A DNA stretch of 64,000 bases from Phlegmacium glaucopus (taxonomy: Eukaryota; Basidiomycota; Agaricomycetes; Agaricales; Cortinariaceae). The translations under genes were made by a program, and so were the position numbers. Below, piece by piece: positions 1-64,000 of the stretch (positions are counted from its first letter, which is position 1; every line of letters begins with the position of its first letter). The notes beneath the pieces are model-generated. The model was not told where the DNA came from. It searched no databases and saw only the letters and a program-made list of their open reading frames with translations. The DNA lies in assembly GCA_015039465.1 (NCBI GenBank), contig MU130626.1, positions 236,804 to 300,803 of the forward strand, in the 5' to 3' direction.

Positions 1-302
1 AAGATTGTGACAGCCATAAAGACTCACGCAGGATCGAGGACAAGGCGACCAGCTCGTTGTTCATGAATCGAGAAGATATCGATGACAGGCTTATCGTTGT
101 CGATAGGGCTCGCAGCAGACAAAGCCTCTTTGTTCAATGTGTTCACAGACATGAACGTCGTTTGGAGTCGCCGAAAATAGTGTGTAACATCAAGAAAGAT
201 AGCAGTATTAGGCCAGCGGGGATATAAGTAAGCGAAATGCTTGGGAAGTGATAGAAGCTTTACCATTGATTTAGAAAGACCATTTTTGGAACGAAAAGGC
301 AC
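1..302 (-). CDS. Partial unrecognised gene, first exon, runs off the left edge
   Basis: An open frame on the minus strand starts with ATG at 302 and reads about 91 codons. It ends near a good splice donor (GTGAGT, minus strand, at about 27-22), so this looks like the first exon of a gene continuing beyond the left edge. An alternative in-frame ATG lies 12 codons in. The peptide has no signal peptide and no motif that I recognise. It is rich in Leu, Phe and Arg in the middle (FLDVTHYFRRLQTTFM). The function is unknown, and chance coding cannot be excluded because only one exon is visible. Confidence 0.35.
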
Positions 303-1534
303 ACCTGTCAGTATAGCTAGTTACATGAGATTTCGTTCCATGTCTTTCGTGCAGATTTCTTTCGTAGAATAATCCCAAGTGGTTGTCGATTCACCGAAGG
401 ATGACATATAAAGGTCACGGTATAACCAAATTGGACATACAGTGCAGGTAAGAAAAAAATCAGGTCAACTTTGACCAAAATGGCCAGTTTACACACCCAT
501 GGGGAAATCTCACTTCCTGTCGTCGTCACGATGACTTATCTACTCTTATCTGCGGCTTTGGTTAGAGAGGATGTTGCGAGGTCCTTCACACGAACATCAA
601 GGTCGGTGCGGTGTGAGTGTCACCATGTGGGAAGATGGTAGCAATCTGTCCATCAACAACTTGAAAGTCACGCATTTTTGCACAAATTCTGTCGATGTTA
701 AAGAGAGATATGTAGTTAAAATTACTAAAATATATAGGCCTGTTGTTAGAGGGAGAAAAGGGAGAAAAGAAAAAAGTGTACGGAATAATCTCCAAATTCT
801 ATCCACATTTCCTATTTTCTCCCTCTTGAGCGCCCTAAGGAGACTGGCTTCAGGTCTATAAAAAGGACGAGGCCCTGGTACAATTTTCGGTGCAAAAGTT
901 GGACTACCGGTGAAATCAGGTGGATCAAGGGTAACGGTCACCGCTCAAGCGCTCACCGGCGCTCACTACTCGGCAATGCATTGACCGATGAGCCACCCAA
1001 TTTTACCAAAATGTAGATACAAGTGGTCTCTTGTTGTAAAAAAAAATCGACGAAGATGACCGGACAAGATATGAGCGGACTAGCCTCTACATATAAGATC
1101 AATAGATTCTAAGATCTGAGGAAGGTTCTCTATGATTAGTGTGTAATTAAAGTGATGGGGTACCCTGCCAGTGGGGGCCTGTGGATATCACAATAGAGAG
1201 AAGTCGACTTATCACACACATGCATACTTATGTCGTGAGAATACATCAGGAAGGTATAAAAATAAAGAGGCAGAGGTTACAATGGTATGGAGGGTCGCGG
1301 AGATTCAGCGCTCAGCGCTCATGTATCGTGGGGGCTGTCTTTGAACCTTTCGTTTATTATAGGGTGGTCGAAGTTTATGTTTTTATTTTTATTTTTTTCG
1401 ATCAAACTCAAGGCATGAGTGCATGAACAGTTCGCATGACCAAGCACATAATTTGACAATAGTTGATAAACAATAAATCATATTTTTCTGCATACATGAA
1501 TGGAAAAGCAAGGCATGTGTCTTTTAAATACAAT
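303..1534. other. Intergenic region, no supported gene
   Basis: Only short overlapping frames without family resemblance are present. A TATAAAAAG-like box lies near 857 on the plus strand but no convincing ORF follows it. The stretch from 1490 to 1534 is AT-rich and forms the 3' flank of the minus-strand coiled-coil gene. Confidence 0.5.
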
Positions 1535-3355
1535 TTAGGAAGATCCAGATGCTAGTAAGAAGCGAATAACTTGGCCAGCAGCCTCTTCAACTATAGCATG
1601 GTGCTCAGCGACAACCTTATCAAGAACTTTGATCAGAAACTTGTCAGGATGCCACCTAAGTAGCTCAATCCTGTTACACTCCTTCCGGGTTTTCTTTTCG
1701 TATCCGGGACGTTCGTTGTGGTAGAAGAACTCGACCATGCGCTCTGTGGTGATATCTTCAGGAGCAAAGACGTCATGAAGGGTCGGCCAGGGAAGGAGTT
1801 CAAAGGAGAGGACCGGGACACTGGACTTGAGAGCTGCCCATTTGGATTCGTAGAGCGCGAAGCGGTCCGCGACGGTGAGAGGAGGGGGGGAAGGAGGGGG
1901 AGAAGGAGAAGGAGAGTAAGGGGCGGCAGTGCGCATCGATGCGTCCATATCAAAGAACATTGAGGCATCCCTCATGGATGCGTCAACACCGTCAAAGCCA
2001 CGAGAATGCCACTGGGTTCTAGCATGGTTGGCGGCCATCTCCGCCTGCTGCGCTGCATCGAACCAAGAACGGGCCTCTTGTTCCGCATGCAATCGAGCTG
2101 CTTGCTCCCATTGAAGACGATCCTGAGCCTCCTGCTGGAAACGTAAGGCAGCGTCGATGAAAGCTTGAGCGTCTCTTTGCTCTTGAGCAAGTCGCTCGTT
2201 TTCGAGGCGAGTACGTTCTTCGTGTATTCTACGAGCTTCTCGTTCTTCACGCAATCGAGCAATTTCTTCATTGCGACGATTAGTTTCCAGTTCTTGAGCT
2301 AAACGGTCTCTCTCTGCCTGCTGTCGAAGTTCCTCGGCGTGCCTCGCCTCTTGGAGAATGCGCCGGAAGTGCTGGTGATCCGCAAACTGCTCCTCTCGTG
2401 CTCGGCGTAAAGCCTCTTCTCGCTGCTCTTGTTCACGCATTTCGAGTTCTCGAGCAAGTCGTTCGTTTTCGAGGCGAGTGCGTTCTTCCTCCATTCTACG
2501 TTCTTCATGCAATCGAGCAATTTCTTCATTGCGACGATGACTTTCTTGTTCACGAGCCAAACGATCTCTCTCTGCCTGCTGTCGAAGTTCCTCGGCGTGC
2601 ATCGCCTCTTGGAAAAAGCGCTGATGATTCGCAAACTGCTCCTCTTGAGCTCGGTGTAACCTCTCTTCTCGCTGCTGTCGGATGAACAGCTCATGTGCCT
2701 GGCGTGTAGCCTTGTACAGCCGTTCCTGCTCGGCTGTAGTGGCGTTAGCTTTCCTCTGCGTCGCAAATGCTCGTCGTTGTTCCTCCTCTTGTGCCAAGGA
2801 AGCCTTACCCTTGGCCTCTCTCTCCGCGTTGATCAAGGGAGCCAATTCTGCAGCGCGGTCAGCAGCGGCACGCGCCTCTGCCAGACCAGTGGTGATGTGG
2901 CGTTCAACACCAAGTTTACGAAACTCCTTCAAGAAAATTTCCTCTTCATGGTCAAGTGGTGCCCGGGTCTGTTTGGCAGTATTGAAGGCAACTCGACTAA
3001 GCCCTGCAAACTGGGAATCCCGGGCAGCCTTATCTTTCCCTAGATTGCGAATGGAGCGACGCATGTGGAGGGGTTGCCGAGAGGCCGTACGGCGCATCCC
3101 GACACGATGGTATGCCTTACCAACGGGTCTGGAAGGTTTAGGCTTGGGCAGAGAGGAAAACGCGCCATGGCGCTTCCGGCGGGGGGGTGGGGTCGAAAGA
3201 CGTGATTTGAAGGAAGATGAACGAGGGACTGAATGGCCGCCAGGGCCAGAAACTGGAAGGACAGTGGGAGTTTCGGCAACGCCGAAGAGCTTGAAAGGAG
3301 AAAGGTAAGGATGTGCACAAAGCTTGTTGAGGGCCTTCTTTGGAGTAGTAAACAT
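1535..3355 (-). CDS. Long Glu/Arg-rich coiled-coil protein with a J-like C-terminus
   Basis: A single-exon gene of 606 codons. Residues 1-130 are basic and Pro/Ser-rich and probably disordered. Residues about 135-430 form a charged Glu/Arg/Gln-rich region with strong coiled-coil character. Within it a unit of about 80 residues is duplicated, and both copies contain HAEELRQQAERDRLA and RRNEEIARL. A Pro-rich linker (PSPSPPPSPPPL) follows. The C-terminal 100 residues contain LRWHPDKF, which resembles the HPD motif of J domains, but the rest of the J-domain helix pattern is not clear. Many Agaricomycetes have lineage-specific proteins of this layout with unknown role. The start ATG at 3355 follows a TATAAAAG box on the minus strand about 150 bp upstream. 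It is divergently paired with the gene at 3900. A chaperone or scaffold role is inference only. Confidence 0.8.
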   Translation of the reverse strand: MFTTPKKALNKLCAHPYLSPFKLFGVAETPTVLPVSGPGGHSVPRSSSFKSRLSTPPPRRKRHGAFSSLPKPKPSRPVGKAYHRVGMRRTASRQPLHMRRSIRNLGKDKAARDSQFAGLSRVAFNTAKQTRAPLDHEEEIFLKEFRKLGVERHITTGLAEARAAADRAAELAPLINAEREAKGKASLAQEEEQRRAFATQRKANATTAEQERLYKATRQAHELFIRQQREERLHRAQEEQFANHQRFFQEAMHAEELRQQAERDRLAREQESHRRNEEIARLHEERRMEEERTRLENERLARELEMREQEQREEALRRAREEQFADHQHFRRILQEARHAEELRQQAERDRLAQELETNRRNEEIARLREEREARRIHEERTRLENERLAQEQRDAQAFIDAALRFQQEAQDRLQWEQAARLHAEQEARSWFDAAQQAEMAANHARTQWHSRGFDGVDASMRDASMFFDMDASMRTAAPYSPSPSPPPSPPPLTVADRFALYESKWAALKSSVPVLSFELLPWPTLHDVFAPEDITTERMVEFFYHNERPGYEKKTRKECNRIELLRWHPDKFLIKVLDKVVAEHHAIVEEAAGQVIRFLLASGSS

Positions 3356-3899
3356 AGCGACTTGATGAAAAAAGGGAGAATGAATTCAAGATATATAGAG
3401 AGTAAATCGAGTCTGTCCAGTGGTACTTGATGGGTCTTGAGGATAGTCTTGCGTCTTGGGGCGTCTTGGGGTGAACGAGGCCAGGCAAGTTTTGAAAACC
3501 TTTTATATCCTAGGTTGCACTGGTTCCCAATGGAGATCTCCATTGTCTTTCAACCTGGCCGCACGAACGCTTTGACTTCAGTTCTGATTTTGAGTTTCCT
3601 TTAGTGAGCGACACTTCCTGATTTGGTAATGGGGCCACCGAATGCCAAAAACGGCGTCGCCCAACACAAAGCTTTCAAGGGGTCGTAATGCGTCACCATC
3701 AAGGCCACGAAGGGCCATCATGCAGCGCCTGTGCCACTGGGGCCACTGGAAAGTGGGAAGGTATATTTAAAGAGAAATCACCAGTATTTTCGAACAAACG
3801 AACCTTCAACATACTCGCAAGCTTCTACGAGCCCCTCAACGTTCAACCCTCCAAGCCAACCCTCCACACTCAGTAAAGCTACCTTTTAGATAAACAATA
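3356..3899. promoter_or_regulatory. Shared bidirectional promoter
   Basis: The 544 bp separate two divergent start codons. A TATAAAAG box is readable on the minus strand near 3503-3510, facing the coiled-coil gene. TATATTTAAAG is readable on the plus strand near 3762-3772, about 130 bp before the ATG at 3900. Both boxes point outward, as expected for a divergent promoter. No specific transcription-factor site was recognised. Confidence 0.5.
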
Positions 3900-4676
3900 A
3901 TGGTTCAAACCCGCAGTGCCACAAAAAAAGAACAAGCCCTCGCTGCAGTGCCCAAACCTCTTGTTCGTGAAGAAACCATCATCGAAATCACTACGTCCGC
4001 GACGGGTCTGGGCACTCATATTCGCTGGGTGCGCCAGCCCCAACATCCGAACGAGATTCCTGAAATCTTGAGTCACGACTTGACACTGGATCCTCGTTTC
4101 GTAACTCCAACCCCAGAGATACCGACCCATTTGACGACGCCACCTAAACTCACTCCTCGACGCAGGATTGGCAACCCTGGTATTTTCAATAGCGGATTCA
4201 CTACTCGTTTCAAGCTCTCCCAGGATGAGGTTGAGCACATTGTAAGGTCTGCTAGAATCTACGGCAGGGATCTTTCGACCGGATTCGAAGTCTATTGCAC
4301 AAAAGAAGGGACTTCGCCAGAACCCACTGATACGTTCGAGAACGTCCTCCAGCGTCGCACTGTAGCTCTTCATTCACCCTTCCCTGGTGCAAATGTGGAG
4401 GCGACAACACCGCTGAGCCTTGATCCTCACGGAACGCATCCCGACATTTCCCTTAGCCCTACCCACAACCAGGGGATCGATACAGGTTACACTCACGAAA
4501 CGCATCTCGACATTTCGCAAGACGATTCCGCTCCTTCCTACAACCAGATTTCCCCTAGCTTAACTCAAGGAGCTTTGCTTACAGGCGGAGTTCGGGGTTT
4601 GGGTCCAAGTGGCACAGTGCTTATCGGTCCGGACGGTCGAGCTATTGTCCCAGGAATTGTGCCAGGATACTATTAA
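3900..4676 (+). CDS. Unrecognised Pro/Thr-rich protein, 258 aa
   Basis: An intact single-exon frame starts MVQTRSATKKE and ends at a TAA. The N-terminal 90 residues are Pro/Thr-rich. A basic TPRRR patch is followed by a compact segment (about residues 100-155) containing FKLSQDEVEHIVRSARIYGR, which looks folded and helical. The C-terminal third is low complexity with two related repeats (GTHPDISLS and ETHLDISQD) and a Gly-rich tail. There is no signal peptide or membrane segment. It shares a divergent promoter with the coiled-coil gene, so co-regulation is possible. I do not recognise a family. Confidence 0.7.
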   Translation: MVQTRSATKKEQALAAVPKPLVREETIIEITTSATGLGTHIRWVRQPQHPNEIPEILSHDLTLDPRFVTPTPEIPTHLTTPPKLTPRRRIGNPGIFNSGFTTRFKLSQDEVEHIVRSARIYGRDLSTGFEVYCTKEGTSPEPTDTFENVLQRRTVALHSPFPGANVEATTPLSLDPHGTHPDISLSPTHNQGIDTGYTHETHLDISQDDSAPSYNQISPSLTQGALLTGGVRGLGPSGTVLIGPDGRAIVPGIVPGYY

Positions 4677-5470
4677 TTCATAACTGCCAATGCTTCTATC
4701 AAAGCAGGTATATAATATACATACTTTTTGCTACTGCCACGGCCTCGTTCTTCCGACCTTCCAATACCTCGCTCCAGTTAATTGTTTTATGGCTGTGAAT
4801 GATCAAAGTTAAAAAACAAAGTTCAAGCCGATGATCATGGTGGTATGAAGAAGCTCGAGTCCTCATGGTGTCCTTCACTTGTCCATCATGAGCGCTGAAC
4901 GTGAACGTTGAACAGCCTTGACCACTTAATGACCGAGGGGCTGATCGTGGGAACGGCCCATGTCGCCCGACGGGGTTAGGTGCGGAGATATAGTCAAAAT
5001 AAGCACTTGTGATAATTCCTATTATGGTCATATTAAAAAGTTTAAAAAAAAAGAATGCAAACAATAATTTTCATACAATCGCACGACTACTAAAAAATCG
5101 TGTGATTGGATGCCGCCTCTCAACTGCCAGTTCTACAATGTCAAGAGCCTATCGTTATGAATACAAGCTATATATTTGCAACCCAGGAGAATTATCAGAA
5201 CTCAATAAAGTTACTACTACTATAAGTACAACTAGTATCTAGAACCCTTTTGAGAACTAACTAAAACCACATGATAGATGGATCTGTATGAAGGCGAATA
5301 AACCAATAATAATTACATGCCAAGTGCAATAAATAATTTCAGACAACGTCCTGTTTAAATTGAATCGTTGATTCGCCCCACACATCTTCGCGAGATTTTT
5401 TGGATGGAAGGGAAGGACGTAAGTTATGGATTTTCTAGTTCTACCTTTGCCTGCTGAGGGGTATGATATT
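4677..5470. other. AT-rich intergenic region
   Basis: No supported gene. The region holds poly-A/T runs and short chance frames, and separates the 3' ends of the flanking convergent genes. Confidence 0.5.
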
Positions 5471-6952
5471 TCAGTTCAGTTTACTGCAGCGTTGAATGTT
5501 TAAAAATAAACAACATACCGCGTTCAAGTCCACCACGGAGTCATGAGCTGTACTAGTATTCCGACTGTTGGGCATCGCGGGTACATCGGCTAGCTGGAAG
5601 GTTAGACGTCCATTCGAGACGAGAATCTTCGTCGTCCTGCTATTCCGTCGTTCGCCCTGCGATGAAAGTGTACTTTCCTCTACATCCCCTTGCTCGAATC
5701 GCCCTCCTTCAATTTTTAGTCGATTATTCAAGATTACCAGCATGGTCGTGGCGTATAGTTTCGACATGGAAAGTCCTGGGATCACAAAAATTTCGTTGCG
5801 GGAGGAATATAGACAGAGGTGTAAGATGGCCATGATTGCTTTTCAAGGAAGAGTGAATTTCATATCAGGGTACTGGATAACTAGTTGTACCTACCGGTTA
5901 ATCCACCTATTTCGATGAGCAGACGGACAAGTCTGACAATCATGATGTGAGTGGACCGTAAACCAGTTCCGTGACGCATGAGCTGTGAAATTTTTAGCGC
6001 AACCATATCAAAGCGACGCTAGCTAGATCACGCACGAAGTAAGGCATAGAAAGAGCTATCGAGAGATCACATATAGCACCAATTCCGTTCCATGCCTGTC
6101 CACAACTTGTCGTCAGAAAAGTAACCTAAAATAATAATAAATAGCAAGAGCATACAGCGATGGAAGGGAACCCCATATCCCCAGACAATAGAATTGAAAA
6201 AGTTTTGGCGCGGAAGAATGCCTCCGCAGAGAACATCGCAGAACATACAGAGGCGACGGAGAACTTTGATATAAAATTTTTAAGTCGTGCGAACATACTT
6301 ACAGAGCATCGGGAACCTGACTTACAGCGGCAATGATAATTGTTGGCTTTAGCTCACTCGAAATCATCCAGATGCGATATGCAAAGAAGAGTTGGCCAAC
6401 CCCGCCAGCTTTCGAGTCATCTTTGTTAATAAGGAGGTTCTTCATGAAAAATCGCACTCACTTATTCCACCAGCTACAGGGATAGTAAACCAAAGTGTAC
6501 GCAGGAGGTCCAGCTCATTTGGATCTCCTAACGATTTCACCAAAGCCGTGACAACATCATAGGCGACTACTGCCGATTGAACACATTCACAGAACAAGAC
6601 ACCGTACACTTGAAGTTTGGGCAGTAGATGATCCTGAGGAAAAGCGATATAATATGTATCTGACCGGGAAGCAACGATGAGCTTATGAAGGATTTGGAAG
6701 GTGGAATGTTACCAACAGACTTGGAGACAGAGCATTCCTAGCAGGCCCCAATTGATAGCAAGCGCGACAATCTATAACCAAAGTCAGGATCTTGAAACCT
6801 TTGGAAATACAATCCGGGTTTACCAAGGAGGTCGCGCTATGGAAAGGTTAGATTGGTGAGATACATGTGAACAATCCAGATGAGGAAGAAAAGGAAACTT
6901 ACACGGTACGAAGATCACTGGGATCATCAAGGGAAGTTGAATTTGAAGCCAT
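5471..6952 (-). CDS. DUF6534 family multi-pass membrane protein, nine exons
   Basis: The exons join in one frame: 6952-6903, 6836-6824, 6771-6717, 6659-6462, 6408-6326, 6263-6156, 6095-6036, 5982-5895, 5838-5471. They give 1023 bases, or 340 aa. All introns end in AG and begin with GT; the third donor (GTTGGT) is weak. The product matches the Agaricomycete seven-helix DUF6534 layout. It has an N-terminal helix with NWGLLGMLCLQVYTYYIAFP, then QDHLLPKLQVYGV, then AWNGIGAICDLSIALSM. Next comes the RSTHIMIVRLVRLLIEIG segment that opens DUF6534, and finally the family end motif SKLYATTMLVILNNRL. The cytoplasmic tail is Ser/Asn-rich. The family is large in mushrooms and has no established function; a receptor-like or membrane role is inference. 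The 13-bp second exon is unusually small but keeps the frame. Confidence 0.85.
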
Positions 6953-8620
6953 CTCAAAGGGTGTTTAGTGGGTGAGATGACCGTTTCAATGGGTTACAGC
7001 GTCATGCCCTCCTGAGGGGAGAAAAAAGTTAAGCTTGAGAGTCAGTAGAATGGTTATAAGCAAACACAAAGGGGTATTACAAACGTGCGTGCCACTTATA
7101 TGGACCAGAGCATCTGGAACTTGGCTGAACCTTATAGTCAACGCAGTTGTGAGAATCCTTCTGTAATATCCGCAGGATTTACGGGATATCCCTGACAGCC
7201 GATCTCGATTCTCTAGAGATCTACCAGGATCTGCCTCAGTGGTCCAGTGGCTGTAGATGACATCAGAATAATGTATCGCAAGTTAAATATTGTGAATCCC
7301 CCTGGACAAATAATATATACAACTTTTACTATAAACAGTGAAGATCGCTGCACTGAGGTCGTTTTCGAGGGGAATAGATCTTAGTGAGTATGTTTATCTT
7401 CAGATGTCAACGTGCACCCAAAAATGCAAATGTTCGGCATACCCAGTACCGGTTCTTGCGGGTTTCCTAAATTTAGAACAGATGACAATCAACCAATTAT
7501 TAGGTTCTTTGCACATGTTTGATCTGGGAGAACTATCAGCAAGTGGCAGGTACCTGGTTATTGTCAGCGACAAGTTGGACAGACAAGCTGAGGACTTGAG
7601 GCATGTCGTGTAAGTGCCTTTCCGGCTCCGAAGCTATGAATCCGTGGATGCTCAATCCGCAGGTCTCGGTGTAACATTCAACTCACTTGAGGATATGATT
7701 GAGGAGAAAAGATAAACCAACTTTGCAGACTTTTTCTTCTAGGGGAGCTAGCTTGTATGCCTGCGCCATCATCAAGACTTAAGTCGTTGGCCGAGTTGGT
7801 GAACATGGTGAACATACCATTGTCGACTGACCATTTATTTTATCTAAACGTAGCAATAGATCTCTCGTCTCTCAAGTGGAAATCTGGTTAGCAGATTTTC
7901 AGTAAATAGTAGTCAAGAGAAGACTTTAGTTTAGAAATGTATGGGAGGCAGGATGGCATCGGACCGACTCGAACTAAGTTTCGAATATCAAAGCGCAGCA
8001 CCAAGCGCTCATCGGATGACATTTGGATTAGAACAAAGAGAGGTTATGCGCGGGTCATCGATGTGGCCTTCGTGGAGTCAAGGTCATATGATCATCAAAA
8101 ACAGGCATCTTCACTGTCAAATGTAATTTGGAAATGCCAGTGGTCAAGACCCAATCAAGACCCGTCAAACCCAATTGTAATGTAGTACGGTCAAAGGGCC
8201 ACTTACGATGAGATTAAAAACTTATGGCATGTCAGTAACTTGTTACGTACTAATAGTACCTGGGAAAACAAAAGGGATTTTCGCCTATTTACAGAGTATA
8301 AGGAGGTATAAGGCCATCATCGGGAGGAGACAGAGGAGACCCGCCTGAATTCTTGTATATTCAGCAAGTTCCGTAGACCCATGTGAAATTCGACGGTCCA
8401 TCTCTTTTTCTACTTTGGAGATGTGTTGGTGCATTGTACGACAGAGTGTCGGTGTGAAAATCCTGTTGTCTCCTAGATCTGGCCTCCACATAGACAACCG
8501 ACCCTAGGTCACAGCCTGAGTGTATATCTTTAGCGTTTAGGCTGCATCGAATTAGTTCTTTTATAGTTAGGCAGGCAATAATGGGCTTCTAAGTCCTGAG
8601 CTAGATTGATTTTTACATAG
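6953..8620. other. Intergenic region, no supported gene
   Basis: A plus-strand frame at 7338-7613 and shorter ones around 7940-8180 show no family motif, splice pattern or codon structure that would support a gene. I see nothing else in this stretch. Confidence 0.45.
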
Positions 8621-8700
8621 CCATTCAGTTTTCAAAAATACATTTTTGGGCAAAAGCCCTGATGCACTGCCATTGGCCCAAAAAGGTGAAAAATATCAAT

Positions 8701-10662
8701 TTAGAGAAATCCTCTCCATCGAATTTCAATCCAACGAAACGGAAAGTACAGCAAACCGCTGACCGCAAAGGCAACCTCAAACCCGATATCCCCTGTCCTA
8801 CGAGCAATGGGACCTGTAAACCATACTTGGCTCATAGAAGGAATCACCACACCAAATGACAATACACCCGCAGCCACCGCAGCGATTCCGGACGGAAGGC
8901 GCTTGGGAACGTTCCATGCCGTTACGTCATATTGGGATGGATCATTTTTGCGGAAGTAGAGATGTTCTATCATAATGATGGCGATGTATGCAGAGGACCA
9001 GTATCCGACTAATCCAAGAAAGTTGATTAGAGTATCATAAAATCGATGGGCACCAACAATCGAGATTGGGACAACGCTGTTAAATCGGCGAACATCAATC
9101 AAAACCCCTTCAACACCATTGGTATATGATGAAATAATACCACCCACATAGCAGTTGCTACCACCGAGAATACGTATCGTGGTACTATGGCCAAAATAGG
9201 CATAAACGCTTGGAGATTGATTGATACAGAATAAAATGTAGCAGCAATGTTTCCGGCGACAGAGAGGCTCAGCAGGACCATAAGAAATTTGCCGAAATTG
9301 CCTACGGGGTGAAGCATAGCTTCAAACAGCCCACCTACGTTGCCGCCGGTATATCCTTGCTCCCAAACAGGGACGGAGGGTACCGCAACAGCGACGGCGG
9401 CTCCAAGACATTGGAGTGATACCTGAGAAGTAGAGAAGGTTGGGGTAAGGAGTAGAAACAAAGTCGATACATACGATGGGTAGTAAAAGTCCTGCATAGG
9501 AAGATAGAAAGATTTTCCAACTGACAAATCTTTGAAATTAAGTTTTAAATAGCTTCCCAAGAATTTCGCACCTTGAGACATTTGGATGATAATAGCTTGT
9601 GAAGTCGGAACTGAGGCCCGAATAGGTAATAGAAAATCCAGCCAACGTTGAAGCAAAGTTTAAAATAGCAGAGGCTGTAGCTGATACGGCTGGCGGGGGG
9701 TTGGATAGATGCTTTCCACCGGCGCCAGAAACGATGACAAATGTAATTAGAACAGGGATCCATGATATCCGTTCATACCTGTAACATTCAATGAACATCA
9801 ATTATCTCATAAGAACAGGGTTGTGCATTACCAATTAAGAACTTTAAATCCGCAAAACGATACCAAAAGGGATATCACTGCAATCACGACGATCCCAACG
9901 CTGCCGCAGGGGATGTGTAAGACTTTCGATACCGCACTAGCATAGGAGCAGGAAGGACGTACCTCCAGCTCAGGTTTCCATTGGCGACACTTGCCAACGC
10001 TTGTCCTCCCACAATGCAATTCAAAATTGAAAACCCGATCATGACTGATAAATTCATAATACAGATTAAAATGACTCCGTAATATCTTTAGGCATGATTT
10101 CAGTAAATGAATTCGCGAATAACGTATTACTAACCCAAAGGTATATCGAGATATTATCATTTGCCTCATTCCCAGCTTGGGTCCCCAGGTTGCGCTATCA
10201 TGATCATTTAAGTATATGGGCGGTGCATCTCATGAGTCCAAAACTTACAAGTATGCTGGGAATGCGCAACAAAGCAGGTTAAAGAAAAGGATCGGGAGGC
10301 ATGTATCTCGAAGTCCCAATCCGAATACCACTGGGCCCAATGTACCGGCAGAGAATCTGAAGCTACTCAACCAAAGAGGCCTCAAAGCAAGAAACCCTTC
10401 GTACTCACGAGAGAATATTGACGTTCATGGAAAACCATATAAAAAAAATCTTGCTGTACGGTTTATCAGCGCGCTCATCCAAGGGAACGGGAGAAATGCC
10501 TCAAAAGAAAGTGATCTTAACAAGTATAGTGAGGTAAGGGAAGCTCTTACCTCTCGATTCAACACCCCATGTCAATAATTTCCTGGACACCCGTTCCCAA
10601 CGAAGACGATTGGAATGAACAGTTGTTGCATTTTCCTTCTCTAGATCTTTTTCTGGGACCAT
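8701..10662 (-). CDS. Purine-cytosine permease (NCS1, FCY2-like), copy 1
   Basis: The ten exons join in frame to 1476 bases (491 aa): 10662-10551, 10499-10409, 10356-10249, 10194-10135, 10085-9963, 9900-9832, 9778-9572, 9529-9475, 9422-9148, 9076-8701. The order of motifs is that of fungal FCY2/FCY21 permeases. These are an acidic N-terminus (EKDLEK), GISPVPLDER, FSAGTLGPVVFGLGLRD, WGPKLGMRQMIISRYTFG, LNCIVGGQALASVANGNLSW and TYSGLSSDFTSYYHPNVS. They continue with WEQGYTGGNVGGL, NIAATFYSVSINLQ, IPISIVGAH-type helices and RKNDPSQYDVTAWNVP. Such proteins are plasma-membrane H+ symporters importing cytosine, adenine, guanine or hypoxanthine. An in-frame upstream ATG at 10716 exists, but 10662 fits the family start. 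No break is visible. It is one of three closely similar copies in the window. Confidence 0.92.
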
Positions 10663-12300
10663 TTTGAGGAAATGGTGGAGCCACTGCGTCGTGGAGATAC
10701 AAGGGTCGAAGAACAAATATGAAAACTGTTACCTCATGATGGACCTCGACGTTTTGACTGATAGGACAGAATCGGACTGTAATTATCTAATCAATTGTTC
10801 CCCTCATCTCGACATTTCAATTGGATTTCGAGATAATTTTTTTGATAATGTTTTTGGATCAATGATGGGATCATATTGTGGGATGCGTATCATAGGTGCC
10901 AGATGGTGCTCCAGAGCGGCTTTGTTTTCTAAAGAGAGAGGGGCCGCAATGGCTGCCCCGAAAAACGATGGGGATACGACGAATGACCGATTGAGAAGTG
11001 AGTAACGGCGGTCAATCGGCTTGATGACCCATTGTGTATGCACGGTTGGAACAGGACAATGTAGCTACGAAACGCGCGAAAAAAAGCCTCTATAAGGCTA
11101 TTGGGTCTATAGCCTTTCAGCGGGACGCAGCTGTGCAGGGAGACGAGACGCAAAAAGACAAGTGACGGTGTTGAACTGTACCGTCGCGGCTAGACGGTAA
11201 GATATAATGCGAGGCGTGGGAACAAATAACATTTGAAATAATAATGCCAAGCCTGCTTTTCGACATGCACTGATGCAGCAATCTTTGTGTATCTCTAAAT
11301 GCCTGAGCAAACGGACCCGAGATCAACTATGGTTGATGCTCTGGGGCAAGTATATCTATTATGATATTGGTAGGCTACGAAGATATTGTTCATTAAGATG
11401 CGGGTGCGGTAAGCGAGTTGGGTGAAAGCGCGAAGCGCTTCCCGACCCGAGTAGCAATCCAAATCCTGATTGGGAAAGAGACAAGCTGCGAGGGCGGGTG
11501 GGAAAACCCGCAAACTGAGCTTTGCCAATACTGATTGAGGAAAGCTTCTCGAGTCAGACTGATGCTGACGTGATTGAGTTTGCGTTGCGTATAGGGAGTG
11601 GAGGGCGGGAGCGAAAAACCAGCGAGAGCAAAGGACTCAGCCAGATACTGAGGGCGAACGATGGGTGTCTTAGAAGAAGAAGCGCTGTGACGCTGTGACA
11701 CCTCGTTCCCCCAAAGACTTACTTCTAGTCTACGCTTATTCTTCGCTAAGACGAGAATACTGAGCTCTGCACGTTCGCAATTTGAATGAGATCCGGAAAC
11801 GAAGAGAGATATCGTCAGTGCTCTCAAATATTGACTTTACCTCCTTTTGTTTGACACTGTGGTAATAATGCCGCACAGTCGAAATGGTGAGGGAACGGTA
11901 TAGATGGCTGAAGCCATTGTCAAGTAAGTAATTTACTTGTACTGGGCAACTAGGCTCACTCGCGTCCAGTACTTTTGTGAGACCCATGATCATTATTTGC
12001 TTGTACATGCACTCGTTTTTGCTCGAGTCTCGCGTTGGCCCAAGTAGCGCCAGGTGGCTCCTCAAACGGAGCTTCCAAGGACAAGGAAACTGTTCCAGCG
12101 GCGTTTTGGAGTCGATTTCTAGCCCCATCTGCATCAATAGTGAGGCGGCCAATTGAGTTTGGAATCCACTTTGTTAGCCAATGACTGGAATTATATTACT
12201 ACCCACTGCCAACTCCAACGTCAACATTCCCAACACCACATCAACGTCCATTCTATCAAACCCTGCCCTTCTCCCATCCCACTAGCATCTGCTACTATAT
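10663..12300. repeat. Upstream flank of permease copy 1, duplicated upstream of copy 3
   Basis: No gene is supported. The stretch around 11,760-12,290 is clearly similar to 36,680-37,230 upstream of permease copy 3. Both contain the words TGGCTGAAGCCATTGTCAAG and CCAACACCACATCAACGT. So the duplicated unit includes more than 1.2 kb of non-coding upstream DNA, probably the promoter. Similarity ends near 12,290. Confidence 0.7.
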
Positions 12301-12358
12301 TCCCAAACTGCGAGGAGCCGTGTGTTGCATTTCATGCGTGCGGATGTAAGTAAGTACC

Positions 12359-13397
12359 GTGTCTCTCAAGCTTATGCCTATCACACAACGAGACGCAAAG
12401 GCTTGCCTTTGGTCTCTCCCAGAAGGCACCCTCAAAGGTCCCAATTGTGCACACCTTACCTGGCGTATACACTCCCTCCCAAGTTCCGTACCAATGGAGG
12501 CGGCGGTTGTTAAGCCGGGGAACGGCTCGCGAGATCGCACTCGAGGTACATGGAGGGAAGAAAGGTTAATTCCATACATCATCAATTCACGGGCTAAAGC
12601 AGCGTACGACCAACGCGTGACTAACCGGAGTGCCACAAGGCTTTGTTTTGACTGTAACAGCAAATTCACCATTACTATTGGCGACACCAGCCGATTCTTG
12701 GTTACTACTCGTCTCCCCTATTTCAACTCCGAGGAACGCCCCACACAGACTGGCTTGTCATGCAAGGGATGTCAGACCGCGTTAGCTCTAAGGTGGGTTC
12801 GAACCAGGTGCTGCCCTACGTGCAGCTCCTTGCGTTGTTTGATATGCGGGACCAAATATTCGCTGAGGATATGTTTCTCGACCATTTCGCAATCTGCGAA
12901 AAATTGTGTAGAAATGACATCTGTGCAGACGGATGGAATTCTGGAGACCCGAACATCATTTTTTACCCTAATAACGGTTGGAAATATGTTTTACCACGCA
13001 GTCTTGTTCGAACAATGATTAACCATCCCTACACATGTGTGGCGAGTGCCACAGTGATTTATGGCCGATACATAACAAAGCGTTGTTCAACGGCGAGAGT
13101 AAAATACATAGGTTCTATAACGAGTGGAGTGAGTGCCTGGGGTTTATATCAAAACCTTTGATTCAGAATTATCCGCATTTCGGTTTTCCTCCACTACTGG
13201 ACATCGCCTGCGCTTCTACAGGCGGCACCTTTTCTGCTTTCGTGCCCACAGTGATAAGCCTCTCCCGAACCTCATATAGCAACTTCGATACAAACAAACT
13301 CATGGCCCTCTTGACCCCCATCATCACTTCCAGAAGAAGAAACTTAGTCTTCAACCGTAATCGCCACATTGCTCAATTTTCCTGTAAAGAAAGGTAA
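12359..13397 (+). pseudogene. Probable decayed gene with CxxC motifs, two frame changes
   Basis: Three overlapping plus-strand frames each contain protein-like sequence that seems to continue from one to the next. The first (from 12,359) has CFDCNSKF and LSCKGC. The second (from about 12,760) has MFLDHFAICEKLCRNDIC and NNGWKYVLPRSLVRTMINHPY. The third (from about 13,035) has CGECHSDLWPIHNKALFNGE and runs to 13,397. The change from second to third frame sits at a TGTGTGG, where a two-base GT duplication would explain it. The Cys pairs suggest a zinc-binding fold. I do not recognise the family. An unknown intron arrangement is an alternative to frameshift decay. Confidence 0.35.
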
Positions 13398-13804
13398 AGT
13401 AGTAGTGTCATCTCTTGTAGAGCAGCACACCGATCCCATAATTCGCGTTCTTTGTCGATAGAGCTTCGATGTACGGTCGTGACGTGTGGTCGTTTGGTTC
13501 TCGATTGTCAGTTATCAGTTTCGTCCAGAAATCTTTGCTTTCGTTCACAAGGATTGGATCTAGTAGGACGGTGCGTCAACTTTCTTCTTTTCCTCTTTCG
13601 GATTGTCAGGCTTTTCATAGCAGGAGCATAACCCTTCCGATGCCAGCAAGACCGAAAGGAAAGATGGGAGGTCGATGCTTATCCTTGCGTCTGATCTTGT
13701 CCTATATATTTGCTAGTATTATGATCAGACGTCCTGCAGTATTTTATCTTATCCTTAGATGAGTCTTCGTGTTTCCTCATCGTGGAGTCGGCTGGAAAAC
13801 CAAT

Positions 13805-15759
13805 CTAAAGGAATCCACTCCATCGAATTTCAATCCAACGGAACGGAAAGTACAGCAAACCGCTAACCACAAAGGCAACCTCAAACCCAATATCTCCTGT
13901 ACTACGAGCAATGGGGCCTGTAAACCATACTTGGCTCATAGAAGGAATCACCACACCAAAACACAATACACCCGCAGCCACCGCAGCGATACCGGACGGA
14001 AGGCGCTTGGGAATGTTCCATACTGTTACGTCATATAGGGAGGGATCGTTTTTGCGGAAGTGGAGATGTTCTATCATAGTGATGGCGGTATAGGCAGAGG
14101 CCCAGTATCCGACTAATCCAAGAAAGTTGGTCAGGGTATCATAAAATCGGTGGGCACCAACAATCGAGATTGGCACAATGCTGTTAAATCGGCGAGCATC
14201 AATCAAAAACTCTTCAACACTATTGGTATAGGAAAAAATACCACCTACATAGCAGTTGCTACCACCGAGAGTACGTATCGTGGTACTATGGCCAAAATAG
14301 GCATGACCGCTTGGAGATTGAGTGACACCGAATAAAAGCTAACAGCAATGTTTGCGGCAACAGAGAGGCTCAGCAGGACCATAAGAAATTTGCCGAAATT
14401 GCCTACGGGGCGAAGCATAGCTTCAAGCAGCCCACCTACGTTGCCGCCGGTATATCCTTGCTCCCAAACAGGGACGGAAGGTGCTGCAACAACGACGGCG
14501 GCTCCGAGACATTGGAGTGATACCTGAAAAGTAGAGAAGGTTGGGGTAAGGAGTAGAAACAAAAGTTGATACATACGATGGATAGTGAAAGTCCTGCATA
14601 GGCAGATAGAAAGATTTTCCAACTAGCGAATCTTTAAAAGTTAAATCTTAAGTAGCTTCCCAATAATTTCGCACCTTGAGACATTTGGATGATAATAGCT
14701 TGAGTAATCCGAACTGATGGTTGAACAGGTAATAGCAAATCCAGCCAATGTTGAAGCAAAATTTAAAATAGTAGAGGCCGTAGCTGGTACGGCTGGCGGG
14801 GGGTTGGATAGATGTTTTCCACCGACGACACAAACGATGATGAATGTAATTATGACAGGAATACATGATATCCGTTCATACCTGTAACATTCATTGAACA
14901 TCACTTATCTCATAACATGTTGAGCATTACCAATTAAGAACTTTAAATCCGCAAAACGATACTAGCAGGGATATTACTGCAATCACGACGATCCCAACGC
15001 TGGCGCAGGGGATGTGTAAGACTTTCGATACCACACTAGCATAGGAGCAGGAAGGACATACCTCCAGCTCAGATTTCCATTGGCGACACTTGCTAATGCT
15101 TGTCCTCCCACAATGCAGGTCACAATTGAAAATCCGACTATGGTGGATAAATTCATAATACAAATTAAAATGACTCCATAATATCTTTGGGCATGATTTC
15201 AGTAAATGAATTCACGAACAACGCATTGCTAACCCAAAGGAATATCGAGATATTATCATTTGCCTCATTCCCAGCTTGGGTCCCCAGGTTGCGCTGTCAT
15301 GATCATTTAGGTATATAAGCGGTGCACCTCATGAGTCCAATACTTACAAATATGCTGGGAATGCACAACAAAGCAGGTTAAAGAAAAGGATCGGAAGGCA
15401 TGTATCTCGAAGTCCCAATCCGAATACCACTGGGCCCAATGTCCCGGAAGAGAACCTGAAGCTGCTCAACCAAAGAGGCTCGAACCAAAGAACCCTTCGT
15501 ACTCACGAGAGAATATTGAAGTTCATGGAGAACCATATGAAAAATGTCTTGCTGTACGGTTTATCAACGCGCTCATCCGAAGGAACGGGAGCAATGCCTG
15601 AAAGAAAGTGATTTTAACAAGTGTAGTGAGGCAGGTAAAGCTCCTACCTCTCGATTCAACACCCAATGTCAATAATTTCCTGGACACCCGTTCCCAACGA
15701 AGACGATTGGAATGAATAGTTGTTACATTTTCGCTCTCTAGATTTTTTTCTAGGACCAT
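13805..15759 (-). CDS. Purine-cytosine permease (NCS1, FCY2-like), copy 2
   Basis: The exon-intron structure matches copy 1. Every exon I measured has the same length: 112 bp first exon from ATG 15759, 207, 55, 275, and 376 bp last exon ending at 13805. The frame is therefore open. Family motifs are present: GIAPVPSDERVDKPYSK, WGPKLGMRQMIISRYSFG, WEQGYTGGNVGGL and RKNDPSLYDVTVWNIP. It is the most divergent copy in a normally conserved site: GLSSDFTSYY of copies 1 and 3 is TISSDYSSYY here. This could mean relaxed selection or altered substrate range. It lies 5.1 kb upstream of copy 1 in the same orientation, a tandem duplication. It is presumably a nucleobase proton symporter of the plasma membrane. 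Confidence 0.88.
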
Positions 15760-16452
15760 TTTGAGGAAAGGATTATGGTGGAGCCACTGCGTCGTGGAGG
15801 TAAGATACAAGGGGCGAAGAAACGAATATGAAAGCTGTTACCTCAGGATGCAACTCGACAGAGGACAGAAATGGACTGGTGTAATCTAATCAATTGTTCT
15901 AGAAGTTTTCCTCATCTCGAGATTTCAAGATTTTTTTTTGGATCAACTTGAAGCTGATAGGATCATTGTGGGATGTGATTGACCGCCGTAATCTTCGTTA
16001 CTCGCTTCTCAACCGGTCAGTCGTCCCCATCGTCTTGCGGGACAGCCGTTCATGTCCGAGGCTCTCTCTCTTTAGAAGACAAAGCCGCTGTGCGGTACCA
16101 TCTGAGACCATCTACCTTTGATACACAACCTTGAACCAGCGGCTTGATTACCCACCCGGGGCCACTGCGTGTGCACGGTCGGAACAGAACAATATAGCTA
16201 AGAAACGCGCGAAAAATGCTCGAGCCCATAGCATGTCAGCGGGGTGCTGTGCAGGGAGACGAGACGCGGACAGACAAGTGACGGTATTGACCTAAGTATG
16301 GTACACGCTACACGATGCAATGGCGTGGGAAGATTTAGTGATAATCAGAGCCGTAACGTGGCCATTGGGACTGTATAGCCAATGGCTAATGAAAGAGATG
16401 GAAATGTCGGCCAACTGTGAGTGTTATAAGCATGTGATACGTTCTGTTGCTG
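15760..16452. repeat. Upstream flank of permease copy 2, shared with copy 3
   Basis: Non-coding. The stretch around 15,940-16,340 resembles 36,240-36,640 upstream of copy 3. Shared words are GAGACGAGACGC/GAAGACGAGACGC, the following AGACAAG-GACGGTATTGA, and AGTATGGTACAC. It suggests the duplications carried their promoters. Similarity stops near 16,340, where the NLR gene flank begins. Confidence 0.6.
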
Positions 16453-19400
16453 ATGATCTATTTCTCAAGCTCTGGTTCCCCAGCTGCAATAAGGTGCGTC
16501 AATCCCGCCTTTGCGTTGTAACGTCCGATCTCGAACCATTTTTTACTCAGCGCTCAGATCGGGATTCAGCCAGACAAATCCTGGCTCGAGGTTACTGGTA
16601 AGCGGCTGAATCCCAATTGGAGATCCACTCTCAAATATATTTCCTGTCAGTCCTTCGAACGCACAAGCTTCCTCGTCTCAAGACCCTGTGGGGCAAGAAG
16701 AGGCGGTTCTATGTTACTGTGACCGATGGAACGATAACGAAGAAGACAGCAGCTATTCGTAGTGTGGAACAGGCCGTGGAATGGAACGAGAGGCTCGACG
16801 CCTTGTACGATAACTCTCTCTTTGCGATCCGATTCATCAACTGAGACACTGCTGTAGTGCTATTCATTCATCTTCCCGTATTATGTTATCTCTTTATGCC
16901 AGGCGAAGCATACTAGGCAAAAGCCTCCTTATCGGAACCCATGAGATACCTCTTGAATCCCACAACGGTTCGTCTTTGGTTAGAACCCTACTCTTTTAAT
17001 GCACTGACTATTCATACGTAGAAATTTCCTTCGCTCTCAGTGACGCCAATACTGCGCAGCCGGTAACACTCCACTTAACGACCAACTTATCAGTGAACTC
17101 AAGTTCAACGGCGACCCACAACTCTCTTGCCGCAGAACCAACGGCAGATACTTCTGTAGCCCCAAACTCGACGGAACCCACATCACCCACGGTCGCCAGT
17201 GGCCCTGAAGCTGATGCGCGGCTGATGAATGACCTTTCACTTGGAAATTGTACTCACGATCCACCAATGGCGGAGCCTGAGAATGCTCTCCATGGCGCCA
17301 ACGACGCTATTGGGGCGATGAACCTTTATACTACCTGGCAAGATGCTATTGGAAGAGTCAAGTGGGTGATGGACACGCTAAGCACAGTTGCAGCAGTACG
17401 TCTATTATATTACTTTTTTGTGTCCATTCTTGACTGGGCTGGCTTCCACTTGTTAGCTCCACCCATACGCGAAAATGGCATGGAGTGTACTCTCAATGAT
17501 TCCCCAGGTGAAATCTGATCGCTTTATGGTCAGATGAAAACACTGATCTTTTGTTCATCCCGATCAGACTTTTTTGAGCCAGGTCCAGCGTGACGAAAAC
17601 ATTCAAGCCCTACTTACCGCCATACATGATGTGTTTGATTTTACGGAAGAGGCAGGTCCTTTGACAAATATCGAATCGCATAGCAAGCAAGCAGATATTC
17701 TTAAACTCATGCTGCAGCACGTCTGCCACTGCAGTGACTTCATCCAGTCGTACGCACAGGACGTGCAATTCTGTACGTCGTCGACTTCTGTTTCATTGGC
17801 CATTGTAAATATGTGATTTACAGGGAAGCGGTGGTTGAAGAATATCGGTGGTCCATCCGACGATAAGATAGCTAAGCTTTGCGACAAGCTTGCCCAACTC
17901 CGAAACGCTTTCTTGGATCATGCTACCGTTGCCACAGAGATCAAAGTGCTTCAAATTCTGGACCATGTGGATACATTGTCGAAGAAAATCTCAGATCTCG
18001 GTATGTAGTCCTAATCATTTTGAGGATCATCGATCTGACAACGGGCACGCAGACCTCGATGGGAAAATGAGCGAAATTCCTTATAAGCATTCCGGCATGG
18101 AGAGAGATTATCTTTGGGGGACACGCACAGACTTCTTGGACTACATCGTTAAGTGGGTGGACGACCCTGGCTCCAAGCGCGTACTTGTTCTCTTCGGGCA
18201 GGCGGGTACAGGAAAGTCGTCTATTGCCCATGAGATTGCTCGGCGCTTTCGAGTCATGAATCGTCTCAGTTCATACTTCATCTTTCTTCGGGCGGAGCGA
18301 TCCAAACACGAGGATTATCTCCTCTTCACAACAATTCTTCACGACCTATCCAATCGCTATCCTTCATTTAAATTCGCTTTGGGAAAGGCAATTAGGGACA
18401 ATAAGCCTCTTCGAGCTGCGAAAGACTACCATACGCTTTTTGAATCCCTACTCCTACAACCACTCGAGGACGTGCACACCGTTGGCCCTGTTCTTATCAT
18501 CATCGATGCTTTAGATGAGAGTGGGGATGCAACTGGCGCAAATGGGCTACACACTTTTCTTGCCAAACACCTCGCTAAACTCCCACCGAACTTTCGCATC
18601 CTTATCACCTCCAGGCTGGAGGCTGACATTATGCTTCCGTTCGCCAATGCGTCCGGAAAGCCATACGAAATTATACACATGGATGACTCCAAGCTGGCTG
18701 TTAGAACAAAGGATGATATTCTCATCTATCTTCAGGAAAAGCTCCCTCCGTACACGTTTCAAAAACATGGCAATGAGCTTGCAGAGAAAGCGGAGGGCCT
18801 GTTCCAGTGGGCTGCGGTTGCATGCGGGTACATTAATTATCCTCCACGCGGACTCACCAAGAATGATTGTATACGTGCTCTTTTGAAGCTTTCTGCGGAT
18901 CATGAAGAGCTGGGTCAAAAACTAGGCCCGTTATACGACTTGTACAAACAGGTTCTTGAAGGATATTTCGAGTCGTCCATCGTACAACTTCGGTTTCAGT
19001 CGGTCATGGGACAGCTCTTAGCTTCATTGGAACCCCTCTCTATCAACTCTCTTACGGCTTTGCGACAGTATTCCCTTGGTGATCCTGATGATGACGATTC
19101 TGTCATTGTGATTGTCCGCCAGCTTGGCCCTCTACTGAGCAATGTCACTTTAGATGATCAAACCCTACCCATTGTTCCTCTCCACACTTCATTCCGCGAC
19201 TTCCTGACTGACAAGAAAATGAGCGGTTCTTTTTATCACATCGATCTTGGCGAGGCCCATCGTCAGTTGGCCCATTCGTGCCTCGGTCTAATGCTTCACG
19301 ATCTTCAATTCAACATCTGCAAGTTAGAGTCATCGTATCTCCCCAACAGCAAGATTCCAGATCTTGATACCCACATCAATGCGTACATTTCGCCTGCTTT

Positions 19401-21935
19401 GTTCTACGCTTGTTGTTTCTGGGATGACCATCTGGAGCGTCTCGGATTTGAACAGGATCTTTTGGCAAAACTTCGATCACTCTTTGAGGACAAGTTCCTC
19501 TTTTGGCTGGAAGTCCTTAGCCTCAAGAACTCTGTGGCTCATGCTACTCCAGCGTTGTCAACTCTGAAGAAATGGTTGGCCTCTGATCAGCATCATGAGG
19601 TATATCCAATAGTCCAATGTAACAATTACGAGACTAATCGACATGATTGTAATAGGCTTCTAGCAACAAAGTGAAGGCGTTCCAGGAACTGGTTATTGAT
19701 GCCTCTGCATTTCTGCGTTATTTTGGGATGGTCATAGCAAAGAGTGCTCCGCATATCTATGTATCTGCGCTGCCCTTTGCACCGCTTTCTTCGCAAGTTT
19801 TCAAGCGTTATTCTTCCATATTCACCAATACATTGTCTATGATACTGGGGCAGTTGTCTCATTGGCCGGCAACGGAGATGGTCATTCCTGCGGGAGAGCA
19901 AGAGATCTATTCTATCGCATTCTCACCGAATGGGCAGCGGATTGTCTCAGGCTCATCTGATAAAACTGTTCGTGTGTGGAATGCCACAACGGGAGTGATG
20001 GAAGGAAGCCCATTTACTGAGCACGCTGGTCATGTCTATTCCGTCGCATTCTCACAGGATGGGCGGTGGATTGTCTCTGGCTCGCGTGATCGAACAGTTC
20101 GTGTGTGGAATGCCACAACGGGAGTAATGGAGGGAAGACCGTTTACTGGGCATACAGGTCATGTCCGTTCCGTCGCATTCTCGCAGGATGGACAGCAGAT
20201 CGTCTCTGGCTCGGATGATAAAACAATTCGTATGTGGAATGCCACAACGGGAGTGATGGGAAGATCATTTACTGGGCATACTGATTCCGTCCTTTCTGTC
20301 GCATTCTCACAGGATGGGCAGTGGATCGTCTCTGGCTCATCTGATAAAACTGTTCGTGTGTGGAATGCCGCAACTAGAATGATGGTGGGAAGCCCATTTA
20401 CTGGGCATACTGGTGATGTCAATTCCGTCGCATTCTCACAGGATGGGCAGCAGATCGTCTCTGGCTCGGATGATAAAACAATTCGTATGTGGAATGCCAC
20501 AACGGGAGTGATGGGAAGATCATTTACTGGGCAGACTGATTATGTCTTTTCCGTCGCATTCTCACAGGATGGGCAGTGGATCATCTCTGGCTCGGCTGAT
20601 GGTACAATTTGTGTGTGGAATGCCACAACAGGAGCGATGGAGGGAAGCCCATTTACTGGTCATACAGATTGGGTCCGTTCTGTTGCATTCTCGCAGGATG
20701 GGCAGCGGATCGTCTCTGGCTCGGATGATAGAACAATTCGTGTGTGGAATGCCACAACTAGAGTAGCGACGGGAAGCCCGTTTACCAGGCATACCGGTAT
20801 TGTCAATTCTGTTGCATTCTCACAGGATGGGCAGCAGATTGTATCTGGCTCGGATGATATGACAATTTGTGTGTGGAATACCAGAGCGGGAGTGATGGAG
20901 GGAAGACCGTTTACTGGACACACCGGTTCTGTCCGTTCCATCGCATTCTCGCAGGATGGGCAGTGGATCGTCTCTGGCTCGTTTGATTCAACAATTCGTG
21001 TGTGGAATGCCACAACAGGAGTGATGGAGGGAAGACCATTTACTGGGCATACTGATAACGTCTATTCTGTCGCATTCTCGCAGGATGGGCAGTGGATTGT
21101 CTCTGGCTCGGCTGATAGGACCATTCGCGTGTGGAATGCCACAACAGGAGTGGTGAAGGGAAGCCCATTTACTGGGCATACTGATTATGTCCGTTCTGTC
21201 TCATTCTCTCAGGATGGACAGTGGATTGTCTCTGGCTCATCTGATCGGACGATTCGTGTTTGGAATGCCACAATGGGAGTAATGGAAGGAAGCCCATTTA
21301 CTGGGCATGCTGACTCTGTCCTTTCTGTTGCATTCTCAAAGGATGGGCACTGGATTGTCTCTGGCTCACATGATAACACGATTCGTGTGTGGAATGTCAC
21401 AACAGGAGTGATGGAGGGGAGACCATTTACTGGACATACTGATTCTGTCCGTTCTGTTGCATTCTCACAGGATGGGCAGTGGATTGTCTCTAGCTCAAAT
21501 GATAAAACAGTTTGTGTGTGGAATGCCACAATGGGAGTGATGGAGGGAAGACAATTTACTGGGCATACTGATTGGGTCTGTTCTGTTGCATTCTCACAGG
21601 ATGGGCAGTGGATTGTCTCTGGCTCACGTGATAAAACAATCCGTGTGTGGAATACCATGAGAGGAGATATGACCATTGCTGAACAGATTGGCTTCACTGA
21701 TCAGTCCAGAATAAATAGTGAGGGTTGGATATGTGGGAGTGAGGATGAACTTCTGGTATGGATCCCAAACATACATAGACTTTCTCTTCATCGCCCAAGC
21801 AACATCAGGGTTATTGGTGGACATGAAACCTGCCTGGATCTTTCTAGGTTTGTACATGGACCAAAATGGGCTACTTGTTTCAACAGCCAAGACACTGAAC
21901 AGCCACCCTCTGTTAACATCAATAACATCATGTAA
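16453..21935 (+). CDS. C2-NACHT-WD40 NOD-like receptor (STAND NTPase), 1661 aa
   Basis: Ten exons give an unbroken frame of 4986 bases: 16453-16493, 16551-16597, 16651-16804, 16858-16967, 17022-17395, 17457-17507, 17568-17772, 17824-18000, 18053-19599, 19656-21935. All introns are GT..AG and all phases fit. The first exon is the least certain. The N-terminus is a C2-like domain (LEVTVLRTHKLPRLKTLWGK, then IMLSLYARRSILGKSLLIG). A Ser/Thr-rich linker and a helical region follow. The NACHT domain has Walker A GQAGTGKSS (about 435-443) and Walker B VLIIIDALDES. A helical arm leads to 14 WD40 repeats (about 970-1570) and a short tail. Such cytosolic NLRs oligomerise on ligand binding. In Podospora, HNWD relatives control nonself recognition and cell death; that role here is inference. 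It is complete and intact. Confidence 0.9.
19890..21660 (+). repeat. Array of 14 near-identical WD40 repeats within the NLR gene
   Basis: Each unit is 126-129 bp (42-43 aa) with the core SVAFSQDGQWIVSGS then IRVWNATTGVMEG. Fourteen units are countable, enough for two seven-bladed propellers. Variation is concentrated at a few positions: the two residues after the GH-T, the residue after SGS, and the end of the last strand. Units 3-4 and 5-6 share the rare forms DDKTIRMWNATTGVMGRSF and a one-codon deletion, which points to duplication of a two-unit block. Confidence 0.9.
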
Positions 21936-22552
21936 TCTGTATGATAGCTGAAGTTTTCTGACAATTAAGATAAAAGATGGTTTCAAAGATATGACTCCTG
22001 AAAATTTTAGGGAGTAGTGTTAGACAAAGAATGGTAGGTATCCTTAATTTGGAAAAAAAGTTATGAAGAATTGAGATAGAGGAAAAATACTACATTTGTA
22101 TCAAGTATCACATCTAACCACATTGCATCACCAAAAGATCATGCCACTTGTATCTATATACACAAGCATATATAGTAATAACATAATTTTAAACCTCAAA
22201 ATTCAAGTAGATAATGTCAGAATACATAGGACTAAAAAGGCACAAAGTGTTAAAATGAGCTGGTCTTCAAAGCTCACTCGGGATAGCAGTAAACCCTCAC
22301 AATAGCGTGAGGGTGCTCTTTATTTTAACTACATATTTATAATAAACTGAACAATGAAGTATTCTAAGTACTAAAAGGGGTTGTGCCACCGAAAGGCTTG
22401 CACACAATGATGGAGGCCTTGTGATGCGCTCAGAATCCCAACACAAAGTACTGCAGGAAATGTATATTTTGCAATGCATGCAACAATTTGCAAGGGGCTA
22501 TATGGAATGCTGAGAATACAAGAGCATATATTGGCAAGGGGGGCCACATCAG
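21936..22552. other. AT-rich 3' flank of the NLR gene
   Basis: No gene is supported. A short hairpin CCCTCACAATAGCGTGAGGG at about 22,291-22,311 is followed by a T-rich tract. Otherwise the sequence is AT-rich up to the first solo LTR. Confidence 0.4.
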
Positions 22553-23019
22553 TGTTAGGGCAACTGCTGTTAGGGCAACTGCAATGCTGACTTAGTCAAG
22601 CTAGCAGGGGATCTTAAATTAATATATTATAAACATGACTATATGACTAACTCACCTAGCAGGGGATCCTAAAAGGAAAAGATAGGGATCCCTGCTAGGG
22701 TGAGGAGGTATTTAAGTACAGATATGGACATAACAGACATGAAAATAAATAAATAAATGGTATGAGAATAAGATAATAAAAGTGGTGTCATATGAGAAAT
22801 AATAAAATAATAAAATAACCTACTAAGTCTGGTTTGGGTTGGGCCCGATCAGGAGTGGGTAGAGTTGGGGCCAATTAGGTTTGGGTGAGGAATGAGGTTT
22901 GTTGATGAGGTGGAATATATGTATTCAGGAGTTGAGTTGGGAGTGGGTTTGGGACTGAGATCAGGTTTGGGCCCAACCGGGAGTTGGGAGTTGGGCTTGA
23001 AATTGGGTGTCCCCTAACA
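22553..23019 (+). mobile_element. Solo LTR, family TGTTAGGG...CCCTAACA (copy A)
   Basis: The element begins TGTTAGGGCAACTGC and ends GTGTCCCCTAACA, with TG..CA ends and an inverted terminal TGTTAGGG. CATCAG lies on both sides as a target-site duplication. A TATTTAAGTA promoter-like box and an internal inverted repeat (CTAGCAGGGGATCC versus GGGATCCCTGCTAG) are conserved in the other copies. The first 18 bases are partly duplicated in tandem. No internal retrotransposon region lies beside it, so it is a solo LTR. Confidence 0.7.
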
Positions 23020-23100
23020 CATCAGTGGTTCCAGGTTCAGGCTGTATACCCCACCATAGCAACGGTCTGTAAAAATATACCATTCACTGAGAAACAATGT

Positions 23101-24943
23101 TAGTGATGCCAAAGTTTGGTTCAGTTTGGTTCTTCAACCATTTTTGAAGAACCGAGAACTGAACTGAAAGGTCCTCTGCTGAACTGAACCAGAACCAGAA
23201 CCAGAACCGATAGAACTGGTTCTGTCGGTTCAGTCTGGTTCTAGGACCAGTTTGAACTGTTGAACCGATAAAAAAACATTTAAATTATATTATTTTGGTA
23301 TGGTAGGGTATGAGATACTCTATAGCATTAATAAAATACAAAAAATAACCCCCTATGAGAGGGGATGCTGTTGTTGGGTGTTGTCATCATAGTGTACTAA
23401 AACATACCTGTCAGGAATTACAGTGATGGTTCCAAAAACGCAGGTCAGGCTGTCAACTTGAAGATAAATGAATCACAAAGTATTTTATGAGTGACAGCCG
23501 GCGTACCTTGGCCCATGATGTTGCTTATGACACTCCTAAGTTGTCATCCGATCATTCATCATCCATCAATTCCATCCATTAGTTGTCTGTTCATTTGTTG
23601 TGCATCCATTCATTGTTTGTTTGTTTGTGGTCATTTGCTCATTGTTTGTTCATCATTGTTCATTCATTGTTGTCATGTATTTGTCATTGTTGCTTGTTTG
23701 TTGTTGTTTGTTTGTCATTGTTGTTTGGTGGCATCATTTGTTGGTTGCCATTCGTCTGTTGTAGTTTAGATTAGAGTTAAGTTAGAGTTATAAAACATAC
23801 CTCTGGGTAGTGCTCATCATCATGATTCATTCATTGTTGTCCGTCCATGTTTATTCATCCATTCAGTCATTTGTCATCCGTTCAGCCATTCATCATCCAT
23901 TGACTTGGAGTTGTTGGTTGTCTGTTGAGTTGTTCAAATTTGTCATCCATTGAGTCATTCATTGTCTGTTCATTTATTCATTCTTATCCATTTGTTGTCA
24001 TGTATTTGTCCAGGTCTAAATGGGCGGTGGATGGGTCCAAATGGCGGTTGTTGTCGTTATTGTTCATCTGCCAGTGTCATAGCTTTAGTACATTAGAAAT
24101 AAATTATTCATTTGCTCATTGGTGTTGTTTTCTCATTGGTGTTGTTTGTTTTTCGACCTTGTTTGTTCACCTGGGACTGCGTTGTTCATTCGCCTGTCAT
24201 CATCGTCCATCCGTTCATTCGCACATTCATTTGTTCATTATTGCTGATTGTCATCATTTGTTGTTGGGCTAATTGATTCATTATTGATATTTGCTCATTG
24301 TTGTCGTTTGTTCATTATCATATGTTCATTGTCATTTGTTGTCGTCCATTTGGCATCTTTGTTTGTCATCAGTTGCCTGTTGTAGTTTACATTAGAAATA
24401 AGTCAAAACCTAAAAAAGTACCTTGGAAGGGGTAGTGCCATCCATGTCCGTTATTGTTATGCTAACTGTCATTGTGATTATTGTTGTTGTGCTTATCATT
24501 GTCATCCCTGTGTGATTTCATAGTCATATTGTATTAATTAAATCAAGAAACTTACCAAAATAACTTCCCTAGTAGGGAGTTGTTGGTGTTAGCATCATTA
24601 ATTGTTCACATTGCATTGTTGTGTTTTGTTGATAGCTGAGAGTCAATGAGATTTTTAAAACTCCAACTCCCAAAATATGGGTTCTGGTGCTTGTCTGGTG
24701 CCTAACAATATTTTATATATTATAAATTCAATTCTGTGTGGAAAAATTAGAAAAAAATATTGACGGAAAGTTCGGTTCAAACCGGTTCCAACCCAGTTCT
24801 CGAAAATTTAGAAATATGAGAACCGAGAACCAAACCAACAGCCCAAAATCCCTGGACTGAACTGAACTGAACCCGAACCAACAGTTCAGTTCTTTCAGTT
24901 CTCAGTTCTTGCATCAGTTCAGAACCGAACTTTGGCATCACTA
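23101..24943. mobile_element. hAT-like non-autonomous element, copy 1
   Basis: Terminal inverted repeats start TAGTGATGCCAAAGTTTGG at the left and end GAACTTTGGCATCACTA at the right. Subterminal regions at both ends carry many GGTTC/GAACC words, as in hAT elements where the transposase binds repeated motifs. The interior (about 23,520-24,400) is simple sequence of CATT/TTGTT type, and no transposase is encoded. A second copy lies at 31,035-33,149. An 8-bp target duplication could not be seen, so the hAT assignment rests on termini and subterminal structure. Confidence 0.6.
23520..24400. repeat. Degenerate simple-sequence tract inside the hAT-like element
   Basis: About 900 bp are dominated by imperfect repeats of ATTCATTC, TTGTTGTC, TTTGTTCATT and similar words. 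Frames here are artefacts of low complexity. Confidence 0.7.
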
Positions 24944-25808
24944 ATCTGAAACATAATGTAGCATACTTCTGTACTGTTCCACACTGTTGTGTACCTTAAG
25001 GTTGATTGTTTATACTTGTGAGGGCAACCTACATATAAGAGGAGATGGGACTCTAGGGAGAGTAGACAGTCTATGAAGACTAGGTAACAATAGCAAGAAG
25101 CTAGTAAAGTAGGGGGTTCCAGTTAATAATGAGATAAGGACAGTAATTACTGACTACTACTTGAAATAAGGTGGTAGCCAAACAGTAGCAAATAAGTATG
25201 TAAGCAAGTCGAAATGAGGATAAAATATAAACAGTAAATATGGTATATACCTGAGAGGTGTCCTCTTACAATACTGCTCAGTACCTCAAGGTTAATTATT
25301 CACACTGTTCAGTATCTTAAGGCCTGTCATTCATATCACATATTAGTTCAGCTTGCATTTGTATTACTACTAGTATTACTATTACTACATAATAGCTGAA
25401 ATCATATAATAATATTATTAATAAGTGAAATTCATGATTTTCTGAAACTTGAATAAGATTTATTATGTAAACTAAACAGATAAAAAATATGAAGCTTCTG
25501 CAAGAGTGAGTAAAACAATTATCTATTCTTGTAATGTCTTCATGAAAATCTGCATGCCACAGAGACAAACAGTGAAGAATGTTGTTATTACTAATCAGAG
25601 CATGTGAGTAGGTCACATGTTGGTTGAACTTTTGTCAACATTAAGTTTTTTTTTGCTCCACCCACAACCAGTTCTCCTCCAATCCTCGATGCACTGCTCT
25701 AGCTACCACTAAGGTGAGTAACTCTCTGCTCACAAGTACCCTGCTCACCTGAATCTTATCTGCTAGGCCTATCCTATGCTTGGGTTGCAAGCTGAATCAG
25801 CCAATAGT

Positions 25809-25846
25809 GCCTGTCATTGTTGTTGTCAACAACAACAATGACAGGC
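25809..25846. repeat. 38-bp near-perfect palindrome
   Basis: The left arm GCCTGTCATTGTTGTTGT is followed by CA and then the exact reverse complement arm. It ends five bases before the start of LTR copy B at 25,851, in the host DNA next to its CATTA duplication. Confidence 0.8.
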
Positions 25847-25850
25847 ATTA

Positions 25851-26947
25851 TGTTAGGGCAACTGTGGTGCTGAGTTAGTCAGACTAGCAGGGGATCCAAA
25901 GTTAGTAGTATTATAAGTAATAGGTTACATCAACTCACCTAGCAGGGAGTTGTTACATTCCGTCATATGTTACTCCGGTCCGACTCCGTCGGAGTTGTCT
26001 CCAGTAGTCCGTACTCCATTCCAGTACTTTCCCTTGCCTCCGGATTTACTCCTTCTATGTCCAACTCCGAGACTTCTCCGTATCATTCCGGCTCTTCCGA
26101 CGTTACTCCAAACTCATTTCCACATCTTCGTCACAACCACTATTTCTTTGTCATCACTTTCCCACCATCAGTCAGCACACCAGCTATGGATTATTCACCC
26201 CAAGAATGCAGGACCTTCCGGGAGCAGAACGCAGCATTTATATTTATATTTTATATTTCGGTTGCTATTCCTTTTATATTTAAGTACTCGAAACTTGTAT
26301 GTTTTCCTCAGTTCGAATATCGACTTAGTTTCCCACTCTTGGTCTTCCTCTAAGTTCTTTGCAACTTCCGGTTCCGCTCCGCTCCGTCTTACTCCGAAAT
26401 CTAGGACACGAAGGTTCTGGGTAGCACAGCACATAAGCTGAGGCTAAGTCCTATCCTTTCCGTGACTCCGTTCCGTGACTCCGTCTGTTACTCCGTCCGA
26501 AACTCCGGAACAGAGTTCTCGAACTTAACAGGAGTCCAAAGAGGAAATGGTAGGGATCCCTGCTAGGATGGAGGGGTATTTAAGTACTGATATAGACATA
26601 ACGGAGATATGTAAATAAATAAAGATATGGTGTGATAAATAAAGATAATAAAAATGGTGTCATGTAAAGATAAAATAAAATAAAAAAATAAGAAGTTGAA
26701 TCAGGATTGGGAGTTGGACCAGGACCAATTGAGATTTGGGGGTTGAACTGGGACTGATTGGGAGTTGGGAGTTGGATTGGTTGGTTTGGGTTTGGGTCAA
26801 GTTTGTCGGTGAGGTGGAATATACCAAGTCATGGTCAGGTGTAGATTTGGGAGTGGAATCGGGATCAGGTTTGGAGTCAGGACTGAGATTGGGTTCGGGC
26901 CTGATCAGGAGTCGGTAGTTGGGTTGGAAATCAGGTGTCCCCTAACA
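25851..26947 (+). mobile_element. Solo LTR, TGTTAGGG family (copy B), split by a second LTR
   Basis: The start TGTTAGGGCAACTG and end TCCCCTAACA match copy A. The 5-bp target duplication CATTA flanks both ends exactly. Removing the inserted 580-bp LTR and its GGAGT repeat leaves a 512-bp element with the family TATTTAAGTA box and the CTAGCAG palindrome. Confidence 0.75.
25951..26530. mobile_element. Solo LTR of a second family nested in LTR copy B
   Basis: A 580-bp insert begins TGTTACATTCCG and ends GAACTTAACA, so it has TG..CA ends with a TGTTA/TAACA inverted repeat. GGAGT flanks it directly on both sides (25,946-25,950 and 26,531-26,535), a perfect 5-bp target duplication as made by an LTR-retrotransposon integrase. 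The 3' part has tandem CCGTGACTCCGT words. Frames within it are not genes. It is younger than the LTR it interrupts. Confidence 0.85.
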
Positions 26948-27037
26948 CATTAAGGTAAGTTTTTATCTAAAAGAATTATATTTAATGCTTGCTGATGAGT
27001 GTCCACCAGCTACACCATGTTGTTATATGCCCACCAC

Positions 27038-27489
27038 TGTTAGGGGATACCCAATTTTTGACTGAACCACCAACTCCCAATCAGGCCCGAACCCTTAATC
27101 CCAAACCAAACTCCCAATTCCTCTCCCAAATCTACACCCAACTGTGGCTCAATACATTCCACCTCATTGACAAAACTGACCAATTCAACTCCCAAACCTC
27201 AATCGGCCCAACTCCCAATCCTGATTCAACTTCTCATTTTATTGTTTTATTTTATCTTTACATGACACCATTTTTATTATCTTTATTATCACATCATTTC
27301 TTTATTTATTTACATATCTCTGTTATGTCCATATTAGTACTTAAATACCCCACCATCCTAGCAGGGATCCTTATCCTTTCCTCTTTGGATCCCCTGCTAG
27401 GTGAGTTGATATAACATGTTTACTTATAATATTATTAACTTTGAATCCCCTGCTAGTCTGACTAAGTCAGTACCACAGTTGCCCTAACA
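27038..27489 (-). mobile_element. Solo LTR, TGTTAGGG family (copy C), opposite orientation
   Basis: The element begins TGTTAGGGGATACCC and ends GTTGCCCTAACA, the family in reverse orientation. ACCAC flanks both ends as a 5-bp target duplication. It keeps the CTAGCAGGGATCC palindrome and the TACTTAAATA box (reverse of TATTTAAGTA). Length is 452 bp. Confidence 0.75.
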
Positions 27490-27769
27490 ACCACCCCTTG
27501 TTCTTGCTGCCATGTCACTCCTATGCCCAAAATTTTGAGCTGGGATGCTCTTTGCACAAATGATGACCCCCTAGCCCCTCATTCTCACATACCACAACTC
27601 CTGATCTCTCAATATCAACCCCTAGCCCCCCATTTTTGTGAATGACAGCTCTGACCCCTCAATTTCAACAGAGGCATCACACTCAGCTATCAATTTTGGT
27701 ACCTAATCCTTTGTATCTGCTATCAGTGCCCCTCTTGTTCAACCCCAGGCTCTTGTTTTTGAAACAGTG

Positions 27770-28171
27770 TGTTACAACTTTGAACGGTTCAGATGGTTCT
27801 GACCGTAAACAGTCGTATAAGAAGGTTTCATCGTTTTGATGAGCTCTAAAGAATACCAAGAGTATAGTCTCAAGGAATCATCTTTAAGAGTTTGAGGAAG
27901 TTTAAGAAGTAAAGTAATCAAGTACAATTCTCAAGAATTAGCTAAAGAATACATGTGGTGTAAATACAGTATTTATAGTAAATAAGAGAGTTGTGCATAA
28001 GGTGAGTCGTCCACATGTAAGAAGTGTTGCATAGGTAAAAATAGATGAAACAATGAAAGGAATGAGGTGAACATGTGTAAATGGAAATGAAAAGTAAATG
28101 TAAGGTGTATGTAGGTGAAACCACATCATGTTCGGTGGAGTTTAGGAAAAGAAAAATGATTGTTCATAACA
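27770..28171. mobile_element. Solo LTR of a third family
   Basis: A 402-bp unit begins TGTTACAACTTTG and ends GTTCATAACA, giving a TGTTA/TAACA inverted end. CAGTG is present exactly at 27,765-27,769 and 28,172-28,176 as a 5-bp target duplication. No coding sequence was found. Confidence 0.7.
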
Positions 28172-28439
28172 CAGTGACTTCTGAGCAGTTCCAAGTGGAA
28201 CAGCTCAGAACCCGGTCCAAGTAGTACCAAGCAGTACCAAGCAGTTCCTAGTCTGAGCTTGCCTCACAAAGAGTATTATATATTATTTAAAATTAAAGTA
28301 GTCATACGTAAGTTGATTATAATTCACATTTGAAAGGTGGCAACGGCTCACTGCCATTTGAATTTTGTATTTTGTTCAGGCTGCAAGGTGTGATCATGTG
28401 ACCACATGTGATGCACATTTTCAAATCAACAAACATTAG

Positions 28440-28660
28440 TAATACCTTCCATCACCACACCACCATCACACCACCATCATCACCACACACAACAACACAA
28501 CAACAATGGATGACAAGGAGGACGACCGAGGACCAACAACAACAACAACAGCCAAGGACATTGACCGCCAATGACCAACAACAACAATGGCTATGGCTAC
28601 AACTACAGCTACAATGATGACAACAACAATGATGACAGCTACCCCTCACCAGGGGTTTGG
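28440..28660. repeat. CAC/CAACAA microsatellite tract
   Basis: Runs of CACCAC, CAACAACAACAA and ACTACAGCTACAATGATGA. Frames on both strands are low-complexity artefacts. Confidence 0.8.
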
Positions 28661-29075
28661 TTTTTATTTTTATTTTTTATATTTCACTATTACTAACTAC
28701 AACCCTCAGTGTACAATGGCCACCACTACCATATCACCACCACCATCCTCCACCTCAACATGCTGCCACCACCCTAAAAAAACCCCCCCTTCACCAGGGG
28801 GATTTTTTACTTCAACGGACAACAGCACCCCCCTATAGATTTAGGGGGGTTTTTCTTTTCATTCCAACATATAATGACCACTACCCCCCTTTCTGAGGGT
28901 TTTCTTTTGATTTCAACATCTGATGACCGCTACCCCCCCTTCCAAAGGGTTTTTTTAAAAAAATTCTATTGAACATCAGCTACCCTTCCCTTGTGGGAGG
29001 GGTTTTTTTATTTCTTATTTTACTCTTATGTATGAACAATGACAAATGTAGGTACCCCCCGTTTTTTTTTATTTT
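28625..29075. repeat. Series of C-run / G-run / T-run hairpin units
   Basis: At least five consecutive units of about 60-100 bp each hold a C-run, a short loop, a G-run and a T-tract. An example is ACCCCCCCTTCCAAAGGG followed by seven T. Units are separated by an AACAT-TGATGACC-like spacer. This looks like a degenerate minisatellite of stem-loops. Confidence 0.6.
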
Positions 29076-29430
29076 ATTTAGTTTATCAGATTAAATAATA
29101 TATAATTGACTATGAATCATGGTACCCACTAGCTATAGGGTATAGTTGTTAGTATTGAATTGAAAGAATGAATATGTATATTACAAAAAATGAATAATAA
29201 ATAAAACAAAATAACTTAGTACAAATGTACTTACTTATTTACACTAATTTAAGTAAAAAATTAAAATTAATTCAAATTGAAAAGACATGCTTGGAATGTG
29301 CTTGGAATGTGCTTGGAATGACTTGGAATATGGTTGGAATCTGGTCAGAATCTGACTTATGCACAATTTAAATATTTTACTAAGACTGAGCTCAGACTCT
29401 GCTTGGACTTTGCTCAGAACTGCTCAGACA

Positions 29431-30152
29431 TAGTGTTTGGAAGTCTGGTCCAGTCTGGCTTTTTGGTATTTTTGGACAGCACTGGGACTGTTGGAATTTA
29501 TTGGACTCAGTGATTAAGTAGATGATAATATGATTAATGTTTGGCCAGCGTGGGTTGAGTGCCTTGCAAACGAGTGAGTAAAATGGTACAGTACTACTAC
29601 TACTCATATCCTATTGTGCTTAATAATCATTCCTAATCAGGAAGAGCTTTTATAATGCTCAAAAATATTCAACAGGGACTGCAACCAGTCCACTAAGCTT
29701 CTAGAAGGTCAAAAGACTGGACTGGACCGATTGGGACCGGTCCACATCAGTTTTTTGCAGTCCTGGACCAGACTTTTGACAAATACCGGTCACATTTTCA
29801 TGTATAACACCGAACAAATATGTAGATGTAATCTATGCCTTTAGAATAAGCCCAAGAACATTAAATTCCATTGGGAATTGACAATTTTATGATGATATTA
29901 TTTGTTTCCTACTATTTTGTGTACATTTTTACTGTTTTATTTTTTTCTCAGTGAATATTTGACCAATAAATATGGTCTTTATGTCGTTTTAAAGGGAAAA
30001 ATAAGGGCTACAAAACTACTGGTTTAGACTGGTCCTAGGACCGAAGACCGGTCTTTTTCCAGTCTTTGCTTCTCAAAAACCAAAAAACTGGACTGCTGGT
30101 CCAGTCGTTTTCCAGTCTTTTTCCAGTCCTGCAACTGGACTTCCAAACACTA
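29431..30152. mobile_element. hAT-like MITE, 722 bp
   Basis: Ends are TAGTGTTTGGAAGTC...GACTTCCAAACACTA, inverted to each other. The flanking octamers CTCAGACA (29,423-29,430) and CTCAGACT (30,153-30,160) agree at seven of eight positions, the 8-bp target duplication typical of hAT. Subterminal CCAGTC/GACTGG words are repeated at both ends. No transposase is encoded. Confidence 0.75.
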
Positions 30153-30214
30153 CTCAGACTCCACTTGGAACTGCTTGGAACTGCTTGGACTCACTTGGAC
30201 TCACTCAGAATGTG

Positions 30215-30671
30215 TGGGGGAGGGTAAAGTACTGAACCTGGTCCTGACTACATTCCACCACATCAATGAATCCAATTCCTTGCAACTCCCATTCCTCATT
30301 CAACCCAATTCTCCTCGTCCAGCCAATCAGTCCCAAACCCAACTCCCAACTCCCAATCAGCCCCAACTCACCACAACTCCCAATTGGCCCTGACCTGAAC
30401 CCAAATTCAACTTATGACTTTATCTTTATTATTTTATCTTTCATATGATACCATTTTATTATTTTATTCTCATACCATTTAGTTATTTATTTTCATATGT
30501 CCATTATGTGCATATCTGTACTTAAATACCTTCTCACCTTAGCAGGGATCCCTATCTTTTCCTTTTAGGATCCCCTGCTAGGTGAGTTAACTGTAGTTAT
30601 ACTTATAAATATACTATTAATTTAGGACCCCCTGCCAGCCTGACTAAGTTGGCACCACAGTTGCCCTAACA
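30215..30671 (-). mobile_element. Solo LTR, TGTTAGGG family (copy D), left end lost
   Basis: The right end GTTGCCCTAACA, the CTAGCAGGGATCC palindrome and the TACTTAAATA box match copy C. The expected left terminus is missing, replaced by CTTGGAACTG-type repeats, so the boundary is approximate. Confidence 0.6.
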
Positions 30672-31034
30672 ATACCCTACCCAAAACCCATGATAATCCC
30701 TACTGATCAACACAGTTCAGGTTTAAACAACAAACTACCAGCCCCATTAAGGAAACCCATGCCACACAGCAAATCTGCAGTCCGTCAAGCCTATCACACA
30801 AAACTCAAACTTCTAGCTAAAGAAGTCTGGACCAAATCACCAAGATATGACAAAACAAACCAATTAGATCCCTCACTCCCCTCCAACAAATTTGCAAAGC
30901 ACACACACCACATGAAACGAAGTCAGGCCAGTTTGTTATTCCAATTAAGATCAGGCCACGTACCGCTCAACACGCATCTCCATCAGATCCAAAAGATAGC
31001 ATCACCGATGTGCGCAAAATGCCACAGTCTTAGA
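30672..31034 (+). pseudogene. LINE (non-LTR retrotransposon) C-terminal ORF fragment, left part
   Basis: The frame reads SAVRQAYHTKLKLLAKEVW, then PSLPSNKFAKHTHHMKRSQA, then LLFQLRSGHVPLNTHLHQI and MCAKCHS. This is the typical end of fungal LINE ORF2 after the RNase H region, including the start of a CCHC-like zinc knuckle. It is 5'-truncated next to LTR copy D. The reading continues at 33,150 after the hAT-like insertion. Confidence 0.75.
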
Positions 31035-31488
31035 TAGTGTTACCAAAGTTTGGTTCGGTTCGGTTCTTCAACCTTTTTTGAAGAACCGAGAACCGAACCG
31101 AAGGGTTCCTCATTGAACTGAACCGGAACCAGAACCAGAACCGATAGTATCTGTGTGTTGAAAAATTGTGTAGTTTTCTACTCCATACAAACTTGGAATA
31201 CATAAGACATACTGCCGATGACTTACAGTTAGATGACCTTATCTATATTCAACATTTAAAGGACCTTTGAGCTGTTGTCACTTACTTGCCTGCAGTTTAC
31301 TTGTTCCAAAAAAAAAAGATAAATTTATTGATGATATTGTTGTTGTCGTAGGTACGATCCTCGTATCATCTGATGATCATCGAACAATTTAGTTCGTTTA
31401 ATGTTATATTAAATTAAATTTCCAAAAATAGTAGCCAAGTTGTCAAGCTTGGCCAAGATCTTGGCCTGTCTTGGCTGTCTTGGCCAAG

Positions 31489-32271
31489 NNNNNNNNNNNN
31501 NNNNNNNNNNNNNNNNNNNNNNNNNNNNNNNNNNNNNNNNNNNNNNNNNNNNNNNNNNNNNNNNNNNNNNNNNNNNNNNNNNNNNNNNNNNNNNNNNNNN
31601 NNNNNNNNNNNNNNNNNNNNNNNNNNNNNNNNNNNNNNNNNNNNNNNNNNNNNNNNNNNNNNNNNNNNNNNNNNNNNNNNNNNNNNNNNNNNNNNNNNNN
31701 NNNNNNNNNNNNNNNNNNNNNNNNNNNNNNNNNNNNNNNNNNNNNNNNNNNNNNNNNNNNNNNNNNNNNNNNNNNNNNNNNNNNNNNNNNNNNNNNNNNN
31801 NNNNNNNNNNNNNNNNNNNNNNNNNNNNNNNNNNNNNNNNNNNNNNNNNNNNNNNNNNNNNNNNNNNNNNNNNNNNNNNNNNNNNNNNNNNNNNNNNNNN
31901 NNNNNNNNNNNNNNNNNNNNNNNNNNNNNNNNNNNNNNNNNNNNNNNNNNNNNNNNNNNNNNNNNNNNNNNNNNNNNNNNNNNNNNNNNNNNNNNNNNNN
32001 NNNNNNNNNNNNNNNNNNNNNNNNNNNNNNNNNNNNNNNNNNNNNNNNNNNNNNNNNNNNNNNNNNNNNNNNNNNNNNNNNNNNNNNNNNNNNNNNNNNN
32101 NNNNNNNNNNNNNNNNNNNNNNNNNNNNNNNNNNNNNNNNNNNNNNNNNNNNNNNNNNNNNNNNNNNNNNNNNNNNNNNNNNNNNNNNNNNNNNNNNNNN
32201 NNNNNNNNNNNNNNNNNNNNNNNNNNNNNNNNNNNNNNNNNNNNNNNNNNNNNNNNNNNNNNNNNNNNNNN
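31489..32271. other. Assembly gap, 783 N
   Basis: Run of undetermined bases inside the second hAT-like element. Translations across it are meaningless. Confidence 1.
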
Positions 32272-32339
32272 AAAAAATTCCTTGGAAGGGGTAGTGTCCA
32301 TGTCCGTTATCGTTGTGCTAATTCTTGTTGTGATTATTG

Positions 32340-32670
32340 AGATGTTCCTCAGGACCAATGCCGCTATCGAAGTGTCAGTACTAAGAATTTCAAGTTCTGA
32401 TTAAAATGACAATATATACCTGAGCATCAGAACTTGTGGGGATCCAAATGCTCCTGCGCACAGGATTATTTCACATCGGGCACGAACCTTCCGATCAGGC
32501 GACTCTTTTTTAGTCGATCGAAGAAGAACTGAACGGGCCCTCAAAGCTTGATATTCACCTTCAGTTTGGATCTTGAAAGCGGTTGCATTTGTACAGATGT
32601 GTGGAGTAGCCTTGCGTTCATTGACAACATTCCGTGGTGAGAAGGCGCTAAACGTCGAGCTCCGATGTCC
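32340..32670 (-). pseudogene. Captured GMC oxidoreductase fragment with its intron
   Basis: The minus strand reads AFSPRNVVNERKATPHICTN, then ARSVLLRSTKK, then ARCEIILCAGAFGSPQVLML. A 56-bp GT..AG intron follows (32,419-32,364), after which the frame continues SGIGPEEH. AGAFGSPQVLMLSGIGP is the second signature of GMC (glucose-methanol-choline) oxidoreductases, FAD enzymes such as aryl-alcohol oxidase. Only about 90 codons are present, with no FAD-binding N-terminus and no catalytic His pair, so it is not functional. The sibling element at 23,101 lacks this piece exactly between GTGATTATTG and GTTGTTGTGCTTATC, so it was inserted or captured. The retained intron means it came from DNA, not from mRNA. 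Confidence 0.8.
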
Positions 32671-33149
32671 GTTGTTGTGCTTATCGTTGTCATCCCTGTG
32701 TGATTTCATAGTTATATTGTATTAATTAAATCAAGAAACTCACCAAAAATAACTTCCCTAGTGGGGAGTTGTTGGTGTTAGCATCGTTATCGCTGGTGTT
32801 GTTCGCGTTGCGTTGTTGTGACAGTTGTGTTTTGTTGATAGCTGAGAGTCAATGAGATTTTTAAAACTCCGACTCCCAAAATATGGGTTCTGGCGCTTGT
32901 CTGGCGCCTAACAATATTTTATAGATTTTAAACTCAATTCTGCACGGAAAAATTAGAAAAAAATATTGACAGAAAGTTCGGTTCGAACCGGTTCGAACCC
33001 GGTTCTCAGAAATTTAGAAATGTGAGAACCGAGAACCGAACCGACAGCCCAAAATCCCTGGACTGAACTGAACTGAACCTGAACCGACGGTTCGGTTCTT
33101 TCGGTTCTCGGTTCTTGCGTCGGTTCGGAACCGAACTTTGGCATCACTA

Positions 33150-33608
33150 GCCCGGCCCACAGACACAATGAAACGGTGATGCATTTCCTGATACAGTGTC
33201 CAGCCCATAACAACATGAGAAACAGACTATTTCAAGAAGCAGGAAGAGATGCAAGAAATATCAATAAACTTCTATCGATCCCAGCCCTTTTCCCACATCT
33301 ATTCAAGTTTATAGGACACAGTGGGTGATTCGACAACACTCAGGAAGCAATCATCACAGATGCACAACATTAGTCAACCGTCATCATATCAACTTAATCT
33401 ATATTACATCACCACATCATCTTATTGTTACGATCATTATTTCATGCGGATACCCCACTTTGAGTCATGCTACGCATCTCTCATAGCAGTTGATCAGTTT
33501 ACGGTCATCATGACCAAGTAGCACACCCCAGTAATTACATTTACAGTATATGTCTGGCTTGCCACAAAGGACAATAAACAAAGAAGAAAAAAAAAAAAGA
33601 AAAAAAAA
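33150..33608 (+). pseudogene. LINE C-terminal ORF fragment, right part, 3' UTR and A-tail
   Basis: The frame resumes SPAHRHNETVMHFLIQCPAH, then NKLLSIPALFPHLFKFIGHS and a stop at about 33,328. It completes the Cys-His knuckle (C..C..H..C) begun at 31,020. A 3' untranslated part follows, with AATAAA and an A-rich tail (33,580-33,608), the expected 3' end of a LINE inserted by target-primed reverse transcription. Confidence 0.75.
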
Positions 33609-33769
33609 CCCTACTGAGAGGAAAATAAGTTACAAGTTCACACCTATCTAATGGGGATGCAATTGCCCTGAGCATGTAGAAAGGCCTAATGTGTTGAGTT
33701 AGATAGGATCATACCATCCCTGTTCCTGTTTTTGATGGGAGTCACAGGTGGGACTGTGGTGGTGGCTGT

Positions 33770-33835
33770 GCATACACACCACTACCACTACCACCACTAC
33801 CACTACCACCACTACCACCACTACCACCACCCACA
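33770..33835. repeat. (CCACTA/CCACCA)n microsatellite
   Basis: About 65 bp of CCACTACCACTACCACCA type repeat. Flanking sequence up to 33,905 holds nothing else recognisable. Confidence 0.9.
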
Positions 33836-34062
33836 ATGATGTCACCCACCACCCTTTCAAGATCAAACAGCTAAGCCACCACATTGCACATGTATTCCTT
33901 ATTACCTAGAGTAATTCTACATAGCTATTCAGTTTTCAGTCAAAAGACAGTCCTAATGACTGCCACCGGGCCAGTGTTGCTTTTCTGTGCATTTATATTT
34001 TTAGATTAACATAAGGTTTATGATCAGCATGATAATTAGGTGACGAGGGGTGGAAAATAAAT

Positions 34063-36025
34063 CTAGCAAAATCCTCTCCATCGAATTTCAATCCAACGGA
34101 ATGGAAAATACAGCAAACCGCTGACCACAAAGGCGACCTCAAACCCAATATCTCCTGTCCTACGAGCAATGGGGCCTGTAAACCATACTTGGCTCATAGA
34201 AGGAATTATCACACCAAATGACAATACACCCGCAGCCACCGCAGCGATTCCAGATGGAAGGCGCCTGGGAACATTCCATGCTGTTATGTCATATAGGAAG
34301 GGATCGTTTTTGCGGAAGTAGAGATGTTCTATCATAATGATGGCGATGTAGGCAGAGACCCAGTATCCGACTAATCCAAGAAAGTTGGTTATGGTATCAT
34401 AACCTCGGTGGGCACCAACAATTGAGATTGGCACAACGCTGTTAAATCGGCAAACATCGATCAAAACCCCTCCAACACGATTGGTATATGATGAAACAAT
34501 GCCACCTACATAGCAGTTGCTACCACCGAGAATACGTATCGTGGTACTATGGCCAAAATAGGCATGAACGCTTGGAGGTTGATTGACGCAGAATAAAATG
34601 TAGCAGCAATGTTTCCGGCAACAGAGAGGCTCAGCAGAACCATAAGAAATTTGCCGAAATTGCCTACGGGGCGAAGCATGGCTTCAAGCAGCCCACCTAA
34701 ATTGCCGCCGGTATATCCTTGCTCCCATATAGGGACAGAGGGTGCTGCAACAGCGGCAGCGGCTCCGAGACATTGGAGTGATACCTGAGAAGTAGAGAAG
34801 GTTAGGGTAAGGAGTGGAAACAAAGTTGATACATACGATGGGTAGTAAAAGCCCTGCATAGGCAGATAGAAAGATTTTCCAACTAGCGAATCTTTGAAAT
34901 TTTATTAAATAGCTTCCCAAGAATTTCGCACCTTGAGACATTTGGATGATAATAGCTTGTGAAATCAGAACTGAGGCCCGAATAGGGAATAGCAAATCCA
35001 GCCAATGTTGAAGCAAATTTTAAAATAGTGGGGGCAGTAGCTGGTACGGCTGGCGGCGGGTTGGATAGATGTTTTCCACCGACGACAGCAACGATGACGA
35101 ATGTAATTAGGACAGGAATCCAGGATATCTGTCCATACCTGTAACATTCATCGAACTTCAGTTGTCTCATAACAACATGTTGATTGAGTATTACCAATTA
35201 AGAACTGGAAATCCGCAAAACGATACCAGAAGGGATATTACTGCAATCACGACTATCCCAACGCTGGCGCAGGGGATGTGTAAGACTTTCGATACCATAC
35301 CAGGAATAGGAGCAGGAAGGACGTACCTCCAGCTCAGGTTTCCATTGGCGACACTTGCCAACGCTTGTCCTCCCACAATGCAGTTCAAAATTGAAAATCC
35401 GACCATGGCGGATAAATTCATAATACAAATTAAAATGACTCCGTAATATCTTTGGGCATGATTTCAGTAAATGAATTCGCGAACAACGTATTACTAACCC
35501 AAAGGTATATCGAGATATTATCATTTGCCTCATTCCTAGCTTGGGTCCCCAGGTTGCGCTGTCATGATCGTTTAGGTATATATAAGCGTTGGACCTCATG
35601 AGTCCAAAACTTACAAGTATGCTGGGAATGCACAACAAAGTAGGTTAAAGAAAAGGATCGGAAGGCATGTATCCCGAAGTCCCAATCCGAATACCACTGG
35701 GCCCAATGTCCCAGCAGAGAACCTGAAGCCGCTCAACCAAAGAAGCTCGAAGCAAGAACCCTTCGTACTCACGAGAGAATATTGACGTCCATGGAGAACC
35801 ACATGAAAAACGTCTTGCTGTACGGTTTATCCTCGCGCTCATCCAAAGGAACGGGAGAAATGCCTCAAATAGAGTGATCTTAACAAGTGTAGTGAGGTAA
35901 ATAAAGCTCTTACCTCTCGATTCAAGACCCAATGTCAGTAATTTCCTGGACATCCGTTCCCAACGAGGATGATTGGAATGAACAATCGTCACATTTTCTC
36001 TCCGTAGATTCTTTTCTAGGACCAT
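34063..36025 (-). CDS. Purine-cytosine permease (NCS1, FCY2-like), copy 3
   Basis: The same ten-exon layout as copies 1 and 2: first exon 112 bp from ATG 36025, last exon 376 bp ending at 34063. No break was seen in the exons examined. Motifs include GISPVPLDER, FSAGTLGPVVFGLGLRD, ILNCIVGGQALASVANGNLS, PYSGLSSDFTSYYHPNVS, WEQGYTGGNLGGL, IPISIVGAH-type helices and RKNDPFLYDITAWNVP. It is a predicted plasma-membrane proton symporter for purines and cytosine. It lies 18 kb from copy 2 across the transposon nest, in the same orientation. Its 3' flank (from about 33,910) and upstream flank (to about 37,230) also match copy 1, so the duplication covered at least 3.2 kb. Confidence 0.9.
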
Positions 36026-38531
36026 TTTGAGGAAAGGATTATGGTGGAGCCACTGCGTCGTGGAGATACAAGAGGCGAAGAACAAATATCAAATCTGTTA
36101 CCTCATTATGGCAGTGTTGGACCTAAGGGCCTAAGGCTTGAGGGAAAAAAGATTGCCGTTAACCGCTTGAAATCCAACACTGCATGATGAAACTCGACCG
36201 GTTTGACTGATAGAACAGATGTAAATTATGTAGATACTTTTTTTTGATCAACTTGAAGCTAGTGGGATCGTTGTGGGATGTGGTATGGTGGCCCAGAGTG
36301 ACTTTGTCTTCCAAAGAGAGAAGCGTGAGAGCCTCAAGCGTCAACGGCTGTTCCGCAAGACAATCTGGATGCGACGGGTGGCCAGTTGAGAAGCGAGTTA
36401 CGAAGATTACGGTGGTCAATCAAAGCCAGCGGCTTGATGACCTACTGCGTGTGCACGGTCGGAACACCTAAGGAACGCGCGAAGAAAAAACGTCTATAGG
36501 CTATGGGGCCCATATCATGTTAGCGGGGTGCAGGTGTGCAGGAAGACGAGACGCCGAAAGACAAGCGACGGTATTGAATATTGAACCAAGTATGGTACAC
36601 GGCTGGTACAGAAAGTAGCGTGGGAACAAATAGTGCCACCTGCTTTCATTTGACAGTCGACATGAAATAATTGCAACAAGCTCTGGACATTCGCAATTTG
36701 AATGAAATACGAAAATGAACAGAGATATCGTCAGTTCCATCTGCATATTGTCTCTCGAATATTTACTTTACCCCCCTTTGTTTAACAGAGTCCTAATGCC
36801 ACACAGTTGAAATTGTGAGGAAATAGTTTTACGAACGATTGTACTAGATGGCTGAAGCCATTGTCAAGCAAGTCATTTACTTGTACTGGACAACCACGTA
36901 GGCTCACTCGTGTCAAGTACTTTTGTGAGACCCATGACCATTATTTGCAGCTCCAGCCGTATTCCTTAAATGGACCTTCAACCAAGGACAAGGAAACTGT
37001 CCAGCGACGTATTTATCCAAATTCTTCGTCGCCCATTTCTTCGACGTGTCTATCTCACTTTCTAGCGCCTTCCAAAATACCCATCAACAACGGGGTGGTA
37101 AATTGAGGTTGGATTCCACTTTGTTAGCCAATGACGAGAACTATATTACTACCCACTGCCGACTTCGACATCAACATTCCCAACACCACATCAACGTTCA
37201 TTCTATCAGACCTTGCCCTTCTCCCATCCTGGCGAGCACTATAATGAACCACCTAGGAGTAATGAAAAATGAATACCGTTTAGTATGCGATATCAAAACC
37301 AATGGAGCCATACCGGCTGGTACCTGGCCTCAGTCGTTCTCCGTCTTTTTCGTCTCTCTCAACCAACCTCCACTTTATGTTGTTACTGATGGGAGCCGAA
37401 AATGTTGTGGGCCAACGGTACCTCTGTTAGACACTTGTATTTGATGATTTTCGGTAAGTCACTATTTACTATCAAAGTCAAGAACATTGTCATTGACGGT
37501 CGCTGGCAAGTTCAGATTCCACCACTGCAACTCCTCGTATCGGCAATGATATCTATCGCAGTGGCATCGAAACGGCATAATCTTGCAAGGTAGAAGTGGA
37601 GAGAGAGGCCACCGCATATGACAATGTCGACCAAGATCAGCCATTGACAGCATCGGTCCTGTTGTATCACGCAGAGTGACTTGAACCCGTGGCAAGAGCA
37701 AACTTGTAAGTTGCAAGGCACCTTAACAACCTCATGTCGAGCGAAAGATCAGAAATTTTTGTCAAGTACTTTGCTTCAAATGACAGTTTAATGACGTGTC
37801 CATCTAATAATAGCTTCTAATAGCCGCGAACAATCGATTGCGTCATCGATTTATTGATTGGAGTTTTTCAAATTTCACAGGAGACAAAACTGTTTTGTAT
37901 TTAAAGATTCGTGTGGTGGTTTGGTAAGCGGTAGTAAGATTGCAGCACGACTGAAACGACTACGACTCTCGTACTCGTCTCGTTTCTGTTTGTCCGTTTC
38001 TACGACTCGGAAGCATTACCACCAACGACAGCCTCCACACTTGGTGGGCATCCGTCGTGGCAATGCTTTAATGCCGCATTTCGGGTTCTCACCTAATGAC
38101 ATTCAATTAATTTGTCCTGCGGCCCTCTAGCCAAACTTGCGAGAGTCACCCAGTCATCGGCTTCTGCTCTGTGTTGACCTATTTCTGCGATCTTGAGAGA
38201 TGGCTTAGACCTATGACCGCTCCCTCCATGAGGTGACGGCTCCGACATGGCTAATCTGTTCTTACAAGTGCATGACATAAATATTTCTCAAGCGCCAGTA
38301 TGTATCTCACGACAATTGTTCCACAAACACTCAGCCTTGACAGGCGGCTGACATGTCGTGGAACCCTACTCCAATCCTTCAAATGGCACCAATCGGGTGT
38401 TGCAAACCTTCCCTCCGCTTATGTCATGACAATTCTTGAACAAATCGCGTGTGTTTATTACATTCTGGGCTCGTATAAAGAAGGGGCGCTCAGGACCCAG
38501 TGTTTTTCTGACCAGTGACTTGATTTTTAAA
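36026..38531. other. Intergenic region, mostly duplicated permease upstream DNA
   Basis: From 36,240 to 37,230 the sequence matches the upstream flanks of the other permease copies. A small frame around 37,240-37,444 (MKNEYRLVCDIKTNGAIPAG) has no known family. The stretch from 37,450 to 38,530 has no supported gene. Confidence 0.5.
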
Positions 38532-39901
38532 ATGTGGTATAACGTCTTGCCCATCACCTGCTCACTCTTAATTTTCACTACCTGTTCACACTTAATTTTC
38601 ACAGTTAGTGCTGCTGCGTCCTCGAACGCGTTGCCTTCCGATTCCTCAAATCCGACCCCCTTTTCACCAGGTTTCGATATCGGAGCCGTCATATCTCTCG
38701 CCAAGTCCTTACCTTCTCACTCTTGGGAATTTGGCACCGCATCCGAAGCGCTGTTGGAATTGTATGACCCTCACCATGCTGTCTTTGGCGCCAACCCTTT
38801 CCCAGTCCCCACCATTCCCCCAAGTCAGTCAGTCTCCCTTAATTACGCCCAACAAAAAATCGTGATTGGACCTGGTGCAAATGGTCTTAACAACGGTAAT
38901 GGAGCGGTGGGCGATCCTGCAAGCTTGGGTGTCAGTGCCGTTTTGCTAGGCAAGACAGACAACAAGTACTTCGATGCCGCCAAAGGGGAGATTGAATACA
39001 TCCTTGGACAAGCTCCGCGATGGTGGAATGGAGCTATCTCGCATCGCGCTCAATACGCCGAGCTATGGTAGGTGTTCATCTATGGGATGAAAATCGACAT
39101 TCAATATCGACCTGATGATTTCATTATACTAGGGCAGATTTCATCTATATGGCACCCCCATTTCTTGCTTATTATGGGGCTGCAACAAACAACGCGTCCG
39201 TCTTACGAGAATCTGTAGAACAATGCCGTTTATACCGACAGGTATTACTCGCCAACACGACTTCTGGTCCATATACTCCCCCTGTCAGCCACCCAGACGT
39301 AGCCTCTGGTCTTTGGGTACACATAGTTGGTCCAGTCAGCGCTGACCCGGGAATTTGGTCAACAGGAAACGCGTGGGCTGCAGCTGGTATGACGCGTGTC
39401 CTGGCCACTGTTCTCAAAGCTCCTTCGCACCTCTACCAAGATCAACCAACTTCGGCGAGCGACCTAGCAGTCAGCTGGAAAAACCAAGCAGTTAATGATC
39501 TAACCACCTTTATCTGCGAAATATTGGAGGCAGCGATGCTTATGCCAATGGATGATGGGCTATTACTTAATTACCTAGACGACACCCAGTGGTTCGGGGA
39601 GACATCCGGAACCGCATTACTAGCGAGTGTCGCATATCGCTTGAGTGTACTTGCACCTTCCCTGCATATTGAACCAGCAGTCGTCGACAACTACGTTCAA
39701 TGGGCCGAAGATATCCGGTCTGTTTTTGGACAGGGACATATAACTTCGAATGGAACAGCAACGCCTGCTGTAAACCCATTGGGATGGGGTGATAAAAAGC
39801 CGTGGACGGCTGGAAGTCCAGAAGGTCAAAACTTTGTAGTGATGATGTACGCCGCTTGGAGAGACTGCGTCGTCGCGAAAGTGAAAGGATGCAATGCTTG
39901 A
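38532..39901 (+). CDS. Secreted GH88/GH105-like glycoside hydrolase, 434 aa
   Basis: Two exons (38532-39067 and 39133-39901) join in frame across a GT..AG intron to 1305 bases. The N-terminus MWYNVLPITCSLLIFTTCSH is a hydrophobic signal peptide ending near SAAA. The body has the alpha/alpha six-barrel pattern of unsaturated glucuronyl / rhamnogalacturonyl hydrolases (GH88/GH105, YteR-like). Landmarks are WWNGAISHRAQYAELWADFI, MAPPFLAYYGAATNN, GPVSADPGIWSTGNAWAAAG and GSPEGQNFVVMMYAAWRDC. Such enzymes remove the unsaturated sugar left by pectate or rhamnogalacturonan lyases, so a role in pectin breakdown outside the cell is likely. Length is usual for the family. I did not assign the catalytic Asp residues. 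The upstream ATG at 38436 would destroy the signal peptide and is rejected. Confidence 0.8.
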
Positions 39902-42237
39902 TGTGGAAGGGAGCCGGAAGTTTTTTTTGTTTTGGTAATATAATGCCGGAATGGCGCTTATTTTTAACAGGTCTCGACACTTTTTTTTTTTTTTCTTCCC
40001 AGTTTTCTGGCTAACCATATGTAATTGTTATGTGCTATACTAGTTATTTATCTATTCCTGGTCAGGCTCCTAAAAACCAGCCTCTCGTATCACTCGTAAA
40101 GGGAATTAATGGATGGAAAAGTAAACAAACATACCACGGTCGATAGGCTGGGCGAACTAACTTTGTATTCGGTGGTCGGTGGTTCTCGGGCAATACTTCG
40201 ACACCTATCTTTAACACATTTCGACTTGTACTTTCTTTTTTTTCTTCCTAGTTGGTGGGCTAATTATACGTAGCTGTGCTATATTAGTGCCCCTAGGTCT
40301 ACCGGATAAAACCCCATCTTTGTATATAAGTATTATCTGTTTCGGCTTGAAAACCTCTTGGAGTTGTATGTAGTACGCCTTATTTTTATTTAAGTTATTA
40401 TGTATACCGAGTGGATATCATCAACTCGGTAAAAATATGGTTGTAATCCGAAGGTCTACCGCCGGTTCTGAGCAAGCCCTTGCTCCGGACATCCTCCAAA
40501 GGTGAATGTGGAGACCCATCTGCCAAACATTCTCCGTCGAATAAACCCTAGGTCACATTTTATACTCACGAGAACATCGGCGTATACACTCAGTGTTAGT
40601 TTCAGGTTAGCGACTACAGTACAAATGTTTTTTTGTCGTGTTTCGATACGACATTTTTTTAGTTTTGTAATATTCGGTTATAAATAAATGAAGCAAAATT
40701 TCATGGGAGCAGAGGGGAGATAGTCGCGGGGGGCTTATTTCCTCTACCTCCCTGGTCCTGGGCCTTCATGGCATTACAATTCCTCAAAAGCTTCAAGAAG
40801 GGCTAGGGACTGAGGGCCCGCAGACACTAAAATTGGATCCTACTATTCTACTTCAAGCGAAAAGGGAGTTAGGATGTGTCTGAAAGAGATTTTAAAACCA
40901 TACGCAACTTTTTCGAGGTAGGAACACAGTGAGCGAGCCAGTTTTGAAGCCATCAGAAATTGGTCTGGTACCACAGTGTTGTTCAGCTTGCAAAAAAAGA
41001 ATTACTTTTACCAGATGTATAAGAACAACGGGATTTTTTTTAGTGATATTGTCAAAAAGTAGCGGTGACTAAGAAAGTACCATCACACCTTATTGCATAG
41101 AAGGTTGTCACGAGACCTATGCACTATGAGAAAGTCAAAGAATCGCAACTGCTAACAGATTTTTCTATGTTGCGAATAGTACGAAGTCCTTGCAGGTATC
41201 TGTTGAGGCATCTGTCAAGAAGCTACCTAACTGCCTCGATCTCCATTGGTGGGATTAAGATACATGTGCGGAAGAGGTTAGGCGTGCGCTCCATATACTC
41301 TTGTCCTCGGTAAGCTAATTTTCTTCCATCGACCCAGGAGTCTGAGACACACCTGTAGCCTATTCTCCTTAGCCTTACATGTGTCAATGCAGATTCTTCC
41401 CCCCCCCCAATCCCTTTGTAGCAGAGCGAAGGCGCGATTTTGTTTGGATAAAGTAATGAAACTGAATATATCCCACTTTGAGGTGAGAATTCAATTCACC
41501 AGCTTGTCATGTTATTTTAACTCCGCGGTAAGTGGGTCTGAAAGACACATGCGACAAGAGCATATGAGAAAAGTCACCGTAAGTTTGTAGCACACGCACC
41601 GTTTTCTATTACTATTTCTACCCCGAGTGCCATATAAAAGTGGGAAATGGGGTTTACAGTGACCAGCCTCTGGTTGCGTTGTTTGAGCGGGACTGAAAGA
41701 TGTTTTTTTTTTCGGCCACATGGGCGTACGATTAGAGTATGCACGATAGGAGCCGTAGTTGTCTTTAAAGTTCGGTCGTTTAGAAAGCAAACCCCTGAGA
41801 GCGGTTGAAAGTCTTGGCAGATACCAAGGGCTACCAAGACAATTAGACAAGATTAAAGCGTAGTCCTTCCTAACAGGTTTTTGGCGGGCTCGAAACCAGC
41901 CGCTGTTCTGTCAGTGGTAGGAGGAGAAAAAAATAATAGGGGTCGGGGGTCCTTGGTGGTGCTAATTCCTTCCACTTCAACTTTCTTTTTTTTTGTTATC
42001 GAATCCACATTGACATTGTTTCTGAGATTTTGTGAATGCGGTGTTAGAGGGGAGGGTTGAAGGTATATCCGTGCTGATCCGTGTTGATTGTAAGTTGTAA
42101 CTCAGCTAAAAAAACGAATATTTCATACCTTTTTTTGCCTATACTTTCTTCCTTCCTTCCTCGCCCTCTCATCGAGGTCCTTCGGGCTTGTCACCATCTC
42201 ATTTCCATTCGGGATACTTGGACTTGCATCATAATTT
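39902..42237. other. Intergenic region with a short internal duplication
   Basis: No gene is supported. Sequence near 39,975-40,050 (poly-T, TCTTCCCAGTT, ATGTGCTATACTAGT) is echoed near 40,225-40,300, a decayed tandem copy. The rest is low-information sequence with C and T runs near 41,400 and 41,700. Confidence 0.45.
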
Positions 42238-43276
42238 ATGGCAACGGAACATGTTGTAGTGTCGACAACGGGGGGAACATCGATCAGGTCGATGTCTATA
42301 GTTTCAAAGGGAGATGTAGAACATGCTGCTCCAAAGCAGACAGTATCTCTATGGTCGTATCTCATGACGGATGTAGACGCTGCACAGACAACTGCACCGT
42401 TGGCTGCCTACTGTTTCATGACTGGTTTCATGTGAGCCACCACATATTTTTTTCCATTACCATCCTTGTTCTCATCTACAGTACCACAGTGATGTTGTTT
42501 CTTTCTCTGCAATCTTCGTTTGGTGCGGTTTTCAAACTGGTAACTTTGCCCAGGTACTTAGATGCATGTCCCAATTCCTTATCTTATCTAATTTTTTTTC
42601 TGTCAGTTAGCTCTTGCACTCGCCCGTCTCTTTGAAGGCGCTCCCGGATCCCAGGATCATACTTTTCACAGGGCAGATCAACAAGCTTTATGTTCTTTGA
42701 TCAGCTTCAACCTTGGTGCATTCGTTGGGCGGATAGGTGATAGGGTGGGAGCACACAAACGGATATGGCTCATCACCGGAACATTCATTCAGGCCCTCTT
42801 CACCATGGCGAGTGCTATCGCATTTTGGAAGGCTGAACAACCCAGTATCTCCAACGCGCGTGACGACCCCGCTTGGACGAATGCATTAACTTTCGTTGGC
42901 CTGGCCTTTATGAGTGCAAGTCTAGGCGTGCAAGGTATATTGGGCAAACGTCTGAACACGCAATTCGGAACTACAAGTGCGTTTTTTTATAGACATTCCC
43001 CCCTTTTTAACACGTATACTCAGACATCTTGTAGTTGTATTGACGACCGTGTGGGTTGAACTCATGTCGGATCCTCGTCTGTTCAGGCTCCGTCAACGAG
43101 TCATGACCCGAGATCACAGATTGATCGCCGCCGTCTCATTGTTCCTAGGGGCTTTCGTCGGTCGTTCGATACTAGGCCAAATCGGCACGGCTGGGACGAT
43201 GGGAGTCGGCGTTGGTTTCCGTGTTCTCATTACCTTATCCTGGATATTTGTCCCCGGCACAACACCTTGCTCATAA
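42238..43276 (+). CDS. DUF1275 (YoaK-like) membrane protein, 289 aa
   Basis: Four exons (42238-42431, 42490-42553, 42607-42976, 43035-43276) join in frame to 870 bases. Motifs of fungal DUF1275 proteins are present: WSYLMTDVDAAQTTAPLAAY, GFIDVVSFSAIFVWCGFQTG with NFAQLALALARLFEG, then ISFNLGAFVGRIGDRVG and FVGLAFMSASLGVQGILGKR. Near the end, AAVSLFLGAFVGRSILGQIG is followed by a last helix ending FVPG. About six membrane helices are expected. The family is an integral-membrane protein of unproven function. All introns are GT..AG and 52-59 bp. A decayed copy lies at 55,550-56,100. Confidence 0.88.
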
Positions 43277-44477
43277 TGCACTACAACCCGACCTTCCTCT
43301 TCCCATCAACTATAAAACGATCCATATTCCACCCCCCCTGTAGAACTTTTTCACTCTGACACCCTTATACACGGCCGGTCAACGCTATAGAGTCGTCGTT
43401 ATCGCTAGGTTCTTATTTTGTATCTATCAATTGTACCCTTCCCATGTGAAGGAAGTAATAACGAACAGTGATGTCTCCTTCTCTTCCCTGGAATACATCA
43501 TTTGGTGCTCCAAGTTTTGGGGAAATAATATCATTTCCCCCAGAACAAACCCTGGTCGTTGTAATATGTGGTTATAGAAGCAAGGTCAAAAGAACTAGAT
43601 CTATGTCTTTCGTTGCCTGCTCCTAAATGACAACTGTGTAATTTTCCGTTCGAGTCTGGACCCATTAGAACGACATCTCCGGCTTTTTATGCTCAAGGCT
43701 GTGCTTACGGAAAACTATTACAGTCGGTTTTCAGTGTGGCAGCGTGCATTTTATTCGGCATAACTTTAGTAGTACGTGAGATCTCCTATTTTACGTTGGT
43801 CACTTGGCAGTTGTCCCCCAAGCGCTCGCATCCTATGGGTACCTTTAGTTCATCTGCCATGTTTAGTGATCCACATATCAAGTTATCAAAAGTAAAAATA
43901 GTGCGATATGATTTCGCGTTTTGACCTCGGTAACGATGAACCTAGCTATAGATTGTATACTATGTAATAAACAATTGACTTGCAATTGGTGAACAATAAG
44001 CTATATACAGGATAAAAGGGAAAATGTCAGTTAGGGAATGTATTCCGGAAAAAGTGGCGCCATACTCGCGTTATGCTCCGGATCAATACTGCAACATTCA
44101 TTCCTGATTATCATAAAATACGAGTCTCCTTGGTTCGGACTATCGGGCTTTGTGTCACTAGCGGCAATTATATAAGACACAAAAGCGCTGAAACATTAAA
44201 GCTGTTTGTCAATTGACTTACACTACCTAGCCCAAAGCCAACAGCTGTACCAGCTGTACCCTCTACCTCGACGTAAAATTAAACCTTGTGGTGCATGCAC
44301 ACCTCCTTGACGGGTACGCCCCAATCATCATGTCCACAGATGTGTTGTTGAAGTATATATAGCGACAATTAGTGACTGTGTTTCCCTTCCATTCAGCGAG
44401 TTCTTGGACCAGCCGTTGTTCAAACACTCTTTGCAGCCATCTCTCTTGCGCCAAATTCTGTGCAAGAACAGTCCGTA
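43277..44477. repeat. Intergenic part of the segmental duplication
   Basis: No gene is supported. The first few hundred bases (ATATTTGTCCCC, then GTAGAACTTTTTCAC, then GATGTCTCCTTCTCTTCCCTGG) match the flank after the pseudogene at 56,060-56,330, showing that the duplication covers intergenic DNA. Confidence 0.6.
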
Positions 44478-47384
44478 ATGGCGAAATATTCATTTTTAGG
44501 TCCCACGAGGCCGGAGATCGATGAGGAGCCAATTGATGCCAATGGACAGAGTCAGGTAAGTGGTGGGGTTAAGCGTTAAACAAGCAGTGTTGGGCTCATT
44601 CTCAAAAGGAACAGGCTTCGGCTTCGCAGTCCACCAACGATGAGCATATCGTCATTCCCCTCGACAATGTGGCACATTCTCTGTATCCTTCTAGCAAAGA
44701 ACTGCACGATGGTTCAAGTTCTAGATTGTCACAAATGCTAGACGTAACCGTAGTCCCGCAGATTCCCGGAAAGCTTTTTCTGGATCAGAACACGCCTACC
44801 TCACGCTATATATCTGAGCCTGATAATCGTTGTTTGATCTCTCATGCCACGACTTCACCGCAAGGGTGTACTGGATCCTCGCCGATAGCTGATACTCGTC
44901 GTCTTGCGAAATTGCACCGTACTATGCGCGGCTATCCCCACCCATACCGTTCTAATTCAAGGGAATCTATCGAACAACTTGGTCCCGGAAAAATGTCGAG
45001 TTCACACGATCTTACTCCCGTCGCAGAACCTTCATGTTTGTCAACTGATCCCCCAGAAATCTCGCATAAGGAGACGTTAATCTCCAATGCAACTTGTGAA
45101 GACCTGAAGGCTCCGGCCTTGTGTTCACATAGCATCTTTCCTGTTGCTCCCGAAAATTTTACACGACACGAAAAGAGGCGAACAATGTGAGAGTCCAATC
45201 ATCTGTTCAACTGTTCTTCCTTTAACACTCTTTGCATTAGACCGCGAGAGGCAACGACAGTGAAAATGGGCCCGATTTTGAGAGATTTCTCAGAGTAAGC
45301 CTTTCCAACAATGTTCAACCCAAAAAATTGTTCTTACGTGAGCTATACTTACTAGCCATGATGATATACCAGGATGGACTACTTACATCCATCCTAAAGG
45401 TGGTCGCTATTTTCACCATGCAGAAAAGGTCCTAACATACATTTCATTATCAACTCGAACAATAGTTCTAACATTCAGCTGCAGAAAATATTCACCGCTG
45501 TGGATCTCCACGATTCAGCATACCTGAAAAGGATTTCGACAGTTATCAGCAAAATTGATTCTTTCATCAAGAAGCATCACATTCAGATCTCTGAAAAGAC
45601 TGACCTTGTTCTGGATGTTAACTTGGTTGAGGATAAATATGTTACTGAGTATTATTTCGCTGACCATGGGTCCCGGATCGTGTTCTTTTTGGATGAATTT
45701 TCGCCGAACAATCTACCGCATTGGTCAGATATCAAAGGGATCAGCTCTGCCAGTGGCAATCATCTTCGTATGTCCTCTCTTTCCGAACAGTTAATGATAT
45801 TTCCTCACTCATTTATTCATATACGTGACTTAGGACAAGCACTGGAAACGCAATACTGGTAAGTAAATGGCTTAAGTATGATATTCAAAGGATATTTACT
45901 CCCACCATAGGTGGCATTGTCACACGTACCCAAACTGCATTGAACTAACTGATGATCTCATTTGTGAATTGAGAGCTTCGCTGTCGCACTCCATATCAGG
46001 TATTATTATATCGTAACCATCCCAGAAGCTTCCATCCTGATTTTTGTATTTTCAGATTGCCTGTCACCGTCTTATGCTAACTCACCGTATACTTTGGAAA
46101 ATCTCCAAAAACTCCTCGGTTACACAGACAGCTTAAAAGGTTAGTTCAATTCTGTCTTTAATTTGATCAAATTGTTGAAGGTATTCCACTTTTTCAGATA
46201 ATATTGGACAGCCAAGTAGTGGCTGTATCTATTTTCTGGGTCAGTGATTTTGTTGTGCGTTGCGCATCGTTATAGCTCATGACATCTAGGCCGTCTTATG
46301 TATTCAATCAGTAAAGTCGCCTATCACCTCAATCTAAGAGAATCTCTAATTCTAACATGTTTTAAAGGTAACATGAAATTCTCGAACTTCCAGGGACAGC
46401 CTGTTGAAGCGCGCCTAAACCGTGATCAATCCATCTATGCCAGTGATAGGACTAATCGGCGTACATGTTTCATCAAAACCATTTCCATGTTACTTTTCTC
46501 GGCGCCAGATGCTCACCTTAAAACCCTGCAGAAGATGTGGGTTGACGGGATTATGCATAAAGCTGCGTGTGAGCAATCTTTTAAGGTAGTATCCGACGAA
46601 TGGCGAGAATTCATTCTATATGTAAGTCACGAAGTCCAAACGCTACTATATCTAATTCTCGTCGATTTTTCCACCGTTCAAGGCCACCCTTTTATTGAAC
46701 GCTAACGTGGCTTTTCTGGCTATCCAGAGTGTCGACATCAACCGCAACCGTTTTCGATCTCCTGCTCAAATTTCGAGCTACTGTTCTATCAGTTGCAGTG
46801 TTGGCAGTATCGTATTAGGTCTTTTCTTAATTCGCCAGAATCAACTCAAACACAGAGAAACCGTTCGTGATGTGGTTAGTAGTGATTTATTTCCGTTCAA
46901 ATTCGTCTTGATTTGACGTCCATAACCATCCTTTTTACAGCAAAAGTTCTTAACGAATAGGGCTCATCCTTGGCTTGGCCTGGAAACTTTAGCGATTATG
47001 TTCAGCCTTCCATATGCACTGCTGATGTGGGGGTGAGTGGCTTTCATCTGCTAGTGCGAAGTATTTAAACTATGGTCTCATATGAATGTTTGTCAATACA
47101 GCATGCTATTTTTCTTCATGGCCTTATGGCTCATGTGCTTACATGGCTCAGGCGCTGTTACCCGTTCTGTCGTTATGACGGTATGTAGCGTGATTTTGAT
47201 GCTCATTATCTGGTGCATATGGACGTCATGGGAGGAACAGCGATCCCAGGCCAAAGTTCCAGAGGGCAGGGTTAACACGGCGGTGGTACCAGAACATGAG
47301 TTTGTAGATGATGATCATGAGTCATGCTCATTGTCGATATTTAATCATCAGTTCAATTGTACCATGAACCTACTTCCTCATTAA
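44478..47384 (+). CDS. WW-like domain multi-pass membrane protein (copy A)
   Basis: A many-exon gene with exons 44478-44555, 44615-45186, 45241-45294, 45356-45428, 45479-45767, 45834-45858 and more, all in phase. The N-terminal 220 residues are Ser/Pro-rich and cytosolic. A WW-like motif PGWTTYIHPKGGRYFHHAEK follows; it lacks a clear second Trp. Next come a conserved domain with YYFADHGSRIVFFLDEF and LETQYWWHCHTYPNC, then the block GQPVEARLNRDQSIY. About four C-terminal membrane helices follow (NANVAFLAIQSVD, SCSVGSIVLGLFLIRQ, LETLAIMFSLPYALLMWG, SVVMTVCSVILMLIIWCIW). This arrangement is a lineage-specific family expanded in Agaricomycetes, with no known function. The 3' end is uncertain by some codons. 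Its paralogue is at 57,152. Confidence 0.8.
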
Positions 47385-47427
47385 TATACCCTCATTAATG
47401 CCGGGCTGCTAGAGATTGCGTGACCTA

Positions 47428-47580
47428 GTTCTTGATGTTGGCGGGATTGGGTTGCCGATTTAAATTATTTCGCTGACCACGAAATTTCGTCGAACCACCT
47501 TACTGCATTGGTCCAGGGTCAAATTTTCGTATGCCTTCCTTTTCTGAACAGTTAAATAACGATCCCCCACTCACTAGCCA
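47428..47580 (+). pseudogene. Relic fragment of the WW-like membrane protein gene
   Basis: Just after copy A, words such as TTATTTCGCTGACCACG, GCATTGGTC and TTTTCTGAACAGTTAA repeat, in order, pieces of the copy A exon at 45,650-45,800. Large internal deletions separate them. It is a decayed third copy and has no reading frame of use. Confidence 0.5.
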
Positions 47581-48444
47581 TGGAGGCAAGGCGAATGGTT
47601 AACACCATTCCTCGAGATTGAGATGCCAAAAATAGACTGCCAGTCGAACCGTGACGCTGATCCGCAAGAAATCGCGGGTTAATTCCCGAACTTCTACTAT
47701 AGTACTGGTCCATGGACACCCACCTCCGAGTCGTGGAATCGTGTGTATTAAAAAATAAATTGGCAGCATATCTACGGCAAATCAATGTTTGAAACTTCCA
47801 AACTTAGCTGTGGAAAATGCAGCCTTTGTCCTAGACAACAATATGTTGACGCAAGTGCCAGTATCTGTTCCATTTGTCGCTTTGCCGGCGATTTGGACAG
47901 TCGCACCAAGAAACAATTGTCTCATTGCCATTCTGCGCGTCCTAGAAGAGTCCAATAAATAGCAATCACTAGAACGCTCGCTCTGACAGGCTGGGTTCTT
48001 TGAAGCACTCCACACCCTATTCTCTATCCCTTCAGTATTAAATAATCATGCGCTGGTCGCTGATCCTATCCTCCCTCCATCAACCGTTCTGTCTGCGCTC
48101 TCTTTCGTCTGCGTTGCGCTTGTTGTCCCATCGAATTGGGTCGAATTGGAGAGACGAGCCGGTGGGGCAAGAGCATCTAGCAAGGCATATCTATCGAAAG
48201 ACTTCTAAAGAGCTCATTTTTTGATATTGTATGATTCTAACATTCCCAGTTTTACTGAGCATTATATATTCTACAAACGATGAAGTATACTGTATCCCAA
48301 GGATTGAGCAGTAGTCATCGCCACCACAGTGTCATAGCTATATACTTTCATGGGATCTCATTGTAACTACATTCCCGCTAAGAATCATCATACAGACAAT
48401 GGAACCGTTTCCTTGCCATATTCAGGGGTTACAAGGAAATGAGA
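47581..48444. other. Intergenic region, nothing recognised
   Basis: Short chance frames only. No tRNA-like fold or family motif was found. Confidence 0.4.
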
Positions 48445-49767
48445 TCATGTCTCCGAAAAAGTAGGATGCCAAAAGCGGGTATGAATATTCGGGTGGTCCG
48501 AAAGCGATATCCTCTCCGTGATGCGCTCGTACAGTTCATCTTGTCCGGGGGGGTATTGCAAATTGGGCGGAAGCACCGATGTCTCTAAATTCAAATTGAG
48601 AGGTTTCCCTGCAGAAATCCGTACGACTTCGTCGCGTATCCCAACCCAATCTTCCCCGAGACATCCGCCAAAAGGGTGCTCACCGCAGATGGTAAACTCA
48701 AATGAGAGGTTTGTAATTTTATTGGATATCGGTATCGTACCGAGGACGAGGTTGATATCGCGGACAACTGCGGACTCTGGCACATCACACTTGATGACGG
48801 CGTAGAGCGCAAAGACGTGCAGGCATGAAAGAGCCCTGAGGTTCACAAGGCCACTGAGAGAGAGTTGTTCGTCTTGTTGAGAAGCCCTTGTAAATTCGCT
48901 TCATGTCGATAAAAAAGAACCACACCTACCGTTCTCCCAGATCGCTCGTGGATTAGTGAGATACAATTCCTCCAGCGTGTTGCAAGCGACATCGAGGATA
49001 GGTTGCAAACAGGCCATTTCTTCCTTCTCGTCCGGACATAGCTTCAGAACGCGCAGTTTTGACCAAACGACCACTGGTGTATGGAAACTAGGCGGTGGGG
49101 TGATCATCTGCTTGACGAGGCTCTCCGAACTGGAGTAATCTAGATATTCCAGTGCTGGCAACTCTCGGCCTGAACACTGCTTGTCGAGGTATTCATCGTA
49201 GTTCTCAGTCACTTCCACGTCGTCCAGAACTGTTGCTCTCAGCCTGGGGCAGATGAGGAAAAGAGTTAATGGAACGTTCTTGCATCGGTAAAGGTGGAGG
49301 ACAGTCAGAGTTTCTGAAAAGAATGACTGCATGAGCCGTCCTACGACAAGTGTGGGGTCCTCGAATATGAATGGATGTAGGAATCCGGAGAGGTGAAGTT
49401 TATGTGGCGGCATGAGCGATTTGGCGAGAAGTTGGACGATGTTGATGAAGGTAAGATCGTTGAAAAGCCATCCATTTCGTTTGTGTGAGGTGGTGAGGTG
49501 AAGCCTGCGTACTTGGTTGGCGAACGACGGCTCGTCATTCAAGATCTCTCTGATTTTTTCCAACTTCTTGGATATGCTTTTCTTGGTTCCCGATCCGTAG
49601 CCCAAGTAGAGGTCCTTAAAGATGTACGCTTGACAGAACCGAGTGAATGCCCTATCAGCAAGGGATAAATTATAGAGATAGTCATTCGGAAGTGGAAGCT
49701 TTGCTACGTGGTCGACGATGTAAGCGAACAGATCTTCTGAGAGGAGAGACAGAGGTGGGTTTAACAT
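48445..49767 (-). CDS. F-box-like / LRR-like protein, 421 aa
   Basis: Two exons (49767-48930 and 48872-48445) join in frame to 1266 bases. The start ATG at 49767 begins MLNPPLSLLSEDLFAYIVDH, which fits the mushroom F-box-like N-terminus (P-L-S-LPEDL-L-I-DHV), followed by LSLADRAFTRFCQAYIFKDL. The remainder is a series of irregular leucine-rich strands (TVLHLYRCKNVPLTLFLICP, LRVLKLCPDEKEE, TLEELYLTNP). Such proteins are expanded in Agaricomycetes as substrate receptors of SCF ubiquitin ligases; the target is unknown. An upstream in-frame ATG at 49797 adds a hydrophobic decapeptide not typical of the family. The acceptor chosen (CTCAACAAG) avoids a stop that the earlier AG would give. Confidence 0.75.
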
Positions 49768-50480
49768 GACAGCGAGGAGAAAGATAATCAGCAACAAATC
49801 ATCAAATGGGTTTACGCTAACGCCGAACGGCCATGTATTTTAAAATGGATCTACGAGTCCTACATAGATATACTGAATTTAGTAATTACCCTCAAAACCA
49901 ACTGGTTTGAGTCGGCCATTGTAACGCCAAGACTTTTATTTTAGTGCTGATCCAGGGACATGCAGTTATGGGTGGATGGCGTCGTTCGTGTTCCTCCAAG
50001 CTTTCTAACTGAATGTAAGATTCTAGCACGTATTTGCTCAGTGTTTGCGAGCGATGAAGCAAACGACTGAGGGAAAATGAGTACACAACAAAAGGTATAT
50101 ATGTTAAAAGGAGAAAAGGAGCTAAACTACAATGAGGAGAACAAAAAGCAACTGTAGAAACAATAAGGAATATATTAACTACAGTATTGGGTTGTGAACG
50201 GATGTTTCAAGAGCTGAAAGACGAGAGAACAAGAAATGGGATTATGTGACAAATCGATAGCGGGCATCTACTATACCAAATATGGGCTCGCAGGAGTTTG
50301 TTATTCCAACACTGAATTCCTAGGGCTCTTTAGATGACGCTTGTTGATTTCGAGACTCTTGGCTCAGCCAAATGTTGGCACTTCTGCTGAGTTTGAAATA
50401 CAATTGCCTTCGCAGTGCAAAGTCCGAGATCCGACCGGCTAAACCCGCATGAATAGGCTGCAATGCCTTACTAAGGGCCT
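49768..50480. other. Intergenic region, nothing recognised
   Basis: No gene is supported between the F-box start and the left inverted repeat of the Harbinger element. Confidence 0.4.
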
Positions 50481-50754
50481 GTTTGGATCCCCGGCATTTT
50501 GCCAAGCCGCCTGCCAAATCCACGGTCTGATGGCGGCTTCGGCCTTAGAAACAGAATTCCCAGGGAAAAGGCCAAACCGAAGCTGAGAAGGTGTTTGGTT
50601 GCACTCGGTTTTGGTTTTCAGTGTGACACACGCTCTTGCTTTGACACAGGTCCACGCCTGCCGCCTCTCGTTATCGTACAACCCACGCTCATTACGTTGA
50701 CACATTCTCTTAAAATATCGACCCCTGCCTGTTACCTATATCTGTGCTATAAAT

Positions 50755-51908
50755 ATGCCCAAAAATGTGTCCGACAATGCGAAAAAAGATGCGCGCTGCA
50801 GCTGGACAGATGCTGATGATGCAATCATTGTGTGTGTTCTCAAGGAACAAAAGGAATCTGGAAACCAGTCAGGTGCAGGCTGGAAAAGCCAAGTCTGGAC
50901 AGCTGTTGAGGTGGCTCTCAAAGCTGAGGGCATCGCTAAGGGTGGTCCCAAAACTGCAAGTAAAAGCCAGGACCGTTGGACAAATGTACGTTTCCATGTC
51001 TTGTTGCTCATAGCCTTGTACAGACCTATAGTTTCAAATTTTAGCTCAAGAAGCAGTTTGTTGAGGTCTATGCCTTGCGTAATGCCTCTGGCTTTGGCTG
51101 GGATGATGGGACTAAAACGGTTGAGGCCTCTGATAATGTCTGGGAGGCTTATCTGAAGGTATTTCATTCAAACATGTTCATTATTCTTTTTAACAAGCTT
51201 ACAGGCTCACCCACGATCTGCTCACTGGAGAACCACATCATTTCTCCTCTATGATGATATGCACTACCTTGTCAACGGAATTGTTGCAACTGGTGCTGAT
51301 GTGTTTCATCCTGGGCAGTCCCCGGCTCCTACTGATAATGGTCATGGTGATGATACTGGAGAAAACAGTGGTAATTTCGCAACCATTTCTGCAACCTCAT
51401 CTGCTACCGTCCTTGATGATTCCATTGCAAATGAAATTATAGATGATGAGCCAGCAATTGTAAGTCTAATTGCACTGTCATATTATTTCTTTCAATTCAT
51501 TATGATTGTCAACAGGCACCTACACCAACACTAAGACCACCTGTCTCTCGCAAACGAGTCCGTGCTGACTCAGAGACAGAATCCCCAACTTCCAACATTC
51601 CACTTTCCCAAAAACAAGGTGGACGTCGCCATGCCTCGCAGGCAGATTCTATCTCTGGTGTTGGTGATGCCCTATTCCAGATGGCTGCAGCTTTGACTTC
51701 CGGTGGTGCACAAGGCACTCCAGTTTGCCGTAAGAAGGCTCTCCAGCTTGTTGCTGAGGATGGCGAGTATTCAGATGAAGAAGAAGATATGATCAATTAC
51801 TTATTCTGTGATGACATCCGTGCTGCAGATACATACTTGGGTATTAGCAAGAAGGAAAAGTGTGTTAATTTCATTCATAAACGCCTTGAGAAATATGCTG
51901 ATGCTTAG
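50755..51908 (+). CDS. Myb/SANT-like protein of the Harbinger element, 330 aa
   Basis: Exons 50755-50985, 51045-51158, 51205-51459 and 51516-51908 join in frame to 993 bases. The N-terminal domain has the spaced Trp pattern of Myb/SANT-like DNA-binding proteins: CSWTDADDAIIVCVLKEQK, GAGWKSQVWTAVE, KSQDRWTN, FGWDDGTKTVEASDNVWEAY. A disordered acidic and Ser/Thr-rich middle follows, then a C-terminal helical domain (DDIRAADTYLGISKKEKCVN) like the oligomer domain seen in such proteins. In Harbinger elements the Myb-like protein helps the transposase enter the nucleus and find the ends. This frame is intact, in contrast to its partner transposase. Confidence 0.85.
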
Positions 51909-51992
51909 TAGCTCTCCATTCCTCCTACATAGTTCTCCCTATCTTTATTAATTTCCTATTCATCTCGCAAATAGTTATTTTTATTCACCGCG

Positions 51993-53362
51993 TCACCTTA
52001 ATTCAGCTTGATAGTCTCGCCACATATCCCTTGCAATCTTATCACGTCTTTCTGTCGCTCTTTGTCTTTCCTCTGCTGTGATATCAAATCCCAACTCCTC
52101 TTCTGTAATAATGCGAGGTTCTGTTGCTGTGCATGTGGTGTTCTCCTGAGATCCAGTTGAAGGCTGAGTTGTACTGTCCTGGTTCTTGTCTCGATCATGA
52201 ACACTAGCAAAGTTGTGAACTGCACCAAGAGCTGGAACAAACATTGCCTGCATATCAATGGGATACTCCGGTGCAGTCTTGAAGATTCTGAATTGGCGTT
52301 TGAAAATACCAAAAATGCGCTCAACAGCATTTCGAGCCGAGGCATGACGAAGATTGAAAAGTTCTTGATAATTCTGTGGTCTAGTAACAATGATATCAGC
52401 AACAAAGAAGGAAAATGTGATGCAAATGGATTACTTTTGGTTTCCATTGGACCACTCATTTAAATGATACCTGACTCCACAATACGGCGTCATGAGCATA
52501 TCACAAAGGGGAAATCCAGCGTCAGCGAGGAAATAATATCCACGGGGAAGATGGAGATCATTCCGGCATGCATATTCAAACACTCTGGAGTCTGCTGCAC
52601 TCCCCTCCCATCCACTGAGAATGTATAAAAAGCAAAGCATCCAGTCACAAATTGCGAGGACATTTTGAGAAATGAATCCTTTTCAGTTACGACAGCGGAC
52701 AGTGGATTCCTCAAGCACCCAACTATTAAATTGTGAACCATCAATTGTGCCACGGCAATCCTTGAAGTAGGGATAGAACTTTGAGTCACTGCGTATAGCA
52801 AGTGGAACTTGGTCAACGGGGAGTAGCTTGACATATTTACGGTAGAAAGATCCGACGAGCATTTTAGTGATTTCTTTTATATACCTAGCACCGTCATTGA
52901 TATTGTTAATGTGCAGAAAAGAAGGAAATAGACTCAAACCTGAACTTACTTGCTGATAGTTTCACCACTTCGTTGAAATCTCTCCTGCAGCATCTGAGAA
53001 CTTGCCCCAGTGCGAGCAAAATAGAGGAAAATGGCAAGTTTTTCCTCAGCAGAAACATACTTGCCATCCGAAAGGCCATGTTGCAACTGCAATTCCAGAC
53101 AAAGTTTGTGGAATACATGTTTTGCCATTCCAAGCTGCTCATACATGCGCACTGGGGATGCAAAAAGCTCTGCGAGCCATATTTGCCCAGTTAAGATGGA
53201 TGTGCGGACAGGCATCTTTAGTGGCGACGCAGTCATGGTAATTAAAGCAGCTATTGCAGTCGTCGCAAAGAGAGTGCCTTGAAGGATGAATTTTTGGCAG
53301 TTTTCTGCGGCTGATAGCCGTGAATGATGTTTATGGACCATCTCAGGACGTAGCCGTACCAT
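51993..53362 (-). pseudogene. Harbinger DDE transposase (DDE_Tnp_4) with one nonsense codon
   Basis: Exons 53362-52950, 52884-52435 and 52380-51993 join in phase to 417 codons. Motifs are: helical N-terminus (MAKHVFHKLCLELQLQHGL), RFQRSGETISKYI, CRGTIDGSQF (first Asp), LSGWEGSAADSRVF (second Asp), LADAGFPLCDMLMTPY, and LRHASARNAVERIFGIFKRQ (catalytic Glu). The acid triad is present. A TGA at 52,685-52,683 falls where relatives have Arg in RYRNRKG, which fits a single CGA to TGA transition. The rest of the frame is open, so the element died recently or is mis-sequenced at one base. It is convergent with the Myb-like gene. Confidence 0.85.
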
Positions 53363-53556
53363 AATTGCATAGGGTAGAGATTGAGAGAGGCGAAAACGTC
53401 GAATTGAAAGACTATCTAATCCAAATCTAATTGCATCAGCCGCTGTGACTCGATGTGACCACTGCCCCAAACCCGTGTGAGTCGGCTTCGATGGAAACCA
53501 GGCTTTAGAAAGCTGAAACTGAAGCCAAAACCGGCAAAATAGCCGGGGATCCAAAC

Positions 53557-55549
53557 TTAGGTTCGTTCCAAGCTGCCGTTCTTCTGCTGGTATTTGTTTG
53601 CATCGTTTTGTTCTGTAAACAGAACCTTTTATGGTGCGCATTTCATACTCCGCAACACCTTCGAAGAAGGGGCTTGTTCCAGACTGATAAAAACAGATAG
53701 GACGTTTGAAGATTAACAACACAACAACAAGGGCACTTCAGAACTTGAAACTTGGCAGAGACCTTAATTCGATGTCAATTTGAATTTAGGTATAAATTTA
53801 ATATTTATTGAACAACGTTGAACAGGTTGTTTTTGGTCGTCTTGAAGGCTGAAACACCTTTGCTGCTCTGAAGCCAATCCACACTTTTAAGAGCGAAAAT
53901 TTGTATGGCAGTTGTGATTTCTTCCTCATGTGTTACCAGTATGTGTAGTGACCCAATGTGCACTGCTTTTCCATAGCAGGTGGTGAATAAAGTAGTATAT
54001 TCGAGGTTTGAGACTTAAGCAGGTGACGGACATCAATGACCCTCTCGTACCTTTGGGGTTGATTAGAAATTCTCGAGCCTTACTTGCAACAAAATAAATG
54101 ACAGATTTTTCTTTTCAAATATGTCCTCTTGCGAATAACAGAGTTTTGAGGCAGGAGGAGAGAAATTGGCTCTATAATGAACTTGTAAAAAAAGGTGTCA
54201 TAGAATTGGTGACCCAGGTTTTCGAAGCTATCTCGTCATTCCTTGTTATCTTTTTTGCATTCAAATTTCATTATCAGGCGTGAAGAGATATAAAGATTAA
54301 GAGTACAAATTTTTGTGGTCCTAGAGCGAGTGAGCGAGCCAGGAGGACGTGCTCTATGTCCCCTTTATTTCCATCAGTTTGTCCCATGCCCCTTCTGCGA
54401 AGGTGCCCGCTCTGCGGCCCGGAGCAAGGGGCTTGCTCCGAACCTAGCAATGCCTATTCTCGTTAAAAACCCACCGCTAGCTATACTTTGCAGTGGGTTT
54501 TGAATCTCCGCTGTGATGCCTTTAAAAAGAACAAACTACAACGGATGGGCACGAGACTAGCAATACAAGCCAAACGGCATTTTTCTCCAGATAGGTATTA
54601 GGTACATCTACTCTATGAAAAATACAGTATTTGAATATGAGGAAGTAGGAGGGTGGGTAACTGAAATAGCGGTCTTTGTACTCTTAAGTGCTCGAGCCTA
54701 GGAGACACCGTAAGTAACGAGATCGTACAACTGCCTAAGAAAAGGGGAGGTAAGAAAGATCTTACCACGGAGAGACAGTGAGTAAGAGATACATGATGAA
54801 ACCTTGCAGGTTCGTTTTATGTACTCTCTACTATGTCTCTCCTTGGGACAATAAAAGACGTCAACGAAAGACGTCTTAGTTTTTGTTGTCTTAGATCTTC
54901 GTCGTTTACTGTCATTAATTACGGACGCGTGTAACAGGGGCCCGTTGATGTCGCTCATTGGACTTGGGGTAAAGAAATATCTTTAAACTCGATTAATTTT
55001 GTGGGCCCAGGTTGTAAAGACCGAGGTTCTCAATACCGAGAACTCGGAGTCTATCGTACGAATTTCAACTGTATACATAGCATGTTGTACATTTGATGAT
55101 CTAATTGTTTGTTATCGTTCAAACCTTCATTAACTTGGGGTCTGCCAGGCCGTGGCTATGCCCGGCATTACTTTGAACACTGTATCAAACGCTTTTTCCA
55201 CGAAAACACCGGTAGGGGACGTGCTTCCATATTAAATATTAGACACCCATTTATCCAATGTGATAGACTCGGTACCATCAAAGAGAAGGTATAGATATTT
55301 TAATGTTTCAGCTAGGAATCAACTGACATAAAAAAAATTACATAAAGCATTGTTGTCACAAATAATTGAATACAAAGGTGTGCACTGCCTCGATGAGCTT
55401 TCTGGATGTATACTAGTACTAGTACGGATGAGTGTGCGCATCTACAGGTGGACCACATAGAGTAAGTCAAAAGCTTCGAGTTGCCTGTTCCAGTTTTATT
55501 TTCTCATCTTTCGGCAACTACATCTACCTTAAGGTACCCCCCCGAATTC
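53557..55549. other. Intergenic region, nothing recognised
   Basis: No gene is supported. Short frames (for example 54,098-54,283) have no family resemblance. Confidence 0.4.
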
Positions 55550-56100
55550 CAAAACCATGCATTCCACAGTGCAGATCAACAAGCTTCGCGCTCATTGATC
55601 AGCTTCAACTTTGGCCCATTCGTTGGACTGATAGGTGATCGGGTCGGAGCACAAATGGATATGGCTCATCCTCACACTCATCCAGGGCCATTTTCGTCAT
55701 CGCATTTTGTGAAGGCTGGACTAGCTGGACTAGGCTCAATATGTCTAATGTGCGTGACCCTGCTTGGACAAGTGCATTAATTTCATTGGCCTGCCCTTCA
55801 TGAGTGCAAATCTGGGTGTGCAAGGTATACTTGGTAAACGTCTAAATACGCAATTCGGAGCTACAAGTGCGTGTTTCTGTTTTTACATTCTCGCTTTTGT
55901 CTCATATACTCACACATATTGTAGTTGTATTGGCGTGTAGGGCTGAGCTCATCTGGGATCCTCGCTTATCCTAGTTCCGTCAATGCGTCATGACCCGGGA
56001 TCACAGACTGATCACCGCCGTCTCATTCTTCCTAGGAGCTTTCGTCGGTGTTGGCTTCCTACTTTACCCTTGATATTTGTCCCCAACAACAGACCTCAAC
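55550..56100 (+). pseudogene. Decayed DUF1275 paralogue
   Basis: The sequence parallels exons 3-4 of the intact gene at 42,660-43,276: ADQQASRSLISFNFGPFVGL with IGDRVGA, then TTGGCCTGCCCTTCATGAGTGC, GCAAGGTATACTTGG and CGTCATGACCCGGGATCACAG. Exons 1-2 are missing, small deletions shift the frame after GDRVGA, and the last exon is shortened. It is part of the second block of the 42-47 / 55-60 kb duplication. Confidence 0.8.
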
Positions 56101-57151
56101 CCCGACCTCCTCTCCTAGAAAGCGATGTATGTTCCACTTCCTGTAGGGCCTTTTCACACTATGTTGCTCTGTTGGATATTCTCTTGCTTGGTCGGCCAGA
56201 ACCATCTTTATCTCCAAGTTGTGGCTGAGCTTTTATTTTGTGTCCATGGATTCTGCGCTTCCCGTATGAAAGAAACAATCACTGATGTCTTCTCTTCTCT
56301 GGAGCACCATTTATTGCTCGAAGTTGGGAGAATAGTGTTAACTTATCGGTTGGCCAGAACTGTTCAGGATTTGGATAATGCTGTGTACAATCCTGTATAA
56401 TACATTCACATTCACATTCACATTCACATTCGCAGTATTACACGGCTGGCCAACCGCAGATTAATTATAAACAAGTACACTAAAGTCCGATTAGTCATTT
56501 TGAGGTTCCCTTGGGCCATGCTGCATTGCAGGTTCCTTGAAACATCCAAGTTCCAAGGCGGACTCTGAATTTCCTTTCGGATCTCTCTGACAGTGGTTTA
56601 GAACTTACTGTATTGTTCGAGGCTGTACAGTCCACGATGCGCATTTTCCGGCAGGACGCCTTTTCTTGGATGAAACTTAGGAATACTTGAGGCTCCGGAG
56701 TCCCATTCATTTGAAGAAGGCATTGCTGGACGATAGCTAGCGCTGGTCCAATACTAAACGCTCAACCTATCCTGGGGTACATTCATTTCATCTGATCATC
56801 CTAGGTCCATGAGAGAGCTAGATTTATATTTGGAAAAGAGTTCTCCTTAGAACACAAGAGACATTCTGTCCTTCTATAAGGCCGCAGGCAGTGTCTGGGC
56901 AGTGTACGATTGACAATTCTTTCTATCGATCACAACGTTCTGGGGTCTATATGGGTAAAAAGTTACGGCTAAACTGCTTTCAATCTTTCCCTATCCTCGG
57001 ATATTCTGTGCTTCTACCACGATGCACTAATGAAAGTGAATAAAAGCTCAGGATGCACAGCTCAGGCTCCCCCTTCGAATACGAGCCAGCCCCGTGTCGG
57101 CAGGTCCGTCGCTGAAACGTATACAGCGACGAATAGCAACGCGAGAGGACG
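56101..57151. repeat. Intergenic part of the duplicated block, with (ACATTC)n
   Basis: The first 250 bp match 43,290-43,510. A (CATTCA)n microsatellite of about five units lies at 56,403-56,433. The remainder holds no supported gene. Confidence 0.6.
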
Positions 57152-60144
57152 ATGAACTCCTCATCTGTAAGTCTCACAAAGCCAAAGGAATATGACTCAA
57201 CAGTCGACGCTGATGGACAAAGTCAAGTAAGTGGTGTGGGTTGAACGACCACGGGGTCCTCGTTCATTTTTAAAAGGAGCAGGTTTCGGGGTCGCAGTCC
57301 ACCATGATTGATGAGCGGATCATCATTCCCCTCGACAACGTAGCATACGCTCCCTATCCTTCTATAAATGAACCGCACGATTCAAATTCGGGATCGTCAC
57401 AGATTCTAGACGTAGTCGCACTCTCGCGCAGTCCTGAAATAATTTGTCCGGACCAAAACATACCTGGGCCCGACGATTTGTGTCTGACACCTTATCTCAC
57501 GAGTTCACCGCAACTTGATCGTGGATACTTCCCGCTAGCTGATGCACATCGTCGTTCAAATCTACACCGTCATAAGCGTTCTCCCCATTCATCCCGTTCT
57601 GATGCAAGAGGATCTATCGAACAGCTTGGTTCCGGAGAAATGTCCAGTTCACGCGATTTTACTCTCGTCGACGGGTCTTCATATTTGTCAATTATTCCCC
57701 CCGCAAACCTCTGTCCTCAGGAGACGTTGGTTTCAAGTCCAACTTGTGAACAAGACCTGAAGGATGCAGGGAAGCGTTTAAAAAACATTTTTCCTGTTGC
57801 TCCAGAAATGTTTAAACGACACGAAAAGAGGCGAAAAATGTGAGAATCCAATCCCTTCAGTTCTTCTTCCCTTTGACCCTGTTTACATTAGACCGCGAGT
57901 GGCAACGAGAGTGACAATGAGCCCTCTTTTGAGAGATTTTTCAGAGTAAGTTCTAACAGTCTTCAACCCAAGTTGTTCTTACGTGAGCTACATTTACTAG
58001 CTATGACGAAATCCCAGGATGGACTACTTGCGTCCACCCAGAAGGCGGTCGCTATTTTCACCATGCGAAAAAGGTCCTAGCATACACTCATCATAACTCG
58101 AAAATGGGTTTGACTTTCAGTTACAGAGAATATTTACTGATACGGATCTCCACGATTCAGCATACCTCAACAGGATTACGAGAGTTATCACCAAGATTGA
58201 CGGTGTCATCGACGATTTTCACGTTCAGATCTCTGAAAAGACGGATCTAGTTCTTGATGTAAACGAAGTTAAGGGTAAATGGGTTACCGACTATTATTTC
58301 GCTGACCATGAGCGCCGAATCGTGTTCTTTTTGGACGAATTTTCGTCGGACAATCTACCGCATTGGCCAGAGATCAAAGGGGTCAGCTCTGGACCTCATC
58401 TTCGTATGTCTCCCTTGTCTAAGCAGTCGAACGACACTCCCTTACTCATTCGTATGCGTGATTCAGGACAAGCGCTGGAAACGCAATACTGGTATGCAAA
58501 CGGCTTGAAGATATTCAAAAATATTCACCTCTGCCATAGGTGGCATTGCCACACGTATCCAAACTGCATTGAACTATCGGATGGCCTCATTTGTGAAATG
58601 AGGGATTCGCTGATGTACTTCATTTCAGGTATTATATCGTTACTATCTCAAAACTTCCATCCTACATTTTTTCTTCAGATTGCACGACATCGCCTTATGC
58701 TAATTCACCGTACACTTTGGAAAATCTCGAAAAACTCCTCGGTTACACGAATAGCTTAAAAGGTTACTTCAATTCTGTCTTTAATTTGACCAAATCGTTC
58801 AAGGCATTCATTTATTCAGATAATATTGGCCCGGGAAAGGCAAATACTGGCTGTATCTGTTTTCTGGGTCTGTGATTCCGAATCTATTGTGCGTTACGCA
58901 TCGTTATGGCTCATGACATTTGAATATCTAGGCCGTCTCATGCATTCAATCAGTAAATTCGCCTGTCACCTGAATTTCTATTTCTAACATGTTTTAAAGG
59001 TGACATGAGGTTCCTGAATTTCCACGGACAGCCTGAAGCACGTCTAAACCGTGATCAATCCGTCTATGGTGACAGGACTAATCGGCGTACATGGTTCATC
59101 AAAACCATTTCCCTGTTACTATTCTCCGCGCCAGATGTTCAACTTAAAACCCTGCAGAAGATGTGGGTTGACGGGATTCTGCATAAGGCTGTATGGGAGC
59201 AGTCGTTGAAAAAAGTCACCGACGAATGGCGCGAATTCACCCTATATGTAAGACACGAAACCAAAAACCACTATATGTATCTAATAACATCTCGTCAATT
59301 TTTCACCTTCAAGGCCACCGTTTTATTGAACGCTAACGTCGCTTTTCTGGCTATCCAGAGTGTCGACAGCACACACAACCCTTATCGATCTCCTGCTCAA
59401 ATATCGAGCTACTGTTCTATCAGTTGCAGTGTCGGTAGTATCATATTAGGCCTTCTCTTAGTTCGCCAGAATCAGACAAAACACAGAGAAACCGTTCGTG
59501 ATGTGGTTAGTGATAAATTTTCATTCAAATTCGTCTTAATTTGACGCCATAACGTTCGTTTTACAGCAAAAGTTCTTAATGAACAGGGCTCATCCTTGGC
59601 TTGGCCTAGAAACTTTGGCGATTATGTTCAGCCTTCCATATGCACTGCTGATGTGGGGGTGAGTGCTTTCGTCTGTCAGTGGGATGTAGTTCTCATATTT
59701 CGAGACAGCATGGTATCTTTCCTTATGGCATTCTGGTTCATGTGCTTAGTGGGCTCAGGCGTTGCTACTCGCTCAGTCGTTGGGACAGTATGGATCATGC
59801 TCCTGGGTCTCATCACCTGGTGCATATGGACGGCATGGGAGAAAAAGCTGCCATCCGACGCCGATACTCCCGACGAGAATCTATCTTTTGAGGAGGATCC
59901 TGATAGACAAAAAGGGAAGCGCTTCACGTTCGAGAGAGCCACCATTGCCACACCAGATTCCACTGACGATCCATCTTGGTTTACGAAACTTTCGCTACCG
60001 ACTACTAATCGGAAGATTCGGAGCGATTCTGTAAATACAATGGTACCAGAGCAGTCGCCTGTAGATGAGAAAGGGAAGTCGTGTGTAGATGAGAAAGGGC
60101 AGTCGTCTGTAGATGACACAGGGAAGTCATACTCAGGCTCGTAG
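57152..60144 (+). CDS. WW-like domain multi-pass membrane protein (copy B)
   Basis: It has the same exon plan as copy A. The first exon starts MNSSSVSLTKPKEYDSTVDA and ends at 57,229, followed by a Ser/Pro-rich region with IEQLGSGEMSSSRDFTLVDG. The WW-like motif PGWTTCVHPEGGRYFHHAKK, the YYFADHERRIVFFLDEF segment and the PEARLNRDQSVYGDRTNRR block follow. Then come four C-terminal helices (NANVAFLAIQSVD, SCSVGSIILGLLLVRQ, LETLAIMFSLPYALLMWG, VVGTVWIMLLGLITWCIW). The cytoplasmic tail is longer than in copy A and ends in a repeated VDEKGKS / VDEKGQS / VDDTGKS motif. No break was seen. The function is unknown. It is the intact member of the second duplication block, next to a dead DUF1275 copy. 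Confidence 0.8.
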
Positions 60145-60615
60145 TCAATATGCTATCACCAGTTCAATTGTATCGTGACCCTACTTCTTTTCATTAGATT
60201 TATCCTCATTACAAGTTATGTAATGCCAGGCTGGCTACATAGAGTTTGCAGTGAAGCTTTGAGCTTGAGTTTGAGGCCTCGAGGAGTGGCTGCGTCAAGG
60301 CTGTGTTATTTATATTATTATTCTTATTCAAAGCGTATTCACAGCCTTTCAAGAATTTAACGTGATCCAAATGACCTCTTGAGTCTCACAGATTTCGTAC
60401 AATCCTTAGTATGCGGCCGGGTACAACGAGGTCCAGAACTTGGGTAAACCCATGGCGACGTGATGACCTGGGCAAACTTGAAGGTTGTCTTCCGGCATAG
60501 GTTGTGCATGTAGGTCGTAGTGGAAGGTCATTCTCGGTAAAAAGCGAATGTTCATACTTTTTATGCTACTTTCTATGTACCTTTACAACATTTGCACAAC
60601 ATCTACATGAGCAAT
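60145..60615. other. Intergenic region, nothing recognised
   Basis: 3' flank of copy B, with no supported gene. Confidence 0.4.
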
Positions 60616-60973
60616 ATTACAGCTATTTGCGAAATGGTAGACGTTTTGAAAAATTTCTTATGTGCGTATAACTACCCATATTTAGGTATTTAGGCAGAAT
60701 TGATGCGCATGATGAGCCGAAAGCAGTGGAGCGGCTGCGCTATTTACATCTAGTACAGGTTCCTTGTCACCAACAGGGTCAACAATCAATATATTGCGAT
60801 GACATAGTGAATTTCACGCGAGGTGGGGGAAAGTGGAGCAATGAGGATTGAGGCCTTGAGGCCTTATTGAGGCACGGTTTGTTTGCACTATACTATATCT
60901 GGTTGTTTACAGTAAACAAAGGCGCAGATAAGAAAATTTCCAAAACGTCTACCATTTCGCAAATAGCTGTAAT
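60616..60973. mobile_element. MITE with about 52-bp inverted repeats
   Basis: The left arm (60,616-60,666) begins ATTACAGCTATTTGCGAAAT and contains GGTAGACGTTTTG. The right arm (60,922-60,973) is its reverse complement with few mismatches, ending AGCTGTAAT. The 255-bp interior is non-coding. The target duplication is not clear, so the superfamily is unassigned. Confidence 0.75.
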
Positions 60974-61387
60974 GACGCCAACTTCTTCATCCATCGACAT
61001 ATATAATACTTCATTTGGAACCCATTAGTATCCTTTGAAGCCCGATAGATTTAGTCTATGTAAAAAATTCATGATACGTAACTCCTGTAATTAAAGCCAC
61101 ATTCAGTGGGTCATTACAATTCGGCTGACACCTTGTCATACCTACTGTCGTTGTGCTACAGTCGTGGACAAGCAAAGCCCACTAATTTGGTATCTCGGCA
61201 AGGAGTGCATGTAGGGGTGAAATTTTTTCAGATTCTTGTTTAGATTGACGAAATGCATCAAACTTTCTGGAGGACGTTCCGGGATTCGAATTTACGAGCC
61301 GTACGAGTCAGTATTACGAGTCAATTACATAAGACATCATATCACATCACATCTACTGCGCTATCACAACGCAATCACTCACATAAG

Positions 61388-62060
61388 ATGAGCGTTAAAG
61401 ACCTCCTTCACCTTGCGAATCTCCATCCTCATGAGCTCAATGGGGAAAGTTTGATGAGGATCACCTTCTTTTTGACTTATGCACCACGCTTCAAGAACGA
61501 CATTCTTATTGTGCAAGATTCAAGGTGGCCGCCAAATAATCCCCCTCTTTACCTTCCAAAATCAATTACTTTTCTGCTGGCAAACCTTTGTGAGACAACT
61601 GATGATGTGGTGGATAGACTGTGGTTACTTTTGAGGGAGGTGGTCTGGGCCTTTGATGGGAAACTGAAAGAGATGGAGGCAAGGTTTCAGGCGTATGGGA
61701 AGGGCCTCAGCTACCGTAACTAGAAAATATTTGTATGCATTCTTATTTTCTGAAATAGAATGAGACAGATGCGATATATCCCCCAATGCACTACTGCACA
61801 AATTCAGATTGCGAGCGCACAAAAAGTGGTCTTAAGCTCCAGAAACTTAACCAAAAGGAGGGAATCTTGTACACACTGGATCGTGGTGCATGTCCTACCT
61901 GGATAATCAGTCTTGAGTGTCAAGGTATAGTATCTGAGCTACCAAATGAAAAATTTCTAATTGAATCTATAGGATGTCGTACAAGCTACCACAATAACTA
62001 CATGGTGACCAACGGTGTTCGCCACTACTACTCAGGTGAAGTTCCAGATATCATCGAGGT
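61388..62060 (+). CDS. KDZ-associated CxC5 gene, 5' part (interrupted by the mirror segment)
   Basis: Exons 61388-61715, 61769-61924 and 61973-about 62,060 are in phase. The N-terminus MSVKDLLHLANLHPHELNGE, the segment PLYLPKSITFLLANLCETTD and the CxC5 cluster are those of the cysteine-rich proteins that accompany KDZ (Kyakuja-Dileera-Zisupton) transposons in Agaricomycetes. The CxC5 cluster reads YPPMHYCTNSDCERTKSG, TLDRGACPTWIISLECQGC, then NNYMVTNGVRHYYSGEVPDI. The exon breaks off after IEV; the expected next residues (about T/G-D/E-H-R-Y-I-E) are not in the forward sequence. They appear when the window is read backwards from 64,000. With that continuation the gene has six exons and about 643 codons. 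Confidence 0.85.
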
Positions 62061-62374
62061 AACAAAGGTTTCCAAAAGCATTCTAACTCCTTGACCGATG
62101 AGCTGCTCTGATGTGCCAGTTCTCCCCGAAACTTCTCCACAAGTTCCAAGGAATACAGTTACCGTGAATGATACCAGTAGAGGTCGCCACCTTTGCACGT
62201 CGCGTCCTGTCGGCACTATAACGACTACCCAGGACCAGTCTAAAATACTTCTACCGAGCACGTGGACTACGTCTATAGTTCCGGCGTGCGTTTGCCCAGT
62301 TTGCGGTTTCGTACTTCGACCGAAGTCACGGATGGAGTTAACTTAGAAGACACCTGAGTTCACTGCTATACATC
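62061..62374. other. Second ORF visible only by complementing the mirror segment
   Basis: Complementing each base, read left to right, gives one open frame from the junction to a TAG at 62,372-62,374. It contains GFRKIEELATRRDYTVKRGF, then GTYYGHLQRWKRAAQDSRDI and PDADIKAARKRVKRQSMKLA. In the natural orientation this would be the 3' end of a gene on the strand opposite to the KDZ-associated gene, the two stops about 90 bp apart. It is truncated by the original window end. The family is not recognised; a partner gene of the KDZ element is possible. Confidence 0.7.
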
Positions 62375-64000
62375 CCGAGAATGTTGTATAATCAATAAGT
62401 TGACATCTGAGCTCTTGTATAAAAGTACATAAGATATAACTAAACATCATAAAACATAAGATAATAGTACAAGATATGTATCCCGTCACAGGGCGAAAGC
62501 GGTTGAAATGTACTCAGTAGACTAAAGCATCTTCTTAGTAAAGTAGTTCCTTCTTTAATATGGACAGGTGGTCGTAAAGTGCTTGTTAACGTACTTTTGG
62601 TGGGTTGGTTTGTAAACAGACGAGACGCTAACTTCTTAACTTCATGGTAGGGACGGGTAGGAGTCTTTCATCGAGGCCTTTTTCCCGTCCCAATGTCAAG
62701 TAAACCGTCTTCTGTAGGAAAACTCTTACGAATGTTAACTTTACTTTCTGTAGTTGTCTCTCGGGTTGTAGGAACTTAAGGCCCAGTAAGAAGTGTACAA
62801 AGCGTTCTGACGTTAATAACAGCTTCTTTTACACCAAACCGTAGACGGGTAACTAAGCTTTCCAAGCGAACTACTTAAGGATTACAATAGTACTATACCA
62901 GTTTCTATGAATAACTATTTAGTTGTCTTCGGTGAGGAATGGCGTGTACAAGGATAGCGGAGTCGGGGTATTTTACAGAGTGCGCGGTTCTAGTAAGGTG
63001 TTCCGCGTTGTTCCTAGACGAGCAATACACAGGCAGAGGCCGATTTAGATCGTGCTTAGGAGAAAAAGCCGTAACACCACTGACAACCATACGGTCACCA
63101 TACGAGGTTACGACCATGAAGACACCATCACTCCAATGGAGCAAGTAGTTGGAGTTTTTCAAGAAGTAGAAGTAGTAGTTGTTGAAGTTCTTCTAGGGAG
63201 AGGAGTCGTTATGGTAGTAAACCTACCCGGTGGAAACTAGCAAAGTATGCGACGACCTCGACTTTCGCCCTAACTGGTGCAAGTATCAACTACGCAAGTC
63301 GAAGGACTACCGGTCCCAGTAGTGTCCACGCGAAAGGTAGGGCGTGACCAAACGACGTCTTTAGTTGTTGTGTGAGACGTAAGAACCTACGTACACTTAC
63401 TGTCATAGCTAGAGCACTACTCCACTCCCCATAAAACGTCAACACGAGCCGTGTTGTACCTACCGGTTCCCAATAGGGTAGGTATTGTTGGTGTTTTTGA
63501 CTGAATCCGTGATTTTGCCCTCGTCTACTTGTTCGCGTCACTTCATATTTTTACTACTATAGTGAATGGAAGAGGTTTAAGTAGTATGTGAGCGTACGTA
63601 AACAACGTCGTCACGAGTTAAAGGCTGACGGGTATCGTGAACTCTGCATGTAAAGAAAGGGACTGTCGGAGACACTTAGCCAGCCGAACTAGAGGACATA
63701 CTCCGTGTTGATTATATCGTAACGCACTTGTTATCAGGAGCTCTTCCCTCTCCTGTCATTTAGGTATTATTTGTACCAGGGGGAAGTTTCGACTACGGAA
63801 GTTCCCGGTAGGAAGACCCTGACTGAGGTAGGGTACCAACTCTCTACATAGTATACAAGCTCGCGTCAAACAACGTCTAAAGGACGTTTTAACCACTCAA
63901 ATGATGCTTTTATATCTATGTCCTTCTACAATGTATGGTACGGTGTAAGTACAGTTACGCGGTGTACACTTATTGTGCCCAAAGTTACATGGCCACCAGC
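62061..64000. other. Mirror-reversed segment (reversed, not complemented)
   Basis: Read from 64,000 down to about 62,061 without complementing, the sequence continues the KDZ-associated gene in frame. Exon 3 resumes as DHRYIETRVIHMWRIDMNVA, ending at 63,938. Exon 4 (63,882-63,569) reads KSATNCARTYD, GDHVYYGFTVLSLLEDY and VPHTGDQADRFTEAVRERN. Exon 5 (63,510-62,942) reads VMDGITLGHPCCAEHNCK and RRRTHNEQILVAPCGMILA. Exon 6 (62,879-62,466) reads HIFFDNNCSLAK, DVFHFNCKHSQKDVFCQMNC and NSSIAEQTNVWLGGFHAIVR, then TGA. Each intron, also read backwards, starts GTATGT, GTAAGT or GTAAGG and ends AG. The boundary is 62,061 or 62,064, both of which keep the frame. Conventional frames in this segment are artefacts. 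Confidence 0.93.

Follow-up and report, generated by a model that had tools for sequence, protein, structure and literature searches.

The window examined here is a 64,000-nucleotide stretch of Phlegmacium glaucopus DNA (C226:236804-300803, in an assembly of 60.5 Mb and 259 contigs). Why does a KDZ-associated CxC5/CxC6 gene near its end break off in mid-exon at 62060, and why are the letters that follow written backwards without being complemented? The mirrored order is truly present in the deposited letters at 62061-64000, and the segment ends where the window ends because a scaffold gap of 9,516 N (C226:300804-310319) begins at the base directly after it. The relevant features are as follows.

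61388..62060, + strand: 5' part of the KDZ-associated CxC5/CxC6 gene in normal writing, exon broken at 62060 (tblastn and joined reading)
62061..64000, no strand assigned: mirrored tail (C226:298864-300803), the contig's true continuation reversed without complementing; 9,516 N next, beyond the window
about 63939..64000, no strand assigned: remainder of the interrupted exon, read backwards from 64000 (joined reading)
63569..63882, no strand assigned: next exon, read backwards from 63882 to 63569 (joined reading)
62942..63510, no strand assigned: following exon with the CxC6 part, read backwards from 63510 to 62942 (joined reading and Pfam)
62466..62879, no strand assigned: final exon, read backwards from 62879 to the stop at 62466 (joined reading)
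62063..62374, no strand assigned: closing part of another open reading frame, visible when the deposited letters are complemented and thus antisense after un-mirroring; no Pfam family
31489..32271, no strand assigned: N gap of 783 bases

The interrupted CxC5/CxC6 gene

When position 62060 was joined to the letters read backwards from 64000, the exon stayed open, the introns had GT..AG boundaries, and a reading of 528 residues (counted from the methionine at 61786) was obtained with no frameshift. The earlier note had described precisely this course, an exon breaking at about 62,060 and resuming in frame from the far end, then three further exons with GT..AG introns and a stop, and the joined reading agrees with it down to the stop at 62466. 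All four landmark peptides that it had listed were found in the reversed, uncomplemented string only; none occurs when the whole window is read forward, as its reverse complement, or as its complement. In the joined protein, CxC5 (Pfam PF18718) lies at residues 2 to 110 with 111.8 bits against a cut-off of 26.9 and spans the junction near residue 76, and CxC6 (Pfam PF18721) scores 85.6 bits against 27.5; with both domains above their curated cut-offs, the reading is that of a KDZ-associated CxC5/CxC6 gene.

A search with the joined protein retrieved 392 relatives at E <= 0.001, with full-length ones in many Agaricomycetes. The top relative, also from Phlegmacium glaucopus, has 61% identity over 99%, in an alignment that passes through the junction. 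On the normally written side, tblastn aligned residues 1-108 and 111-190 of P0001 to 61301-62060. By tblastn at E <= 1e-3, each of the 120 relatives searched, the best 120 of the 392, matched the reversed segment (409 HSPs), whereas none of these 120 matched the deposited segment on either strand. The protein homology expected by the earlier note for the reversed string was thus recovered, and an ordinary forward or reverse-complement homology that might have explained the segment better was sought among the same 120 relatives and did not appear. Other CxC5/CxC6 genes are tied to KDZ transposases (PF18718, PF18721), and the un-mirrored gene likewise carries both domains and has full-length relatives; the sole oddity that sets it apart is how this assembly writes its 3' part. 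A MITE-like element at 60616-60973, immediately upstream of the broken gene, consists of 51-base inverted repeats, 94% complementary, with 256 bases between them.

Compared with its own genome, the reversed string of 62061-64000 gave at least 27 matches: a 96-base piece at 99% and, for the rest, family copies at 65-83%. The deposited string gave two, namely itself and C164:84695-85581, a mirrored gap edge within a stretch that also runs out at N.

Mirrored sequence at other gap edges

We inspected stretches of C226 and C164 comprising 251.5 kb of letters, seven gaps, and 14 gap edges, a sample centered on known cases that does not yield a rate for the whole genome. Mirrored stretches, each about 0.3 to 3.9 kb long and reaching the N, occur at 8 of the 14 edges and total 14,343 bases; all eight segments adjoin N, which follows from the method for those detected by inspecting edges. 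They are listed with the evidence on which each call rests.

Edge 1, C226:298864-300803: the tail described above; gene continuity
Edge 2, window 31148-31488 (C226:267951-268291), no strand assigned: left of the 783-N gap; intact copy at C164:91074-91523
Edge 3, C226:310320 to about 311166: Markov score and complement relation to its neighbour
Edge 4, C226 about 403454 to 406276: Markov score, repeat copies, and a DUF6570 match
Edge 5, C226:407713-409089: intact repeat copies
Edge 6, C164:84695-86939: intact copy on C162 (L031)
Edge 7, C164 about 134456 to 138306: intact copy on C240 (L036)
Edge 8, C164:143191 to about 144109: homology to C164:159013-160489

At five of the eight, an intact copy elsewhere in the assembly crosses the junction unbroken once the tail is reversed in place. 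As deposited, edge 6 matches the normally written C162 copy for 144 bases and then breaks at 84695; with the tail reversed, the match extends over 1,598 aligned bases at 98.9%. At edge 7, the match to the C240 copy follows the contig as far as 134455 and continues in the reversed tail (2,650 aligned bases, 99.2%). Four repeat loci, compared among at least 40 copies, match the reversed tail of edge 5 and then the contig from 409090 without a break. For edge 8, the reversed tail is 94.4% identical to C164:159013-159938 and the contig 91.8% identical to 159939-160489. As deposited, the match of edge 2 to C164:91074-91523 ends after 113 bases, whereas that copy and the contig plus reversed tail align over 454 bases at 98.2%. 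Beyond the 783-N gap, the match resumes at C164:92363-93242, after 839 bases on C164. No intact copy spanning the junction was found in the assembly for the edges at C226:310320 and C226:406276, the latter having repeat copies that match its reversed tail at 81-86%. At edges other than that of the broken gene, intact copies match the reversed tails at 97-99%. Left and right edges follow one rule wherever tested: the deposited tail is the true tail reversed, lying between the true contig end and the N.

Some of these edges have features of their own. Read backwards, C226:403454-406276 has a coding stretch that matches DUF6570 with 86 bits against a cut-off of 24.3. At C226:407713-409333, the mirrored edge together with the adjoining contig is part of a high-copy repeat of at least 40 copies, most at 98-99%. 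Within C226:310320-311915, complementing the 748 bases next to the tail, with their order kept, reproduces the tail at 97.6%; this is a mirrored repeat, either inverted or tandem.

Each position was also scored forward versus reversed with a strand-symmetric fifth-order Markov model. The reversed reading was favored in 34 of 498 windows of 500 bases, and an unrestricted scan returned six maximal segments of more than 30 bits, all at gap edges with the near end at most 323 bases from N. With training and test scaffolds kept separate, all eight mirrored segments scored above zero (6.1 to 176.6 bits), the lowest being C164:143191-144109, whose call rests on homology. Held-out normal 1-kb windows had means near -26, with 9 of 231 above zero (largest, 22.4); among normal 500-base windows, 8 of 469 were above zero (largest, 11.5). 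The longest open frame lay in a mirror reading at seven of the eight edges, versus 27 of 200 random inner 2-kb pieces; at the short edge 31148-31488 the mirror readings held no longer frame. A Pfam search with peptides from mirrored edges gave a family in one of four.

Among the six edges without a mirrored stretch, the one at C226:269075 is normal by homology, its deposited letters matching C164 at 99.8%, and the outer 500 bases of the other five score negative. Outside the 14, a further mirrored edge was detected on C222 (L037, 462 to about 1500), which matches a mirrored C164 stretch as deposited (97.1%) and has a positive Markov score. On C162 (L035), the final 500 bases at the left edge of a gap scored +16.9; negative scores were obtained for two right edges (L033 and L031).

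Origin of the mirrored tails

We consider it very probable that the mirrored tails are an assembly artefact, left by a gap-reduction step that lengthened contig ends into gaps that it failed to close, the extensions being written in reverse without complementing. Such a step, and the fault in its writing, we infer from the edges. It would extend contig ends into scaffold gaps that stay unclosed, and each extension would then stand in mirror writing, with the true contig end on one side and the leftover N on the other. The most plausible fault would be a minus-strand extension that was complemented but not reversed on output; complementing a reverse complement yields the plain reverse, and every edge tested would be explained. 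Partial text of the PBJelly paper describes flank extensions being incorporated and the gap reduced when closing fails (PMC3504050), and according to passages of a Laccaria bicolor paper, PBJelly was applied to AllPathsLG assemblies (PMC12923307). In the passages on PBJelly-type long-read gap fillers (PMC3504050), added sequence sits on either flank of the gap, next to the contig end and adjoining a shortened N run, as it does here; the mirror writing is a difference, these passages describing no such fault, and PBJelly is a candidate tool only.

Three observations count against the artefact. Six of the 14 edges lack a mirror signal, and the fault must therefore act only where an extension was added. 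At C226:310320 and C226:406276, the search for an intact copy over the junction came up empty. The tails also lack the signature of raw long reads, because they have few indels relative to intact copies: the differences are few and mostly substitutions, for example, 14 mismatches and one gap of 2 bases in 1,453. The tails, judged from these comparisons, appear to be accurate consensus or to reflect repeat divergence, rather than being raw reads.

That accuracy is also compatible with polished or short-read consensus, and some other data-handling step (scaffolding, format conversion, a short-read gap closer, manual finishing, or submission) could have made the mirrored tails. We regard this as unlikely, with a modest chance of being right: mirroring is restricted to tails between contig and N while the neighbouring contig is normal, and added extensions fit this best. 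An edit or corruption of this window alone, deliberate or not, might seem to be favored by a segment that stops exactly at the window end, but the scaffold gap opens at the next base and C164 and C222 of the same assembly also carry mirrored tails; with the same pattern on other scaffolds, this explanation was rejected as highly improbable. Of the causes that the earlier note had put forward, the deliberate edit of the window accordingly falls away, and the assembly error is upheld by the N context, the share of sampled gap edges that are mirrored, and the intact copies in which the junctions disappear.

The few normal windows that favor the reversed reading under the Markov model are what can be said for a chance effect or ordinary diverged homology. 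Against it stand the tblastn contrast between reversed and deposited segment and the intact copies that fit reversed tails at other edges, on which grounds it was rejected, its probability being close to nil. Equally remote is a natural process producing mirror-image DNA, which has nothing in its favor except the sequence itself. The tails reach N runs, a property of data and not of DNA, and DNA synthesis and strand exchange preserve antiparallel polarity; natural mirror DNA was rejected for both reasons.

Reach and meaning of the presumed fault

In the literature searched, the coverage of which was partial, we found no report of a mirror-writing fault of this kind, and the portions consulted of PMC6733440 and PMC12923307 make no mention of one. 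One motif from 16S and one from 23S rRNA, both written backwards, gave zero exact matches each in 84,980 prokaryote species genomes, a weakly negative result, as the motifs had no forward control; these scans thus provide no evidence of a widespread fault. It is conceivable, if somewhat doubtful, that an unreported software fault left mirror-image DNA at gap edges of further public eukaryote assemblies and that some unexplained gap-side sequence is reversed text. A reversed-string search, or a forward-versus-reversed Markov score at N edges, offers quick detection.

For Phlegmacium glaucopus, the mirrored tail is no real biological feature, and its biological interest is nil. It is the product of a systematic, easily detected error that corrupts the sequence beside gaps in this genome. 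Tails of this kind would break genes beside gaps, conceal repeat copies from homology searches, and may seed false orphan genes.
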